NCBI GenBank assembly: GCA_913031285.1
Contig: CAJWEI010000007.1
Span: 1-64,000, forward strand
DNA: 64,000 bases
From: an uncultured Alphaproteobacteria bacterium
GTDB lineage: Bacteria > Pseudomonadota > Alphaproteobacteria > Rhodobacterales > Rhodobacteraceae
Reading direction: 5' to 3'
Numbering within the stretch: the stretch's first letter is position 1; every line of letters starts with the position of its first letter. The notes below the pieces were generated by a model, which made no database searches, was not told where the DNA came from, and saw nothing but the letters and a program-made list of their open reading frames with translations. The position numbers and the translations under genes were made by a program. Below, one piece after another: positions 1 to 64,000 of this stretch.

Positions 1-275
1 CGTGTAAAGATCCCCATATCTTCCATAATATTTTCCAACGTACACCCAATAACAAGATGCCGCAGACTTTTAATCCCTCCAACGCAAAGCTCGTTTCCCC
101 GACCAAGTGTGAAGGTCAGACCATGACCCTCTAGATTTCTTGAATGATCCGTATGAAGGACCATATAAGCTGCTGAATAATCAGGATCAGGTGTCTTGGC
201 ATCCGAACCCGCTCTAGTTTGCGAGATCGGGAAACGAATATCCCTCACTGTCATATCTATAATTTCGATTGGCAT
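1..275 (-). CDS. L-fuconate dehydratase, N-terminal part (cut by window edge)
   Basis: Reading the minus strand from an ATG at 273-275 gives an open frame that runs off the left edge (about 91 residues). It begins MPIEIIDMTVRDIRFP and contains SDAKTPDPDYSAAY and EGHGLTFTLGRGNE, which I recognise as the capping-domain start of enolase-superfamily L-fuconate dehydratase. That enzyme dehydrates L-fuconate to 2-keto-3-deoxy-L-fuconate in the cytoplasm. The catalytic barrel lies outside the window. The gene is divergent from the isomerase at 743, and the preceding pathway steps (aldose dehydrogenase, lactonase) lie at 4.0-5.9 kb, which supports the call. No strong ribosome binding site is seen before the ATG. 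Confidence 0.85.
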   Translation of the reverse strand, partial: MPIEIIDMTVRDIRFPISQTRAGSDAKTPDPDYSAAYMVLHTDHSRNLEGHGLTFTLGRGNELCVGGIKSLRHLVIGCTLENIMEDMGIFT

Positions 276-742
276 CTCAGAAATTCCATTCTGGCAGATT
301 ATTTAGGACAGACGCTTGGCCGGTTCCAATCTTGCATCTTTCCGCTTAGCAAAAAAGCTCTTTTCCAATCTTTAAAGCTCTGAGTTTAACCAAATGATTG
401 ATTATGAAATCGCCGGTTCGTACCGATCAGGAAATCTGTTAATAGATTATTAAAACATTAATAGTTGACTATGTTTCGAACGTCAAAACTGAAAAATTAA
501 TTAACTGTCAACGAGCAAAGCGCAACACCCCAGCTACTTGTTTACTCGAGATCTATTCCGTAAAATAATATCATTATCTTCGTAATTACATTACTTTAAG
601 ACTTTTTTAATAAGTCGTTTAAAAATAAGGACATCCAAAACTAGGTAGTTTATTTGGCAAAATAGCTTGTTTTTAGGTTATAGGGAAAAGGCTGGAATTT
701 GATTTGGTACTCCATACGCAATTGCCTTGAAGGATATACAAA
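276..742. other. Divergent intergenic region
   Basis: This 467-base AT-rich spacer lies between the divergent fuconate dehydratase and AGE-family isomerase genes, so it should carry promoters for both. I see no convincing ORF, hairpin or operator palindrome. An AAGGA ribosome binding site at about 730 serves the GTG start at 743. Confidence 0.5.
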
Positions 743-1981
743 GTGAATACACGACAACTTGCCGACCTGAACTTTAAAGACAGCTGGTTGAAAGATCCGG
801 CGCATCAGGCATTTCTAATGAACGATGCGCGCAAACAATATACATTCTTTGACAAAAGTTTGAGAGGCGATGGCGGTTTTGATGTCTTAGACATCAACGG
901 AACTGCCTTACCGCGCGCAGGTCAAGAACTGCATACGACAACACGGCTCATCCACTCATACAGCCTAGGAGTGGCGACTGGTCATCCCAATAGTGCGCGA
1001 ATGGTCGATGCCGGCATGAAGTATCTTTGGAATATGCATCGCGATAAGCAACATGGGGGGTTTTTCTGGTCTGTTGATGCGACAAATATATTGGACGACT
1101 TAAAACTTGCGTATGGTCATGTTTTCGTTCTGCTCGCTGCATCAAGTGCAAAGCTTGCAGGCCATCCTGACGCCGACCGTATCCTTGCAGATGTAGCCGA
1201 CATACTTGACCGATACTACTGGGACGACCAAGTCGGTCTATATCGCGATGAATTCGCTCGCGACTGGCAACCATTTTCAACCTATCGTGGCATGAACTCA
1301 AACATGCACGCGGTAGAAGCGATGCTCGTGGCGTTTGAAGCTACTGGAGAAACCTTTTGGTTAGATCGTACTGCGCGCATCCTAGATTTCTTCACAAATC
1401 AGATCGCTCCAAAACACGACTGGCGGCTTCCAGAGCATTTCCATCAAGACTGGCGAGTTAATCCAGATTTCTTTGGTAATCCAATATTTCGCCCTGCGGG
1501 GTGCACGCCGGGGCATTCTTTTGAACTCTCCCGGCTTCTTCTTCAATATTGGGATCTTTCAGGACGCACTGATCCCACGGCGTTTACTCGGGCAAGCCAT
1601 TTGGTCATGCAAGCCTTCAATGATGCCTGGCTTCCTGATGGCGGTCTGGCCTACACAACGCGACTAGATGGTAGTATTGACATTGCAAGTCGCTTTTGGT
1701 GGCCAGTCACTGAGGCAATTGGAGTTTTTTCCGCCCTGCAAAAGCTCGATAAAGCGCAAGATTTTGAAAGTTTATATCGACGGACCTGGACCTTCGCAAA
1801 TTCACAGCTAATCGACCACGAAAATGGCGGTTGGTTTCCCGAACTTGATATTAGCGGACAACCTGTGTCGCAGCAATTTTTAGGAAAACCCGACTTATAC
1901 CATTCATTGCAGGCAGTCTTATTTCCATTGGTGCCGAGCCTCTCACGACATTACCAGGCCCTTAAAAACCTTGTAATTTAA
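743..1981 (+). CDS. AGE-family aldose-ketose isomerase (YihS/mannose isomerase-like)
   Basis: This 412-residue protein matches the length and motif order of the N-acylglucosamine 2-epimerase superfamily, closest by memory to YihS (sulfoquinovose/mannose isomerase, 413 residues). Visible hallmarks of the alpha/alpha barrel are TTTRLIHSYS (about residue 66), NSNMHAVEA (about 187), an EHFHQDW block (about 234), GCTPGHSFE (about 254) and a C-terminal GKPDLYHS. The conserved histidines fit acid-base catalysis by proton transfer at C1/C2. The GTG start is preceded by AAGGA. In this island it probably converts an aldose to a ketose. Whether the substrate is a neutral hexose or a sulfo-sugar cannot be told here, and no sulfo-sugar pathway partner is visible. 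Confidence 0.8.
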   Translation: MNTRQLADLNFKDSWLKDPAHQAFLMNDARKQYTFFDKSLRGDGGFDVLDINGTALPRAGQELHTTTRLIHSYSLGVATGHPNSARMVDAGMKYLWNMHRDKQHGGFFWSVDATNILDDLKLAYGHVFVLLAASSAKLAGHPDADRILADVADILDRYYWDDQVGLYRDEFARDWQPFSTYRGMNSNMHAVEAMLVAFEATGETFWLDRTARILDFFTNQIAPKHDWRLPEHFHQDWRVNPDFFGNPIFRPAGCTPGHSFELSRLLLQYWDLSGRTDPTAFTRASHLVMQAFNDAWLPDGGLAYTTRLDGSIDIASRFWWPVTEAIGVFSALQKLDKAQDFESLYRRTWTFANSQLIDHENGGWFPELDISGQPVSQQFLGKPDLYHSLQAVLFPLVPSLSRHYQALKNLVI

Positions 1982-2223
1982 ATTTGTCGTGATCTAAAAT
2001 GTTATATAACTACTCTGGATTGCTTACTGACATTCAAATTTATCGGTTACAATTTTATTGGATTTTTATGAATTAAAGAACAATTTACCAAATTAAGGCA
2101 GTGTTTGGGCCTACGGCAAGATAGCCTTCAATTTTACTGAGCCTAAGTTATATTTGAAGTCACAAAGTATTGATTGTGAGATGAAAGTTGCATCCTTGAT
2201 ATGATGGAGGTTATGGTTTTTGC

Positions 2224-3210
2224 ATGGATGAAAATTATATGCCTCGTTTCGCCGGTCGCCTCAATGCTTTCAAAATTGGTTCAGAGGCATATTGGCCTGG
2301 ACGAAATTCGATTACTACAGCTGATATTTTGGCACGTGCGGCTACGGCTGGCCTGAATGCAGCCGATCTTAATTACCCAGATCATTTTTTCGATGAAAGC
2401 CCGATTGAACTGCTACGTGTATTGAGTGATAACGGAATGTTACTTAATGGTATGGCAATGCGATACTACACCAATCCTGGTTATAAACTGGGTGCATTCA
2501 CCAATGCAGATCAATCTGTTAGACGCGCTGCAATTGATGAAACAAAACGTGGCTTAGACGTTTTAGCCGAAATGGGCGGTAACCTGATGACGCTCTGGAT
2601 GGGGCAAGACGGATTTGATTATTCGTTTCAGATGGATTATCAGCATGCTTGGGCCAATACGGTTAGCGCGATCATCGAGGTAGCAGAACACAACTCCGCA
2701 ATTGACATAGCCTTAGAATATAAACCCAACGAGCCTCGGGCATTTGCGTTAATGCCCGATGCAGCGACAACGCTGTTGGCCATCAAGGACATTGGGCGCG
2801 ATAATACTGGCGTAACTTTAGATTTTGCACATGTACTGTATGCGGATGAAATGCCTGCCTTTGCTGCAGCTTTGGTTGCACGACACTCGCGCATTTTAGG
2901 CGTGCATTTGAATGATGGATATGGCAAGTGGGACAACGGACTTATGGTTGGCGCAGTACATCCAATCCAAACGATTGAATTACTCGTTGAGTTAGAGCGT
3001 TCAAGTTACAACGGTGCTATTTACTTTGATACCTTTCCTGACCATTCGGGCCTCGACCCCGTTGAAGAAGCGAAAACTAATATAGAGGTTTTACAAAAAC
3101 TGCGTAAAACGGCTTCCAAGCTAGTTGGTCATGATGAGTTACAAGTTGCAATTGCGCGGCAGGACGCACCCAGTGCGATGCGTATAGTTCAATCAACAAT
3201 GCTAGCATGA
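2224..3210 (+). CDS. Sugar (phosphate) isomerase/epimerase, TIM barrel
   Basis: This 328-residue protein belongs to the xylose-isomerase-like TIM-barrel (AP endonuclease 2) superfamily, which includes D-tagatose 3-epimerases and rhamnose isomerase-like proteins. Candidate metal ligands appear in the usual order: LEYKPNEP (Glu, about 167), TLDFAH (Asp, about 197), GVHLNDG (His, about 230) and YFDTFPDH (Asp, about 267). A GGAGG lies at 2206-2210, rather far (13 bases) from this ATG, so the next Met at 2239 is possible. The stop overlaps the ATG of the next kinase (ATGA), so the two are translationally coupled and the kinase may phosphorylate this enzyme's product. Confidence 0.75.
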   Translation: MDENYMPRFAGRLNAFKIGSEAYWPGRNSITTADILARAATAGLNAADLNYPDHFFDESPIELLRVLSDNGMLLNGMAMRYYTNPGYKLGAFTNADQSVRRAAIDETKRGLDVLAEMGGNLMTLWMGQDGFDYSFQMDYQHAWANTVSAIIEVAEHNSAIDIALEYKPNEPRAFALMPDAATTLLAIKDIGRDNTGVTLDFAHVLYADEMPAFAAALVARHSRILGVHLNDGYGKWDNGLMVGAVHPIQTIELLVELERSSYNGAIYFDTFPDHSGLDPVEEAKTNIEVLQKLRKTASKLVGHDELQVAIARQDAPSAMRIVQSTMLA

Positions 3211-4052
3211 GCTTATTAGTAGTAGGCTCATTACACTTAGATGTCGTGCTGTGCGCACCACATTTACCAAGGCTTGATGAAACAGTGTCTGGCAGTTCTG
3301 TGGATTATGTATTTGGGGGAAAAGGAGGAAATCAAGCGATTTCTGCTGCGCGTATGGGAGCAAAAGTATATTTTGCTGGGCGCGCTGGCAGCGATCCTTT
3401 TGGCGATATGATCTGCAAAACTCTGGCGGAAAGTGATGTTGACGCATCACAACTGCAACGTGATGTCGGGCCCAGCGGCATGAGTGCAGCTATTATGGAC
3501 GCCAATGGTGAATATGGTGCAGTTATTGTTTCAGCAGCCAACCTTAATATCATCGCACATAATATCATAATGCCAAAAGGAACATCGCTGGTCATTTTGC
3601 AAAATGAAATTCCCCAAGAAGTGAATTTAACATTGGCCAATAAGGCTAAAGCGGCTGGCGTTGAGGTTTGGCTGAATGCAGCACCGGCACGCAAGTTGCC
3701 AAAGCAGTTAGTTGAAACGGTTGATTTGTTCATTGTAAACCGAGTGGAAGCAGAATTCTACGCATGTTTAATCCCGGAAAAAAAGGTTTTAACAACCCTT
3801 GGTGGACGGGGTGTTTATTATAATGGTGTTATGCATGAGGGATTTCCAGTTGATACGGTCTCGACCCATGGAGCGGGGGATATGTTTGTTGGTGCGCTGG
3901 CAGGGCAAGTAGTAAGCGGGACAACTATGGTCGACTCGATCAGGTTTGCGCAGGCAGCCGCAGCTTTACATGTGTCCTATCAGCTAGAGCAGCGCAAAGA
4001 TCTGACTCCTCAGTCAGTCAAAACATTTTTGAGAAATCAAGAAAGTCTGTAA
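3207..4052 (+). CDS. PfkB-family sugar kinase (ribokinase-like)
   Basis: This 281-residue ribokinase-fold protein has the N-terminal motif GGKGGNQAISAARMG (about 37) for sugar binding and the C-terminal motif HGAGDMFVGAL (about 220), whose Asp is the catalytic base. It is slightly short for the family (300-320), mainly through a compact lid and C-terminus, but both signatures are intact. It overlaps the upstream isomerase by four bases and the convergent amidohydrolase by 16 bases at its 3' end. The substrate is unknown. The context suggests the ketose or epimer made by the gene before it. Confidence 0.8.
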   Translation: MSLLVVGSLHLDVVLCAPHLPRLDETVSGSSVDYVFGGKGGNQAISAARMGAKVYFAGRAGSDPFGDMICKTLAESDVDASQLQRDVGPSGMSAAIMDANGEYGAVIVSAANLNIIAHNIIMPKGTSLVILQNEIPQEVNLTLANKAKAAGVEVWLNAAPARKLPKQLVETVDLFIVNRVEAEFYACLIPEKKVLTTLGGRGVYYNGVMHEGFPVDTVSTHGAGDMFVGALAGQVVSGTTMVDSIRFAQAAAALHVSYQLEQRKDLTPQSVKTFLRNQESL

Positions 4053-4903
4053 AATCTGGCAGCAGTGCCACCAAAAATTTGAGCATGGTCAGTCTTAGAC
4101 AAGTCTTGAGTTAGATCCTGAGCAATGTTGTGCCAATCACCGTATTCTGACTGCAGGCGACAGACGGGCCAATCTGATCCCCACATAATCCGATTTGCGC
4201 CAAAGGCGCTCAGAACATGCTCTGCGAATGGACGTAAATCTTCTATTGTCCAGACGTCTCCAGCCTCAGTAACAAGTCCAGAAAATTTGCAACAGCCTTG
4301 CGTCTCATCAGCCAGTTGGGAGATGTCAGTGGCCCATTGCGAAAAAGCATCCTTACCTGAACGTTGATCATAAATTTGTGGCTTCATGCAGTGGTTGTAG
4401 ACTGTACGCATCTCGGGGTAGCGGGCCGCTAGTTTTAAAAAATTAGGCAGGTGCATTGGAAAACCAAGCGCATCAAAGGTTATGTCTAAATCTATTATTG
4501 CGTTAAATGCCCATTGTACGTCTTCTCGGAGCATCCAGTTTATATCTGGAATGTCTTGAATCATTGGCCGGACACCAAGAAACTTTGGATTTACAGAAAA
4601 CCGTTCGAGAGTTACTAGGTCATTTGGGTTTTCGAAATTAATCCAGCCTACAACTCCTTTAATGGATGGCGTTGCATCAGCTAATCCTAACATGTACTCG
4701 GTTTCCTGAATGGTCGCAGCGGCTTGGACTAAAACCGTGCCATCGATGTTATGCTTTTCAAGGCTTTGCCTAAGATCAGATGGGCAGTAATGGCGATTCA
4801 AAATAAGATTATCTTGTGGCATCCAATCATAATCACCACGCAGCGGTTGCCAATAATGTTGATGTGCGTCGATTTTCAAATTAGATTGCAAGACAACATT
4901 CAT
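4037..4903 (-). CDS. L-fuconolactonase-like amidohydrolase
   Basis: This Amidohydrolase_2 (PF04909) family protein of 288 residues from the chosen ATG has the metal-binding IDAHQHYW motif near the N-terminus, WINFENP, YNHCMKP (about 165) and GSDWPVCRL (about 238) with the catalytic Asp. This pattern is typical of sugar lactonases acting on L-fucono-, L-rhamnono- or L-galactonolactone. A longer frame exists, but the start at 4903 overlaps the stop of the upstream aldose dehydrogenase (ATGA) and gives the family's usual N-terminus. With that dehydrogenase and the fuconate dehydratase at the left edge it forms a dehydrogenase-lactonase-dehydratase series. Confidence 0.85.
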   Translation of the reverse strand: MNVVLQSNLKIDAHQHYWQPLRGDYDWMPQDNLILNRHYCPSDLRQSLEKHNIDGTVLVQAAATIQETEYMLGLADATPSIKGVVGWINFENPNDLVTLERFSVNPKFLGVRPMIQDIPDINWMLREDVQWAFNAIIDLDITFDALGFPMHLPNFLKLAARYPEMRTVYNHCMKPQIYDQRSGKDAFSQWATDISQLADETQGCCKFSGLVTEAGDVWTIEDLRPFAEHVLSAFGANRIMWGSDWPVCRLQSEYGDWHNIAQDLTQDLSKTDHAQIFGGTAARFYRLS

Positions 4904-5928
4904 GTTGGAGCATCCTCGCGCATCAGACCTTTGGCCTTCAGATCTACCCAAAGTGATTTAGGTATATCTGCCTTTGCTGCTTGCAAATTGCCTACCATTT
5001 CATTCACGCCCTGCCCTCCAGGGATAACAGAAACATGCGCAGGATGTAAAAGTGGGAACTGGAAAGCCGCGTCAACCATACGAACTCCATGACCTTTACA
5101 AACCTCTTCTATCGCGTTCACGCGCTGAATAATGTCTTGGGGAGCGGTATCGTAGTTATAGAAAGATCCGGGCTTTGCTCCTGTGGCTAAAATGCCGGAA
5201 TTGTACGGCCCACCCGTTATAATCCCAATTCCACGAGCCTCACAAAGCGGCAAAAAACTATCAAGGGCTTTTTGCTCTAATAGCGTATAGCGCCCTGCCA
5301 ACAGAAATAGGTCGAAGTCACCACGTTCGGCTAGAACCTGGCACACCTCCCACTCATTCACCCCACCGCCAATCGCTTTTATTACTCCTTGATCGCGCAA
5401 AGCGACCATTGCGTCATATCCGCGTCCACCAAAAAATTCTTCAACCCGCATGTCCGAGGCGGCTTTTGAACCATGGGAAAACGCACAAAGATCATGGACA
5501 TAGAGAATATCGATCCGATCCACCCCAAGACGTGAAAATGAATGTTCAAAAGAACGCATAACACCGTCATAGGTGTAGTCAAAGTTTTCACGGCGTTGTG
5601 GAACGTCAAACCACTTACCAATGCCTGCACGGTGCTCTGGAGCGCAATATTCAATAAGACGCCCAACTTTACTAGATAAAACGTAACTGTCACGCGGCTT
5701 ACCACGCAAAAATGAGTTCAAGCGAGTTTCTGACAACCCTAGCCCGTAAAGTGGCGCTGTATCAAAATAACGTACCCCACCCTCCCATGATGCATCAAGC
5801 GTCGCGCGTGCCTCATAATCGGAAATTGCCTTGTAGAGATTGCCCAATGGTGCTGTTCCAAAGCCCAATTCAGTAAATGTAAGACCACCATTTTCAAGCC
5901 GGTCCCAGTGCCTTGTCCGTAACCCCAT
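4900..5928 (-). CDS. Aldo/keto reductase, L-fucose (D-threo-aldose) 1-dehydrogenase-like
   Basis: This aldo/keto reductase has about 342 residues from the ATG at 5928, which is preceded by GGAG with good spacing; a 16-residue longer frame has no such site. The catalytic tetrad is visible: Asp in YFDTAPLYG, Tyr in the same motif, Lys in VLSSKVGRL, and His in LYVHDL. A C-terminal SVIPGGQ matches the NADP-binding end of the barrel. The family oxidises L-fucose, D-arabinose or L-galactose at C1 to the lactone. The gene overlaps the lactonase by four bases, so the two consecutive oxidative steps are co-transcribed. It is divergent from the BtpA-family gene at 6021. Confidence 0.85.
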   Translation of the reverse strand: MGLRTRHWDRLENGGLTFTELGFGTAPLGNLYKAISDYEARATLDASWEGGVRYFDTAPLYGLGLSETRLNSFLRGKPRDSYVLSSKVGRLIEYCAPEHRAGIGKWFDVPQRRENFDYTYDGVMRSFEHSFSRLGVDRIDILYVHDLCAFSHGSKAASDMRVEEFFGGRGYDAMVALRDQGVIKAIGGGVNEWEVCQVLAERGDFDLFLLAGRYTLLEQKALDSFLPLCEARGIGIITGGPYNSGILATGAKPGSFYNYDTAPQDIIQRVNAIEEVCKGHGVRMVDAAFQFPLLHPAHVSVIPGGQGVNEMVGNLQAAKADIPKSLWVDLKAKGLMREDAPT

Positions 5929-6020
5929 CTCAAACTCCGTTTGTTGTGATATAACTATACCAATTTTGCTTTGCATGAACAGAATAGCAGATATAACGTT
6001 TAGACAAGGGAGAAATATTT

Positions 6021-6821
6021 ATGACTACTAATTTCAGAAATATCTTTGGAGAGATCAAACCGGTCATTGCTATGGTTCACATCGGCGCGTTGCCTGGATC
6101 TCCACTTTTTGATCCAGCCTTTGATTTGGTTTCAAGCGCACGCGCTGATCTTTTAGCTTTGCAAAAAGCAGGCGTTGACGGCGTAATGTTTGGCAATGAA
6201 AATGACCGCCCCTACGAGTTCGATGTCGACACGGCCTCAACCGCGACAATGGCCACGATTATAGGCCAGCTTAAATCCGAAATTACCGTACCATTTGGTG
6301 TCAATGTACTTTGGGATCCTATGGCGAGTATCGCATTGGGTGTAGCTTCAGGTGCAGACTTTGTGCGTGAAATTTTTACCGGCACCTATGCTTCTGACAT
6401 GGGGCCATGGACGCCTAATGCCGGAAAAGCGATGCGATACCGTGATCGCTTGGGACGCTCTGACATGGCAATGCTGTACAATGTTTGTGCAGAATTTGCA
6501 GATTCCCTTGATCAACGCTCTTTACCTGATCGTGCGCGCAGTGCCGTGTTTTCATCCATCCCAGATGCCGTACTCGTGTCAGGCCAAATCACCGGTGAGG
6601 CGGCTCCCCTATCAGATTTAGAGGCCGTGAAAGCCGTGCTGCCTAATACTGCTGTTATGGCAAATACTGGTGTAAAGCATGAGACCGTGTCAGATGTTTT
6701 AGCAATTGCAGACGGCTGCATCGTAGGATCATCGCTAAAGGTTGATGGGGATACATGGAACAACGTCGACGCAGAGCGGGCTCTAGATTTTATGGACCGC
6801 GCACGCGCGGCAAGAAAATGA
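6021..6821 (+). CDS. BtpA/SgcQ-family TIM-barrel protein
   Basis: This 266-residue protein belongs to the BtpA family (PF03437), which includes E. coli SgcQ and cyanobacterial BtpA. Family marks are KPVIAMVHIGALPGSP at the start, GVDGVMFGNENDRPY (about 52), a GVNVLWDP block (about 94) and ADFVREIFTGTYASDMGPW (about 114). The reaction of the family is not established as far as I know; the barrel with acidic and Asn-rich loops suggests a sugar-phosphate aldolase, isomerase or hydrolase. AAGGGAG precedes the ATG. Its stop overlaps the start of the M42 gene, giving a coupled operon. Confidence 0.85.
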   Translation: MTTNFRNIFGEIKPVIAMVHIGALPGSPLFDPAFDLVSSARADLLALQKAGVDGVMFGNENDRPYEFDVDTASTATMATIIGQLKSEITVPFGVNVLWDPMASIALGVASGADFVREIFTGTYASDMGPWTPNAGKAMRYRDRLGRSDMAMLYNVCAEFADSLDQRSLPDRARSAVFSSIPDAVLVSGQITGEAAPLSDLEAVKAVLPNTAVMANTGVKHETVSDVLAIADGCIVGSSLKVDGDTWNNVDAERALDFMDRARAARK

Positions 6822-7912
6822 AAGAACGTATCAAGCTTGATTTACTCGATTTGATGAGGATCCCAGGATTGGCTGGGCATGAGGACCGCGTACGCCGCGA
6901 TTTGCGCGACCGGTTGGATGCGATTGGTGTTGAAAGCAGATCAGACCCCTTGGGCAATCTGGTTGCGCATTTTTCCGGGGATGGACCTCGCGTTATGCTG
7001 TTCACGCATATGGACCAGCTAGGGTTCATCGTGCGAAAGATCGAGGCAAATGGCCTCATCCGTTTAGAGCGGCTTGGTGGGGTGCCAGAACGTGCATTAG
7101 CCGCTCAGGACGTTTTGATTTGTGTTAGTAAAGGTAGGGATATACCTGGTGTCATTGCAAACAAAAGCCACCACGCAACCACTGCTTTGGAAAAATATCA
7201 GGTAACACCATACCCAGATCTTTATGTCGATACCGGTTTTTCAAGCGCTGCCGAAGTTGAAGCGGCGGGCATTCTTATTGGTACACCAGTCGTTTACACG
7301 CCTCAAGCCAAAACGCTGCACGATGATTTTATTTGTGGTACTAGTGTTGATGACCGTGCTGGCTGTGCTGTTCTGCTCGAGATCGCACGTCTATTAAAAA
7401 ACCGGATAAGTGGTCCCCCCGTAGATTTAGCTTTCACAGTGCTTGAAGAGTTTAACCTCCGCGGTGCCCTGCCGCTAGCTCAGAGTCTGCTGCCTGACAT
7501 TGCGATACAGCTTGATTTGATGCTTGCAACAGATACGCCTGATATGGAAGCACGTGGGCAAATGATACTAGGTGGTGGTCCAGGGATGAGCTTATATTCA
7601 TTCCACGGACGAGGCACTCTTAACGGAGTTATTCCACATCCGGCCTTGGTTGATTTGTTTGAGCGAGCCGCTGATTTGGAAAAAATTTCTTTACAGCGTA
7701 GTGCCCAAGTTGGGGTATTGACGGACCTATCTTATGTGCAACTGGTTGGCGAAGGTGTGGCCTCCATTGATATAGGATTTCCGATGCGGTATTCCCACTC
7801 GGCGCGAGAGCTTTGCAATTTGAATGATTTAGTTTCACTTGCCAAGTTGTTGGGGGCCGCTCTCGGTCAAATAGGGCCAAAATTTTCTTTAAACCGGGAT
7901 GATTACACCTAA
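6818..7912 (+). CDS. M42-family metallopeptidase (SgcX/FrvX-like)
   Basis: The protein has 364 residues from the ATG at 6818, which overlaps the BtpA-family stop (ATGA); an upstream extension in the same frame runs inside btpA and is rejected. M42 aminopeptidase/cellulase-like signatures are present: FTHMDQLGFIV (metal His), a VDDRAGCAVLL block (bridging Asp), TVLEEFNLRGAL (catalytic Glu pair), LATDTPD (Asp) and YSHSARELCNLNDL (last His). Such genes recur in E. coli sugar operons (sgcX, frvX). That pairing suggests a substrate with an amide or peptide-like bond, or an as yet unrecognised activity on a sugar derivative. It is followed directly by an FGGY kinase. Confidence 0.85.
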   Translation: MKERIKLDLLDLMRIPGLAGHEDRVRRDLRDRLDAIGVESRSDPLGNLVAHFSGDGPRVMLFTHMDQLGFIVRKIEANGLIRLERLGGVPERALAAQDVLICVSKGRDIPGVIANKSHHATTALEKYQVTPYPDLYVDTGFSSAAEVEAAGILIGTPVVYTPQAKTLHDDFICGTSVDDRAGCAVLLEIARLLKNRISGPPVDLAFTVLEEFNLRGALPLAQSLLPDIAIQLDLMLATDTPDMEARGQMILGGGPGMSLYSFHGRGTLNGVIPHPALVDLFERAADLEKISLQRSAQVGVLTDLSYVQLVGEGVASIDIGFPMRYSHSARELCNLNDLVSLAKLLGAALGQIGPKFSLNRDDYT

Positions 7913-9399
7913 TGACTTACACACTTGGCATTGATATCGGGACCTATGAGACCAAAGGCGCTTTGGTCGACCAAACTGGAGCAATCCAAGCTCAAGCCTC
8001 GCGAGGCCATAAAATGCTAGTGCCAAAACCTGGATGGGCAGAGCATAACCCTGAGCAGGACTGGTGGGGTGATTTCGTTTTTATTTGCAAGACGATATTA
8101 AGCGAAAGTGGTGTGGATGCTTCTCAGATAAAAGCAGTTGCATGTAGTGCAATTGGTCCGTGTATGCTTCCAGTGGATGAAAGCGGAAATCCGTTGATGA
8201 ACGCTGTCTTGTATGGAGTTGATGGACGGGCTGAAGCCGAAGTGCGCGAACTCACAAAACGCATCGGTGAAGAGACCGTAATAAAACGCTGCGGTAATGC
8301 GCTGACATCGCAATCTGTCGGGCCAAAAATACTTTGGCTCAAGCGGCAGCGTCCTGCAATATATTCAGAAACTGCCTATATTTTGAGCTCAAGTAGCTTC
8401 ATTGTTATGCGCCTAACAGGTGAAGTTGTGATTGACCATTATACCGCCGCAAATTTCTCACCACTTTATGATATTGAAAAACAGGAATGGGTTGATGATC
8501 TGGCTGACGATATTTTGCCTATGGAAAAACTGCCACGATTGATGTGGTCAGGCGAAATTGCTGGTCACATTAACAAAGAAGCTGGGCAGATGACTGGACT
8601 TGCGTTTGGCACTCCAGTTACCGTGGGCACTATAGACGCTGCTGCAGAGGCGCTGTCTGTGGGCACAGATGCTTGTGGAGATATGATGATGATGTATGGC
8701 TCAACTATTTTTATCATTCTAAAAGCCCATTCCATGGTGACTGATCCACGCATTTGGTATGCACCATGGCTATTTAAAGGCGAGCATGCATCTATGGCTG
8801 GACTTGCAACTTCCGGTACTCTAACCCATTGGTTTCGAGACCAAATCGCCCGCGATTACTCGCTTCAGGATGCTTTTCCTGCCTTGGCTAAAGAAGCGGA
8901 AAAATCACCACCAGGAGCCAACGGCTTGTTGATGCTTCCATATTTTTCCGGCGAGAGGACACCGCTTCATGATGTTCATGCCAAGGGCGCCATGTTCGGA
9001 TTTAACCTAACCCACACACGTGGGGATATGTACCGCGCGTTAATCGAAGGAATTGCCCACGGCACAAGACACGTGACTGATACTTTCGCAGAGCTGGATC
9101 AAGCTCCCAGGAGATTACTTGCAGTTGGTGGGGGAACTAAGAATAGTCTTTGGCTGCAAGCTACATCCGATATCACTGGCATTGATCAAATCGTTTGTGA
9201 AAAAACAAATGGTGCCAGTTATGGCGACGCTTTTTTAGCCGCTGTAGCTGTCGGGTTGGCCGATCGATCAGATATCGCACTTTGGAATCCAGTGGTGAAT
9301 ACAATAACTGCTAAGCCAAAAGCTGTGTATGACAAAGCACACGACTTATTTCGCAGGCTTTACCAACAGACTAAAGACATTGCCTCAGAGCTTACTTGA
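7912..9399 (+). CDS. FGGY-family carbohydrate kinase (xylulokinase-like)
   Basis: This 495-residue protein has the FGGY architecture. The N-terminal domain starts TLGIDIGTYETKGALVD (phosphate-binding loop), GTIDAAAEALSVG lies at about 238, and the C-terminal ATP domain carries LPYFSGERTPLHD and LLAVGGGTKNSLWLQ (about 400). These are complete and suggest phosphorylation of a pentulose, hexulose or similar polyol, with xylulokinase-like annotation most likely. Its ATG shares a base with the stop of the M42 gene (TAATG). Its 3' end overlaps the convergent permease by eight bases. The specific substrate cannot be read from the sequence. Confidence 0.85.
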   Translation: MTYTLGIDIGTYETKGALVDQTGAIQAQASRGHKMLVPKPGWAEHNPEQDWWGDFVFICKTILSESGVDASQIKAVACSAIGPCMLPVDESGNPLMNAVLYGVDGRAEAEVRELTKRIGEETVIKRCGNALTSQSVGPKILWLKRQRPAIYSETAYILSSSSFIVMRLTGEVVIDHYTAANFSPLYDIEKQEWVDDLADDILPMEKLPRLMWSGEIAGHINKEAGQMTGLAFGTPVTVGTIDAAAEALSVGTDACGDMMMMYGSTIFIILKAHSMVTDPRIWYAPWLFKGEHASMAGLATSGTLTHWFRDQIARDYSLQDAFPALAKEAEKSPPGANGLLMLPYFSGERTPLHDVHAKGAMFGFNLTHTRGDMYRALIEGIAHGTRHVTDTFAELDQAPRRLLAVGGGTKNSLWLQATSDITGIDQIVCEKTNGASYGDAFLAAVAVGLADRSDIALWNPVVNTITAKPKAVYDKAHDLFRRLYQQTKDIASELT

Positions 9400-10306
9400 C
9401 TGCGCCCGCCGCCATGCCCTTAATTATGTACTTTTCCAGGGCTATTGCCACTATCACTAAGGGAAGTATCGCGGCTGAAGATAGAGCCGCCATAGACCAC
9501 CAGTTGATCCCTTGCGATCCAGTTTGAGATGCAACCATAACAGGCAGAGTGGTGGCATTGGTTGAGGTTAGTAGCGCGGCAAAGAAGTATTCGTTCCAGC
9601 ACAATACCAGCGATAAGATAAAGGCAGCGACCATACCAGGCAGAGCTATCGGCATCACGATTTGCATGAATGCCCCCCAGATGCCAAGGCCATCGACAAG
9701 TGCCGCTTCTTCCAACTCTATTGGAATACCTTGGAACTGATCACGCATAATCCAGATCACAATTGGCAAAACCATTAAAGTGTAAAGCAAGATTAATCCA
9801 ACGCGGCTGTCGAGCAGCCCTAAAGATTTGTATAAAACAAGAAATGGCAATGCCAGAACTACTGGTGGCAGGATCATTTGGCTTAGGAAGAAAAACGAGA
9901 TATCAGAATTTTTCATGAACCCAAACCTGTAGCTGAACCTCGACAGACCGTAAGCGGCGAGTGATCCTAATATAACTGCAAGCAACGAGGCAGAAATTGA
10001 AACCACAGTGCTATTCCAAAAGCGTTTAAAGAACTCCTCTCTAACGGTTGACACTTCTCCAAGCAGTCTCGGTGACAGACCAATAGACTCCCAACCTTTC
10101 CATCTTGGTGTAAAATCCCACCACGGAATCAAGTTACCCTTCATAACATCAGGGGCCAGTTTGAACGAAGTCGTAATCGTCCAGAAAATTGGAAATAGGC
10201 ATACTAACGCCCATATTGAAAGGGCCGAGTATATTGCCGTGCGGCTAACCCACCATTTACTTTGATTGCGAATACCCACTTCGTGGTCTCTAAAAATCAT
10301 ACTCAT
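9392..10306 (-). CDS. ABC sugar permease, CUT1 family (MalG/UgpE-like)
   Basis: This inner-membrane permease has about 304 residues and six predicted helices. The EAA loop EEAALVDGLGIWGAFMQIVMP (around residue 200) is the contact with the ATPase. The chosen ATG at 10306 overlaps the stop of the upstream permease (ATGA); an ATG at 10324 would add six residues. The C-terminal end AGAVK is typical of MalG-like proteins. It forms the second half of the membrane channel with the product of the gene at 10303-11406. It meets the FGGY kinase tail to tail. Confidence 0.85.
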   Translation of the reverse strand: MSMIFRDHEVGIRNQSKWWVSRTAIYSALSIWALVCLFPIFWTITTSFKLAPDVMKGNLIPWWDFTPRWKGWESIGLSPRLLGEVSTVREEFFKRFWNSTVVSISASLLAVILGSLAAYGLSRFSYRFGFMKNSDISFFFLSQMILPPVVLALPFLVLYKSLGLLDSRVGLILLYTLMVLPIVIWIMRDQFQGIPIELEEAALVDGLGIWGAFMQIVMPIALPGMVAAFILSLVLCWNEYFFAALLTSTNATTLPVMVASQTGSQGINWWSMAALSSAAILPLVIVAIALEKYIIKGMAAGAVK

Positions 10307-11406
10307 GCTGGCCGCTCCATCCATCGGCTTACTAGCTTTAAAAAGAGGGTTACAAAAATCACAATAAGAACCAGATAGACTATTGCGAGTAGTGTACCGT
10401 AGCCCACGTTTGAGCGGTCTCTGTACTCTCGGAAGATAAAGCTGGTAACACTGTCAGTTGCCCCACCGGGCCCACCGGAAGTCACATTAATAATTATGTC
10501 AGCGAGCTTTAACTTAAAGATAATGCGGATCACTATCGCTGTGACTGAAACAGGCATCATCAGAGGAAAGATAATCTCCTTAAAGCTTTGCCAGCCTGAT
10601 GCACCATCAACCTTTGAAGCCTCAAGAATTTCACTCGGCAAGGCCTGAAGACCCGCTAAAAGCATGATCATCATAAAGGGAATGAACGTCCAGGCATCCA
10701 TCGCCATGATCATAAAACGGGCTATTTCCGGATCTCCAAAGAACGTAGGCTCGCCCCCAAGGTCGCGGATAATGCGTGAAATTGGACCAAAACGTACTTC
10801 CAGCATGGATTTACCAATCATCCATGATACGGCGACAGGGCTGAGCATCAAAGGCAGAAGGAAAACAACACGAAAAAATTTACGCGCTCTGATCTGCGCA
10901 TTGAGCAAAAGTGCTAAGCCAAATGCAATTACGTATTCTACGCTTACGGCCAGGACATAATAAACCATATTCGTCAATGCGTTCCAGTAGAAGCTATCGT
11001 TCCACATCTGTACAAGATTATTCCAGCCATTCGGCTGTGGCCCATTTGGTGAAGCAAGATTCCAATCTGTAAAGGAAATATACAGCGCAAAGAGAAGTGG
11101 AAAGATAACAAGGCTTACCACAAAGAGCGCGGCAGGCAGCACAAAAAGCGTGCGTTTACCTTTCTCTCCATTCACAATGACCTGTGCAGCACAAAGGGCA
11201 GTGGCCCAAAGCATATAAGAGTATAGAGTTGGGCGCCAAGTTTCAAAACCGATTTCAATGCTCCCGGCCTGATACATAGTCTGAAGTAGGGCAAGCATGA
11301 CGCAAAACAGTGCTGTGCCCCACACCATAAACTTGCCAAGGCGCTTGCGGCTGTCAGAAATATTATCGGCAGTCACCGTATGAAGAAGGTCGCCATCTTT
11401 GTTCAT
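10303..11406 (-). CDS. ABC sugar permease, CUT1 family (MalF/UgpA-like), extended N-terminus
   Basis: This 367-residue permease is longer than the roughly 290-300 residues usual for this subfamily. The extra length is N-terminal and includes two additional hydrophobic segments (about 27-46 and 65-80) before the standard six-helix core that starts at LFVLPAALFVVSLVIFP. The EAA loop EASKVDGASGWQSFKEIIFP is present near residue 275. It lies between the binding-protein gene and the second permease. A stable stem-loop separates it from the binding-protein gene, which should lower permease expression relative to the binding protein. Confidence 0.85.
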   Translation of the reverse strand: MNKDGDLLHTVTADNISDSRKRLGKFMVWGTALFCVMLALLQTMYQAGSIEIGFETWRPTLYSYMLWATALCAAQVIVNGEKGKRTLFVLPAALFVVSLVIFPLLFALYISFTDWNLASPNGPQPNGWNNLVQMWNDSFYWNALTNMVYYVLAVSVEYVIAFGLALLLNAQIRARKFFRVVFLLPLMLSPVAVSWMIGKSMLEVRFGPISRIIRDLGGEPTFFGDPEIARFMIMAMDAWTFIPFMMIMLLAGLQALPSEILEASKVDGASGWQSFKEIIFPLMMPVSVTAIVIRIIFKLKLADIIINVTSGGPGGATDSVTSFIFREYRDRSNVGYGTLLAIVYLVLIVIFVTLFLKLVSRWMERPA

Positions 11407-11482
11407 AGTCAGTCTCTAGCAAGATGAGAAATATCTGCAATGGGGTTGATCACTCAACTCTAAAGGACATTCATTAATAAAG

Positions 11483-11510
11483 AACAGGCGGTGTCAAAGC
11501 ACCGCCTGTT
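11483..11510 (-). terminator. Stem-loop between binding-protein and permease genes
   Basis: A perfect 11-bp inverted repeat (AACAGGCGGTG ... CACCGCCTGTT) with a six-base loop lies between the stop of the binding-protein gene and the start of the first permease. On the minus strand it is followed by TCTTTATT, a weak U-run. This is the classical place for a leaky terminator or 3'-stabilising hairpin giving high binding-protein and low permease levels. Confidence 0.75.
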
Positions 11511-11530
11511 TCTAGTTTAATCTATCAAAA

Positions 11531-13156
11531 TCACATCCCAAGCGATGCTTTGTACACAGCAATCTGACCGTCACGGCCGATCTGGTCGGTGATCTTCTCC
11601 CAAGCTGCCGCAATGGCATCTGCTGTTTCCTGCGCTGAGCCATATTGACCGGCATAGCCCTTGGCCAACTCGTCTTCCGCTACAGAATAATATTGAAAGA
11701 TTCCCGGGATACGTGGTTCGATTGCCGCATTAGGATGGTTGTAGCTATCCGCGTTAGATCCAAGATAGTCCTCAACATATGCGCGGTCGTAACCTGCCTC
11801 TTCCCATTCGTCATACTGGAAGTGTGAATTACGGTAAGGCTGGAAACCCGATGGATAAGCAGAAGCCCAAAGAGAAAGGTCCTTGCCACCAAGATGGGCT
11901 GCAGCAGACCATGCCGCTTTTTTCTTCTTCTCATCGCCTTCGACTGTTGCCATAACGTATACACCCCAGCCAATGTACGCCATGTTTGGTGCTTCGTTTC
12001 TGGTCTCTTCCCAGGCGCCAGCTTTTGCGTTATAGACCCGTTCCGAGGCTGGGTTCACTCCAAATCCAGCAACTTCACCAACAACCGATGTATCGGATGT
12101 CCGTGCGTTAGAGCCCACATCACCCCACCACATTAGCATAGAACCAGTTCCCGCAAGGAACTGTTGGAACGCGGTTGTGCCTGGATCTGCGTTAATTTGG
12201 TCAGTGGGATATGCACCCGCATCAATCAAATCCATAACGTCCTGGATAGCTTGCACCCAAGCCGGATTGTTGACCATAGGTTTCATTGTGTCCGGCTCAA
12301 ACAGCCAAGCTGGGCTATTTGGATGCTTGGCATAGGCAGATGCTCGATTTTCAAGGAAGTAAAACCCAAAACCACCCCAACCCTTGAGCGGATCAAGATA
12401 ACCATGCGCTGGCAGTCCCGTAAGCGGGTCCTCTTTACCAATTAGATCCTTAGAGACTTCATTAATTTCTTGCCAAGTCGTGGGAACATCGCGACCAGTT
12501 ATCGAGCCTTCACCGAAGTAGTCTTTGCGGTAAGCAAACGTATGGCAGTCCCCATCAATTGAGACTCGATACGTTTTTCCGCCCCATGTGCCAACCGGGG
12601 CTTTAAGGTAATCCACATAATCATCCATGTCGATTTGTTCTTTGACCCACTCGGGCATTTCTGAGGCCATCCCCTTGCCGAGAACATCACCCTCAAAAGG
12701 AGCTCCCATCTCGATGATATCAAAATCAGCTGTGCCAGTTGCAATTGATTGTTGAAGGCGCGCATTATAGTCCGCTTGTGCCAAATCAATCCAATTGATC
12801 TTCGCTCCAGTGTATGCCTCCCAAGGCTTTAAAAAACCTCTAAACAGGAAGTTGTGCAGGTTTTGGTTATTTAGTCCCATAAAGGTCAACTCGACCCCTT
12901 CAAACTCACCCTCGCTTACGTTATCTTTGGTCGCCCCAAGGCACATTTCACCGACTTTTTGCCAATCACTGTCAGTAGGCGACCCTGCACCAACACCAGG
13001 AATTTTTAGGATTTCAGCACGAACATTTCCATGCCCGCCAGCCAATGCCGTTTTAGGCATCATGGCAACAGCTCCAATTGCAGCAGAACCTTTTAGAACC
13101 TGACGTCGATTCATTTTCTGAGCAGCTTTTATGTAATTATAAAGGTCGACTTTCAT
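11531..13156 (-). CDS. ABC transporter substrate-binding protein (CUT1), Tat signal
   Basis: From the ATG at 13156, preceded by GGGAGGATTAAC, the protein has 541 residues; the 38 residues upstream in frame are rejected. The signal region holds MNRRQVLKGSAAIGAVAMM followed by ALAGG, a twin-arginine-like motif, so export of a folded protein is likely. The body has the extracellular solute-binding family 1 pattern (FDIIEMGAPFEGDVLGKG, GTGSMLMWWGD, AYPSGFQPYRNSHF). It is larger than typical maltose-type binding proteins (about 400), like the 540-580-residue subgroup found in roseobacter and rhizobial sugar/polyol systems. It should deliver the island's sugar to the two permeases. Confidence 0.85.
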   Translation of the reverse strand: MKVDLYNYIKAAQKMNRRQVLKGSAAIGAVAMMPKTALAGGHGNVRAEILKIPGVGAGSPTDSDWQKVGEMCLGATKDNVSEGEFEGVELTFMGLNNQNLHNFLFRGFLKPWEAYTGAKINWIDLAQADYNARLQQSIATGTADFDIIEMGAPFEGDVLGKGMASEMPEWVKEQIDMDDYVDYLKAPVGTWGGKTYRVSIDGDCHTFAYRKDYFGEGSITGRDVPTTWQEINEVSKDLIGKEDPLTGLPAHGYLDPLKGWGGFGFYFLENRASAYAKHPNSPAWLFEPDTMKPMVNNPAWVQAIQDVMDLIDAGAYPTDQINADPGTTAFQQFLAGTGSMLMWWGDVGSNARTSDTSVVGEVAGFGVNPASERVYNAKAGAWEETRNEAPNMAYIGWGVYVMATVEGDEKKKKAAWSAAAHLGGKDLSLWASAYPSGFQPYRNSHFQYDEWEEAGYDRAYVEDYLGSNADSYNHPNAAIEPRIPGIFQYYSVAEDELAKGYAGQYGSAQETADAIAAAWEKITDQIGRDGQIAVYKASLGM

Positions 13157-13369
13157 GTTAATCCTCCCAAGAGTCATCTTATTAGATTGTAAGCAAGAAA
13201 CGGCGAGCGCCAATTTCAAGTAGCTAATTGAGTATTCTACGCAATGGCGAACCTCCCGTACCGAAATCACTATGATCCAAATTAACCCAAAGTCAACAAA
13301 AGCCGTGTGTTAGACGTGGACAGTATAAAATGCTTTAACTACGATCAAAGTCTAAGGAGTCGTCGCACA
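13157..13369. promoter_or_regulatory. Divergent promoter region of the ABC transporter
   Basis: This 213-base spacer lies between the divergent binding-protein gene and the ATPase gene. It contains ribosome binding sites on both sides (GGGAGG before 13156, AAGGAG at 13354-13359) and must contain two promoters. I see no clear palindromic operator. Confidence 0.5.
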
Positions 13370-14407
13370 ATGGCAAACGTCAAGATACACGAAATTCGAA
13401 AGTCTTACGATAGCTTAGAGGTAATCCATGGACTAAACATCGATATTAAGGATGGTGAGTTCGTAGCACTGGTTGGCCCATCTGGCTGTGGAAAATCCAC
13501 ATTGCTTAGGATGATCGCTGGTTTGGAGCCCATCGATAGCGGGAACATCGCAATTGGTGAGCGTATAGTGAATAGTCTGCCCCCATCTGAGCGCGACATT
13601 GCAATGGTGTTTCAGACATATGCTTTATATCCGCATAAAACGGTAGCCGAAAATATGGGCTTTGCGCTTAAGGTCGCAAAAACTAGCAAGGCTGAGATTG
13701 ACCGTCGCGTAAAAGAAGCCGCCGAAATTCTAAGCCTGACTGAGTATTTGGACCGCAAGCCGCGTCATTTATCCGGTGGCCAGCGTCAGCGTGTTGCAAT
13801 GGGTCGCGCCATCGTTCGTGACCCTCAGGTATTTTTGTTCGATGAGCCACTATCTAATCTTGATGCGAAGTTGCGCATGCAAATGCGAACTGAAATCAAA
13901 GAATTGCACCAACGCTTAAAAACCACGACGGTCTTTGTGACCCATGACCAGATTGAGGCAATGACATTAGCAGATAGGATTGTGGTAATGCAGGGAGGAA
14001 GCATAGAGCAGATTGGCACACCACTTGAGCTTTATGACCACCCAGCCAACGAGTTTGTTGCGACATTCATCGGTGCACCATCCATGAACTTAATTAGTGG
14101 CAACCTATCTGACGGCAAAGTAAAAATTGGAGAACAGTTTTTTGTTGGTCCAATTGGCACTAGCAAGGTGAAGCTTGGAGTCAGGCCAGAACATCTGATT
14201 TTGGCTGATGATGGAGGCTTGCCTATGCAAGTAAAAGTTGTCGAACCGACTGGAGCCGAAACCATGGTTTTTTTACGTTATGAAGATCAGGACGTCACTG
14301 CTATATTCCGAGAACGTCATAGTTTTGAAAGTGGTCAAACAATCCATCTAACGCCGGACGAAGACCATCTTCATATATTTGATGCGAAGACCGGCGCGCG
14401 CCTTTAG
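13370..14407 (+). CDS. ABC transporter ATP-binding protein, MalK/UgpC-like
   Basis: This 345-residue CUT1 ATPase has Walker A GPSGCGKST (about 37), Q-loop VFQTYALYPHKTV, signature LSGGQRQRVAMGRA (about 134), Walker B VFLFDEPLSNLD and H-loop VTHDQIEAM. A C-terminal TOBE domain (about 235-345) is present. The start at 13370 is preceded by AAGGAG at 10-base spacing; the longer frame is discarded. It is transcribed away from the binding protein and permeases that it energises and runs into the mutarotase and kinase genes, so ATPase and intracellular enzymes share a transcript. Confidence 0.9.
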   Translation: MANVKIHEIRKSYDSLEVIHGLNIDIKDGEFVALVGPSGCGKSTLLRMIAGLEPIDSGNIAIGERIVNSLPPSERDIAMVFQTYALYPHKTVAENMGFALKVAKTSKAEIDRRVKEAAEILSLTEYLDRKPRHLSGGQRQRVAMGRAIVRDPQVFLFDEPLSNLDAKLRMQMRTEIKELHQRLKTTTVFVTHDQIEAMTLADRIVVMQGGSIEQIGTPLELYDHPANEFVATFIGAPSMNLISGNLSDGKVKIGEQFFVGPIGTSKVKLGVRPEHLILADDGGLPMQVKVVEPTGAETMVFLRYEDQDVTAIFRERHSFESGQTIHLTPDEDHLHIFDAKTGARL

Positions 14408-14429
14408 AAGATAATATTAGGAGTTCCAA

Positions 14430-14876
14430 ATGCTTAGAGGTATCGATCCAATTTTGAATGCTGATGTGCTATATGCATTGCGAGCGATGGGCCATGGGGA
14501 TGATTTGATCATTGCCGATACAAACTTTCCATCTGATAGCGTTGCACGCAAGACTGTATTGGGAGAGGTCCTGCGTATAGACCACAGCGCTGCCGAAGTC
14601 ATCAAGGCTGTACTTTCAGTCTACCCGATTGATACATTTGTTGATGATTCCGCTGCCAGAATGGAGGTAGTCGGCGAGTGTGATAAGATCCTGCCTGTGA
14701 TGGAAGAGGTTCAACTCCAAGTGAATGCAGTCAGAGGGCCTAAGTTGATAGGCATCGAACGCTTCGCTTTTTATGATCGCGCAAAGAAAGCCTATGCTGT
14801 AATCCAAACTGCCGAACGACGTTTCTATGGGTGCTTTGCCTTTCGCAAAGGCGTCGTTCCGCCGGATTCGGCCTAA
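14430..14876 (+). CDS. fucU: RbsD/FucU-family sugar mutarotase, FucU type
   Basis: This 148-residue protein matches FucU in length and motifs: MLRGIDPILNADVLYALRAMGHGD with the catalytic-region His (residue 22), IADTNFPS (Asp about 30) and a C-terminal AVIQTAERRFYGCFAFRKG. FucU interconverts alpha and beta anomers of L-fucose; RbsD does the same for ribose. AGGAG precedes the ATG. It sits directly behind the transporter ATPase, so it probably provides the anomer needed by the aldose dehydrogenase at 4900-5928. This strengthens assignment of L-fucose, or a close stereochemical relative, to the island. Confidence 0.85.
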   Translation: MLRGIDPILNADVLYALRAMGHGDDLIIADTNFPSDSVARKTVLGEVLRIDHSAAEVIKAVLSVYPIDTFVDDSAARMEVVGECDKILPVMEEVQLQVNAVRGPKLIGIERFAFYDRAKKAYAVIQTAERRFYGCFAFRKGVVPPDSA

Positions 14877-14878
14877 CA

Positions 14879-15790
14879 ATGGGAAAGGTTGTAGTTCTCG
14901 GGGTGTTTGTTGCTGATACCGCTTACCGCGCGGCGCGCATGCCGAATATGGGAGAGACCATCATGGGTACCTCGTTTGCTCTTGGACCTGGTGGAAAAGG
15001 CTCGAATCAGGCTGTCGCCTGTGCCCGTATGGGTGCCGAAACCCATATTATTACTAAGCTAGGCCAAGATGATTTTGCCAAACTGGCGCTTGATACTTGG
15101 AAGCAGGCAGGGGTCATTCCGCATGTAGAGCAAGTCAGTGACAGTTATACCGGCGCAGCGCACATATTCATTGAAGACGGCACGGGTGATAACGCTATTA
15201 TCGTCGCACCAGGAGCAGCGGCATTAATTGATATTGTAGATATTGAGACACATGCCACCTTGATCGCAGAGGCAGATGTATTTGTTACGCAACTTGAGCA
15301 ACCCATGGCCGCAGCCATGCGAGGACTGGAAATTGCGCGTGAAGCTGGCGTGATCACAGTACTCAATCCTGCGCCAGCGGAAACCTTGCCATCAGGAATG
15401 CTATCCTTATGCGATTACGTTACGCCAAACGAAACTGAGTGCGAAGTTTTAACTGGCATTACCGTTCAAACGCAGAAACAAGCACAACAAGCGTGTGAGG
15501 CTTTGCATGATCTTGGGGTTGGAACCCCCATAATTACTATGGGAGATCAAGGCGCATTTTTATATGGCCATGGGATTATTCCGGCAGTAGCTGCCGGTGC
15601 TGTTGTTGAAACAACAGGCGCGGGAGATGCATTTAACGGTGGTCTTGCTGCGATTTTGGCTGAAAAAAAATCTTCTTTAGCGGCTGCGCATTATGGCTGT
15701 GCAACGGCGGGTATTTCCGTAACAAAAGCCGGAACGGCACCAGCAATGCCAAGCAGAGATATGGTAGACACTTTTATAAAGTTAACCTAG
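14879..15790 (+). CDS. PfkB-family kinase, ribokinase-like
   Basis: The protein has 303 residues from the ATG at 14879, two bases after the fucU stop; the longer frame overlaps fucU and is rejected. The ribokinase signatures are clear: LGPGGKGSNQAVACARMG (about 35), LNPAPAETLP (about 165), VTPNETECEVLTG (about 180) and TTGAGDAFNGGLAAIL (about 245) with the catalytic Asp. It is the second PfkB protein of this island and is closer to true ribokinase than the one at 3207. Ribose, or a 2-keto-3-deoxy sugar acid downstream of fuconate, would be possible substrates. Confidence 0.85.
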   Translation: MGKVVVLGVFVADTAYRAARMPNMGETIMGTSFALGPGGKGSNQAVACARMGAETHIITKLGQDDFAKLALDTWKQAGVIPHVEQVSDSYTGAAHIFIEDGTGDNAIIVAPGAAALIDIVDIETHATLIAEADVFVTQLEQPMAAAMRGLEIAREAGVITVLNPAPAETLPSGMLSLCDYVTPNETECEVLTGITVQTQKQAQQACEALHDLGVGTPIITMGDQGAFLYGHGIIPAVAAGAVVETTGAGDAFNGGLAAILAEKKSSLAAAHYGCATAGISVTKAGTAPAMPSRDMVDTFIKLT

Positions 15791-16310
15791 AAATTCTGCG
15801 GCAAAATACTATTGATCTTAACGATTTTAAGATAATCTGACACAATAGTGGAGGCAATTTTAGGCTCGCGAACCCGTTGCTAAGCCAAACAAAGCAAATC
15901 ATATGACGATTATAAAACCTCTTATTCAAGACTTCCCACAAAAAAATGACAAAAATCTCGGTGTAAGAAATAATAAGAGACCGCTGGCTTCTCTATATAT
16001 TCCAATTAATATTTATTAAAAATTTCGTTCTATCTTTATTTGCCTAGCAGATAGGGGAATGTTTCGCTAGGCCGTACCATTTAATCACGCACCTCCGTCA
16101 ACTGATCAAAATATTCCGACTACATATTAGACGGTAAAAACAAATTTTCTTATGCTCACTTATATGTTCAAGTGAACATTTATATTTTAAAAACTTCCAT
16201 TTTCAGTTATAAAAAGGCAATCTGGCGAGAAACCTGGTTGCTTTTCAGAAATTATGAGCGAATAATAAAAAAAATACAAAAATATTGTTCATTTAAAGAT
16301 AAATTCTAAA
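15791..16310. other. Intergenic region upstream of the GlpR-like regulator
   Basis: This 520-base AT-rich spacer has no credible ORF. It contains the palindrome listed at 16164-16179 and a further TTGTTCAT half-site at about 16285, both likely regulatory. Confidence 0.5.
16164..16179. promoter_or_regulatory. Palindromic operator candidate (GlpR-like)
   Basis: ATGTTCA-AG-TGAACAT is a perfect inverted repeat about 130 bases before the DeoR-family gene. Its arms resemble the ATGTTCG/CGAACAT arms of enterobacterial GlpR operators, which fits a GlpR-like regulator of glpD controlling itself. The spacing is shorter than in E. coli. Confidence 0.5.
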
Positions 16311-17093
16311 ATGCCGCTTAATAATCGTCAGGAAGAAATCCTAAAGTCACTTTACCAAGTGGGAGCAGTCGAAGTCGAAGAGCTTGCTCATCAGTGGAGC
16401 GTCACAACACAAACCGTTCGCAGAGATCTAGCAGAAATTTGCGACTCTGGATTAGCGCTTAGGACGCATGGTGGCGCTAAACGTTTGAACACAAAATCTG
16501 TTGTTGCGTACGCAGACCGCAGACTGAAACATACTTTGGCAAAAAGATGCATTGCGGAAGCCGTTTCAAACCTTATTCCTAATGGGGCGTCGCTTACCTT
16601 AAATATTGGAACGACCACAGAGATAGTCGCTGAAGCACTGCGGTTTCACAATGATTTGACAGTTATATCAAACAATATCAACATCGTTCAAATTATGAGA
16701 GCCTCAAGGCTTAAAAACCTCGTTTTAATTGGAGGTGAAGTACGCCTAGCCGACGGTGCCGTGATTGGAGAAGATGCCATTAAATCTATTTCAAACTTCA
16801 AAGTAGACTTCGCAATCATTGGGGCCTCATCTATCGAGCTGGATGGCTCAATCTTGGATTTTGACCAACGTGAAGTCGCCGTTTCAAGGGCCATTTTAGA
16901 AAATGCGCGAAGCAAGATACTTGTCGCTGACGTTTCAAAATTTAACGTTTCTGCTCATGTGAAAATCTGTGAGGCAAAAGACCTCGATTACATTATATTA
17001 AATGCGCCTCCTCCACAAAGCTTTGAGACCGCATTACAAGCACATTCAACCAAACTCGTTATTGCAGAAGAGCAAAATGTCAATTCAAAATAA
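16311..17093 (+). CDS. DeoR-family transcriptional regulator, GlpR-like
   Basis: This 260-residue regulator has an N-terminal DeoR helix-turn-helix (NNRQEEILKSLYQVG, then VTTQTVRRDLAEICDSGLALRTHGGA at about 29-55). The C-terminal sugar-phosphate-binding DeoRC domain carries LNIGTTTEIVAEAL (about 97) and VLIGGEVRLADGAVIG (about 140). It overlaps glpD by 17 bases, so it most likely responds to glycerol 3-phosphate. Downstream control of the adjoining fucose-type island is possible but not shown. No good ribosome binding site precedes the ATG. Confidence 0.85.
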   Translation: MPLNNRQEEILKSLYQVGAVEVEELAHQWSVTTQTVRRDLAEICDSGLALRTHGGAKRLNTKSVVAYADRRLKHTLAKRCIAEAVSNLIPNGASLTLNIGTTTEIVAEALRFHNDLTVISNNINIVQIMRASRLKNLVLIGGEVRLADGAVIGEDAIKSISNFKVDFAIIGASSIELDGSILDFDQREVAVSRAILENARSKILVADVSKFNVSAHVKICEAKDLDYIILNAPPPQSFETALQAHSTKLVIAEEQNVNSK

Positions 17094-18681
17094 AAATGTA
17101 GATATTTTCATTATTGGCGGTGGCATAAATGGCTGTGGCATTGCACGCGACGCCGCTGGTCGGGGATATCGAGTGGCCTTAGCTGAGATGAACGATCTTG
17201 CATCTGCAACATCCTCTGCTTCGACAAAGTTGTTCCACGGTGGCCTGAGATATCTGGAATTTCTCGAATTTCGGCTCGTCCGAGAAGCACTTATCGAAAG
17301 AGAAGTTTTACTCCGAGCGATGCCACATATTTCCTGGCCCATGCGATTTGTATTACCATTTCATAACGATATGCGATTTGAGAATGATACACCAACGTCA
17401 AAAATTCTATCATTTCTTCTGCCTTGGATGAAGAGCCGTCGCCCGTCCTGGCTTATTCGGTTTGGGCTCTTTCTTTATGATAATTTAGGAGGCCGCAAAA
17501 TTTTACCTGCAACAAAGACACTTAAGCTTAGATCTTGCGACGAAGGCATCCCTCTTATGTCAAAATTTGAAAAGGCTTTTGAATATTCAGACTGTTGGGT
17601 TGAAGATTCTCGACTTGTTGTTTTAAATGCGCGCGATGCCCATGCAAAAGGCGCCTCTATCAATGTTCAAAGTAAGGTCATCTCAGCTACTTTCACGAGT
17701 GGCTTGTGGCAGGTAGTAACACGAAACATTGATGGCTTTGAACAGACTACAACCGCTAAAATGATCGTAAATGCAGGTGGGCCTTGGGTTGAAGACATAA
17801 TTCGAAGCATTGTTCGTCTGAATTCGACAGAAGGTGTAAGGCTCATCCGTGGCAGTCACATCGTAACCAAGAAGCTATACGACCACGACAAATGTTATTT
17901 CTTCCAGGGGGAAGATGGAAGAATAGTTTTCTCGATACCATATGAGGATGATTTTACTCTGATTGGAACAACAGATGCTGATCACGATGACCCCAGCATT
18001 AAACCTGTCTGCACTTCAGAAGAAATGCTTTATCTAATCGATTTTGCAAATAAATATTTTATGCACTCGATCTCCACAGATGATGTTTTATGGACCTACT
18101 CTGGAGTGCGTCCTCTATACAATGATGGCGCGAGCTCTGCGACGGCCGCAACAAGAGATTATGTCCTAAAAGTGAACCACTCAGAGGGCGGTCCCGTATT
18201 GAATATTTTTGGTGGAAAGATCACCACCTACCGCAAACTGGCAGAGTCTGCATTAGAATTAATAGACAAAGAATTTAAGCGTAAGACGAATAAATGGACT
18301 GCAAAAGCTTCTATGCCCGGTGGCAACTTTCCAGTCAACGGTGTTAAGAGACTCTGCGATAAACTTGCTAAAAGCCTCCCGTTCTTACCTGAGAAAACAA
18401 TAAAACGTTTAATTCGACAATATGGCACTGAAGCAGCGATTATCTTTGCTGGGTGCACTTCAATGGAACACCTTGGTAAAAATTTTGGTCATGGTATTTT
18501 CCAAAAGGAACTAGATTGGGCAATCGCAAATGAATGGGTCTCACAAGCCGATGACTTCCTCTGGAGACGGTCAAAACTTGGCCTGCGTCTGTGTGATGAA
18601 GAGAAAGACGAGATGAATGCCTATATTGCGAAATACACTTTAGACCAGCGTATGAAGTCTGAAAATCGCATGTTAAACTAG
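17077..18681 (+). CDS. glpD: Aerobic glycerol-3-phosphate dehydrogenase
   Basis: This FAD-dependent dehydrogenase has 534 residues from the ATG at 17077. The dinucleotide-binding motif FIIGGGINGCGIARDAAGRG (about 10) and the family signature TKLFHGGLRYLEFLEF (about 47) are intact. FSIPYEDDFTLIGTTDADH and GVRPLYNDG lie in the DAO domain, followed by the C-terminal helical domain (about 395-525). It oxidises sn-glycerol 3-phosphate to dihydroxyacetone phosphate at the inner membrane and passes electrons to quinone. A longer frame from 17002 is inside the regulator; the chosen start has GAAGAG at suitable distance. Confidence 0.92.
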   Translation: MSIQNKNVDIFIIGGGINGCGIARDAAGRGYRVALAEMNDLASATSSASTKLFHGGLRYLEFLEFRLVREALIEREVLLRAMPHISWPMRFVLPFHNDMRFENDTPTSKILSFLLPWMKSRRPSWLIRFGLFLYDNLGGRKILPATKTLKLRSCDEGIPLMSKFEKAFEYSDCWVEDSRLVVLNARDAHAKGASINVQSKVISATFTSGLWQVVTRNIDGFEQTTTAKMIVNAGGPWVEDIIRSIVRLNSTEGVRLIRGSHIVTKKLYDHDKCYFFQGEDGRIVFSIPYEDDFTLIGTTDADHDDPSIKPVCTSEEMLYLIDFANKYFMHSISTDDVLWTYSGVRPLYNDGASSATAATRDYVLKVNHSEGGPVLNIFGGKITTYRKLAESALELIDKEFKRKTNKWTAKASMPGGNFPVNGVKRLCDKLAKSLPFLPEKTIKRLIRQYGTEAAIIFAGCTSMEHLGKNFGHGIFQKELDWAIANEWVSQADDFLWRRSKLGLRLCDEEKDEMNAYIAKYTLDQRMKSENRMLN

Positions 18682-18773
18682 GAGCTGTTTGCAATTAATG
18701 GATTAACTTCCTGATCGTAATTGAATCCTTTCTGAATTTACCACTACACGCTGAAGCTTGGCCGCTGCCTCCT

Positions 18774-19247
18774 TCAACCGCCGAACTGAGTGCGTAAAGC
18801 TTGATAGGCGACAGCCGTTGCAACATTTGACAAATTAAGTGATTTGACCAGTGGACTGCGCATCGGTACGTGAAAGGTCCGATCCTCCATGCCATTTAAA
18901 ACCTTGATTGGGAGACCTTTGGACTCACGGCCGAATACCAAAAAGGCATTTGGATCATAATCAGGACTGTAAAAGCTTTTCAACCCATCTTCTTCAAAGA
19001 AATATAAGCTCTCTCGTAGTGGCCGACGATGCAGCAAAAAACTTTGCCAGTTGTCATATTGGCTAAGTTGAACATGTTTCCAATAACGCGTTCCTGATCG
19101 CATAACAGACGTTTCATCTAGAGAAAACCCATAAGGCTTGATTAGGATCAGCTCAAGATCAAGCGCGACACATGTCCGACCGATGGCACCCGTATTATGC
19201 GGAATTTCAGGCGTCACTAGTACCATTTTCATACGTGGGCTGGACAT
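18774..19247 (-). CDS. trmL: tRNA (cytidine/uridine-34 2'-O)-methyltransferase, TrmL
   Basis: This 157-residue SPOUT (SpoU) methyltransferase starts near MKMVLVTPEIPHNTGAIGRTC, the family's substrate-binding motif 1. It has VFGRESKGLP (motif 2, about 108) and PLVKSLNLSNVATAVAYQAL (motif 3, about 130), which form the S-adenosylmethionine-binding trefoil knot. It methylates the wobble nucleotide of leucine tRNAs. Length is normal. The start may be at 19247 or at the Met at 19232, which gives the commoner N-terminus. It is convergent with glpD. Confidence 0.9.
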   Translation of the reverse strand: MSSPRMKMVLVTPEIPHNTGAIGRTCVALDLELILIKPYGFSLDETSVMRSGTRYWKHVQLSQYDNWQSFLLHRRPLRESLYFFEEDGLKSFYSPDYDPNAFLVFGRESKGLPIKVLNGMEDRTFHVPMRSPLVKSLNLSNVATAVAYQALRTQFGG

Positions 19248-19747
19248 TAGATTATTAGCTTTCTCTATAAAGGACGCGAGACCAGACGGTTTGTATTTTA
19301 TTAGCTCAATTTTAGGGTGCTTAACAACTTGGGTTTGAAATTTATGTCGCTTGTAAATTGATACGGGTTTGTGAAAAATTATAAAAATATCAAACGTTTC
19401 CCTCAGGAAGGCAAACCACTACTTTTTTAATGGTGTGGAAATACTTTTTAAACCAGAAATCCCACTCGTATCACGCTTTTTCACCAATATAACTAAACAA
19501 CAAAGCCTGATATTAAAACAGCACTGGAATTTCCTACCTAATCAAATACTACTGATGCACCAGTAAGCCCTTTCCAAGCCTAAATTCTGCGATCAACCAG
19601 ATAGCGTAGGAGAAGCGTTCCTAGTTTACTATATCAACATACCAATCTCTTTATTAACGAAAACCATAGTGCTTTGGTATTGCTAAGTTGTTTTCCCTTC
19701 GAAAATCCCTCAACCCCCCTCTGTTTTGCTTAGCAATAGAGATTATT
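19248..19747. other. Non-coding stretch between trmL and the cupin gene
   Basis: About 500 bases with scattered stops in all frames. Minus-strand residues around 19540-19620 read a little like coding sequence, but I recognise no family. No structured RNA is seen. Confidence 0.4.
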
Positions 19748-20125
19748 TTAATCAGTTGCAGTAAAACCACTTCCTAGTTTGGTATATTCTGGACGTGGTG
19801 GGCTGAAAACATCAAGGATTACCGCACCATCAGGGCCGCCTATAATCCCATGTTCTATTCCTCCAGGGCTACACCAAAAATCACCTTTTCCAACCGCAAT
19901 CTCTTCACCATCTTGGATCCGAATTGCACTGCCTTCTATCATCACACCCCATTGCTCTTGCGAATGGCTGTGGAGAGCACCGCGCGCATTCGGTTCAATT
20001 CTAACAACAGAGATCATAGCCTGCTTACCGGGAAAAATTCGTGTGGCTATTCCTTCGCCCAAAGTGCGGGAAATTCCTTGCTCTAGAGCATCAATATTGA
20101 AAAAATTTCTATCTTTTTGGCCCAT
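19748..20125 (-). CDS. Cupin-domain protein
   Basis: This small single-domain cupin has 125 residues from the ATG at 20125, which is preceded by TAGGAG. An upstream frame of 11 more residues lacks such a site. Cupin motif 1 appears as ARGALHSHSQEQWGVMIEGSA, giving two of the metal-binding His residues and a Glu/Gln position. Motif 2 appears as PGGIEHGIIGGPDG, with the last His. No partner enzyme is adjacent. It may be an isomerase or dioxygenase-like metal enzyme, or a ligand sensor. Substrate unknown. Confidence 0.7.
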   Translation of the reverse strand: MGQKDRNFFNIDALEQGISRTLGEGIATRIFPGKQAMISVVRIEPNARGALHSHSQEQWGVMIEGSAIRIQDGEEIAVGKGDFWCSPGGIEHGIIGGPDGAVILDVFSPPRPEYTKLGSGFTATD

Positions 20126-20473
20126 CTCAATACTCCTATATCTTAGATTTAAAACCATTAGATTTGTTTGCGCTGAAGCTTCCCATCTTTTCGAATAGAG
20201 GTAGTTGTTTTACGCATTAAACAGTCTCTGTTGCGGGATATCAGATAGTCCTTTCAATATGATGCCTCTATTAATATTCCACAACCCTTAAGAAGGTTTT
20301 GAGCGCCATGCCTCAGTCATATTTTTTAAGCGACCCTGTCTAACTTGCCATTATCATCATTTCTTTTTCTTCGACAAAAAAGAATGATTGTGAAACAAAA
20401 TACCCATAGTAGGAATCTAGAGCCAGAAGCATATCAAATAGATCAAAAGCTAAGCTCACAAAATCGACTGTTT
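20126..20473. other. Intergenic region
   Basis: About 350 AT-rich bases between two minus-strand genes. It holds the upstream region of the cupin gene. No feature recognised. Confidence 0.4.
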
Positions 20474-20779
20474 CTAAAGCTCAACCGCAGTTGGTTGTTT
20501 CATATTAAATAACGTTAAATCGCCTTCTAAGCTCAAAATGTCCGTTAGAACGCCTGGTGCCGAGTGTAGCATACTGTCGCGTGCTTTTTTAGCTGCTTCC
20601 GCCATGTCTTCGGTCGGGTAAACGGAAATTGTCATAAACGATTTATCGCCAGTGCGAACTCCAGCAATTAGTTCGGCATCAGGAAACAGCTCTTTTGTTT
20701 TTTCTGCCAAGTATTTCTGACGCAGTTTTAAATCTTCTTCAGTATCAAATTCCACCATATTTATTCTTGCAAAGCTCAT
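20474..20779 (-). CDS. Small dimeric alpha/beta-barrel-like hypothetical protein
   Basis: This 101-residue protein starts MSFARINMVEFDTEEDLKLR and has the beta-alpha-beta pattern of ferredoxin-like dimeric barrels (antibiotic-biosynthesis monooxygenase or stress-responsive types). The segment SFMTISVYPTEDMAEAA (about 47) would be the central strand and helix. No catalytic residues can be named. AAGGGATGT lies upstream of the ATG. It stands alone between AT-rich spacers, and its role is unknown. Confidence 0.6.
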   Translation of the reverse strand: MSFARINMVEFDTEEDLKLRQKYLAEKTKELFPDAELIAGVRTGDKSFMTISVYPTEDMAEAAKKARDSMLHSAPGVLTDILSLEGDLTLFNMKQPTAVEL

Positions 20780-21128
20780 TAGTACATCCCTTATAGTATG
20801 TAGGAATTATGACTAGATTAATATTCAAATCCAGAAAATTAAATTACTAAAGTAAATGCATACAAACCCAAAATAAGCCAAAGGCCAGGGGCATAAAGAT
20901 CAAAGTCAGAGATTCATAAAGTGTGAGTTTTGCGTTCTACTTTTTGATGAGCCAACTATTAATTTACTCTACGTTCAATTTTATAACGAGGGAAATTAAT
21001 TCGTCAAATCAATGATAAGACCTCCAAAAAGAGCTGACTAAAATATTTAACCAATGCCCTTAAAAAGCAAACGTAAATCCTCAAGCCTTGTTCTGACATA
21101 ACGTGACTGCTAGTTGGAGCAATATACT
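20780..21128. other. Intergenic region
   Basis: About 350 AT-rich bases without an ORF or recognisable site. Confidence 0.4.
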
Positions 21129-22109
21129 CTAATTATCGCGTGAATAACTGGAATCTAAAATCTCACTAAAAGTTTTTGGATCAATGTTACCTCCCGAAAT
21201 CACTGCTACAACATTCTGCCCACAAAACTGCGGGTGCATTGCGGCCGCCATAGCCACCGCACCTGCCCCCTCAGAAACCAAATGAGCTTTTGAAGCCAAA
21301 GAGCGAAGTGCTTTTTCAGCTTCTGAATGAGAAACAACCACAACATCGTCCACCAACACATCCAGAAGAGGCCACATCTCAGCTAAAACACTGGTTGAGC
21401 CAATTCCATCAATCCAACTCTTCCCCCTTTCAACTTTTACAGGTTCTCCATGAGTTTTTGCAGATTTTAAAGGCGTTGAACTTTCTATCTCACAAGCAAT
21501 AATTTGAGGCTTTTTTCCCAAGGCTTTCATCGCTAAAGCTATTCCTGAAATCATCCCCCCGCCGCCAACTGGAACAACGATCACTTCTACGCCTGGAAAC
21601 TTTGAAACAATCTCTAGTCCGATTCCGGCATTCCCGATGATTACTTCTAGTTCTGCAACTGGATGAATGAAGAAACCCTCTAAACCTGACGACCTGGTCA
21701 TCATTACTTCCCACCAATCAGAGAATGATACAGAAGTTACTTTTGCACCAAGATCCAAAAGGGCTTCCACTTTCACTTTCGCGGCAGTGTCAGGAACAAT
21801 AACGTGAACTGGTAAACCCCTGTTCTGAGCGGCCTTGGCAACACCTTGACCAAAATTACCGGCACTGGCAGTAACAACGCCATTTTGCAGAACTTTTTCG
21901 TCGGCTTGCTCGATAGCATTCGCGCCAGCCCTTATTTTAAAAGAGCCAAGTTCTTGTAAGCATTCTGCCTTAAGCATCAACTTTCGATCAGAACAATCAA
22001 ATGGCAATAAGGGAGTTTCAATAATGTCATTTGAGATTCGATTGGTCGCTTCTTGTAAATCTTCAAGAGTTAACCGAAAAGCCGCCTCAGCAATCGAAAT
22101 TCTGTCCAT
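21129..22109 (-). CDS. Threonine/serine dehydratase, PLP-dependent
   Basis: This fold-type II PLP enzyme has 326 residues from the ATG at 22109 (GAAGG at 7-base spacing); an in-frame TTG further upstream is less likely. The PLP lysine is in ELGSFKIRAGANA (about residue 58), the phosphate-binding glycine loop is PVGGGGMISGIA (about 170), and TASAGNFGQGVAKAA (about 82) positions the substrate carboxylate. It likely deaminates threonine or serine to 2-keto acids. It lacks a C-terminal ACT domain, so it is the catabolic or short type. Serine racemase or 3-hydroxyaspartate dehydratase activity is also possible in this family. Confidence 0.85.
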   Translation of the reverse strand: MDRISIAEAAFRLTLEDLQEATNRISNDIIETPLLPFDCSDRKLMLKAECLQELGSFKIRAGANAIEQADEKVLQNGVVTASAGNFGQGVAKAAQNRGLPVHVIVPDTAAKVKVEALLDLGAKVTSVSFSDWWEVMMTRSSGLEGFFIHPVAELEVIIGNAGIGLEIVSKFPGVEVIVVPVGGGGMISGIALAMKALGKKPQIIACEIESSTPLKSAKTHGEPVKVERGKSWIDGIGSTSVLAEMWPLLDVLVDDVVVVSHSEAEKALRSLASKAHLVSEGAGAVAMAAAMHPQFCGQNVVAVISGGNIDPKTFSEILDSSYSRDN

Positions 22110-22630
22110 TAAATAACCTTCAACGTATGGGGATACTTGTAGAGAGCTTAGCTGTTGGTTAAAGGCCGTCAAACAAATTCGAAGGCCCTCAATTTAGGTA
22201 TGGGAAATTATGTCAATTAATTCGACCGGCCCTCAAACGGAGAACCGACTTATCTCCAAAAGACCAATTCAATTAAAAAAGCTCCTACACAAATATAGCC
22301 TATTAAATACCAAGCTCGTAAAAGCAAAGCATAATGATTAAAATTCAGTATTTATTTTAGTGACTATCACTCCAAATAACCACTCAAGATTCCTTTGTGG
22401 TTCATCTATATGCGACAAGCTCACCAGTTCTAACTATAATTTTAATTATGGCAGTTACAATAACGGAGTATACGAAATTTTAGTTAGCCTATTGTTAAAA
22501 ATACCTAATTTTCATTTAAATTACCTAGGATCCAAATTTTTTTCACATATCCTTGAACGAAAGTATTAAGTCCGGTGAAGATTTGCCATTTTCCGAAATT
22601 CAATACCGCAGTGATGTCTTTGCAACGACA
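22110..22630. other. Intergenic region with a hairpin at the end of the next gene
   Basis: About 520 AT-rich bases. A possible 69-codon plus-strand frame (22360-22569) has no ribosome binding site and atypical composition. A 9-bp inverted repeat (AGTGATGTC ... GACATCACT) at 22610-22635 overlaps the stop of the gene at 22631 and could terminate it. Confidence 0.45.
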
Positions 22631-22933
22631 TCACTCACCAATTAAACCCTCCTTAAACTTAAGAATGCTATTTTGGATGGCTACGCCTATTTTCTTTGCA
22701 TGCGCGTGATCCACTTGATTCAAATTTCTTTGACTGTGACACAGTGTTTGGTCAAAATCATCAGGACCACTAAGTCCCAGAGCCAGACAATAATGCATGA
22801 AAAAAATATCCGCATTAATTACAATCACCTGCTCATTGAGGTCATCAACAGCTTTAAAATTTGATTTTGCACCCGCATACGTAATTGGGGCAACCACAAA
22901 TACCGATGTCATTAAAATAGACCATGTAAGCAA
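22631..22933 (-). CDS. Small secreted hypothetical protein
   Basis: This 100-residue frame opens with a typical Sec signal peptide (hydrophobic LMTSVFVVAPI, then TYAGA as a cleavage site around residues 20-22). It continues as a charged domain with two cysteines (CLALGLSG and LCHSQRNL), which could form a disulphide in the periplasm. The start is TTG with AAAAGG closely upstream. A hairpin overlaps the stop codon. I do not recognise a family. Confidence 0.5.
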   Translation of the reverse strand: MLTWSILMTSVFVVAPITYAGAKSNFKAVDDLNEQVIVINADIFFMHYCLALGLSGPDDFDQTLCHSQRNLNQVDHAHAKKIGVAIQNSILKFKEGLIGE

Positions 22934-22975
22934 AACCTTTTACAATTTGTATTTTAAGAGATTTCTTGAGCTTGC

Positions 22976-23752
22976 CTAGCGCATAGAGTTCTTCACTTTG
23001 CATTGAACTGCCAGTTGGCCATCTAGCGTTACTTTGATATCATCGCCTACTTGAGCTGGATAAAGACCCAAAGTGGTCCCTCCCAAAACAATATCACCGC
23101 TAGATAATTTTAAAGAGTGATCAGCCAAATGCGCTTCAAGCCAGTTCAAAGAGGCAACAGGCCCTCCGTCCATTGGCCAAAGTTCGCCAGAATCAATAAC
23201 AGAACCATTAATTTCCAATGAAAGAACGGACGCGTTTTTATAAAGAGCTGGCGCTTTTTGCCATTGCGTTTGAGGAAATACCAAACCCTTGTTTAGCCCA
23301 TTATTGGCTATGAGCTCAGCAAGAGATTTTTGAGGCGCTCGGAACACAAAATTATGCAGTTCAATAATTGGGAAAACGAACATAATTTCATTTTTCTCAC
23401 CAACTTGAATGGCCATTTCCGCTTCAACAGCCAGATTGCAAAATGAGTGGTACTCTAACTCCGCTCCATTTGACAGCATCTCGTTTTTAAATAATGTTCC
23501 CCGAATAGGACCAGCCACGCCAAATAACTTTATCGTTCCCGGACCAGTGCATCCAACCTTATATCCCGCAACTCGATCCCCTTGTTCAGTTCGCAGTCGT
23601 GTCACCTCATCCTGCAACGAATATGCAGATTTTTCATCAAACCGAAGTGTTGGATCCTCAAAGCACGTACCAGGATTCATCAGGCGAAAGTCACTCAGTT
23701 GGCGCCTCGCTAATTGATAGATGTTAATACTCAAACAATTTATCCATTTCAA
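22976..23752 (-). CDS. 2-keto-4-pentenoate hydratase / fumarylacetoacetase-family protein
   Basis: This 258-residue protein resembles MhpD-type hydratases. The N-terminus IYQLARRQLSDFR is the usual helix, followed by VAGYKVGCTG (about 63) and the metal-binding acidic motif AVEAEMAIQVG (about 108). GPVASLNWLEAHLADHS and LSSGDIVLGGTTLGLYPAQVGD complete the C-terminal domain. It should hydrate a 2-keto-4-enoate or decarboxylate a 4-oxalocrotonate-like acid with a divalent metal. No meta-cleavage pathway genes are adjacent. A role with 2-keto-3-deoxy acids is conceivable but unsupported. Confidence 0.8.
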   Translation of the reverse strand: MKWINCLSINIYQLARRQLSDFRLMNPGTCFEDPTLRFDEKSAYSLQDEVTRLRTEQGDRVAGYKVGCTGPGTIKLFGVAGPIRGTLFKNEMLSNGAELEYHSFCNLAVEAEMAIQVGEKNEIMFVFPIIELHNFVFRAPQKSLAELIANNGLNKGLVFPQTQWQKAPALYKNASVLSLEINGSVIDSGELWPMDGGPVASLNWLEAHLADHSLKLSSGDIVLGGTTLGLYPAQVGDDIKVTLDGQLAVQCKVKNSMR

Positions 23753-24633
23753 AAGAAAGATGGCACATTATTAGTAATTGCAAGTTTAAAACTTATTAAA
23801 GTTTATCCGTTAAAATTTTCTCATCAAACGCTTATTATTCTTATTTCGCAGGGAGCTCCAGTAATAATTTTTCTATGATGAATAATACTGTTATTAGAGT
23901 ACTGCCTTATTTGGAACGACGACTTCCTCAATGGATTATACTCAATCGAGTGGCCCCACGTTCAGACTTTTCTTCCATTTGTTCAGCCTGGTAAATGGAT
24001 CTATCATTATCTTTCCAAATAGCTTTTTAATAGGCTAAATCTTACAATTTAGTGATGTCTTATGGCATGATTTTTATTTGCGCAAGCTTATCAATGCGCC
24101 GCCCAAACATCAAAACCATGTCACGCAAGTTCTGGCTCTTTCCAAAGGTTTTGGGCAATACCACTAGTCTACCAATTAAAGCAGCAATTGCATTCAAATC
24201 AAACCATTAATGAAGTCGCACACAAAAAATTCCAAAAAATCAACAATTTTGTACCTAACTTTATTTGATCGGCGTGGCACTGAATTGTTAAACGTGCCCC
24301 GCGACCAATGAATGTAATAATTAACCAAAAATCAAAATCAGGCATATTATTTTCATAGTCAACTCTAGGTCCAAATAGTATGTCGATAGTCCGGTCGACT
24401 TGGTGCCGCAATGCTGTACGTTAGGTCATGGCTTTAAATTTCTGTTGCTCCGTAAGAACTCATTGAGCTTTACGAAAAATCAATCTCTCAGCATATCTAT
24501 TTGCGTTTCGGTTATATTGGGGTATTTCAGAAATGTACTTTATTTTTGAAGTCACTCCAGCCAGCACAGATCCATCAAAATATCGTTTAGTCTGTAAGAA
24601 AACTCCGACTGCTTAAAAGTAGTCATCTTAGGT
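23753..24633. other. Long non-coding stretch, possible gene remnants
   Basis: About 880 bases without a convincing gene. A 70-codon minus-strand frame at 24199-24411 and a fragment near 24060-24170 look slightly protein-like but have no start signals or recognisable family. I read the segment as decayed sequence. Confidence 0.4.
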
Positions 24634-26517
24634 TCAAAAAATTAAATTTATCACTGGCAGTGATACGAGTAAGAATAGAAGCGTCATAATTCCTCCGGTA
24701 CGCATAAAATCAATGACGCGGTAGCGCCCGGGGCCCATGATCAACGAATTGACTTGGTGGGTCGGAATAAGAAACGAATTAGATGTAGAAATAGCAACAG
24801 TTATGGCAAAGACTGCAGGATTTCCACCTGCGGCCAAGGCGATTGAGATGGCCAGTGGAACGAGTAAAACTGTAGCGCCAATATTGGACATAACCAAAGT
24901 GAAAATTGTTGCTAAAACTGCAATACAGCACTGTAAGCTCCATATAGGCCATCCATCTAGCAAAAGGACGACCTGAAAAGCCAGCCATTCAGCCGCCCCC
25001 GTGGACTGGACCGCTTGCCCCAAAGGTAGCAAGCTGGCCAAGAGAAAAACTGTATTCCATCCCACCGCTTCATAAGCTTCATCTATGGACAAAACGTTGG
25101 TTAGAACCATCCCAATCGCACCCGTTAAAAGGGCCAGCGACAAACGCAAATCTGTGAATAATATCAGACTGAAAGCCAACAAAAAAAACAGTAGCGCCCA
25201 GCCTACTTTCTTGGGGCGCAGATCTTCCTGTGGGTAATCCGTTGTAACGACGACAAAGTTTCTATTTTTATTTAATCGTGTTAGTGCTTCCCAAGAGACA
25301 TGGACGACCATAATATCACCTGTTTGAAGCGGCTCAATAGATAGTCGAGTTGCATTGTGTTCTTCCGTTTGGACATGGCTCAAGGTCTCCTCTCCACGCC
25401 TGATGGCAAGCAAAGACAGGCCATGAACTTCGCGCAGTCGCATATCTTTTGCAGTTTTACCCCTCAAATCGCTATCGGGGGGAACAAGAATTTCTGCGAT
25501 GCCAGATTTCTCAGAAGAGGTACTATCTGCAAAAATATCTAATTTTGGTGCCACCCTTACATCAAAGACTTCGCAAAATTGGGAAATTACGCTACGACGT
25601 CCAAGCATCGCTAATCGACACGGAGCTTGAATGACAGTATCGTTAGGGCTTGATAAAGAGGTTTTTCCTTGAAAATGAGTGCCAATTACATAAAGATTAC
25701 TAGCTTCTGAAACATCCGCCAGTGTGTGGCTGACTAATAGAGAATGCTCGGTTACCTCAATTTCGACCAAATCAGCTTTCAAACCGTAAAGTCGTTTCAC
25801 ATAGTCGTTCATAGATTGGCCTGATACAGCATTGCCTCCCACGTTTCGATTAGGCAAGAAGAGTTTTCCAAAGATTATAAAATATAAAATTCCAGTAAGA
25901 AGCAAAGCTATTCCAATGGGCGTCACCGAGAACAAATCAAAGGGGGCCATCTGCTTTTCAATTGGTAGGTCTCTATTCGCTGCCAAAATCAAATCATTCA
26001 ATAGGATTAAAGGCGATGATCCCACCATAGTCATGGTTCCACCGAGTATTGCACAAAAGCCCATCGGCATAAGAAGACGGCTTAAAGGTATTTCAGTCCG
26101 TGCCGAAATTCGGCTTATCACTGGTAAAAATAGGGCAGCGGCTCCAACGTTTTGCATAAAGGATGAGATCACTCCTACGGTGGCCCCTACGATTGGAATG
26201 ATCCGCTTCTCAGTTGTGCCACCAACCGACATAATACGGCCAGAAACCACGCTCATCATACCAGTCTTGTCCATACCCGCTCCTATGATCATAACAGCGA
26301 TTATTGAAATGACTGCGTTTGACGCAAACCCATCAAATAAGTGATGTATGTCTGCAATATTTGAAAAGCCTGGAATATAACTTACGATGCCAAGTAAGAC
26401 CATAACTACCACTGCAGCTAAATCAATACGGACAACCTCGGTCACGAACAAGAATATCGTCAGAACAATGAAGCCAAAAACCATTAACATTTCGGGAGTT
26501 AGCGATATTGCTTCCAT
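24634..26517 (-). CDS. SLC13/DASS-type anion permease with TrkA-C domains
   Basis: This 627-residue membrane protein has an N-terminal helical bundle (FVTEVVRIDLAAVVVMVLLGI, VISIIAVMIIGAGMDKTGM), a central soluble part (about 210-400) and a C-terminal bundle. The soluble part contains two TrkA-C-like folds (VEIEVTEHSLLVSHTLADV and ILVPPDSDLRGKTAKDMRLR). The C-terminal half repeats the family signatures (VLTNVLSIDEAYEAVGWNTVFLLASLLPLG; SNSFLIPTHQVNSLIMGPG). The layout is that of sodium-coupled sulfate/dicarboxylate carriers such as SAC1-type and YfbS-type proteins. Anion specificity is not visible. No assimilation genes are adjacent. Confidence 0.85.
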   Translation of the reverse strand: MEAISLTPEMLMVFGFIVLTIFLFVTEVVRIDLAAVVVMVLLGIVSYIPGFSNIADIHHLFDGFASNAVISIIAVMIIGAGMDKTGMMSVVSGRIMSVGGTTEKRIIPIVGATVGVISSFMQNVGAAALFLPVISRISARTEIPLSRLLMPMGFCAILGGTMTMVGSSPLILLNDLILAANRDLPIEKQMAPFDLFSVTPIGIALLLTGILYFIIFGKLFLPNRNVGGNAVSGQSMNDYVKRLYGLKADLVEIEVTEHSLLVSHTLADVSEASNLYVIGTHFQGKTSLSSPNDTVIQAPCRLAMLGRRSVISQFCEVFDVRVAPKLDIFADSTSSEKSGIAEILVPPDSDLRGKTAKDMRLREVHGLSLLAIRRGEETLSHVQTEEHNATRLSIEPLQTGDIMVVHVSWEALTRLNKNRNFVVVTTDYPQEDLRPKKVGWALLFFLLAFSLILFTDLRLSLALLTGAIGMVLTNVLSIDEAYEAVGWNTVFLLASLLPLGQAVQSTGAAEWLAFQVVLLLDGWPIWSLQCCIAVLATIFTLVMSNIGATVLLVPLAISIALAAGGNPAVFAITVAISTSNSFLIPTHQVNSLIMGPGRYRVIDFMRTGGIMTLLFLLVSLPVINLIF

Positions 26518-27474
26518 GGGATGGACCTGCCTAGGATTAGTCTATTTCATTTTGGTAACTATAACAAAGCTCGTAAAGTCATAACAGTGAAGACTTATTT
26601 ATTAAAATTACCTGTAGAGGCCCTGTTTTCTCATTGCTTCATGAAGCTTGCGATAAAATAAAACCTCTGAATAGGATCATTGGTATCAAGCCTAAAACCG
26701 AAGCACCAGGATACCAACCCAGATAATTCAAACGAATCCATCGACACCTGTGCACCAATTACTGCGGCTGACTGCGCTGTCGGATAAGTCCAGACTTGAC
26801 AATCGCACAATGTTATCATTGCCGCAACTATCCAGAGAAGCCCCGCTCACCATAAGTGGTGAACGCGTTATTTTAGACTACTCGGTTAGGCATTTATATG
26901 GCTCTACCAAGGTTATCACCGTTCCAAAGCACAACAGAAAGATTCACATGATTACTAGCCTACTCCAAATGCAAAGCCAAAGTCTGGCACAATTACAAAA
27001 TGAATAGCCGGGAGGAGTTTATTTCTTTCATTAGGATCTAAATACTTGAAAATTAGGATAAGTGTCTATCAGACGTGCATATATATTCACGATTTTAAAA
27101 CGGCGTGTTGTGATCATCACTGAAGGAGATCTTAGCATCAGCATTTTTTCCAAATGAGCCGATGCCTGATCGCTTAAATGTATGAATCAATTACAGGTTT
27201 TTAAGGATGTAGCCAAAAGTAGTAGCATTCTCAGCGAAAAGTCTGAAGTCAGGCGATTGGGCTCTGAGCTGGACCGGCTTAACCGAAATGTCTTCTCACT
27301 GAAAGCAAATTTTATTACGCCATTTCTGAAAACTTTTAAATACAGTGATGTAGTAATCGACTAGAACAACAGAACAATTCTACATTCCATATAGTTGTTA
27401 ACCCGCCAGCATACAAATGTGCTCACATTATCCAGTTCTAAAAAATTAGATTTACCTAATCATTGAATATATTA
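26518..27474. other. Long stretch without a supported gene
   Basis: About 950 bases. Two short plus-strand frames (26750-27007 from GTG; 27182-27364 from ATG) have no clear ribosome binding site and no recognisable family. The second reads as a charged heptad-like helix (SEKSEVRRLGSELDRL) and could be a small coiled-coil protein, but I do not call it. Confidence 0.4.
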
Positions 27475-27882
27475 TCATTTTTCATCCACTATTAAGGCTC
27501 CATATGAACGCAATTCGTCAAGTGCCGGTGTTGGCATGTATTCATTAGAAAACTTAACAAAAATTGTCGTTGCCAAAAATAAATTGCCATCAAACTTACC
27601 TTGAACCACAACAGGGCTTCCCACTTCAAATAAATCGGGCAAAACTCCCTCGTAAATCACACTTATACTGCCATTTTTATCCGTTACAGAAAACTGAACT
27701 CCAACAGGGTCCGAATTTTTCGCATATTGGGCAATGCCAAAAACGTTAACTGTTCCAGGGAATTGGGATGAATATAATGGAACCTCACTAGGAAATAGAA
27801 AATAACGCGTTTGTGACGAAACGCTCGTAGCAAAAACACAGCATGCTATAGCCAAATATATGGTTAGTTTCATTACCATCAT
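27475..27882 (-). CDS. CcmE-like OB-fold protein lacking the haem-binding histidine
   Basis: This 135-residue protein has an N-terminal signal or anchor (KLTIYLAIACCVFATSVSS) followed by a beta-rich domain matching CcmE, the periplasmic haem chaperone of cytochrome c maturation. Shared marks are YFLFPSEV (about 27), VQFSVTDKNGSISVIYEGVLPDLFEVG (62-88) and EYMP (114-117). In CcmE the covalent haem ligand is the His of the KHDENYMP motif. Here the same place reads KFSNEYMP, with Phe111 (TTT codon at 27550-27552) instead. The gene is not in a ccm cluster. It probably cannot attach haem and may bind something else or act as a modulator. Confidence 0.75.
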   Translation of the reverse strand: MMVMKLTIYLAIACCVFATSVSSQTRYFLFPSEVPLYSSQFPGTVNVFGIAQYAKNSDPVGVQFSVTDKNGSISVIYEGVLPDLFEVGSPVVVQGKFDGNLFLATTIFVKFSNEYMPTPALDELRSYGALIVDEK

Positions 27883-28561
27883 TCTCCAAACTTTTGTTCA
27901 TTGTAATGAAGAAAAAATACTACTACCAGAGATTATTATGACGTGCGCTTGGCACTTAACGGTATCGCAGCAGTGTGACATCAGATTGAAGGCCTAGCCA
28001 AAATTCATTTCTTACCCCAGACCAGATTTCCTACAGTCTAGAACTTTTATGAAGGCAATAAGATGGCACATTCGCAACAGGGGACGAAAGCCTTTATCGA
28101 AAAGTCTCCGAACAATTCAGAAGCGATCCAAAAGTACTGCCCAGCTCCACCTTGTAGCTGGATATTAATTCTTTATTAACTTGAAACAAATTCCGGTTTG
28201 TAGGAAAATCCATCCTCGATAAAGGCCTTCTAAAGATCTAGAAAAAGATGGCTTATATCTTCAGAAAGCTTTTGTAACAGCAACTCTTTACCCAAGCTTG
28301 CGCTATAAATATTCCCGTTGCTCGTTTAACGTAGAAATTCATTTTGCTATGCCAGAATTCATCTAGTGTAAGCTCCTCAAAAATAGTATCCGTGTTTTGT
28401 CCACGATTTGGAGGAACTGGTAGAATTCCCTTACTATCGTAAGAACGAATGACGGACGGCGGTCGAAGCGATTAGAATAAAAGATCAATATTTTTGCTTA
28501 TTGTTCCAAAATGTGCAAATATTAAGACAATCATATCGCTTAGGAACCTAGGAGGCACTTA
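27883..28561. other. Intergenic stretch
   Basis: About 680 bases with no convincing gene. It includes the promoter region of the small membrane protein at 28562 at its right end. Short coding-like fragments near 28300-28400 may be remnants. Confidence 0.4.
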
Positions 28562-28675
28562 ATGGCAGATCAAGAAAAAGGAAATATGAAAGGACTTCTA
28601 ACCTCCTTCATAATTATTTCCACGGCTATGATCGGAATCCCCTATTTAGTCGCTTGGATCACGTTCAGCCTTTAG
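28562..28675 (+). CDS. 37-residue single-span membrane protein
   Basis: A short frame begins at an ATG preceded by TAGGAGG with seven-base spacing, one of the strongest ribosome binding sites in the area. It encodes a charged N-terminus (MADQEKGNMKG) and one hydrophobic helix of about 22 residues (LLTSFIIISTAMIGIPYLVAWI). The strong site and well-formed helix suggest a real small protein, perhaps a subunit of a membrane complex. I recognise no family. Confidence 0.55.
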   Translation: MADQEKGNMKGLLTSFIIISTAMIGIPYLVAWITFSL

Positions 28676-28758
28676 TAAACATAAACCAAAAGATCTCGCG
28701 TGTGTGCCGAGGGTCGCAATAATTATCCCTATTATCATGATAGTACGGATAGACTTAT

Positions 28759-29148
28759 CTACGTAAATTGAAATTTAGCCTCAACTACGCCTGAAAATGT
28801 TTGGGTTTTTGGGGATAAGGAATCTCGGTAAGGAATAATTTGTTCTTCGGCCCAATTAGAGATCAACAAGAAATCGTCGAGATGTTCAAAAGTCAAAATA
28901 GCGCTCATACAACAGGGATCATTCGAGTCTCTGACAATTTCAACAGTGCATTTTCCTGCCAAATCACCTTTAAATGAAGACCACTTTTCCTTTAGTAGCA
29001 TTATAAACATATCACACGATTTTTCGTCTGAAAATTCATTCATTATGGTTCGTCTAACTTCATCCATAGATATACTTTTCTTTAAACTAAGCTTAAAATA
29101 ATGTTTTACTCTCACCCAGAACCTATCCAAACTAAACAGCATTCGCAA
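28759..29148 (-). CDS. Hypothetical protein
   Basis: This 129-residue frame starts at TTG, with an ATG two codons later and another at residue 28 (MDEVRRTIMNEF). It has charged helices, a DSNDPCCMSAILTFEHLDDF segment and a SPKTQTFSGVVEAKFQFT C-terminus. There is no signal peptide or membrane helix and I recognise no domain. It is isolated, with a weak start context, so its reality is moderate. The C-terminal alternation of hydrophobic residues suggests a mixed alpha/beta fold. Confidence 0.45.
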   Translation of the reverse strand: MRMLFSLDRFWVRVKHYFKLSLKKSISMDEVRRTIMNEFSDEKSCDMFIMLLKEKWSSFKGDLAGKCTVEIVRDSNDPCCMSAILTFEHLDDFLLISNWAEEQIIPYRDSLSPKTQTFSGVVEAKFQFT

Positions 29149-29417
29149 ACATACCGTCTAGTTATGGTTGTTCACTAAGGGCAGAGCTAGGTGACTAAAA
29201 GGATTTGAAAATCTTTGCCTGATTTTACTGTTGGCATATGTCAAAACTATGCATTCATCTCATTACAGATCATCATCTAATTATAGTTTTATATTAATAA
29301 ACGTTTTCAACAGCAGCTCAAGATTATCAATCTCGAGACATTATTTGGGCCGCCTTTAGGTTGACTGTAACAAAAGGCTGGTTAAGCTAAACCTGAGCAA
29401 AAAACGGGAGACCCACA

Positions 29418-30278
29418 GTGCGCTATGAAAGACCCGATACGATGCAGGCCGCTACCGCACTTCTGGCGGGCGCAGAGGCTAAGTCCTTTGTTCTGGCCGG
29501 CGGAACGGACCTGCTGGTGAGAATGCAGAACGATGACTTTGAGGCAGATTTGATTGTCGATATCAAAGCGATCTCTGGCATGGCAAAAGTGACTGAGACT
29601 GACGATGGATTTGTGATTGGAGCTGGTGTACCGTCAGTGGCCCTATTCGAAGATACCGCACTGGTGGCGGCATGGCCCGGCGTTGTTGAGGCAGCCAACC
29701 TAATTGGCTCTACCCAAATCCAAGGACGTTGCACCATTGTGGGTAACCTTTGTAATGCCTCGCCCGCAGCGGACAGCGTACCCGCATTGGTCGCAGCCGG
29801 CGCAGTAGCACAGGTCGCCGGCCCTTCAGGCACGCGGGACGTTGCCGTGATTGACATTCCGACGGGCCCCGGCAAAACGTCTTTGGCCAAAGGTGAGATT
29901 ATTCAGGCCATCTTACTGCCAAAGCCCAACGCACGCACTGGCGACGCTTATCTCCGGTTCATTCCGCGCACGGAAATGGACATAGCGGTTGTCGGCGTCG
30001 CAGTAAACCTGACGTTGAACGAGGACGGCACAGTCATAGCTGCGCGCGTCGCGCTCGGGGCAGTTGGGCCAAAGGTTATTCTGGTCGATACCGCAGCGAA
30101 AGCGGTAATTGGCAGTAAGCTTGAAGACGTAGTCCTTCAGGCGCTTTCCGAGTCTTGTTCAGCTGCATGCACACCGATTAACGACAAACGCGGAACGGTT
30201 GCATTTCGAACACAGGTGGCTGGTGTGCTAGCGCGACGTGCAGCACAGACCGCTTATACCCGTGCGGGAGGAAAATGA
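29418..30278 (+). CDS. Molybdenum hydroxylase, FAD-binding medium subunit
   Basis: This 286-residue protein has the CoxM/xanthine dehydrogenase FAD-binding fold. The two FAD motifs are visible: VLAGGTDLLVRMQ (about 25) and TIVGNLCNASPAADSVPAL (about 108). The C-terminal CO_deh_flav_C domain follows. It passes electrons from the iron-sulfur subunit to an acceptor. The GTG start is preceded by GGGAG. The stop overlaps the start of the small subunit. This block looks richer in G and C than its flanks. Confidence 0.9.
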   Translation: MRYERPDTMQAATALLAGAEAKSFVLAGGTDLLVRMQNDDFEADLIVDIKAISGMAKVTETDDGFVIGAGVPSVALFEDTALVAAWPGVVEAANLIGSTQIQGRCTIVGNLCNASPAADSVPALVAAGAVAQVAGPSGTRDVAVIDIPTGPGKTSLAKGEIIQAILLPKPNARTGDAYLRFIPRTEMDIAVVGVAVNLTLNEDGTVIAARVALGAVGPKVILVDTAAKAVIGSKLEDVVLQALSESCSAACTPINDKRGTVAFRTQVAGVLARRAAQTAYTRAGGK

Positions 30279-30760
30279 TGTCATCAATAGCTGTCGCGAC
30301 AATAATCAATGATGACAAAGTCGAATTCCTATGCCAGCCAGACGAGACCCTGCTAGACATTCTCCGCAATCGTCTTGGGCTGATGGGGACCAAAGAAGGC
30401 TGCGGAACCGGTGACTGTGGGGCATGCAGCACGATCATGGACGGGCGTGTTGTTTGCTCTTGCCTTGTGCTGGGCGCGGAGGCACAGGGTCGTACCATCG
30501 AGACAATCGAAGGCATGGCGAACGGGAGTAAATTGCACCCGCTGCAGCGCAAGTTTATTGAACACGCCGCGCTGCAATGCGGAATCTGCACACCAGGGTT
30601 TTTGATGGCAGCAAAAGCACTGTTGGAGGTTAATCCCAACCCAACCGAGACACAAATCCGGTTTTGGCTGGCAGGTAACCTCTGTCGCTGCACCGGCTAT
30701 GATAAGATCGTGCGCGCTGTCCAAGATGCCGCAGCTGAGATCAGAGGAGAGACGACATGA
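30275..30760 (+). CDS. Molybdenum hydroxylase, [2Fe-2S] small subunit
   Basis: This 161-residue protein carries the two expected clusters: the plant-ferredoxin-type GCGTGDCGACSTIMDGR (about 47) and the helical cluster QCGICTPGFLMAAKALL (about 103) with NLCRCTGYDKIV (about 138). Cysteine spacing is complete. It transfers electrons from the molybdenum centre to the FAD subunit in the cytoplasm. It overlaps both neighbours by four bases (ATGA), consistent with stoichiometric synthesis of one complex. Confidence 0.92.
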   Translation: MMSSIAVATIINDDKVEFLCQPDETLLDILRNRLGLMGTKEGCGTGDCGACSTIMDGRVVCSCLVLGAEAQGRTIETIEGMANGSKLHPLQRKFIEHAALQCGICTPGFLMAAKALLEVNPNPTETQIRFWLAGNLCRCTGYDKIVRAVQDAAAEIRGETT

Positions 30761-33018
30761 GTTTCGACGCAACCAATAGCAGTAAGTCATTCAAATCTGT
30801 CGGTACTCGCCCACTTCGCCCTGATGGGGTGGATAAAGTTACGGGCCGCGCGCGTTACGGTGCGGACTTCAATATGCCTGGACAATTGGTCGCCCGGGTT
30901 CTGCGTAGTAAACATGCACATGCGAAGATTAAGAGCATCGACACAAGTCGGGCAGAGACAGTTAAGGGCGTGAAGGCTGTTGTCACTGCTGCGGACCTAC
31001 CGGACTTGACTGACGGCGATCCCGCTCTTTTTGCAGTTCTCGACAACTGTATGGCTAGGAATAAGGCTATGTATGATGGCCATGCAATCGCCGCAGTCGC
31101 TGCGATAGATGAGAAAGCAGCAAAGGCAGCACTGAAGCTTATTGCAGTAGACTATGAAATCCTGCCTCACGTGACCGATGTGGATGCAGCAACACTGCCG
31201 GACGCGCCAGTATTAAACGAAGCGATCTTTACCCAAGGAGTTGAGCCAAAATCAACCAGACCTTCCAACATCGCTAATCGGACCGAGTTCGGTCATGGCG
31301 ATGTTGACGTAGGCTTCTCACATGCAGATTCTGTTGTCGAACGCAGCTACAAAACAGAGCAAACTCATCAAGGGTACATCGAGCCGCACGCCTGCGTTGC
31401 AAACTGCAATCCCGATGGAACAGCAGAACTTTGGGTTTGCACGCAGGGCCACTTTGTTTACCGCCAGGTATGTGCGGACTTGCTGGGAATAGAGGTATCA
31501 AAGCTGCGCGTCACCTCATCCGAGATCGGTGGTGGGTTTGGTGGTAAAACGCATGTTTGGACTGAACCAGTGGCGCTAGCACTGTCGCGCAAAGCAAACC
31601 GCCCAGTCAAGCTAGTCATGTCGCGGGATGAAGTGTTTCGCGCCTCTGGTCCGACAAGTGCGACCTCGATCGATGTGAAAATCGGAGCCAACAAGGACGG
31701 AATCATCACCGCGGCCACTGCAACATTACGCTACACCAGCGGACCCTATGCCGACATGTGGGCAGAACTTGGAGCGATGACCTCCTTTGCATGCTATGAC
31801 TTGGAAAATGTTAAAACGGTTGGTTTGGAAGTCATCGTGAACCGTCCAAAAGTAGCAGCCTACCGCGCACCTTCCGCGCCTATGGCGGCTTTTGCGGTAG
31901 AAAGTGCCATTGACGAGTTGGCGCAAAAAATTGGTATGAATCCGGTTGACTTTCGTATACAAAACGTAGCCTCAGAAGGTACGCAATCCTCCTATGGTCC
32001 TATTTATGGTCCCATCGGAATTGGACCAACGCTAGAAGCTGCCAAAGCGCACCCCCACATGAGTGCACCTTTGGGCAAAAATCAGGGGCGGGGCATGGCG
32101 TGCGGATTCTGGTTCAACTTCGGAGGCCAGACCTGTACAGATCTAAATATAAGTGCCGATGGCACAGTGACGATTGCAGTTGGCACGGTGGATGTTGGCG
32201 GATCGCGTGCGTCACTTTCTCTGATCGCGGCCGAGGAGTTAGGACTAAGCTACGACAATATCAAGGCTGTGGTCGCTGACACCTCGACGCTTGGTTACAA
32301 CGATATGACAGACGGTAGCAGGGGGACGTTCTCAACCTCTATGGCTACGATATCAGCGGCACGGAACGCGATTGAGATAATGCGACATCGGGCAGCGTTA
32401 ATGTGGGATATTCCGCTGGGAGACGTCTACTGGGAAGACGGGCATGCACATGCAGCAGGCACCAAGCACGGCAACCTCGCGCCATTATCGGTGAAAGACA
32501 TTGCGGCTGAAGCGGGGAAAACTGGTGGTCCAATCGCGGGCCATTCTGAGTTGGTCGCTGATGGCGCGGGTGTATCATTCGCCACACATATCTGTGACAT
32601 TGATGTAGACCCTGAAACCGGCTCCAGTCGCGTAGTGCGTTACACCGTCATTCAGGACGCGGGTAAAGCAGTTCATCCTTCCTATGTCGAGGGTCAGTAT
32701 CAGGGTGGAGCCGCGCAAGGCATCGGTTGGGCCTTGAACGAGGAATACATTTACGGTGAAGACGGGCGGTTGCAGAATCCGGGTTTCCTAGACTATCGCA
32801 TTCCAGTGTGCTCTGACTTACCCATGATCGACACTCAAATTTTGGAAATTCCTAACCCTAAACACCCATATGGGGTGCGCGGTGTGGGAGAAACGTCGAT
32901 TGTGCCGCCGTTGGCCGCCATCGCCAATGCAGTCTCGAACGCGGTGGGCGTCCGCATGACGCACATTCCAGTCTCTCCACCACGTATTCTGGCGGCATTG
33001 ACCGATGCAAAAGACTGA
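30757..33018 (+). CDS. Molybdenum hydroxylase, molybdopterin-binding large subunit
   Basis: This 753-residue catalytic subunit of the xanthine dehydrogenase family has the a/b hammerhead domain (about 15-130), the cofactor motif SEIGGGFGGKTHVW (about 250), AAYRAPSAPMAAFAVES (about 365), QGGAAQGIGWALNEE (about 648) and VRGVGETSIVPPLAAI (about 707), whose Glu is the catalytic base. The active-site loop is neither AYRCSFR nor AYRGAGR, so it is not a form I or II CO dehydrogenase. It hydroxylates an unknown aldehyde, N-heterocycle or similar compound using water. Gene order is medium-small-large followed by a MoaD-like protein. Confidence 0.9.
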   Translation: MSFDATNSSKSFKSVGTRPLRPDGVDKVTGRARYGADFNMPGQLVARVLRSKHAHAKIKSIDTSRAETVKGVKAVVTAADLPDLTDGDPALFAVLDNCMARNKAMYDGHAIAAVAAIDEKAAKAALKLIAVDYEILPHVTDVDAATLPDAPVLNEAIFTQGVEPKSTRPSNIANRTEFGHGDVDVGFSHADSVVERSYKTEQTHQGYIEPHACVANCNPDGTAELWVCTQGHFVYRQVCADLLGIEVSKLRVTSSEIGGGFGGKTHVWTEPVALALSRKANRPVKLVMSRDEVFRASGPTSATSIDVKIGANKDGIITAATATLRYTSGPYADMWAELGAMTSFACYDLENVKTVGLEVIVNRPKVAAYRAPSAPMAAFAVESAIDELAQKIGMNPVDFRIQNVASEGTQSSYGPIYGPIGIGPTLEAAKAHPHMSAPLGKNQGRGMACGFWFNFGGQTCTDLNISADGTVTIAVGTVDVGGSRASLSLIAAEELGLSYDNIKAVVADTSTLGYNDMTDGSRGTFSTSMATISAARNAIEIMRHRAALMWDIPLGDVYWEDGHAHAAGTKHGNLAPLSVKDIAAEAGKTGGPIAGHSELVADGAGVSFATHICDIDVDPETGSSRVVRYTVIQDAGKAVHPSYVEGQYQGGAAQGIGWALNEEYIYGEDGRLQNPGFLDYRIPVCSDLPMIDTQILEIPNPKHPYGVRGVGETSIVPPLAAIANAVSNAVGVRMTHIPVSPPRILAALTDAKD

Positions 33019-33263
33019 TGTTTGATGTAAAGCTTTGGGCCGGTCTGCAGCATCTTGCGGACAACCAAAAGGTAGTGCCAATCGAGGCGCGTACTATTCG
33101 GGAGCTATTGCGCAAAATGGAGAACCAGTATCCGGGGTTGGCAGAGCCTATAAAGGGACATGTGGCAGTGTCTATAAATGGAGTCATATATCGCAACGAC
33201 TGGTCGCAAGAACTGCCCAAGGGCGCTGAAATCATGCTAATTCGACGGCTTGCAGGAGGTTAA
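33018..33263 (+). CDS. MoaD/ThiS-like sulfur-carrier protein
   Basis: This 81-residue beta-grasp protein ends in RRLAGG, the di-glycine tail that is adenylated and thiocarboxylated in MoaD/ThiS proteins. Its ATG shares bases with the large-subunit stop (TGATG). Its position as fourth gene of the hydroxylase operon suggests it supplies sulfur for that enzyme's molybdopterin or a modified form of it. It could also be an additional small subunit, since LWAGLQHLADNQKVVPIEARTIRELL-type N-termini are seen in operon-linked copies. The first of these is the simpler reading. Confidence 0.75.
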   Translation: MFDVKLWAGLQHLADNQKVVPIEARTIRELLRKMENQYPGLAEPIKGHVAVSINGVIYRNDWSQELPKGAEIMLIRRLAGG

Positions 33264-33686
33264 CGTAACATGGGTCTCTGTGAATCACACTTCAGGCTTT
33301 ATTTATGCTTTTGCGACATTTTTAATCGTTCAGGTTTGGAAACAATCTCTTATAGTTCTAACGAGATGTTAGCATTCTTGAGTTTGGAAGATGCCGCATT
33401 GCTGCCTACATCCTCCAACCTGTTGCCTTAGGTAAGAATGGCCGCTTAATTTCCGTAGTTAAACATCTGAAGCATTGGATTTACAGAAGGATAGCACAGC
33501 CGTGTATAAGTGCAGGTAAACATTCTACATTTTTTGTTAGTACTGCTGCAGAAAATACATTAATCGAAGGATCTCATAAGGTATCAGGTGAGCATTTTTC
33601 ATGAGCCCCACAATCTTTAATTTCAAGATAGAGCTAAGTTCAATATTAGAAAGCATTTCAGTTAGATCTGAGAATCGTTGATTAAG
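33264..33686. other. Region after the hydroxylase operon
   Basis: About 420 bases. A 53-codon frame (33270-33431) starts at an ATG seven bases after a GGAGG that lies in the moaD-like 3' end. It encodes MGLCESHFRLYLCFCDIFN... and ends LSLEDAALLPTSSNLLP. It could be a small co-translated protein or a fragment of a regulator. I do not recognise it and give it low weight. Confidence 0.3.
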
Positions 33687-34580
33687 TCAAGCCTTCTTCT
33701 CAAAAACACCTGACGCCATTAAAACGCCGCAAGCGACAAGAACTATTCCAAGAGTTTTTATTATTGTAACCGCTTCATGAAGAAATATTATGCCACCAAG
33801 TAGTGCGAAAATAGGCGTTAATGCTCCGAATGCTCCAGCCTGAGCGCTACCAATCTGACGAACTGCGATTGAGTAAAGCAGCAGCGCTACTACCGCGTTT
33901 AAAACACCCTGTAAAATCGACATTTGCACTATTTGAGAAAGGCTTGCCTCGGAAAAGCTTATATTTCCCGAAAGAATGAGAAATGGCACAAATGTCAATG
34001 TACCCCAGAATAAACCTATTACTAATCCGTGGATCGGACTCAGACCACTTTGGCGGAAATATATGGTATAAACAGAAAACGAGCCTGCCCCAAGGAGAAA
34101 TAATAGGTGGCCTTTCCAAGCTTCTGGTTGAGAGCCGCTAATCATTTGCCATAATCCGACCATCAATGCCCCAGATAAAATAAGTGCCAATCCTGCTAGT
34201 CTGATCCGTGTCACAACTTCGCCAAGTATCAACCAAGAAAATAATGCCGTCCAAAATGGAAGCATGCCAGGGGCAATGGCACCCGCATCTGAGGCTGATG
34301 CGTAGAATAAGCCTAGAGATATCGCATATGGAAAAACAGCACTGCTGCCAACTGTCAGCATAAATATACCGACCAAGCCCTGACCACGAACTACTACACC
34401 AAACTTCAGCATAAACGGAATAGTAATTAAAGTTGCGGTTAAGAGGCGGAGCAACATAACTTCTTCAACCGAAAAATTACCACTCACGCCCCAGCGAGTA
34501 CCTAGAAGAAATACGGCCCATAAGGTTACCGCAAAAAGCACGGATGCAATTCCCACATTTTGCGAGGAAAGGAGTTTCAA
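33687..34580 (-). CDS. EamA-family (drug/metabolite) transporter
   Basis: This 297-residue protein has ten hydrophobic segments in two EamA repeats, with the family features SWLILGEVVTRIRLAGLALILSGAL ending repeat 1 (about 115-140) and LGGIIFLHEAVTIIKTLGIVLVACG ending repeat 2. The TTG start is preceded by GAAGG. The family exports or exchanges metabolites, amino acids or nucleotides. Specificity cannot be inferred. It stands alone in a gene-poor area downstream of the hydroxylase operon on the opposite strand. Confidence 0.85.
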   Translation of the reverse strand: MKLLSSQNVGIASVLFAVTLWAVFLLGTRWGVSGNFSVEEVMLLRLLTATLITIPFMLKFGVVVRGQGLVGIFMLTVGSSAVFPYAISLGLFYASASDAGAIAPGMLPFWTALFSWLILGEVVTRIRLAGLALILSGALMVGLWQMISGSQPEAWKGHLLFLLGAGSFSVYTIYFRQSGLSPIHGLVIGLFWGTLTFVPFLILSGNISFSEASLSQIVQMSILQGVLNAVVALLLYSIAVRQIGSAQAGAFGALTPIFALLGGIIFLHEAVTIIKTLGIVLVACGVLMASGVFEKKA

Positions 34581-35427
34581 AATTTATGAACCTTCTTTGA
34601 ATGATATCATAAGCCAAATGCATGTCGCACGTTTAAGCTAATCAGTACAAGTAATAGTGAATTAAGAAACATTAAACCTAATGGTTGCTGTGAAGAGATT
34701 GGTAACTGGAATCTTGAAGACGTTTTACAAATAATGGTAACGTGCAAAAATCAGCAAAATCTGATTTAAAGCCTTTAGATCAAGCCAAGTCGCAAGTCTG
34801 AACTAAATTTTTATCAAGCCGGCGCTCGACAGATCCTGAATATCAACCTCTGAGCTTGCTAATTGCCATCATCCAGCGCTCTGCATTCCCAGTATTATAG
34901 ACTATCATTGCTTTAATTGAGCCTTCTAAATGGAAATACATATCCGCTTAGATTTTTCATGGTCCAGAGGAATTGTACTTCATTAAAGCCTCCAAAACCT
35001 TTTCCCAAGATCAAGACTAAAGCCTACAGTTAGGCTCATAAAAATCAGATTTTATCCAACTAAGCAAAACCACTATTTTTTTCGTAATGATCAAAGTGAT
35101 TATTATCAAAACTCTAAAAAATCAAACAATACGCGTTATGTGCCATAAATATATCTTAAAATTGTTATCCATTTTTAAAAACACAATTGCAGCTAATATA
35201 AGGATTACTCTTTTTGAATAATTTACTAAAGAATCTTTCAGCAAAAGTCTTGAATTAATAGTTTCAGTGCTGGGGTTCGTAATTGCTAAAGGGTCTATCA
35301 CCAGACGATATACTAGATCGGCTCATGAATTGCTCTGTTCATAATATTCAATTCTACTGGTTAGGATCCGCGCATTTAGATTGATAAATGAGTATATAAG
35401 CAGGCTTAGTATCATAATTTCACTTTT
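34581..35427. other. Long AT-rich non-coding stretch
   Basis: About 850 bases with stops in all frames and no convincing ORF, hairpin-plus-U-run or repeat. It is one of the emptiest stretches of the window. Confidence 0.45.
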
Positions 35428-36603
35428 TTAGTCATCTGGATTTGCGTCACGGCGTAGCCATGTAATCACTAAATAGAAGAAGCCTATACCAATCATAAAA
35501 ATTGGCAGCCCAAGCCGAATGTTTATATCAAGCAAAATGCCTGCAATACTTGGCCCCATTAGATTGGCAAGTTCAAAAATGATAACAAAACCAGCATTTG
35601 CTGCGACGATTTCACCACCAGTGAACCGTTTTGAAAGCATCGCAAGTCCGATTGAATACAACCCGTAAACAAGACCAGCTCCAAAAAATGCAATGCTCAT
35701 AGCGATGATCACAGAACCAAGGAAAAATGGAATTAGGCTACACAAGGCGAGCCCTGTGCTTGCAATAATCATGCTGACTTTGCGCAGGCCATACCGGTCG
35801 GCCATAATGGCGATTGGGTATTGTAATAGCATTGTCCCAAGTGCCATTGCCGGGACGAGCGTCAGTTCCAAAACAGGCGCAGCCTCAGGTGTACGAGCGA
35901 CCATCGCAGGCACAAGGCTGATCAAGGCGAGATCAACTCCGCCAGCAACGATGCAGGCAGAGGCGACAGTTGGCGCCCTACGTATTAACAATAGGGGCGA
36001 TCCACCTCCAGTAAATTGTGTCTTTGGTTCGGAATCACGAAGAGTATAAATTGGTAAAGCGGCTATTAATAAAAAGAAACCAATCAGGTAAAAAGGCGTT
36101 AAAGTGGCGAATCCAAATAGCCAGATAACGAGGGGTCCGACTGCAAAGCCAGCAGAAATAGCAGTTGCATAGATCGCCATGACCCGCGTGCGTCCATGGT
36201 CAGAAACTATAGTTGCAAGCCATGCTTCGGTGAGAACCCAATGCAGGCCAAGTCCGAGTCCGCCCAGAAAACGGATTAACAACCAAACTACATAGTTTTC
36301 AGTGTAGCGAAACAACACAGTCATAATCGCAGCCAGCACTAGTCCAAAGTTTATTGTAACAACATAACCATATTTTTGCGCTAACCGAGGTGAAAAATAG
36401 GCGCTGCAAACGATGCCAAGTGCGGCGGTGCCACTGACGATACCAATCTTCTGGAATGAAATGTCTAAGGCTTCCATCCATAAAGCAATTAACGGCAGAT
36501 AGCCGCCAAATGCTGCGCCAAGTGCTATTGCGGATAGCGAAATCATCGCCATACCAGGCGCATTGGTCATGGAACCTAAAGAATTTCTTGATTTTCGAAG
36601 CAT
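35428..36603 (-). CDS. Major facilitator superfamily transporter (YcaD-like)
   Basis: This 391-residue membrane protein has twelve predicted helices. Helices 4-5 carry the N-half signature LLIRFLGGLGLGLHWVLTEAWL (about 105), and the A-loop area DHGRTRVMAIYA is visible. The C-half starts at about 215. Sequence character resembles the YcaD/UhpC-like group with unassigned substrates. It is transcribed toward the EamA gene but separated from it by about 850 bases. Start from the ATG at 36603; an internal Met at residue 12 is possible. Confidence 0.85.
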   Translation of the reverse strand: MLRKSRNSLGSMTNAPGMAMISLSAIALGAAFGGYLPLIALWMEALDISFQKIGIVSGTAALGIVCSAYFSPRLAQKYGYVVTINFGLVLAAIMTVLFRYTENYVVWLLIRFLGGLGLGLHWVLTEAWLATIVSDHGRTRVMAIYATAISAGFAVGPLVIWLFGFATLTPFYLIGFFLLIAALPIYTLRDSEPKTQFTGGGSPLLLIRRAPTVASACIVAGGVDLALISLVPAMVARTPEAAPVLELTLVPAMALGTMLLQYPIAIMADRYGLRKVSMIIASTGLALCSLIPFFLGSVIIAMSIAFFGAGLVYGLYSIGLAMLSKRFTGGEIVAANAGFVIIFELANLMGPSIAGILLDINIRLGLPIFMIGIGFFYLVITWLRRDANPDD

Positions 36604-36791
36604 TCAATACTCATTAAACAATAAGGCTTCAGGTTGCATAGATGTATAGATTGGTAAATGGCAAAACATCATTGAGCACATTGTACTTTTTAATTTGACC
36701 AAAAAAGGTAATGCCAAGATAAAGCACCGCAGCATCAGATCAATACGTTATGGAAGTCTACACACTCGATATTAGTGGTTTAAGTGAAGCA

Positions 36792-37835
36792 TCAAATACA
36801 TTGATTTTTTTGAGGTTCACCTGCGATGTAGCGGCGGACATCTTCTGCAGCTTGCTCAGCCGCATAGGTTACGGTCCGCATAGAGGCTCCTGCAATATGG
36901 GGAGTCAAGGTTACGTTAGGTAGTTTCAAGAGTTGCCAATCCTTAGGTGGCGGCTCGACTGCAAAGGTCTCCAGCATAGCCTGCCCTATTTGCCCAGTTG
37001 TCAAAGCCTCATAAAGTGCATCATAGTCACACAATGGACCTCGCGCAGTATTAACAAATATGCTGTTTGATTTCATTTTAGCAAATGCCTCGGCGTTCAT
37101 CATGCCTTTAGTCTCTTCAGTCACACGCGGGTGCAGTGATAAAACGTCAGATTGTTGCAAAATTTCTTCAAAAGAAACCATTTCGATTCCCTCCTTGACA
37201 TCCTCTGATGAGAGCTGGACGTAAGGGTCGTTCACCAAGATGCGGCAGCCGAAGGCCTTTAGTAATTTTACCAACAGCACACCCACTTTGCCGTAACCTA
37301 TTACTCCAACAGTCATCTCATTAAGTTCCCGACCAGCATTATCTGCGCGATAGAGATCTCCACGATAAACGCCTTGGCGCAGAGCCTCATGACCAGAACG
37401 GATGTTTCGGCTTTCAGCGAGAATCGCGCCAATTGTGAACTCTGCAACCGCACTTGCGTTCCGCCCCGGCGTATTTACCACCATCACCCCGTGATCCTTA
37501 GCTGCATTCATATCAATGGAGACTGGGCCACCCCGTGAAACGGCTAGCATTTTAAGGTTGGGGAGTTGTTCGAACATAGCACGCGACATAGGTGCTAGAT
37601 GAGTTATAAAGATCTCTGCATTGCCAACGAAGTCAACCACCTCATCTGCATTTCCGAAGTATTCTTTCAAACCGTCCATTCCTTTCACTGCATAGCCGTG
37701 CTCTAAATCCTCATCAGGCCAATTATCCTGCTGCTTGCGGATGTAATGGTCGGGGCCGATGGACTCTATTAGCTTTTCCTCAAAAACGTCAGGCAGCATG
37801 AAGTTGTCCCCAATAATCGCTATTTGTCGCCTCAT
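36792..37835 (-). CDS. D-2-hydroxyacid dehydrogenase (phosphoglycerate dehydrogenase-like)
   Basis: This 347-residue NAD-dependent enzyme shows the Rossmann motif TVGVIGYGKVGVLLVKLL (about 173) and catalytic residues Arg in FVNTARGPL (about 260), Glu in LETFAVEPPP (about 289) and His in LTPHIAGAS (about 313). It should interconvert a 2-hydroxy acid and a 2-keto acid in the cytoplasm. It is the last gene of the ribose-type ABC operon and overlaps the second permease by four bases, which points to a pathway intermediate such as a glycerate- or lactate-like acid rather than serine synthesis. Confidence 0.85.
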   Translation of the reverse strand: MRRQIAIIGDNFMLPDVFEEKLIESIGPDHYIRKQQDNWPDEDLEHGYAVKGMDGLKEYFGNADEVVDFVGNAEIFITHLAPMSRAMFEQLPNLKMLAVSRGGPVSIDMNAAKDHGVMVVNTPGRNASAVAEFTIGAILAESRNIRSGHEALRQGVYRGDLYRADNAGRELNEMTVGVIGYGKVGVLLVKLLKAFGCRILVNDPYVQLSSEDVKEGIEMVSFEEILQQSDVLSLHPRVTEETKGMMNAEAFAKMKSNSIFVNTARGPLCDYDALYEALTTGQIGQAMLETFAVEPPPKDWQLLKLPNVTLTPHIAGASMRTVTYAAEQAAEDVRRYIAGEPQKNQCI

Positions 37836-38788
37836 GTTTGCCCCTTTCGCAAACTGGTCAACCGTCTCTGTCCAATCGCAAAGGCTAGGGCTAGTACCAG
37901 TATTACGCCGGATAGGGCGTCTTTGGTATTGAAGTTCAGCCCCATCAGGTTCAGACCGTTTGCCAGAATTCCAAGAAACAATACTCCAACCAGCGTTCCC
38001 ATGACGTTTGGTCGACCTCTTGGATGCATCGAAGCACCAATGAAAACCGCCGCAATCGCATCCAAAAGATATGAGAATCCAGACAGCGGTGTGAACATAC
38101 GAATATTCGCAGATGCGATCAGACCACCAATTGCGCAGGTCGCCCCCGCAATTATGAAACTTGCAAAAATGATCTTCTTGACCTCAACACCAGCAATCAG
38201 TGCGGCTGTGGGTTGAAGTCCTATTGCGTGGATGCGCTTGCCAAGGATTGAGCGTTCCAAAAAGATGAAATAAAGGATTAAGACAAAACCTGCGATCAGC
38301 ACCTCAGTCGGCACACCTCCAAAGTCCCCGACTGCAAGGTCGCGGTACTCCTGTGGCATACGGCGGTGAGAGATTGGCCCGCCCCCGTTGGTAAAGATCC
38401 GCTGCACTGAAGATCCAATGAAGAAAGTACCGAGCGTAGCCATGAATGCGCTCACATTAAGCCAAACAATCAGAACTGCGTTTAGCAGTCCAATCAGGCA
38501 GCCACCAACAATCCCAGCTAGGATGGCCACATACCAAGCTGCGTCGTATTCTTTTAGCGCAACGACCGCGAAGGCAGCCCCAAAATCGAGAGCTATACCG
38601 ACAGAAAGATCAATTCCCCCCATTGCCACCACCAGTGTCATTCCCAGCGCTACGATCAAGAGGATTGCTGAGCCTTCCAAAATATTCATTTGATTACCAG
38701 CGCTCAAAAAAACAGGGTTCCAAAATGAGAAAAAAACGATGCATGCAGCTATGACTAATAGAAAGCTATAGCGTAGAAGCCATTTCAT
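37832..38788 (-). CDS. Ribose-type ABC permease (RbsC-like), second
   Basis: From the ATG at 38788 (GGGAGG upstream, sharing bases with the previous stop) the protein has 318 residues. The longer frame overlaps the first permease and is rejected. It has eight to ten hydrophobic helices and the family segments ALGMTLVVAMGGIDLSVGIAL (about 50) and FTPLSGFSYLLDAIAAVFIGASMHPRGR (about 235). It forms a CUT2 membrane channel with the permease at 38788-39756. Confidence 0.88.
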   Translation of the reverse strand: MKWLLRYSFLLVIAACIVFFSFWNPVFLSAGNQMNILEGSAILLIVALGMTLVVAMGGIDLSVGIALDFGAAFAVVALKEYDAAWYVAILAGIVGGCLIGLLNAVLIVWLNVSAFMATLGTFFIGSSVQRIFTNGGGPISHRRMPQEYRDLAVGDFGGVPTEVLIAGFVLILYFIFLERSILGKRIHAIGLQPTAALIAGVEVKKIIFASFIIAGATCAIGGLIASANIRMFTPLSGFSYLLDAIAAVFIGASMHPRGRPNVMGTLVGVLFLGILANGLNLMGLNFNTKDALSGVILVLALAFAIGQRRLTSLRKGQT

Positions 38789-39756
38789 CAGTACCTCCCT
38801 CTCGTTGTCGCCGCTGCAGAGGCGACAACGATCAAGATCAGAGCGCCTTTTATACAACCTGTCCAGAAAACGTTTACGCCAATAGATTTGAAACCAACTG
38901 ACAGCATTGCCACTAGAACGGCACCAAGAGCTGCGCCCCAGACTGTGACCTTGCGTCGTGGGGAAAATGCAGCGCCAAGGAAAGTTGCCAGCACCATCTC
39001 CAGCAGTAGGTTCTCCTCAGTGCCAGGAGAGGACCCCGAACCCCGGGCCAATACGAACATTGAGGCAAGAAAGCCCGTAAACGCGGCTAGTAAAAAAGAT
39101 ATCGCTTGATAACGTTTTGTTGAGATTCCAGAGATGTCGGCCGCTTCACGTCCACCGCCCGTCGCCTGTGCTTGCATACCCCAGCGTGTTTGGTGCATCA
39201 AGAACCAATAGATTAACGTCAACAAGCCCGCAGCAACGACACCTGCGGAAAGGCCAATGACAGTTCCGTCACGTAAAAAGACGATGAACGGATCGGTAAC
39301 ATTGATCCGTTTGGACTGGGTGATCATCTTTGTGATTCCCACGACCGCCACCGAGCTTGCTAGTGTGGCTAAGAGAGGAGTCATCCGAATCATTACCACG
39401 AGAAAGGCATTCAAAGCGCCAACTGTAATTGCTGCTAACAGGGCAAAGGCTAAAGCTATTGGCAGGGCCGTCCCATGATTTGTTACTTGATCTGCGATAA
39501 TGGCGGCTGCGATTATAGCAGCGGCTGGAATCGATAGATCGATCCCTCCAGAGACCACATCATCTCCGCCAGTTATAATCACAACTGCTAGTCCAAGGCT
39601 GACCACGACCGTCGGCACGGCTTGTTTCAGCATTAAGTCAATGGTGAATGGAGTGAAAAGAGTTGGTGCCTCAATCCCTAGAAAGATGAACATCAACGCA
39701 AATACTGCCACCGGCACCCACTCTAAAAGCTTGCGAACGAACTGGATCGCAATCAT
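38788..39756 (-). CDS. Ribose-type ABC permease (RbsC-like), first
   Basis: This 322-residue CUT2 permease has the motif VIITGGDDVVSGGIDLSIPAAAI (about 60), where the common form is GGIDLSVG. The C-terminal family segment NLLLEMVLATFLGAAFSPRRKVTVWGA lies near 245. Its start overlaps the ATPase stop (ATGA). Two different permease genes in one CUT2 operon indicate a heteromeric channel, as in LsrCD-type systems. Confidence 0.88.
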   Translation of the reverse strand: MIAIQFVRKLLEWVPVAVFALMFIFLGIEAPTLFTPFTIDLMLKQAVPTVVVSLGLAVVIITGGDDVVSGGIDLSIPAAAIIAAAIIADQVTNHGTALPIALAFALLAAITVGALNAFLVVMIRMTPLLATLASSVAVVGITKMITQSKRINVTDPFIVFLRDGTVIGLSAGVVAAGLLTLIYWFLMHQTRWGMQAQATGGGREAADISGISTKRYQAISFLLAAFTGFLASMFVLARGSGSSPGTEENLLLEMVLATFLGAAFSPRRKVTVWGAALGAVLVAMLSVGFKSIGVNVFWTGCIKGALILIVVASAAATTRGRY

Positions 39757-41261
39757 TCAATCGCCCCCGAACTCCCACCAGTGGTTAGTGCTACAAGGCT
39801 ATCAACGTTCACATCCTTCGCATCATGTGACGCTGCTAAGAATCCACGCTGCAAAACCATGATCCTGTCAGATAGCCCAAGCAACTCTAATGGATCACCA
39901 GAAGACACTATCACTGCAGAGCCTTGCGCAGCAAGTTCTCGGATCAAGGCATAGATTTCGACTTTAGCACCAACATCTACTCCAACCGTTGGCTCGTCTA
40001 GAATAAAAAGGTCACCACCCTTTGCTAGCCACCTGCCAAGTACTACTTTTTGCTGATTGCCACCAGATAACAGCCGAGGGATCATCGTCACATTACGGGG
40101 ACGTAAGTCAAGTTGATTAGCCATAGCTTCAGCCCGGTTTTTTGCGACTCCACGCTTTTCCATTAAGACGGTTGAGACTTCTTCCAAAGAAGCAAGGTTA
40201 ATGTTGTCTATCACTGGTTGATCTAGTACCAAACCATCATGCCGACGATCGCGCGGAACAAGTGCCACCCCGGCTTTGACAGCCTTTGCTGGCCGCTTGG
40301 GATTGTACGCTTCCGCTTTTAAGGTCATAGAACCGCTGGTTACAGGAAGAAGACCATAAATCGTATCGATGAGCTCTTCACGTCCCGAACCTACTAGTCC
40401 AGCAATGCCAAGCACTTCTCCGGCTGCAACATCAAAATTTACTTGCGAGAAACCCATGCCTGATAACTCTCTCGCTTCAAACAATTTTTTGTTTGAAGTA
40501 TTTTCTTTTTTGGGAAACATCTCAGCGATTTCGCGGCCTACCATAGCTGAGATCATCGGATCCGTGATCTGGTCTGAGACCTCATTAAAAACCTTTACAG
40601 CTTTCCCATTTCGGAGCACTGTCACACGGTCACTTATATGAGTGATTTCTCTCAGATAATGCGAGACATAGATCATCGCTATGCCCTTTGACTTTAAACC
40701 ACCAATTGCAGCGAACAGCCTATCAACTTCGTCGCTTGCAAGAGGCGCAGTGGGTTCATCAAACACCACCAGCGTTGCTCGACCATCGATCAGAGCACGA
40801 GAGATCTGAACGAGCTTCCGTTCTGCCGTACCAAGGTCTCGAATTAGTGTACGAGGAGAGATGTCCGCATTCAAAGTTTCCCTTAAAAAATCTTCAGTCC
40901 GAGCGTTCATTGTACTCTTGTCGAGGCCAAAACGGCCGGAGATTTCCTGCCCCATGAATACACTCTCTGCCACTGTGAAATGGGGTACAAGATGTAGTTC
41001 TTGGTGAATAAAGCGAACGCCAGCAGTATGCACCAAATTGGGTGTTAGAGTAGAAATATGCTTCTCATCACCCAGCGATACCACCCCTTCATCTGGGGCG
41101 TACACTCCAGCAAGCACTTTGATCAAGGTAGACTTGCCCGCTCCGTTCTCGCCTACAAGCCCATGTACTTCCCCTGGCAGTACGGTCAACATTGCCTTAT
41201 CCAAGGCTTTCACCCCCGGAAATGTCACACTTATGCCTGCCATATCGAGAATAGGCGTCAA
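39753..41261 (-). CDS. Ribose-type ABC ATPase with two nucleotide-binding domains (RbsA-like)
   Basis: This 502-residue duplicated ATPase has an N-terminal domain with GENGAGKSTLIKVLAGVY (Walker A, about 37), DLGTAERKLVQISRALI (degenerate signature), VVFDEPTAPL and YVSHYLREI. The C-terminal domain has the usual degenerate P-loop region GLVGSGREELIDTIYG (about 290), the intact signature LLSGGNQQKVVLGRWL (about 398) and LFILDEPTVGVD. It energises import of the locus's sugar through the two permeases. A hairpin separates it from the upstream binding-protein gene. Confidence 0.9.
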   Translation of the reverse strand: MTPILDMAGISVTFPGVKALDKAMLTVLPGEVHGLVGENGAGKSTLIKVLAGVYAPDEGVVSLGDEKHISTLTPNLVHTAGVRFIHQELHLVPHFTVAESVFMGQEISGRFGLDKSTMNARTEDFLRETLNADISPRTLIRDLGTAERKLVQISRALIDGRATLVVFDEPTAPLASDEVDRLFAAIGGLKSKGIAMIYVSHYLREITHISDRVTVLRNGKAVKVFNEVSDQITDPMISAMVGREIAEMFPKKENTSNKKLFEARELSGMGFSQVNFDVAAGEVLGIAGLVGSGREELIDTIYGLLPVTSGSMTLKAEAYNPKRPAKAVKAGVALVPRDRRHDGLVLDQPVIDNINLASLEEVSTVLMEKRGVAKNRAEAMANQLDLRPRNVTMIPRLLSGGNQQKVVLGRWLAKGGDLFILDEPTVGVDVGAKVEIYALIRELAAQGSAVIVSSGDPLELLGLSDRIMVLQRGFLAASHDAKDVNVDSLVALTTGGSSGAIE

Positions 41262-41292
41262 TTGAGTCGTCCGATTTTTAATTTTTAATAGT

Positions 41293-41319
41293 AAGGGCCC
41301 AACGTGTAGTCGGGTCCTT
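41293..41319 (-). terminator. Stem-loop between binding-protein and ATPase genes
   Basis: AAGGGCCC and GGGTCCTT form an 8-bp stem with one G-U pair around an 11-base loop, in the 80-base gap between the binding-protein stop and the ATPase start. No long U-run follows on the minus strand, so a transcript-stabilising or attenuating role is more likely than full termination. Confidence 0.5.
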
Positions 41320-41340
41320 GCATATTAATTTCGATGGGAA

Positions 41341-42315
41341 TTAGTCCAGTGTGCCGTAGCCAAGTGACTTGTAGGCTGCCTTAGCCTCGGCCTGACCATT
41401 TACTGGATATACATCCACGTAAGTCTGCGGCAGCAGTTTTTCACCCGCGAAGTGACGAGCCACATTCATGGCGCTAGTAGATCCAATAAGATTTGGTTGT
41501 TGGGCGACATTTGCAACAAACGGCGATCCGTCTTCAGCCATGATTTCTAGAGTATCAGGGCCACCGTCTAAAGCAGTTACTAAAATATCACTGCGGCCAG
41601 CTTCTTCTAAAGCTTGCACCACGCCGATGGCAGGCTGGTCCCAACAGCCGACATGGATTGCATCAAGTGTACCCTCTGGGTATTGGCTAAGAAGATCAAG
41701 AGTCTTTTTCCGCGCGTCTTCGGGTGCATTGGCGAATTCTTCAGCAAGTTCTGGCTGTACGATTTCAATATTAGGATAATCTTGCAATACGTATTTCCAA
41801 AGACCCGCCCGAATTCCACAGATCCTCAATGCGCCCTCAAAGGCGTTAAATACTGCTACTTTACCCTCGCCGCCAATGGCGTCAGCCATGTAGCGCCCAA
41901 TGGTCGTACCCATGTAATAGTTGTCTGATGTAGTATTATTTACTCCGTGGGGCGAAGGATGGTCGACTGTGAACACCGGGATCCCAGCATTTTTCAGCGC
42001 CTCAAATTTCGGCTCCACTGCACCATCACCAAGGATTGATATTACCGCGTCCACTTTATTAGCCAATAGCACGTCATGGTTATCTGCATGGACTTGGTTG
42101 TCGCGACCGCCATCGACTGGAACAACTTCTCCACCTAGTTTTTCCACAGTACTCGTGGCCCCGTTGAAAGCCTCACGGTCCCAAAAATGCTGTGTTCCAA
42201 CAACGGCAACACCAATCCTTTTACCCGCAAGTGATAGATGACCATCGGCCATTAAGCTCGTCGCTACGAAGGCAGCTGCAAGAGTAATTGTGCTTGTTAA
42301 AATTGATAATCTCAT
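41341..42315 (-). CDS. Ribose-type ABC substrate-binding protein
   Basis: This 324-residue periplasmic protein has a signal peptide (SILTSTITLAAAFVATSLMADG, cleavage near residue 23). Peripla_BP_4 family marks are KRIGVAVVGTQHFWDREAF (about 33), VDAVISILGDGA (about 90), VFTVDHPSP (about 115) and ILVTALDGGPDTLEIM (about 240). GGGAGG precedes the ATG. It captures the sugar for the CUT2 transporter. The ligand may be a short-chain sugar, polyol or lactone. AI-2-type LsrB proteins belong to the same family, but no lsrFG genes are here. Confidence 0.88.
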   Translation of the reverse strand: MRLSILTSTITLAAAFVATSLMADGHLSLAGKRIGVAVVGTQHFWDREAFNGATSTVEKLGGEVVPVDGGRDNQVHADNHDVLLANKVDAVISILGDGAVEPKFEALKNAGIPVFTVDHPSPHGVNNTTSDNYYMGTTIGRYMADAIGGEGKVAVFNAFEGALRICGIRAGLWKYVLQDYPNIEIVQPELAEEFANAPEDARKKTLDLLSQYPEGTLDAIHVGCWDQPAIGVVQALEEAGRSDILVTALDGGPDTLEIMAEDGSPFVANVAQQPNLIGSTSAMNVARHFAGEKLLPQTYVDVYPVNGQAEAKAAYKSLGYGTLD

Positions 42316-42445
42316 CTTTTCCTCCCATTTGTTAATTGGGCTTTGCCCAAGAGTTTGCGTTTATTTCTACGCACGCTTGATTTACTCAAGTTTAATTTAC
42401 TTATGTGCGTTTAGGTGTCATATGTCAATCATACGAGGACTTAAA
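42316..42445. promoter_or_regulatory. Divergent promoter with CATATG-centred operator candidate
   Basis: This spacer separates the divergent binding-protein and FGGY kinase genes. TGTCATATGTCAAT (CATATG at 42419-42424) matches two copies before the aldolase/dehydrogenase gene at 48547. An inverted repeat ACGCAC ... GTGCGT (about 42370-42410) enclosing CTTGA-TTTAC-TCAAG is also present and could bind the SorC-type regulator. Confidence 0.5.
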
Positions 42446-43915
42446 ATGACACAACACTACTCTATTGGCTTAGATATCGGAACTTCTGTGATCAAAGCAG
42501 CAGCTTTCTCCCAGACGGGAACTCTGATCAAAATGGTATCTGAGCCAGCGCCTAAATCAAAGATAGCTGGACGTGCTTCGCAAGACATGAACGCAATTTG
42601 GGATATCACGAAGCGGCTCCTTTCGCTATTAGTAGAGAAGCTTGTCAACATTGCCCCACTTTCAATTGGTGTCTGCGGACAAGGCGATGGACTCTGGATG
42701 CTCGACGACATGGGAGATCCTCTCAACGAAGCATTTTTGTGGAACGACTCGCATGCTCAGGGGCCAGTCGATTCATGGGCCTCCTCAAAAGCTGCAGGTA
42801 CCGCAAGTGCAAAATGTGGAACAGAGCTTTGGGCAGGCACCAGCGCTGCACTATACAAACAAATGCAAATAGATACTCCAGAAATAGCCGCTAAGGTTGC
42901 AACCATCCTACATGCCAAGGATTGGATTAATTTCAAACTCACTGGCAGTCTAGCCACAGATTTCTCAGATGCGACTATTCCATTTTTTGATCTGACTCTA
43001 ATGGATTATGCCTCTGAGAGCTTCAAACAACTGGGCGTGGAAGCGTTGCAGGACGCAGTCCTGCCACCGCAACTCAGCGCATCTAAACTTGGCTCACTTC
43101 TCAAAGAAGTAGCTCACAACGTGGGCTTGCCAGCCGGGTTACCTGTGGCAGTTGGCTCAATTGATGTAGGAGCGATGCATGTAGGGCTGGGGCTGAACGC
43201 TCCTGGCGATGTGCTCTTGATCCTTGGCACAACAGCCGTAGTCGGCGTGGTCACGGATGCCACCCCACCAACACCCCCAATTATTGGAGCGACACTTGTC
43301 CATCCGATGCCAGGCCGCTTCATTCGCGCTCTCGCACCGCTCAATGGCGCTTCCGCTTTGGACTGGGCGCAAACTGCACTAGGCGGAGGCACAGCGCTTG
43401 AAAAACTGCTAGACGAAGCTGCCAAATCCAAAATAGGCGCGGGCAATGTTTTGTTCTTGCCCCATTTAGATGGAGAACGTGCTCCTTTTGTTGCTCCAAG
43501 GGCGAGTGGTGTTTTCACCGGCCTGACCTCAAACACGCGCCGCGGCGATATGATCCGGGCGGTGCTAGAAGGAGTGGCCTTTTCGATGCGGCATTGCATA
43601 ATGGTTGCAGGCGTTTCAATGCCAGAACGCGTAACCTTAACAGGGGGTGGTGCCAAATCTCCACTATGGAGGCAGATCTTAGCAGATGTAATTGGCTGCT
43701 CTGTTACGGTCGACGACTCAGCTGACCATGGACTTTGGGGCGCAGCTCTCCTTGGGATGGCAGCCGCTAATCAGCTCCCGTCCCCAGAGTTAAAGCGAAA
43801 CTCAAGCAAACAAAGTTATACCCCAGATCCAAATGCACGGGTTCTTTATGATATATATTTCCAGAAGTACTGTGACGCTGAGACTGCCATGGCAAGTACA
43901 TTCAAGAATGATTAA
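42446..43915 (+). CDS. FGGY-family carbohydrate kinase
   Basis: The protein has 489 residues from the ATG at 42446 (GAGG upstream); the 52-residue upstream extension is rejected. N-terminal YSIGLDIGTSVIKAAAFSQTG (phosphate loop), SIDVGAMHVGLGLNAPGD (about 238), LPHLDGERAPFVAPRASG (about 345) and VTLTGGGAKSPLWRQIL (about 405) mark a complete FGGY kinase. Xylulokinase, LsrK-like or polyol kinase activity is possible. It is divergent from the transporter operon and followed by a PfkB kinase, so the locus has two sugar kinases. Confidence 0.87.
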   Translation: MTQHYSIGLDIGTSVIKAAAFSQTGTLIKMVSEPAPKSKIAGRASQDMNAIWDITKRLLSLLVEKLVNIAPLSIGVCGQGDGLWMLDDMGDPLNEAFLWNDSHAQGPVDSWASSKAAGTASAKCGTELWAGTSAALYKQMQIDTPEIAAKVATILHAKDWINFKLTGSLATDFSDATIPFFDLTLMDYASESFKQLGVEALQDAVLPPQLSASKLGSLLKEVAHNVGLPAGLPVAVGSIDVGAMHVGLGLNAPGDVLLILGTTAVVGVVTDATPPTPPIIGATLVHPMPGRFIRALAPLNGASALDWAQTALGGGTALEKLLDEAAKSKIGAGNVLFLPHLDGERAPFVAPRASGVFTGLTSNTRRGDMIRAVLEGVAFSMRHCIMVAGVSMPERVTLTGGGAKSPLWRQILADVIGCSVTVDDSADHGLWGAALLGMAAANQLPSPELKRNSSKQSYTPDPNARVLYDIYFQKYCDAETAMASTFKND

Positions 43916-43935
43916 TAACTGAGTGGGAGAGAATA

Positions 43936-44880
43936 TTGCCAAAATTTGATGCTGTTTTTGTTGGCCTTACAATCGTAGATATAGCTGGTAGGCCAGTTGA
44001 CGAGATACCAGAAGGTGGAAACGTCGCCTTTATCGAAGAGATCCGAATGAACCCAGCGGGAACTGCGGCAGGATCAGTTATGAATGCGGCAAAGCTCGGC
44101 GTGAAGACCTCGACTGTCGCTTGTGTGGGCAACGACACGATGGGTGACTTTATCATCGACGAATATATACGTTTGGGCATTGACGTCTCTATGATTCAGC
44201 GCAGTGATCATTCCCGTACATCAGCCACAATTCTGCCAATAAGACCAAATGGAGAGCGCCCCGCTTTACACAGCCGAGGCGCCTCAGACAACCTATTCGT
44301 TAGCAATGGTCAGTTTACAGAAATATGCGATGCTCGGTTCTTACATCTCGGAGGAACCGGGTTGATGAGCGCAATGGATGCGGGGCCAAGCGCAGCTCTT
44401 TTATCACATGCCAAAGCCTCTGGTCTAACCGTCGGCTTTGACCTGATCGCGCCAAATGAGAACACAATGAATCTATTAGTGGATCTATTGCCAAATGTGG
44501 ACTACTTCATGCCCTCGATGGAGGAGGCCGCGTACCTAACAGGCCAAGAAGACCCTGCGGCAATTTCGGAGATTTTTCTGGAGATGGGCGCTACAGTCTG
44601 TATTTTAAAGTGGGGAGAACGTGGATCGTACATCCATACAGGGGAAAACCAATTTCGGGTACCAGCCTTCAAAGTGAAGGTTTCTGACACTACAGGCTGC
44701 GGCGATAGTTATTGCGGTGGTTTCATTGCAGGGCTTGCATTGGGGCGTGACCTGCGCGCAGCGTGTGAGTTAGGAACGGCAACCTCCGGATTAGTCGCAA
44801 CAGGGCTAGGGTCTGATGCAGGAGTTGTTGACTTGGAACAGGTTGAGGCCTTTGCTTCCAAAACTGAAAGATTGCCTTAG
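43936..44880 (+). CDS. PfkB-family sugar kinase
   Basis: This 314-residue ribokinase-fold kinase starts at TTG with GGGAG upstream. Motif 1 is NPAGTAAGSVMNAAKLG (about 36) and motif 2 is DTTGCGDSYCGGFIAGLAL (about 248), in which Cys replaces the common Ala of the GAGD anion hole but the catalytic Asp remains. It follows the FGGY kinase by 20 bases in one operon. Its substrate may be another intermediate of the same pathway. Its 3' end overlaps the relic class II aldolase by four bases on the other strand. Confidence 0.85.
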   Translation: MPKFDAVFVGLTIVDIAGRPVDEIPEGGNVAFIEEIRMNPAGTAAGSVMNAAKLGVKTSTVACVGNDTMGDFIIDEYIRLGIDVSMIQRSDHSRTSATILPIRPNGERPALHSRGASDNLFVSNGQFTEICDARFLHLGGTGLMSAMDAGPSAALLSHAKASGLTVGFDLIAPNENTMNLLVDLLPNVDYFMPSMEEAAYLTGQEDPAAISEIFLEMGATVCILKWGERGSYIHTGENQFRVPAFKVKVSDTTGCGDSYCGGFIAGLALGRDLRAACELGTATSGLVATGLGSDAGVVDLEQVEAFASKTERLP

Positions 44881-45490
44881 TCTGCATCAAATTTGTATTG
44901 AGCATTTGCGTCCAATGCCTTTTGTACGTCCTCTCCTGAAAGCAGCACCGGCCCACCGAACTGCAAACTGATCGCATGGTACTTGGCAAGAGCCTCCAAC
45001 ATCTCAGCCCGAGCAAGAACATTCTCAAGTGTTTTTCCCAAGACCAATGCACCACGATTAACCATCAAACAAACCACCCGCCTCTTGATGGCATTAACCA
45101 AATTTTTCAGCAAGAAAAGCTGTTCCATGGCAAGCGTAAACCGCTACTTCCCCGCTTACGCCTCCAAAAGTGGCGCTTAATCTTACAAAGCAGGAATAGG
45201 TTGCCGCGTGATAGCAAGCGCTGTGGCGTATGGAGAGTGAAAATGTATCACCGCGCCCACGTCACCACGCTAATAAAGCGCATGGTGGAAACGCCGTTCA
45301 GTGGAAGGGCGCATTGGCCCTTTGAACTCAGCGAGACAATTTATCGATATTGCAGATATCATTTCCTCATCCATAATTGATAACGTTACTGCACTTGGCG
45401 TGATCAACATCAGATCTTTATAACGCGCAGAAACCTTTCGCTGGGACCTTGGCCAAGACAACGTGCATCCAGAGCTTGGTAGGACCCTAT
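44877..45490 (-). pseudogene. Decayed class II aldolase (fuculose-phosphate aldolase family)
   Basis: Conceptual translation of the minus strand in shifting frames recovers a whole class II aldolase. It begins YQALDARCLGQGPS, then VSARYKDLMLITPSAV and PSTERRFHHALY, followed by an in-frame TAG. DVGAVIHFHSPYATALAITRQPIPAL retains the metal-binding His pair, FGGVSGEVAVYACHGTAFLAEKFG is in another frame, and VVCLMVNRGALVLGKTLENVLARAE ends the protein. There are at least two frameshifts and several stops, and the NHG motif His is replaced by Arg. It directly follows the SorC regulator, so it was the third gene of that operon. Function is lost and may be covered by the bifunctional aldolase at 46514. 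Confidence 0.85.
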
Positions 45491-45512
45491 AACTTTTTAT
45501 CTAAGACCTTTT

Positions 45513-46484
45513 TCAGTCATACCGGTTCAAGGCCTCCGCAAGTGAACTATCTACAATCAGGTGCGTAACATATCCTCCTGAAATAGCAGCATGGACCGCA
45601 GCGGTCTTTCCGTGGCTTTCCGCAACGCATATCTGAATTTTTGAACGCTTGACTTGGGCTAAACTTGCTCCAATCATTCGGTTAGCGAAATCCTGTCCCA
45701 CATGTGAACCATTTGCATCAATCAAATGCCCGCAAAGCACTGCCTTCGCACCTTCACTAAGGAAACGCTGCATCTCTTCTGAACTTGCCACACCAGAAGT
45801 TGCGATGATCGTATCGTAATCGACACTACCGACCGAGAAAAATACTTTGTCCAAATCGTCGAACCTAGCAAGTTGCCTTTGTAATACGGGCTCTGCGCGC
45901 AGTTGCGCCGCTAATTCGGGTTTGGATAAGATTGCCGGAGCGTGCAGGGTCTTACATCTTGCCCCCAAGGCTCCTGCGATGCGGATTGTAGAGGCCTCCG
46001 GACTGTCAACCTCTTCCACTGCGGTAGAACCTTGTAGCAGTAAAATCTCCGATTCAGGAAACGCCCCTTTTGGCATTTCCATCGATGCCAGATCTACCGT
46101 GCTACCCCATGACACACCGACTACATCGCCGTTCTCCATCAGACCTTCTAAAGCTAGGGCACCAAGTCTCGCAGTTCTCCTTTTGGTTTCCTCCACGCCC
46201 AGACCGCTGGTCCTCGCGATATAAACATCCTCGAGTTCGTATTTCAACCTAAGTGATCGGGATAAATCTGAACCAGAATATGCGGAGCCTTTAATTTTAA
46301 TTTCGACAATTCCGCGTTTCTTGGCCTGCCGCAAATAGCTGACAATAGTTTGGCGCGAAAGGCCCAGGCGCTTGCCAATCTGAGCCTGTGTCAGGCGATC
46401 CTTATAGTATAACTCCGCCACTTCGGCTAGCATACTATCTAAATCGGTAAAAAAGTCAGAGGTAGGGGGAGGACGTCTGCTCAC
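45513..46484 (-). CDS. SorC/DeoR-type transcriptional regulator (LsrR-like)
   Basis: This 323-residue regulator has an N-terminal sigma-like helix-turn-helix (LTQAQIGKRLGLSRQTIVSYLRQAKKRGIV, about 31-60). A large C-terminal sugar-phosphate-binding domain carries VVGVSWGSTVDLAS (about 122) and VLCGHLIDANG (about 245). The GTG start has GAGG ten bases before it. The gene follows the aldolase/dehydrogenase by 29 bases. The family usually represses and is released by a phosphorylated sugar, so the product of one of the two nearby kinases is the probable inducer. CATATG-centred repeats near both divergent promoters are candidate binding sites. Confidence 0.87.
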   Translation of the reverse strand: MSRRPPPTSDFFTDLDSMLAEVAELYYKDRLTQAQIGKRLGLSRQTIVSYLRQAKKRGIVEIKIKGSAYSGSDLSRSLRLKYELEDVYIARTSGLGVEETKRRTARLGALALEGLMENGDVVGVSWGSTVDLASMEMPKGAFPESEILLLQGSTAVEEVDSPEASTIRIAGALGARCKTLHAPAILSKPELAAQLRAEPVLQRQLARFDDLDKVFFSVGSVDYDTIIATSGVASSEEMQRFLSEGAKAVLCGHLIDANGSHVGQDFANRMIGASLAQVKRSKIQICVAESHGKTAAVHAAISGGYVTHLIVDSSLAEALNRYD

Positions 46485-46513
46485 GGTATGCCTCGTTTCA
46501 AATTGATAGGACT

Positions 46514-48547
46514 TTACCTTAGTTCAGCCTCTGTATTTCCACCATCCACAGTAACCACATGACCTGTAGTTCGCTCCATAAGGGCGAGATGAACAAAGCC
46601 GTCAGCAACATGGTAGGCCTCCACCTCTCGACCGAGTAGGTTACCACCCATATAGTCCTCTTCGGTCAAGCCTCGTGCTGCCGCGCGCTCTTTGATGAAG
46701 TCATTAGTCAAAAGGCCAGAGCGAATACGGTCCGCGTTCATCCCATTTACCCGAATGCCAGAACTGGCTAGCTCCAATGTTAGCTGACGCATAAGAAATA
46801 GCGTTGCAGCCTTAGGTGCACCATATGCGCCCATGTTCTTACCAGGGTTGATAGCCTGTTTAGAGATATTGAACAGGATTTGCCCTCCGCGCCCTTGGAT
46901 CTGCATCAAGCGTCCGGCCTCTGTTGCAAAGTTCTTATGGGCGAAGAAGTTCAACTCAAAGGCTTTCCGAAAGGCAGATTCGTTAATTTCAAGCATCGCA
47001 CCACCGGTAGCGGAACCCGCGTTCGAAATTAATATGTCGAGCCCGCCAAAACGCAAAATAGAAGCTTTCATTGCAGCCTCTGCCGCACCCCCGCACGTTA
47101 TGTCAGATGTATGAGCCGCGTGCCAAGGTCCCAGCTCTCCCAGAGCATTATCCAAAGCTTCAGATTCCAAATCCACCAAAATGATGTTGGCCCCTTTAGC
47201 CGCAAAAGCTTTTGCGGTTGCAAGTCCGATTGCACCCGCACCACCTGTAACCATCACAATCTTACCCTCGAAAGGCAGACGTGTTCCCTTTCCCAACTTT
47301 GCTTGCTCAAGTGACCAATACTCGCAGTCGAACATATCTTTCTCATTTAACGGATAGAAGCCACCATTGTCCTCGCCAATGGAGCGTACCCGTATGTTTT
47401 GCTCTGCAAGATCGGCAGCAGCAGAGGCGGCCTTCGCATCGTGGCTTATGCCGACCACACCGAGCCCTTCAATCCAAGCATGCTTTGGCTCAGCTGTCAG
47501 CTGTTTCTTCGGTTCGTTTGCATTGTGAGATTGCCTCTCAAAATAAGCGCCGTATTCAGCTGCGAAGTCTTCTAGCTTGGCCTTAATAGTCTCGCGGCTG
47601 ACAAGATCTGCACTTTTAAGTACCAAAGGCCGTCCTTTGGTTCTAAGCACGTGATCCGGCGAGGCCATACCTCGAGTAGACAATGCCTTAACATCGCCTC
47701 TTTTCAAAAACTCGTGCGTATGCGCGCCGTTCCTGAGATCCAATACCGGCATTGCGCCATCACGGTTTGAATTCACCTCAGCAATTAAGCCTCGCAACAT
47801 CGGTAGTATTTCGAGTCTTTCTGCCATACGCCGCTCTCCAAGCGGAGTAATCGTTTCCATACCCAGATATTCAGCCACCTCATTAGTATGCTGAACTATC
47901 TTCTTGTAACTCGCATGCGCAGTCGGTCCAAACGCAAAATGTCCATGCTGAACCAGCAGTAATCCTTCAACTTCGGGGTTATCTTCATAAATCTCAGCAG
48001 CAGTCTTAGCGAGTCCAAAACCCGGCATGATATAGGGTACAATGCCTAGCCTTTCACCAAAGATCTCGTGGCAGATCTCTACTGCGTTCGGTAAGTTTGC
48101 CAGCACTAGGAAAGGCGTAGCATGGGTGTGGTCTACATATTTATGTGGAAGGAACGCGTGTAGGAGCGTCTCAACGGAGGGGTTAGGCGAAGCACTGTTG
48201 AGTAAGCTAGAGCGTTGGTAGTTGACCATCTCTTCGTCACTCAAGCTATCTAATACTCGCAGCTTCAGGAGTGGCTCAAGCCATACCCCGGGCAGTCCAG
48301 GTGCTTCGATTACGTCCAGATCCCACCCCGAGCCCTTCACATGTAAGACATCTCTCATTTGTCCAAAAATGTCAGGCCTCCGTAACTTCACAGAAGTGTT
48401 TCCGCCACCATGCATCAAAAGATCCGGATTTTGGCCTATCAGCCGTGAGGTATAGACCCGCTCCCCCAATTCCTGATCTGCAGTATTGCTACCCGCCGCA
48501 GCACGCCAGTTAGCCGCCTCACCCTCGTCATACCAATTCTCAATCAT
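46514..48547 (-). CDS. Bifunctional class II aldolase / short-chain dehydrogenase (RhaD-type fusion)
   Basis: The protein has 677 residues from the ATG at 48547 (GAGG six bases upstream). The N-terminal class II aldolase domain (about 1-400) has MHGGGNTSVKLR, VDHTHATPFLVLANL with metal His residues and LVQHGHFAFGPTA. The C-terminal dehydrogenase domain (about 425-677) has the NAD motif VTGGAGAIGLATAKAFAAKG and catalytic YGAPK. The fusion is known from B. subtilis YuxG/RhaEW and rhizobial RhaD, which cleave rhamnulose 1-phosphate to dihydroxyacetone phosphate and lactaldehyde and oxidise the lactaldehyde. No rhamnose isomerase is nearby, so the substrate may be another 1-phosphorylated ketose. 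Confidence 0.88.
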   Translation of the reverse strand: MIENWYDEGEAANWRAAAGSNTADQELGERVYTSRLIGQNPDLLMHGGGNTSVKLRRPDIFGQMRDVLHVKGSGWDLDVIEAPGLPGVWLEPLLKLRVLDSLSDEEMVNYQRSSLLNSASPNPSVETLLHAFLPHKYVDHTHATPFLVLANLPNAVEICHEIFGERLGIVPYIMPGFGLAKTAAEIYEDNPEVEGLLLVQHGHFAFGPTAHASYKKIVQHTNEVAEYLGMETITPLGERRMAERLEILPMLRGLIAEVNSNRDGAMPVLDLRNGAHTHEFLKRGDVKALSTRGMASPDHVLRTKGRPLVLKSADLVSRETIKAKLEDFAAEYGAYFERQSHNANEPKKQLTAEPKHAWIEGLGVVGISHDAKAASAAADLAEQNIRVRSIGEDNGGFYPLNEKDMFDCEYWSLEQAKLGKGTRLPFEGKIVMVTGGAGAIGLATAKAFAAKGANIILVDLESEALDNALGELGPWHAAHTSDITCGGAAEAAMKASILRFGGLDILISNAGSATGGAMLEINESAFRKAFELNFFAHKNFATEAGRLMQIQGRGGQILFNISKQAINPGKNMGAYGAPKAATLFLMRQLTLELASSGIRVNGMNADRIRSGLLTNDFIKERAAARGLTEEDYMGGNLLGREVEAYHVADGFVHLALMERTTGHVVTVDGGNTEAELR

Positions 48548-48877
48548 GTATATCCTCAACTCGTCAACTTACTAAACGACATATGTCGCATAGCCGTGCA
48601 TATGTCAAAAAATTACAAAGCTGCTTGAGAAATTACCGAGACTTTGCTCAGCTTGGAGCGGTTTCGCAATGAGACAGTAAAAATGCAATTATGCAACATG
48701 CTTAAAGATCAAAGCAAATTATGGGTTATTTGAGGAATGTGATGCCCAAGAAAATAGGTAGCAATGTTATCAAATTGATGCGGGCTCTAATCAAATTGCT
48801 GGCATAGCCTAAATCTATGCGCTCAATAATTGGTGCCACTCCACGAAAGCAGAGTTCGGATGATCGGCATAGTTCTA
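48548..48877. other. Intergenic region
   Basis: About 330 bases between the aldolase gene's start and the end of the transaminase gene. Apart from the operator candidates at its left end I see no gene or terminator. Confidence 0.4.
48578..48607. promoter_or_regulatory. Tandem CATATG-centred operator candidates
   Basis: GACATATGTC at 48578-48587 and GCATATGTCA at 48598-48607 lie 30-60 bases upstream of the aldolase/dehydrogenase start, with centres 19 bases apart (about two helical turns). On the gene's strand they read CGACATATGTCG and TTGACATATGCA. A third match lies at 42416-42429 in the transporter/kinase promoter. Confidence 0.5.
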
Positions 48878-49783
48878 TCAGATATCATTATACCAAACTT
48901 TTAGTACCAAATCTTCACGTTTATGCCAGTCCCAATAGGTTTGTAATATCTTTGCTGTCGTAAGACCAATTACGTCGTTGCTAAAAATATGACCATTTAC
49001 ACGTGTGACCGGAACCAGACCACCGGCGGTGGTGGCTGTGAAAACTTCCTGCGCATCCATAAACTCATCTTTGCTGATGTCAGTGACCGCACAGGGGATA
49101 CCTAACTCCTCACAGATTTCTAGGACAGTTTTGCGCGAAATCCCCTCAAGCATTCCCGATCTTGGCGTAACAACGCTACCGTCAATCACTGCAAATATGT
49201 TAAATCCCGGTCCCTCTGTAACTAGGCCATTATGATCTAGCAGAACAGTAGTATCATATCCGTCATCTAAAGCCTGAAATAAAGCCGCAGTCATATCACC
49301 CCAATGATAATTCTTTACCATGGGATCGACCGAATTAGAAGAAATTCTCCGCACATCCTGTGCAATAGAAATATGTGCACCGCGTTTCGCAATTTCTTCA
49401 GGGATAACCCAAATAAATGGCACCGCCCAGGCATAAAAATGATTACTGCAGGCCCTTGGGTCACGAGTTCCTGGTATGATTGGTGTCCCGCGTGATGCCA
49501 CCATAGAAACATACGCTGACTGAAGGCCAGAAGTCGCGACCAACTCTATCAATGCGGTACGAATAGCACTCTTTTCCATTCCCACTTCAAGTCGCAATTT
49601 TTCCATCGAAATCTCAAAACGGTCTAAATAATCATCTAGTCGAAAAAAAGCGCCCTCCCACACATGCACCACATCATAGGTTATATCAGACCTAGTTAGT
49701 CCCCAGTCAAAAACAGATATTTTCGCTTCTGAAACAGGCATCACCTCACCGTCCATCCATGCAGCTCCTGCTGAAAAATCCAT
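48878..49783 (-). CDS. Class IV aminotransferase, (R)-selective amine transaminase-like
   Basis: This fold-type IV PLP enzyme has 301 residues from the ATG at 49783; the frame extends upstream but the family N-terminus begins at MDFSAGAAWMDGEV. The PLP lysine is in DPMVKNYHWGDM (about 161). GLVTEGPGFNIFAV (about 193) and SGMLEGISRKTVLEI are typical of the branch. Compared with branched-chain aminotransferases, the string RDPRACSNHFYAWAVPF and the spacing around the lysine resemble (R)-amine:pyruvate transaminases by memory. It could also act as a branched-chain or D-amino acid aminotransferase. It is isolated from amino acid genes. Confidence 0.8.
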   Translation of the reverse strand: MDFSAGAAWMDGEVMPVSEAKISVFDWGLTRSDITYDVVHVWEGAFFRLDDYLDRFEISMEKLRLEVGMEKSAIRTALIELVATSGLQSAYVSMVASRGTPIIPGTRDPRACSNHFYAWAVPFIWVIPEEIAKRGAHISIAQDVRRISSNSVDPMVKNYHWGDMTAALFQALDDGYDTTVLLDHNGLVTEGPGFNIFAVIDGSVVTPRSGMLEGISRKTVLEICEELGIPCAVTDISKDEFMDAQEVFTATTAGGLVPVTRVNGHIFSNDVIGLTTAKILQTYWDWHKREDLVLKVWYNDI

Positions 49784-50503
49784 CTCGCAACTCTTTCTTA
49801 CACAATCTTTCCGGCCAAGCCGAACATGAAACCGTTCAACATCTCTTATTTTTCTGACTCCAATGTACACGGAGAGGCGTGTCAGGCAAATGAGAAAAAA
49901 CATAGGATTCATGTCCTAGCTCAAATCTTCAGGCTTAATAATTGACTTCACTCAGAAAAATTATCTGGAAGGTTTAGCTTACTCGCTGCCGACACATTGG
50001 TTTAATTCCCCATAGACGGCAATCTTAAGAGCCTTACTGAGCATTTCTAACTGCTACCGAGTTTAGCTATCCCATGAATTTACCATCAGGTGGATTAAGT
50101 CAACTCTGGATCAGGAAGAACCGTGGCAGTGTAAGAAATTTAGACGCAAAGCCTTTCTAGAAGGTCTATCTGAGCGTGGCTTCGTAAAGCTAGTCCTGAT
50201 TAAGATCCATTAAGTAATTAAAAGCTCCACAGTGCAGAGCTTGAGTTTTTCTTACTCAAATAGCATACTCTCACATTATGATAATCACGGAGCACCTTAC
50301 CAATATTGATACGTGCAGATTGAAGACGAATACGGTGGCAGGGTCGAGTCGTTTCTAGAATTTTTTACAAACCACCATGTGAACAACTGCGCTGCATGGA
50401 GCAGATCACCTTACAGTATGTTGGGGTTGAGAGACCTGTGCACAAACACCTCCAAGCTAGTAGCCTAGCTTTGCAATATCAAAAATAACCGGAGATTGCC
50501 AAC
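49784..50503. other. Long intergenic stretch
   Basis: About 720 bases. Plus-strand codons near 50310-50470 give a short open stretch starting at IEDEYGGRVESFLEFF with no start signal or family match, perhaps a relic. No structured element seen. Confidence 0.4.
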
Positions 50504-51511
50504 CTATGCCGCAAATTGTTTCTCACAAAGAACCACTAAGGCCTCTGATGCAATCCTAAAGGATTTAACTCTGGCATTATGATCATGGATCATACCTGTC
50601 ACCATAATTTCGTCAGGCTTGTGAGTATCAATTAGCATCTCAAGTTTCTTTCTGACGGTTCTCAAGCATCCAGTCGCCGAGCATGATAACGCCTGCTCGA
50701 CTAGTGCTTGAATATGTCTTGGCACTTCCAGATCCAAATGCTCAACGGGAAATGGCAGCTTACTAGGTTTCCCAGACATCAAAAGAGCAAAAGCCTGTAG
50801 CTGCGAAGATCTAAGAAAAATTGCCTCCTCATCAGTGTCCGCGGCACACACCCCTACCCCTACCATAGCGTAAGGTTTTCCCAACCACTGTGATGGACGG
50901 AAAGTCTTTCGATATAAAGATAAAGCTTCCCCAAGCATTGCTGGTGCAAAATGGGATGCAAAGGCATATGGCAATCCAAAGTGAGCAGCTAACTTTGCGC
51001 CATATAGGCTTGAGCCAAGGATCCAGATAGGTACGTTGGTCCCGACACCAGGGATAGCTTTCACAAGCTGCTCATCATCGTTTTGACCAAAGTATCCTAA
51101 CAACTCGACAACATCGTTTGGAAAGCTGTCGTCGGGGGCCAAATGACGGCGTAAGGCCCTTGCAGTGGCCATATCAGACCCAGGTGCACGGCCCAGCCCT
51201 AAATCAATGCGATCAGGATATAGAGTTGCAAGCGTTCCAAATTGCTCTGCAACCACTAAAGGCGCATGATTGGGCAGCATAATGCCTCCTGCACCAATAC
51301 GCATAGTCTTGGTCACTGCTGCCACCTGGCTAATGACGATTGATGTCGCGGCACTTGCAATGCCCGGCATATTATGATGCTCGGCCAACCAATAGCGATA
51401 ATAGCCACAATCTTCAGCTACACCTGCGAGTGACAGAGTGTTTGTTAGAGCGTCAGCCGCCGTTTTTCCCTCAGGTATTGGAGAAAGGTCTAAAAGTGAG
51501 AATTGTTTCAT
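50504..51511 (-). CDS. Luciferase-like (LLM class) flavin-dependent oxidoreductase
   Basis: This 335-residue bacterial luciferase-fold protein has [22 protein letters not shown] (about 39), [23 protein letters not shown] (about 72) and [13 protein letters not shown] (about 101), matching the YhbW/MsnO8 subgroup. It is expected to be a cytoplasmic FMNH2-dependent monooxygenase or reductase. No dedicated flavin reductase is adjacent and its substrate is unknown. ATG at 51511. The gene stands alone on the minus strand. Confidence 0.85.
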
Positions 51512-51759
51512 AGCGGCCTCGTTTACAGAGGGCGTAGGCCCTGTTCTTTATTATTCCAAGAACAATTATGTGCAGGAGGCGTTGTATTACAAGGGAATTC
51601 AACGCCATAGCTCCATTTTAGCAGATTCACAGTAGACCACTCACGCTTGTAAGTCAGCCTTACGTAATAAGGGCTCCATGCCCCTAGTAATCATAAGCAA
51701 TCACAAAGGTTATCATCGGCTCACATAAACAAAAGTTTTTAGAATGTGCGGTATAAAAG

Positions 51760-52602
51760 CTATTTAATGGATGCTCCAACCAAACCCAGCCGCTTAAATA
51801 GAGACTTAAAACTTGGTACGGCGTACGGAACCTGCTCTTTATACTCATCAAAGCGCTTTCCATAGCGCTTAGTGAAGCGGCGTTCCTTTAAGACTGGGGC
51901 AGTTAGGCAGTAAAGTGTTAATCCCAACGCTAAAAACAATTGATCAGGTGTCCACGTAGGCACGGTCCAGGTTGTCAGTGCAAATGCAACATATATTGGT
52001 TGGCGTATCACACGAAACAACCCATTTATCGGCATGTCAGGATAAACTGGTCTAATCTTCTGCGCCAATGACATCCAGCCTAGCGCGCCTGATTGGACCT
52101 CTGCGCCAGCATCAAAACTAGCCCACATAAGCAAGATCCAAGACAGTCCATTTAGAGTACAGATAACCGCAAATGTTATTCCCTCAGCTTGCCACCAGAT
52201 TATGCCACTCGGTGTCCACAAAGTGAAAAGTGCCAGCAATTGGAGGGAAGCTATGATAGCGTAAATTGTGGTGGAAAGAGTTTGACCGTGGCCAAATGGA
52301 GCCAGCTTTTGCAAAAACGCACCACCGTGGCGAGTTAGAAGCAATGAATGAAGTAGAGGAAATTGGATAACTAATGCCGCATTAGCTAATATAAACCATG
52401 GGCCAGGAACTATCCCCAAGCTTTTACTCATCCCGGAGAACATTGCGATCATCATTGCCAGAACTGCGAGAACAAAAAAGCTGTGGCAAAGGATACCATA
52501 TAAAACCGCAAGGGTAATCCTTTTGATGCCAGGTGGAGGCTTCAGGGTACCTATTGCAAGCGCCCAGAGACGATGGAAAGATGATTTTTCAAAATTTACC
52601 AT
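51760..52602 (-). CDS. Isoprenylcysteine carboxyl methyltransferase-like membrane protein
   Basis: About 280 residues from the Met at 52602 (the frame can start 19 residues earlier). It has about six membrane helices and a C-terminal segment with the ICMT/PEMT fold signature: RVIRQPIYVAFALTTW (about 196) followed by LKERRFTKRYGKRFDEYKEQVPYAVP (about 240). These form the S-adenosylmethionine- and substrate-binding region of integral membrane methyltransferases; NnrU-like proteins share the fold. The substrate is unknown. It is next to no lipid-biosynthesis gene, though a desaturase lies 3 kb away. Confidence 0.75.
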   Translation of the reverse strand: MVNFEKSSFHRLWALAIGTLKPPPGIKRITLAVLYGILCHSFFVLAVLAMMIAMFSGMSKSLGIVPGPWFILANAALVIQFPLLHSLLLTRHGGAFLQKLAPFGHGQTLSTTIYAIIASLQLLALFTLWTPSGIIWWQAEGITFAVICTLNGLSWILLMWASFDAGAEVQSGALGWMSLAQKIRPVYPDMPINGLFRVIRQPIYVAFALTTWTVPTWTPDQLFLALGLTLYCLTAPVLKERRFTKRYGKRFDEYKEQVPYAVPSFKSLFKRLGLVGASIK

Positions 52603-52947
52603 GTTACTGAAATAGGTCTGTGCGTCTGGGCATCTAGCGATCCAGACAATACGTCGCAAGCCATGCTATCAACTTCTTATGGCCCCAAATAGCAAAACAA
52701 CTATAAAAAATGTGGCAATATAAATGGCCATTAAAGCACTATGGATTAAACTCATTATTACCGGTGAAATCGTTCAGATTGCATTTATCCGTACCGATAG
52801 GTTTAAGTCTACTTGGCCTTACTAGGTTCAAATTTCCAAAAAAGCTTCACTTTTTAATTGCACACTAAACATTATCAAGGTGTTAAGTAGCGATTATTTA
52901 GGATTACTTATTTGGCGATTTGAATAAGCAAACAAGACCAGTTTTGA

Positions 52948-53859
52948 TTATGGAGTACCTTTGCAAAGCTCTGAACCTGATTTAAGCAAGACCGCTATTA
53001 TCACAATACTTCCACCAATTAATGTCCAGCTGGTTGGGACTTCATCTACAAAAATCCATACCCAAATTGGCCCAAGCGTAAATTCTAAAAGCATGAAAAG
53101 TGTTAATTCTGCTGCAAATAAATGCTTTGAAGCGGCCACAAACAAAGTGTTAACGGTAGCCGATAAAACCCCGCCGAGGACAAAACAGAGTATAAGGTCA
53201 TGTAATGACACCATCATATTATCCCAACGCAAAATCAAGGCAAGCGTCATTATTATGAGATTGGATAAAATCAAAGTGGGCAGCATCTCCAAAGCACGAT
53301 TACGCCTTATTATTATGGCATAACCAGAAAATCCAATTGCACATAGAAATGCCATTAAATTCCCGTAGACCGACCCCGAGCCCAAACCTTGGATAAACAT
53401 CAGGAATATCCCAACTGCAGCCGCTAGCATTGTAAAAACCGTCGATTTTCCAATACGTTCACCAAGTAATAACCAAGCCAGTGCAGCGGTTAAAAAGGGT
53501 ATCGAACTAAGAGTAAAGGTTGTAGCAGCAACTGTAGTATTTGTTATTGCCTGCAAAAATGAAATGGCAGCAAAAGTAATTAGTGCAGCAGCGTAGACAC
53601 CTTGCAGTCCAATAGCTTTAAGTTTTCGCGGGGCAGTTTTCCCATACCGAAAAAGCAAAACGATTGATATTGCTATTCCAAAGGCAAGCGAACGGTAGAA
53701 GTTTATTTGCCAGTTATCAGCAGCATTTATGTTACGAATGACTAAACCACCAAAACTGATCACGATAGATCCGATTAACATCAATATCATCGCGTAAACG
53801 CGCCTTGGAACTGGGTCAATAGTTTCTCTCTTTATACTCACCAAATAAACATAATTCAT
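52948..53859 (-). CDS. EamA-family transporter
   Basis: This 303-residue transporter has ten hydrophobic segments in two EamA repeats. Markers are SFGGLVIRNINAADNWQINFYRSLAFG in helices 1-2, LTAALAWLLLGERIGKSTVFTMLAAAVG ending the first repeat and GPIWVWIFVDEVPTSWTLIGGSIVI ending the second. It is the second of three EamA proteins in the window and is not closely similar in these segments to the others. Substrate unknown. Confidence 0.85.
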   Translation of the reverse strand: MNYVYLVSIKRETIDPVPRRVYAMILMLIGSIVISFGGLVIRNINAADNWQINFYRSLAFGIAISIVLLFRYGKTAPRKLKAIGLQGVYAAALITFAAISFLQAITNTTVAATTFTLSSIPFLTAALAWLLLGERIGKSTVFTMLAAAVGIFLMFIQGLGSGSVYGNLMAFLCAIGFSGYAIIIRRNRALEMLPTLILSNLIIMTLALILRWDNMMVSLHDLILCFVLGGVLSATVNTLFVAASKHLFAAELTLFMLLEFTLGPIWVWIFVDEVPTSWTLIGGSIVIIAVLLKSGSELCKGTP

Positions 53860-54455
53860 TAATGAAGATTTGCGGCCTCAATAGCGACAATTTTAGTCGC
53901 TTTCTTTTGTTAAATTTCTGAGTAATAAAAATAAAGAATTGTAGGAATTATCATGACCCTACAATGCTATTATTCTTAACATGCTCATTCCAACAGGACA
54001 AAACTGAATGCTGAAAATAAGGATCCTTTAAATTGTTCGCAAACTTCAAGTCCCATCCGCGTGCCGCGTCTTCAAAGATACCATCTGGTTGCAGTTATTT
54101 TTAAGGTCAGAGTAACTTTGCAAAGAGCAATAAGACACATTGGGTTTTTTGCCGCAGCATAATTATTGACTGTTTAGATTTGAATTCGACGGTCAGAGAC
54201 CTGGCGTCCCGATGAACGGCAAATTTCCGGAAGGCTCCCAGCACCAAAGCATGATCCTTGCAACCAATAGACGGCGTCCTAGTTTGCCGCTCAGCTGATT
54301 CTGATGACGATGTACTTTTAAACTCTGGAATATTTCAGCCTGATGGCACAATTTTGTTAACGAGTGTGGCAGCTACTGCGAAATGAGCTGCTTGTTTTGG
54401 CGCCAATTAAATATCGTTTAGGTTAACTTTGATAGGCGATAAAGCATTAGCTAAT
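53860..54455. other. Intergenic stretch
   Basis: About 600 bases. Composition is locally less AT-rich around 54180-54300, where minus-strand codons give a short open segment, perhaps a gene relic. No recognisable element. Confidence 0.35.
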
Positions 54456-55370
54456 CTACGCCTGCTGCGCTTTCCATTCACGGAGGGTAATGAATAGGCC
54501 TGATCCGACGACCAAGATCATTCCTGTTATGGTTATGCCACTAGGAAGCAATGCCCAAATAACAAAATCAATTATCACCGCGAAGACGAGGTAACTGTAT
54601 TCTATCGGCGCAACCAAGGTGGCATCTGCCATCTGATAGGCGCGGATAGAAGCCGTCATTGCGATAATATGCGTGGCGGCTGTGGCTATGATCATGATGA
54701 CAACGTTTGGAGCAAGTGGCGCCCACTCTTTGAATAAAAACGGATTTTGGGCAACAATCTCCGCGTTGATCGGAAAAATTGGCAAGCTGAAGACTATCGC
54801 GAGCCCTAGGCCAGCATAAAACAGATTATGAACCACCGTCAAAGAAAGACTAGGATGTGTTCTGCAAAAACCGCGAGTAACAATTACTCCCGCCGCATAG
54901 CACGCACCCGCGACAATTGGCATTATCAATACTGGTTGAAATTCTGAGGAGCCCGGCTGAATGATCAATAGAGCTCCGGTAAACCCTACGATCACCGAAG
55001 AAACTCGCCACATTCCGATCTTTTCCCTCAAAAATAAACCTGCAAAAACACAAACAAAAATTGGTGCCGTAAAAAAACATGCTGCCGCATTCGAGAGCGA
55101 CACAAATGGGTAAGAGCTATAGAATAGCGTGTAAGCGAGGGACATAAACGCAGCGCGAACTAACGGCCAGCCTAAGCTGGTAGGGATGAGTTCAGACCAG
55201 CGGTATTTAAGCTGAGCCCACAAGCACAAAAGCAAAAGCACGGCAAACGACCGCAGCAGCATTAACTGCCAGATTGATCCAACTTGGGCAAGCAGTTTTA
55301 CCACAGTATCCTGCACTGCAAATCCTGCAGTTGATAACAGTACAAAGAAAATAGCTTGGTAGTAGGACAT
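54456..55370 (-). CDS. EamA-family transporter
   Basis: This 304-residue protein has ten hydrophobic segments. It begins YYQAIFFVLLSTAGFAVQDTVVKLL. The repeat 1 end is CVFAGLFLREKIGMWRVSSVIVGFTGALL (about 105), and the repeat 2 end is VIIDFVIWALLPSGITITGMILVVG. The resemblance is to S-adenosylmethionine/RhaT-like EamA carriers common in marine Rhodobacterales, but the substrate cannot be assigned. Confidence 0.85.
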   Translation of the reverse strand: MSYYQAIFFVLLSTAGFAVQDTVVKLLAQVGSIWQLMLLRSFAVLLLLCLWAQLKYRWSELIPTSLGWPLVRAAFMSLAYTLFYSSYPFVSLSNAAACFFTAPIFVCVFAGLFLREKIGMWRVSSVIVGFTGALLIIQPGSSEFQPVLIMPIVAGACYAAGVIVTRGFCRTHPSLSLTVVHNLFYAGLGLAIVFSLPIFPINAEIVAQNPFLFKEWAPLAPNVVIMIIATAATHIIAMTASIRAYQMADATLVAPIEYSYLVFAVIIDFVIWALLPSGITITGMILVVGSGLFITLREWKAQQA

Positions 55371-55794
55371 GATGAACGGATATATAAAAGAAAAGAAAAC
55401 TTAGTTGGTAAGAAAACGACCTCGATGTAAAAAAATGAGCTTGAAAAAGTTCTGGACTATGTATCACGGGCCAGAAACGCCAAGCTTTACGTTTCATAGA
55501 TTACTTTTGTTTAAATTTTTCAACATTAATCACAAAATCTATCCGCCAAATTCGACCGTCCCAAATAGTAATATTCAATACCGCAGGAGCCCCTTCTTCA
55601 AAGTGGTTGGCATACCAAAGAGTGCTTTTAGTTAAGAGTCTAATCGGGACGTAAATAGACTTTTGAAATAAACGAATTATCACGATTTGGACGCAGAACC
55701 TGATTTTACGTTAGGTTATTAGATACTTTCTCCAAAATTAATATATTTTTATTTCCAAGTCACTTATCGAACCTTAAATTTTAAACTCAAAGCC
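55371..55794. other. Intergenic region with a possible sigma-factor gene relic
   Basis: About 420 bases upstream of the desaturase gene. A 60-codon minus-strand frame at 55501-55683 ends GAPAVLNITIWDGRIWRIDFVINVEKF, which faintly resembles the SnoaL-like C-terminus of SigJ-type ECF sigma factors. The rest of such a gene is absent, so at most this is a remnant. Confidence 0.3.
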
Positions 55795-56736
55795 ATGACA
55801 CCTGGGAAAAAATATCTAAATTCTGAGGAAATTCATCAATTAGCTGAAAGATCCAATCTATCAGGATCATTGCTTTTGACCCACTGTTGGCTGGTGATCA
55901 TTTCTGTTTTGGCTATTTTTTCTTACTGGCCGTCCACGCTAACGTTTCTAATAGCGATTACAGTTATTGGATCTCGCCAACTTGGATTGGCCATACTAAT
56001 GCATGAAGCCGCTCACAATGCTTTGTTTAAAACTCCAAAGCTCAATATGTTGGCCGGAGAATGGCTTTGTGGACGCCCAATTCTGGCAGATCTTTGCGAT
56101 TATAGATCTTATCATCTTAAACATCATCGCCACACACAAACCGAAAATGATCCAGATTTAAAGCTTTCAAAGCCTTTTCCATCTACACGCAGATCGCTTG
56201 TAAGAAAATTTATTCGCGATATTACGGGCCAGACTGGTTTTAAGCAAAGGCTTCAGCAGATTGTGTTCGCCTTTAAACTAGCGGGTGATGTTGAAAATGC
56301 CCCCACCTCTCAAGAACTTGCCCAAGCCTTCTCAGGAGGCACACTTAAAAAGGCCTTTATAGCAAACACAATAGTTTTTTTACTAATGTGGGCCTTTGGG
56401 GCGTGGTGGTGGTGGTTCGCATTTTGGATGTTGCCCCTGCTAACATGGTTTCAATTCGTTTTAAGAGTAAGAAACATTGCTGAGCATGGCGCAGTTCAAT
56501 TTTCTGATGACCCTTTCAAGAATGTTCGAACTACCAAAGCGGGGCCAATAGGACGGCTTTTTTTTGCACCCTATTGGGTAAACTATCATCTAGAGCACCA
56601 CTTAGTTATGCATGTACCTTGCAGAAATCTTCCTAAACTACATAAACTTATGCTTCAAAAGGGATTTGGTGAAAAGATGGAAATTGGCCAAAATTACTGG
56701 TCAGTACTACTTCGCGCTTCAAGTAAGCCTACTTAG
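55795..56736 (+). CDS. Membrane fatty acid desaturase family protein
   Basis: This 313-residue di-iron membrane enzyme has three histidine boxes: MHEAAHNAL (about 69), YHLKHHRHTQ (about 107) and NYHLEHHLVMHVP (about 265), with RNIAEHG (about 227) as the extra conserved His. Hydrophobic segments lie at about 28-65 and 195-215. It should introduce a double bond or hydroxyl into a lipid acyl chain or related molecule at the inner membrane. No ferredoxin or electron-transfer gene is adjacent. The substrate could equally be a carotenoid or an ornithine lipid. Confidence 0.85.
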   Translation: MTPGKKYLNSEEIHQLAERSNLSGSLLLTHCWLVIISVLAIFSYWPSTLTFLIAITVIGSRQLGLAILMHEAAHNALFKTPKLNMLAGEWLCGRPILADLCDYRSYHLKHHRHTQTENDPDLKLSKPFPSTRRSLVRKFIRDITGQTGFKQRLQQIVFAFKLAGDVENAPTSQELAQAFSGGTLKKAFIANTIVFLLMWAFGAWWWWFAFWMLPLLTWFQFVLRVRNIAEHGAVQFSDDPFKNVRTTKAGPIGRLFFAPYWVNYHLEHHLVMHVPCRNLPKLHKLMLQKGFGEKMEIGQNYWSVLLRASSKPT

Positions 56737-57020
56737 ATCATGGGAATTTTACCTGTCCTGACTTATTACACTTACACGGTGAGAAGTTCCTACTCATAAA
56801 AACATTCGGCATCGCTGGGATAAAGCCAGATAAGGTAAAAATTGGATAGTTTAGAATGCAAATTTACAAGCAGAAGTGATCTAATCTGCTTAACCCACCG
56901 TATCACAGTATAAATGCAATCAAAAACGTCTCGATATCTAGAGGCACAGATTACAAAAGCCGTCCTGCGAAGAATGCGCATTAAGTTCATTAGCCTTAAT
57001 ACAGTTGGTTAGACATAAAA
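56737..57020. other. Intergenic region
   Basis: About 285 bases after the desaturase gene and before the small membrane protein cluster. No gene or terminator recognised. Confidence 0.4.
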
Positions 57021-57248
57021 ATGAAAAATCGTACGAATAAGACTGATCGAAGGTACAGCGGTCCATTACACGTAGAAGTGGAGGACTTCTTGGAATCTGA
57101 TCTAACTGTCGTTGCATCTCTTTTGTTTTCGGTAGCTGTTACAATTATGTTGCAAGCCAACGTGGAGTTGTTTGTTGGCGGTAATTCAGTGCCTTCCGAA
57201 AAGCTAATGAATCTTATTGCTAAAATAACCCCTAAAATGTCATATTAA
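57021..57248 (+). CDS. 75-residue small membrane protein
   Basis: The frame encodes a charged N-terminus (MKNRTNKTDRRYSG), an amphipathic stretch and one hydrophobic helix (TVVASLLFSVAVTIMLQANVELFVG, about 29-53), followed by a short polar tail. There is no strong ribosome binding site. It is followed after 15 bases by another single-span protein and then a DoxX-like protein in the same direction, so an operon is likely. Family unknown. Confidence 0.5.
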   Translation: MKNRTNKTDRRYSGPLHVEVEDFLESDLTVVASLLFSVAVTIMLQANVELFVGGNSVPSEKLMNLIAKITPKMSY

Positions 57249-57263
57249 AAACGAGAATTTTTG

Positions 57264-57407
57264 ATGTCAATCGATTATGAGAAAATTGATCCCGAGCTTA
57301 AAAAAACAATACGCAAAGCTACGTTTAGTCTGCAAATCTCCATATCAGCGGTGTTTTTTGGATTAATGATTGGTGGGTATATCTTGCTGTATGACAAAAT
57401 AATGTGA
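57264..57407 (+). CDS. 47-residue single-span membrane protein
   Basis: This small frame encodes MSIDYEKIDPELKKTIRKATF followed by one hydrophobic helix (SLQISISAVFFGLMIGGYILL) and a short charged end. The predicted helix has a Gly-rich face (GLMIGG) that could pack against another helix. It follows the 75-residue membrane protein by 15 bases and its 3' end is close to the DoxX-like gene. The ribosome binding site is weak. Unrecognised, but position and composition favour a real gene. Confidence 0.5.
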   Translation: MSIDYEKIDPELKKTIRKATFSLQISISAVFFGLMIGGYILLYDKIM

Positions 57408-57445
57408 GCCATATAACGCTCAAACTGCTAAAAGAGGTACTAACT

Positions 57446-57880
57446 GTGGAACTAATCCTAAAGAGAATATCGTCGAACATTCCTGAATTCTGTCTGAGCC
57501 ATTGGCTATTTCGCCTACCACTTGCAATAGTTTTTATACAGCAGGGGATGTCTAAGTTTCCAGTTACAGCGGATGATGCGGCAACTTATGAGTTACCGTA
57601 TTTGGTCTGGTGGTTTGTAGCTTATGGCGAGCTTGGAGCAGGCATTGGCTTAATTGTTTCTGGCACACTAGCTCTAAAAACAGTTTCCAACCTTCCGATC
57701 GTTGCCGAAATAAGCGATATTTTAACGAGGTTCAGCGGTATAACTATTTGTTCCGTAATGACAGGCGTAATATGGATGAGTGAACCAGAAAGCTTTCTAG
57801 ACGTATTGTTATACGACAATCTACACGTATTTCTTTGGATGGGTGGTTTGTACTTCGCACTTAGAGGAAATCGGACCTGA
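57446..57880 (+). CDS. DoxX-like membrane protein
   Basis: The protein has 144 residues from the GTG at 57446, which is preceded by AGAGG at good spacing; an earlier GTG at 57404 lacks a site. It has four hydrophobic segments with the DoxX-type start FRLPLAIVFIQQGMSKFP (about 20) and YGELGAGIGLIVSGTLAL (about 60), and ends LLYDNLHVFLWMGGLYFALRG. DoxX proteins are four-helix membrane proteins linked to quinone or sulfur redox chemistry. The specific role here is unknown. It follows two single-span proteins, possibly its partners. Confidence 0.65.
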   Translation: MELILKRISSNIPEFCLSHWLFRLPLAIVFIQQGMSKFPVTADDAATYELPYLVWWFVAYGELGAGIGLIVSGTLALKTVSNLPIVAEISDILTRFSGITICSVMTGVIWMSEPESFLDVLLYDNLHVFLWMGGLYFALRGNRT

Positions 57881-58612
57881 TTATACTGCCAGCAGAAGTG
57901 CATTAGAATTAGAACTACTTAGCTTGAGTTGTTTGCTAAGAACAATCCGCAAATGTTGAAAAGTAGTGCGTCAAGAACTCTTCATCTAGTCTAGGAATAG
58001 TTAAATAACGAAAGTATTGGTGATTTACTAATCGACACTTGTTCACCATATTATAGGAGTGTCCTCAAAGGCTTAGAGTGTCGTCCAGTAAGGGCAGCTA
58101 CGTATGTAAGGGTGACCGCTAGTAAAAAGAGACAAGGTAGATCAATTGAGCAATAATTGACAATCACGCCGCTGCAGTGGGCCTAAGAAATGCAACATGC
58201 GCATTTTTAAAACTACTAGAGGAAGCAAATCAGTCTTCTCTTACCCAAATATAGTCCTCGTCTTCGTGGACACTGAATGTATTTAACAGTTCGCGTTCTT
58301 CTACCTTATGCACAGGCTGCGAGCCACCCACTGCCGTCCAAAATCCTTTCAGAACTGTCGCTCAAAGAAGTCGTTCACTAGGCATAAGCAGCTAAATCGA
58401 ATAGTGCGTCGTTGCAGTTTACGCAGTAAACATCTTTGGCGATAACGATACTAAGATCCACTCCTAAATCAGTTTCTTCAAATCATTTCATAATAATAGC
58501 ATCATCATTCGGCAAAATATTAGAAATCCTCGCTTTTCGGAATATCGTAGGTCCGTTGGGTACTCCGAGGCCATGGAATACATTATTGCAAACTGTGTTT
58601 GCAAGGCTATGC
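57881..58612. other. Non-coding stretch before the thiamine transport operon end
   Basis: About 730 bases. A 33-codon minus-strand frame ending at 58230 (…FSVHEDEDYIWVRED) could be a fragment. A palindrome TTGCAAAC-TGT-GTTTGCAA at 58586-58604 lies just beyond the thiQ stop but lacks a U-run. Confidence 0.4.
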
Positions 58613-59323
58613 CTAGCGTCGCGTCGCGTTGTTACCCAAGTATGCTGCCAAAGCCGAGGGTGGCTCTGCAAGCAGTTGCGCCGTGGGCATTGGAGGGCTG
58701 ACAGTTCCGTCGCTGACCACCAAAGTTTCTTGAGCAATCCGCAATGCGTCCTGCGGGTTATGAGTTACCATGAGAACAAGGGCTTGTCTTTCTTGCGCGA
58801 GCGACTGCAGCAAATCCAGCATGTCATTTTTTAAAGCCGGGCCTAACGCGTTGAAAGGTTCATCCAATAGCAAAATTGGTTTGTCTTGCAGCAACACGCG
58901 GGCCAAAGCCACCCGGCTTTGCTGGCCACCAGATAATTGACCCGGCTTAGAGCTGCCCAAGCCGCCAAGCCCCACCCGCGCCAGAGCTGTTTGGATATTT
59001 TTGCGTGTTTGCAAAGAAACCGCTTTGCGCTGCGTGACGGCCAAAGCAACATTTCTTTCAGCCGTTAAATGTGGAAACAAGTTATTATCCTGAAACAGCA
59101 TCGCCATCGGCCTCTCAGCCGGCCTACATGCTGTAATCTCTTGCCCTTGCCAGTATAATGCACCAGACTCTAAAGGCATAAATCCGGCTAATGCCAATAA
59201 CAAGGTTGATTTTCCAGCACCCGAGGGACCCATCACTGCATAAATTTTAGGGCCTAAATAAGGCACACAAGCAAGCAGTTTAAAGCCGTCCTGGTGCAGC
59301 AATAAATTCTGCATCTCAAGCAT
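58613..59323 (-). CDS. thiQ: Thiamine ABC transporter ATP-binding protein
   Basis: This 236-residue ATPase starts at the ATG at 59323, overlapping the thiP stop by eight bases; the longer frame is rejected. All motifs are present: Walker A GPSGAGKSTL (about 36), Q-loop LFQDNNLFPHLT, signature LSGGQQSRVALARVL (about 127), Walker B ILLLDEPFNALG and switch MVTHNPQDA. It energises uptake of thiamine or thiamine pyrophosphate. It is last in thiB-thiP-thiQ, which is controlled by the TPP riboswitch upstream. Confidence 0.92.
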   Translation of the reverse strand: MLEMQNLLLHQDGFKLLACVPYLGPKIYAVMGPSGAGKSTLLLALAGFMPLESGALYWQGQEITACRPAERPMAMLFQDNNLFPHLTAERNVALAVTQRKAVSLQTRKNIQTALARVGLGGLGSSKPGQLSGGQQSRVALARVLLQDKPILLLDEPFNALGPALKNDMLDLLQSLAQERQALVLMVTHNPQDALRIAQETLVVSDGTVSPPMPTAQLLAEPPSALAAYLGNNATRR

Positions 59324-60824
59324 TGCGGCGCCCCCACATGTCAAAAATCCAAAAAAAACCAAAACTTAATAGGAGAAGTAAGCTGGCACATCCAGCCGCT
59401 TGCTCCATGCGATAGGAACCCATCAATTGATAGAGCTTAAGCGGTAACGTAGCCCGTTCAGCATCGCCAAATAAAGCGATTACACCCAAATCACCAATTG
59501 ACAAAGCAGCCGTTAAACCGGCCGCAAAGCCAAGCGGGCGGCGTAAGCGGGGCCAAACAACCCAGCGCACCCAACCTAAACGTGACATCCCCAAAGCCAG
59601 CGAGAGACGGTTAAAATTTGCATTTATTTGGATCATTTCGGGCCGCAAAATACGCACTGCAAATGGCAAAGCCATCAAAGTGTTCACTAGAAGCGTCACA
59701 GCCAAACTGATCTCAAACGGGTTTACAAACGGGCGTGCCATTAGAAATAAACCTGTTCCCAGCACCAGTGGAGAAACCGCAATGCCCAACGTTGCCAACA
59801 CTTCGCCGCTACGACTCAGCAAGCTGAGCGCTATTAGCAGGCAAAGCGCTGTTGCCCCCAGCGCAATCAGCACCGATCGTAAGGCGGCCATCCAGATAGG
59901 CAGCGGCAGGCTTGCGATGCTGCTCAAACCGTTGACCAGAACTAAAAACAAAGGCAGTCCCAAAAACATTAGCGCAAGCATAATAACTACCCCATCCACA
60001 ATATTCTGCCAGATCGGGAGTGAACCAAAATGTATATTTCGATCAAGACCAATCCCTAATTGATCTGTTAATGCAAAGACCAGCGCCAGATAAGCCGCTG
60101 CCAGCGATAAACACATTTGCATCAAGCCAAGAATTGCGGCTTTTTCAAAATCAAACTCAAAACGAAACGCTTGGTAAATGGCTAATTCAAGCGTAGTTGA
60201 TTTCGGCCCCCCCCCCAGTGCCAGTGCCACAGTAAAACTCGATAGACAAATCACAAAAATAACAACCAAGGCCGACGGAATAACGGTTTTAAGCATCGGC
60301 CATTCGATCAAACAAAAACGTGAAACTGGCGTAAAAGCTAGGCTTTGCGAAAGGCGAAGACGCTCCTTGGGAATTGTTTCCCAGCCTAACAAAATTAACC
60401 GAGTCGCCAACGGTAAGTTAAAGAATATATGGGCCAGTAAGATGCCATGTAGTCCGTAAATAGAAAAGCCGCCAAGCCCTAAACTTTTCAAACCTAGATT
60501 GATCCAGCCATTATGACCAAATACGGCAATCAACCCAAGAATTGCCACAATAACAGGCAGGATAAACGGCGCTCCTAATAATTTGATGATCAAATCTCGC
60601 CCAAAAAAGCGCGCGCGCGATAAAGCACGTGCCAAAGGCACAGCCAAAACACAGGATAAAACAGCAGACAGGCTGGCCTGTAGAATGGTAAAGCGCAAAG
60701 CTGACCAATCTGCAGGCCCCAGACTGTTGGTGCCCTCAGCCTGACGCCAGACCGCCAGGAGCGGAAGGATCACAAAAGTGCCGATCAGCACACTTGCGAT
60801 TATTTGGACAATGCGCGGCGCCAT
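59316..60824 (-). CDS. thiP: Thiamine ABC transporter permease (duplicated)
   Basis: This 502-residue permease has two permease halves with about 12 helices, as usual for ThiP/iron-type fused permeases. The first half carries LGLGGFSIYGLHGILLAHIFFNLPLATRLILLGWETIP (about 118) and the second half LALGMSRLGWVRWVVWPRLRRP (about 410), both the EAA-type cytoplasmic loops. It overlaps the binding-protein gene by 25 bases. Start at ATG 60824. Confidence 0.9.
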   Translation of the reverse strand: MAPRIVQIIASVLIGTFVILPLLAVWRQAEGTNSLGPADWSALRFTILQASLSAVLSCVLAVPLARALSRARFFGRDLIIKLLGAPFILPVIVAILGLIAVFGHNGWINLGLKSLGLGGFSIYGLHGILLAHIFFNLPLATRLILLGWETIPKERLRLSQSLAFTPVSRFCLIEWPMLKTVIPSALVVIFVICLSSFTVALALGGGPKSTTLELAIYQAFRFEFDFEKAAILGLMQMCLSLAAAYLALVFALTDQLGIGLDRNIHFGSLPIWQNIVDGVVIMLALMFLGLPLFLVLVNGLSSIASLPLPIWMAALRSVLIALGATALCLLIALSLLSRSGEVLATLGIAVSPLVLGTGLFLMARPFVNPFEISLAVTLLVNTLMALPFAVRILRPEMIQINANFNRLSLALGMSRLGWVRWVVWPRLRRPLGFAAGLTAALSIGDLGVIALFGDAERATLPLKLYQLMGSYRMEQAAGCASLLLLLSFGFFWIFDMWGRRNA

Positions 60825-61780
60825 TCCTCAATCGTATCTTTGCGCAGGCTTGCGGCTTGCTGTTCAGAATAAAACAGAACTTTTTCCGGCAAGGGCAGTT
60901 CCTGAAAAGCCCGAGGCCACTGCGACTTGGGGAGGGCGGCTGGCAATGACCAATTGCCCTCAGGGATCAATTTTTGAAACCGCTCAGTCATGATAAAGCC
61001 TAAAAACGCATCCGCCAATTCGGGCATATCGGTGTTGGCCACTTTCGCTGCCAATTCGACCATAAAATAATGGCCCTCAGGAAAAATGACTGCTTTTTTG
61101 CTCAGATCACCTTCTACCATTATGTGATAGGCCGGTGAGGTGGTATAGGATAATACCATATCAGCCTCTCCTTCCGAAAATAGCCCATAGGATTCTGACC
61201 ATCCTTTGGTGACTGTCAGAATTTTAGGAGCCAGCTTTTCCCATACCGCTTCTGCTTGATCTCCATAAATCGCTTTCACCCAGAGCACCAAAGCCAAACC
61301 CGAGATAGAGCTGCGGGGATCCTGAATGACTAAGCTTAACTCTGTATTAGAGTTAACCAACTCATCAAAGGAAGAAGGCGGATTAGAAACTTTTTCTGTA
61401 TTATATATAAATGCCGTGTGGCTGTAGTTAAACGGCAAGAATACATCATCGCTCCAATCAATCGGCAGAGTTAACTGTGCATTATCCTGCCCATGCGCTA
61501 CAAAAAGGCCTGTTTCTCGGGCCTTTTTGGTCACATCAGTGTTAAACCCGATCACGACATCGGCTTGTGTGTTTGCGCCTTCCAAGATGATCCGCGAAAG
61601 CACATCACCGGTTTTAAATTGCAGATCACAACTGCAACTTTCTTCGAATGCTGCTTCAATCGAGGGCCCTGGACCCCACTCAGATGCAAAATAGTCTGGT
61701 GCGTATATTATCAGGGTTGGAGTCTGAGCCAGTGTCATACTGGCAGATAACAGACCCGCTGCGAATGTGAAGTATTTCAT
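60800..61780 (-). CDS. thiB: Thiamine-binding periplasmic protein
   Basis: This 326-residue protein has a Sec signal peptide (KYFTFAAGLLSASMTLAQ, cleaved near residue 19). The mature domain carries LIIYAPDYFASEWGPGPS (about 24), DVVIGFNTDVTKKARETG (about 75), FNYSHTAFIYNTEKV (about 117) and DPRSSISGLALVLWVKAIYGD (about 155), as in TbpA/ThiB. It binds thiamine and its phosphates in the periplasm for ThiPQ. About 50 bases upstream is a TPP riboswitch, so expression should fall when thiamine pyrophosphate is plentiful. Confidence 0.93.
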   Translation of the reverse strand: MKYFTFAAGLLSASMTLAQTPTLIIYAPDYFASEWGPGPSIEAAFEESCSCDLQFKTGDVLSRIILEGANTQADVVIGFNTDVTKKARETGLFVAHGQDNAQLTLPIDWSDDVFLPFNYSHTAFIYNTEKVSNPPSSFDELVNSNTELSLVIQDPRSSISGLALVLWVKAIYGDQAEAVWEKLAPKILTVTKGWSESYGLFSEGEADMVLSYTTSPAYHIMVEGDLSKKAVIFPEGHYFMVELAAKVANTDMPELADAFLGFIMTERFQKLIPEGNWSLPAALPKSQWPRAFQELPLPEKVLFYSEQQAASLRKDTIEEWRRALSK

Positions 61781-61830
61781 AGTCTCTCCATATTTGCGAC
61801 GGGCGGAGAGCGTGAAGCAATAAGCTTACC

Positions 61831-61907
61831 TTTCCTCCGCCGGTCTTAACCGGTTCAGGTTCTACGGGTTCACAAAATGCATCTCAGCCATTACAGCACC
61901 CCGAGGT
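61831..61907 (-). ncRNA. TPP riboswitch (THI element)
   Basis: The minus strand reads, in order, CTCGGGGTGC, a GGCTGAGA box (complement at 61882-61889), ACCCGTAGAACCTGA, then CCGGTTAAGACCGG and GGAGGAAA. These are the conserved THI-box helices and pyrimidine/pyrophosphate pockets of the thiamine pyrophosphate riboswitch. The terminal GCGGAGG pairs or exposes a Shine-Dalgarno-like sequence. It precedes thiB by about 50 bases and should control thiBPQ at translation or transcription. Confidence 0.95.
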
Positions 61908-62456
61908 AATTTAATAATAAAATGAAAAACATATAATGGCAAGTCCTAAGCGCGCTTTGAAGGGGCGCGGAAAATGCTGAATAGGTAAAACAAAGCCGCT
62001 TTAAATTCCGCCAGTTCATCGCGTATCTGCTCCCCTACCTCGCCCTATACTGAGCCTCTGCATGCTTTTATACGGTGAATTTTTCGTTACCCATTTTAGC
62101 GTCTGTAAAACGCTCAAAACCATCCTTGAATTATTCATCCTTTAAAGATTTTTATGATATAATATTTCGCTTGGTGCTGCTGCATAAATCTGCGACGATG
62201 CAGCGGTCTCTGGTAAATTCAGAATAGTCATTTTCAAATTGGTTTCTAAACGAAATCGACCACTCATCACGATTTATTATCGAGTAGTCGTCAAAATGAA
62301 CAAAATCTTCTTGAGGATAGTAAGTTAATGAAAAACTTTATATCTGCAATCGCGGGACCGTCCTCATTACTGTGGCTATGCAAATTAATTTGAACGGATG
62401 GCCGTACACAGTGCTGTTCATGACAAAATAAAAGCACTAGTGGCCAAGGCCAACTA
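61908..62456. other. Intergenic stretch upstream of the riboswitch
   Basis: About 550 bases with the thiB promoter at its left. A 41-codon minus-strand frame around 62150-62260 (MSGRFRLETNLKMTIL...) and GCATAAATC near 62186 look faintly like insertion-sequence debris, but no transposase can be recognised. Confidence 0.35.
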
Positions 62457-62466
62457 TTTATTGGTA

Positions 62467-62500
62467 TGGCTAGGTTCCTCCTCCCAAACAAACCTAGCCA
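62467..62500 (+). ncRNA. Hairpin with CCTCCTCCC anti-Shine-Dalgarno loop, first copy
   Basis: A perfect 10-bp stem (TGGCTAGGTT ... AACCTAGCCA) presents a 14-base loop CCTCCTCCCAAACA. The loop is complementary to Shine-Dalgarno sequences, as in the cuckoo/CcsR small RNAs of Rhodobacterales. No U-run terminator follows within about 100 bases, so the transcript end is not defined. Confidence 0.55.
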
Positions 62501-62656
62501 CTCTACCTACAATCCAAAGGGCGAGGGTAACGTCAGTTACAGTGAGCTAATACTGCAGTGCAATGTAATATTTCATCTCATTTATTTCTGTTGGCGCCTT
62601 GTTTTAATCTAAGGGTATAAAACTTTAAGTAATTTACAATTTAAGACTTGCATTTT

Positions 62657-62698
62657 CTGCATAGCAGCATTGCAGTATTGCTCATTGCTGCAATGCAG
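62657..62698. promoter_or_regulatory. Two CTGC-N3-GCAG palindromes
   Basis: CTGC-ATA-GCAG at 62657-62667 and CTGC-AAT-GCAG at 62688-62698 are perfect inverted repeats with centres 31 bases apart. They match the CTGC-N3-GCAG pattern reported for PhaR, the polyhydroxyalkanoate regulator of Rhodobacter. No phasin gene is visible next to them. The intervening TGCAGTATTGC is also TGC-rich. Confidence 0.5.
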
Positions 62699-62714
62699 AA
62701 TTAAATGTAAGCAT

Positions 62715-62826
62715 TACTAAACAAATCGACTCCCCCGTTTTATTTGTTTTACATTTGAATAGTCTTCTCCTCCCTTGACTATTCGAATTACTGGCTCTCC
62801 TTAACGGGGAGCCTTTTCTTTTTTAG
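62715..62826 (+). ncRNA. Candidate small RNA with anti-Shine-Dalgarno loop
   Basis: A stem of 8 perfect pairs, extendable to 12 (62753-62764 with 62777-62788), presents a 12-base loop TTCTCCTCCCTT. Four bases later comes the intrinsic terminator at 62793-62826. The arrangement of an exposed CTCCTCCC followed by a terminator hairpin is that of cuckoo/CcsR-type Rhodobacterales sRNAs. The 5' end given is a guess, and no promoter is identified with certainty. Confidence 0.6.
62793..62826 (+). terminator. Intrinsic terminator
   Basis: GGCTCTCC-TTAAC-GGGGAGCC forms an 8-bp stem (one G-U pair) with a five-base loop, followed directly by TTTTCTTTTTT. This is a strong plus-strand Rho-independent terminator with no protein gene before it, so it should end a small RNA. 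Confidence 0.85.
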
Positions 62827-63353
62827 TTGATACTAATTTCCATAATAGAGCTATTTGGAACGGCGGCCTACATAGTCACTAAGGATGTCTATCGAAAAAT
62901 TTCTTGACGTCGGGAGGCGTTATTGGGGACCAGCTCATTACAACATGAAATTTCCCGTACTTTCTAGCTTCGTATTAAGAAGTCTTACTAAATCCAGCCC
63001 TACTGATTCATTCCTATACGACATTCTTAAAAGTTAAGGGTCCAGTTAAATTCGTATCGCACGTTTACGAGTTCAACAACAGCTCAGGATAAGTAGGTCT
63101 TACTGCTAACGTTATTTACTGGTCTGGGTCCTCACTTACTTCACTATTAGCCGTTAGAGCGAACGTGCGCCACTCTACTAGATACTTATGGGAACTCAGA
63201 AAAACATAATTCGCCAAAACACTTCTACGGCTATCACTGCCAGTCACAATATAAAGTTATCAGTTTCGAGTTCACAATTGCTTTTAGGCATAAATCTTTG
63301 ACAGTATGCAATTTGCATTTTAACGTTGCGATAATCAAAAAGGGATACTCATT
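62827..63353. other. Intergenic stretch before the lipoprotein gene
   Basis: About 530 bases with no gene recognised. It holds the promoter of the lipoprotein gene at its right end. Confidence 0.4.
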
Positions 63354-63560
63354 ATGCTTAAAAAAGTAGTCATATTTTTTGTAACAACTAGTAACCTTCT
63401 AGGCTGTAGCGTTGCCCCTAATAACGTTTTCAACCAATTGGGTAACTCTCTTAGAGGAGCCGTAGATGACGTTGAGGGTCAAATTAATAAGGGTCTACCT
63501 AGTAATAGTGTTTTGAGCGAATTGGGCGGTTCTCTCCGCGAAAACCAGGTTAATAAATAA
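63354..63560 (+). CDS. Small lipoprotein with a duplicated motif
   Basis: This 68-residue protein has a basic start (MLKK), a hydrophobic core and the lipobox LLGC with Cys18 as the lipidation site. The mature part of 51 residues contains two near-copies of one unit: NNVFNQLGNSLR (23-34) and NSVLSELGGSLR (51-62), separated by an acidic linker (DDVEGQINKGLP). AAAGGG precedes the ATG. It is likely anchored to a membrane on the periplasmic side. I recognise no family. Confidence 0.65.
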   Translation: MLKKVVIFFVTTSNLLGCSVAPNNVFNQLGNSLRGAVDDVEGQINKGLPSNSVLSELGGSLRENQVNK

Positions 63561-64000
63561 ACCAGTGAAGCTACCCTTAGAGGATAACAGATTTATTATT
63601 TGCTCAATAAGTATTAGTCTTTTCAAACATCAATGGGCTGAAACCCAAATAGATATTTTGAGAAATCGAAAACGCTTGTTAAGTAATTGAGAAAATCTTT
63701 GTCATAGATAAACAAAATCAGGTTGATGCAAGAGCCATCTGGCGAGGGTAAAATTGATGTGCTTCATTGCGCCGCCTCGGTTCGGCACATATATTAATGC
63801 AACAACTTTTTCCATCTAAACAATATGGCCCTGATCTTTGAGTGCGCATGTAATAAAGGTTTCACTCATAACGTTGATGATGCCTATGATCGGACACATG
63901 TGTGCCGCAAGATCGGCGCTTCAAATCTCCGTCTGACACAGCACATTTTATAGTAACCGATTTTAAGTTCTGTTGAATGATATTATGATCTTGGCATTGC
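63561..64000. other. Right-edge stretch
   Basis: About 440 bases to the window edge. I see no supported gene. Minus-strand residues near 63850-63920 are slightly protein-like but contain stops. Confidence 0.35.

Follow-up and report, generated by a model that had tools for sequence, protein, structure and literature searches.

In the 64,000-nucleotide stretch of Rhodobacteraceae DNA analysed here (the window), positions 62649-62823 are best read, with a probability of roughly 0.7, as a free-standing small RNA gene of the cuckoo/alpha-r14/CcsR kind that lacks ccaF1, is activated by a LysR-type regulator of the LsrB/VtlR type, and acts through anti-Shine-Dalgarno loops. Four elements of this reading are known by computation: the hairpin and terminator structures; the promoter element with its strict association with cuckoo motifs; the layout preserved in a congener, G003; and an LsrB-like gene in the same genome. 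The locus would represent a cuckoo-type RNA that escapes the Rfam ar14 and CcsR1 models at their cut-offs. Moreover, its shared, testable promoter site connects the CcsR/ccaF1 loci of Rhodobacterales with a regulator, LsrB/VtlR, already described in Rhizobiales.

A predicted compact RNA of consecutive hairpins

Cuckoo RNAs are defined by two to four adjacent anti-Shine-Dalgarno hairpins. Two hairpins, B and C, stand side by side on the plus strand, both with degenerate loops. Hairpin B (62719-62749), which escaped the sequence-only reading, lies directly 5' of C; its arms, AAACAAAT and ATTTGTTT, enclose a loop with ACTCCCCCG, and it is weak alone (z = -2.8). Hairpin C (62753-62788; arms 62753-62764 and 62777-62788, 92% complementary) presents the anti-Shine-Dalgarno loop TTCTCCTCCCTT. 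An intrinsic terminator, GGCTCTCC-TTAAC-GGGGAGCC-TTTTCTTTTT, follows at 62793-62823 (plus strand). Hairpin C and the terminator together fold with z = -5.5, and the whole run from B through C to the terminator forms one hairpin after another, with z = -6.2 relative to shuffles. This fold, along with the alignment to the Rfam ar14 model, supports a predicted RNA of about 100 nt (62719-62822, plus strand).

Farther upstream, at 62467-62500 (plus strand), hairpin A has a perfect 10-bp stem (arms 62467-62476 and 62491-62500, 100% complementary) and the loop CCTCCTCCCAAACA, an exact cuckoo motif. Its fold has z = -5.1, and none of 200 shuffles was equally stable. Compared with CCUCCUCCC, loop A is exact; loop C (UCUCCUCCC) matches at 8 of 9 bases; loop B (ACUCCCCC) lacks the full motif; and the terminator loop is UUAAC. 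All three hairpins thus named have loops complementary to Shine-Dalgarno sequences.

Two hairpins in the window have a stem of 8 bp or more and TCCTCCC in the loop. In 150 dinucleotide shuffles the mean was 0.05 and no shuffle gave more than one, so the hairpins are not chance structures. CCTCCTCCC occurs at 11 sites in the 3.57-Mb genome; of these, only that at 62477, in hairpin A, folds as such a hairpin loop. The sequence-only reading had described the 10-bp stem, a second hairpin and a strong terminator, and each is found in its place and exceeds the shuffles. It had also seen no protein gene between the hairpins. Indeed, none of the listed open reading frames is credible between A and C, and the only one that touches a hairpin is a 66-codon frame with a TTG start that runs across A on the opposite strand. 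The separation of about 250 bases, which had seemed unlike a compact cuckoo RNA, does exist between A and C, but it does not fall inside the compact RNA because the unit comprises B, C and the terminator (approximately 62719-62822) rather than A and C.

The layout recurs in G003, where contig 110 carries hairpins resembling A, B, and C, a site resembling the box, and a terminator, arranged in the order seen in the window and with the spacing of A, B, and C kept. Loop A has hardly changed, and its flank is conserved too. The stem of B has been rewritten, with three two-sided changes, but remains paired; pairing is 91% in this comparison, against 48% or less when the partners are shifted. A shuffle control of the pairing changes (66 of 500) is not decisive on two sequences, so the comparison of the B stems is claimed as consistency only. 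The terminator arms also differ in sequence. Conservation of stems and loops in relatives, whose absence would have counted against the sequence-only reading, is seen in one congener only, the other congener assemblies being incomplete. Flavoprotein genes lie downstream of the locus in both genomes, but they are different ones.

The promoter box and its putative regulator

Between hairpins A and B lies a TGC-rich 18-bp palindrome (62655-62700), also overlooked in the sequence-only reading. It is part of a candidate promoter on the plus strand: the box TGCATTTTCTGCATAGCAGCATTG at 62649-62672, a putative site for an LsrB/VtlR-type LysR protein; a weaker second half-site, ATTGCTGCAATGCAGAAT, at 62684-62701; and a candidate -10 element, TAAGCA, at 62708-62713, placed by position relative to reference promoters, with a predicted start near 62720. 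The second half-site is spaced as in the reference promoters (11 in the window; 11 or 12 in all 33 references). It scores 4.8 bits, versus 11.5-31 in the references, and is among the top 9 of 127,966 window positions.

Exact copies of the 23-mer GCATTTTCTGCATAGCAGCATTG (62650-62672) are present in 34 further GTDB species contigs. With few exceptions, their titles name Rhodobacteraceae or one of its genera (Yoonia, Roseovarius, Sulfitobacter, and others); Ahrensia kielensis is also among them. TCCTCCC motifs follow the 23-mer on the same strand in 34 of 34 loci, the first at 87-447 nt, whereas none of the 34 has TCCTCCC upstream on the opposite strand. A DUF1127 (ccaF1) frame was recognised in 25 of these loci, and several others have room for one. 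Four (L090, L100, L106, and L111) have hairpins close behind the box and no DUF1127 frame found, and thus appear as stand-alone cuckoo pairs; L100 and L106 score above gathering for ar14. The box-to-motif distances in the window, about 80 and 118 nt, resemble those of these four. The CIN1-type promoter box of Rhodobacteraceae loci is therefore present at the locus, with an identical 23-mer, and this promoter is the best evidence for the cuckoo-type reading.

The NfeR1 promoter has an LsrB site, TGCA-N6-GCAT, at -72 to -57 (PMC10746234). In the window, the putative LsrB site TGCATTTTCTGCAT at 62649-62662 has this form and spans -71 to -58 of the predicted start, so it agrees with the alpha-r14 arrangement in both sequence and position. 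In addition, 62658-62672 agrees with the Brucella VtlR motif (PMC12595884) in 13 of its 15 positions. The short LsrB and VtlR motifs alone are not rare; their weight comes from position and from the 34 of 34 association.

A genome search found 11 LysR-type places. One encoded protein, G000:C10:29498 (L149, 1489-2397), scores 242 bits to 9HH1, identified as Agrobacterium LsrB (PMC11975290); the next PDB chain reaches 99.5. That paper describes LsrB as exclusive to Rhizobiales; judged by score, this protein looks like a close homologue, and hence an LsrB-like regulator, outside that order. Motif similarity is the ground on which we infer the regulator of the box, and PhaR-type boxes look alike.

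CcsR RNAs of Rhodobacter sphaeroides are reported to be under RpoHI/RpoHII (PMC10253847). At the present locus a consensus scan showed no prominent RpoH-like promoter, and the box sequence points to an LsrB/VtlR-type LysR regulator rather than to RpoH-type stress control.

The same box is seen in two congeners at another place (L016, reverse strand, box at about 1502; L018, box at 1501), with CTCCCT-type loop hairpins and a strong terminator. This second candidate anti-Shine-Dalgarno RNA adjoins a flavoprotein gene; the contig of the window's own genome ends at the corresponding place.

Relation to known RNA families

The alpha-r14/NfeR1 family (RF02344) offers a full-length alignment: positions 1-123 of the Rfam ar14 model align over 62709-62818, although with 26.7 bits (E 0.011) against a gathering score of 58.8 bits. 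The locus shares with this family its consecutive anti-Shine-Dalgarno hairpins followed by a terminator, and a LysR site of the form TGCA-N6-GCAT around -70 to -58. In alpha-r14, each hairpin loop carries an identical CCUCCUCCC (PMC10746234); in the window, by contrast, loops B and C deviate from it, the terminator loop is without it, and there is an extra upstream hairpin, A. The search of the genome with RF02344 gave no match at E <= 10, nor did that of the locus stretch with CcsR1 (RF02791). With these scores and loops, the RNA is not filed in either Rfam family.

With CcsR1-4/ccaF1 (CIN1) of Rhodobacterales (RF02791), the locus shares the identical 23-mer box, anti-Shine-Dalgarno hairpins, and the same bacterial family. 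Unlike those loci, it has no DUF1127 gene before the B-C RNA, consists of one unit rather than an array, and has AT-rich stems. The AbcR/VrsA RNAs of Rhizobiales combine LsrB/VtlR-activated promoters with anti-Shine-Dalgarno targeting of transport genes (PMC7486931, PMC8844928), which the locus would parallel if its putative LsrB/VtlR activation is correct; their hairpin layout differs, however, and the suhB/mmgR-type model scores the locus only weakly (18.4 bits).

A cuckoo covariance model, R2, was built from nine hairpin pairs of other genera; its 21 pairs covary strongly in this training set (0 of 500 shuffles). In the window's 3.6-Mb genome its only match at E <= 10 is 62752-62817, hairpin C plus terminator, at 20.8 bits and E 0.5. 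Over a 1.4-kb stretch, unfiltered, the same positions reach E 0.0002, and hairpin A is the second match (11.8 bits). In G003 the top match falls at the homologous position (27.7 bits, E 0.014); for the controls, R2 gives 61 bits in G033 and 54 bits in G019. Because the scores at the locus are low, R2 provides rank evidence rather than family-threshold evidence: the covariance search suggested by the sequence-only reading puts the locus first in the genome, with a weak E value. A model from the window and G003 (R1) is too narrow, finding its own locus only among 249 family genomes.

The proposal of a cuckoo/CcsR-like RNA thus gains from the shared promoter element, the covariance models and conservation in the congener, but not in respect of the Rfam gathering score or identical CCUCCUCCC loops. 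Taken together, the sequence comparisons describe a real and probably functional locus for a divergent stand-alone cuckoo/alpha-r14-type RNA under a conserved LsrB-type promoter; the RNA would work in the manner of NfeR1 and CcsR.

Function, alternatives, and lineage

We infer that the B-C RNA is transcribed, and from where and for what, as follows. A LysR-type regulator of the LsrB/VtlR kind would bind the TGC-rich site at 62649-62672 and, at 62684-62701, the weaker half-site, and activate transcription from about 62720. The resulting RNA of about 100 nt would expose anti-Shine-Dalgarno sequence in the loop of B and chiefly in that of C (UUCUCCUCCCUU). Presumably, these loops would base-pair with Shine-Dalgarno sequences of the GGGAGGAG type in target mRNAs and prevent translation, with transporter and metabolic genes as candidate targets. 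NfeR1 and AbcR act by translational silencing of transporter and metabolic mRNAs. Two sites in the window's genome are complementary to 11 bases of loop C and lie 4-5 nt before an ATG: one at a gene for a TRAP-type solute-binding-like protein (C3; duplex -21.9 kcal/mol), the other at a gene for an FAD protein (C89; -21.0 kcal/mol). They are candidates, since the 12 loop C-complementary sites in the genome, one of them the RNA locus, only modestly exceed the 7 of a reversed-pattern control. In congeners, matches to the loop C pattern are mostly non-hairpin; one, in G006, is a true DUF1127-cuckoo locus.

Hairpin A, upstream of the B-C promoter, is either an element separate from the B-C RNA or reached by read-through; as a third anti-Shine-Dalgarno hairpin, it may belong to a longer read-through transcript. 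The strongest rival, though an unlikely one, extends this thought: A, B, and C would form one transcript of about 360 nt, with a promoter upstream of A and its only terminator behind C, and RNase E would cut it as it cuts CcsR RNAs from the ccaF1-CcsR1-4 precursor in R. sphaeroides (PMC10253847). No terminator of hairpin A itself was found, and the order and spacing kept in G003 also suit a single transcript; yet the conserved cuckoo promoter sits between A and B, and a search of the region upstream of A gave no conserved or convincing promoter candidate.

Two further readings are improbable. The locus might be the decaying, no longer working remnant of a cuckoo locus, as the degenerate B loop, the weak second half-site and the losses described below would suggest; against this, the stems and terminator remain paired in two species despite sequence change, and loops C and A are intact, as is the 23-mer. 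Slightly less probable still is that the palindrome is a PhaR (polyhydroxybutyrate) box, of which we take the consensus to be CTGC-N3-GCAG, and that the RNA serves storage control. The palindrome does contain CTGCATAGCAG and CTGCAATGCAG, and PhaR-type and LsrB-type sites are easily confused, since similar cuckoo-box-like TGC-palindromes occur in the same genome at apparent phaP, phaC, and phaZ promoter regions (L056, G000:C43). Nevertheless, cuckoo motifs come after the extended 23-mer at all 34 loci, and the arrangement of this 23-mer agrees with the NfeR1 LsrB site; on these grounds the PhaR reading was set aside.

The stand-alone RNA occurs in a genome where no DUF1127 protein exceeds the Pfam cut-off and no ccaF1-cuckoo locus is found at the uvrD 3' flank; the genome is 96% complete, so these absences are probable rather than proven. 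That flank keeps the ccaF1-cuckoo locus in G006 (L059), G033, and G019. In L117 (about 1780-2150) and L116 (about 1790-2300), the flank instead holds TGC-rich remnants on the opposite strand, with no clear DUF1127 or TCCTCCC hairpins, and their sequence suggests that the ccaF1-cuckoo locus was lost in this lineage. A broader scenario, to which we give even odds, is that Rhodobacteraceae cuckoo/CcsR RNAs and ccaF1 form an LsrB/VtlR-type LysR regulon, wired like NfeR1, AbcR, and DUF1127 genes in Rhizobiales, and that this lineage lost ccaF1 and the uvrD-linked locus while keeping a minimal stand-alone anti-Shine-Dalgarno RNA under the old promoter.

Several neighbouring features were noted along the way. 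A 21-codon ATG frame (MKNFISAIAGPSSLLWLCKLI), preceded by GAGG, occupies 62329-62394 (plus strand) upstream of hairpin A and is a possible coding frame. Plasmid similarity matches occur around thiB only, with none for the RNA. At gathering threshold, the only Rfam match across the window is a TPP riboswitch at 61815-61913 (minus strand; 74.3 bits), directly upstream of a thiB-like gene and then apparent thiP and thiQ genes, also on the minus strand. Finally, a 68-residue open reading frame at 63354-63560 (plus strand) has a lipoprotein-like start (LLGCSVAP), and a flavin oxidoreductase gene lies beyond the window.
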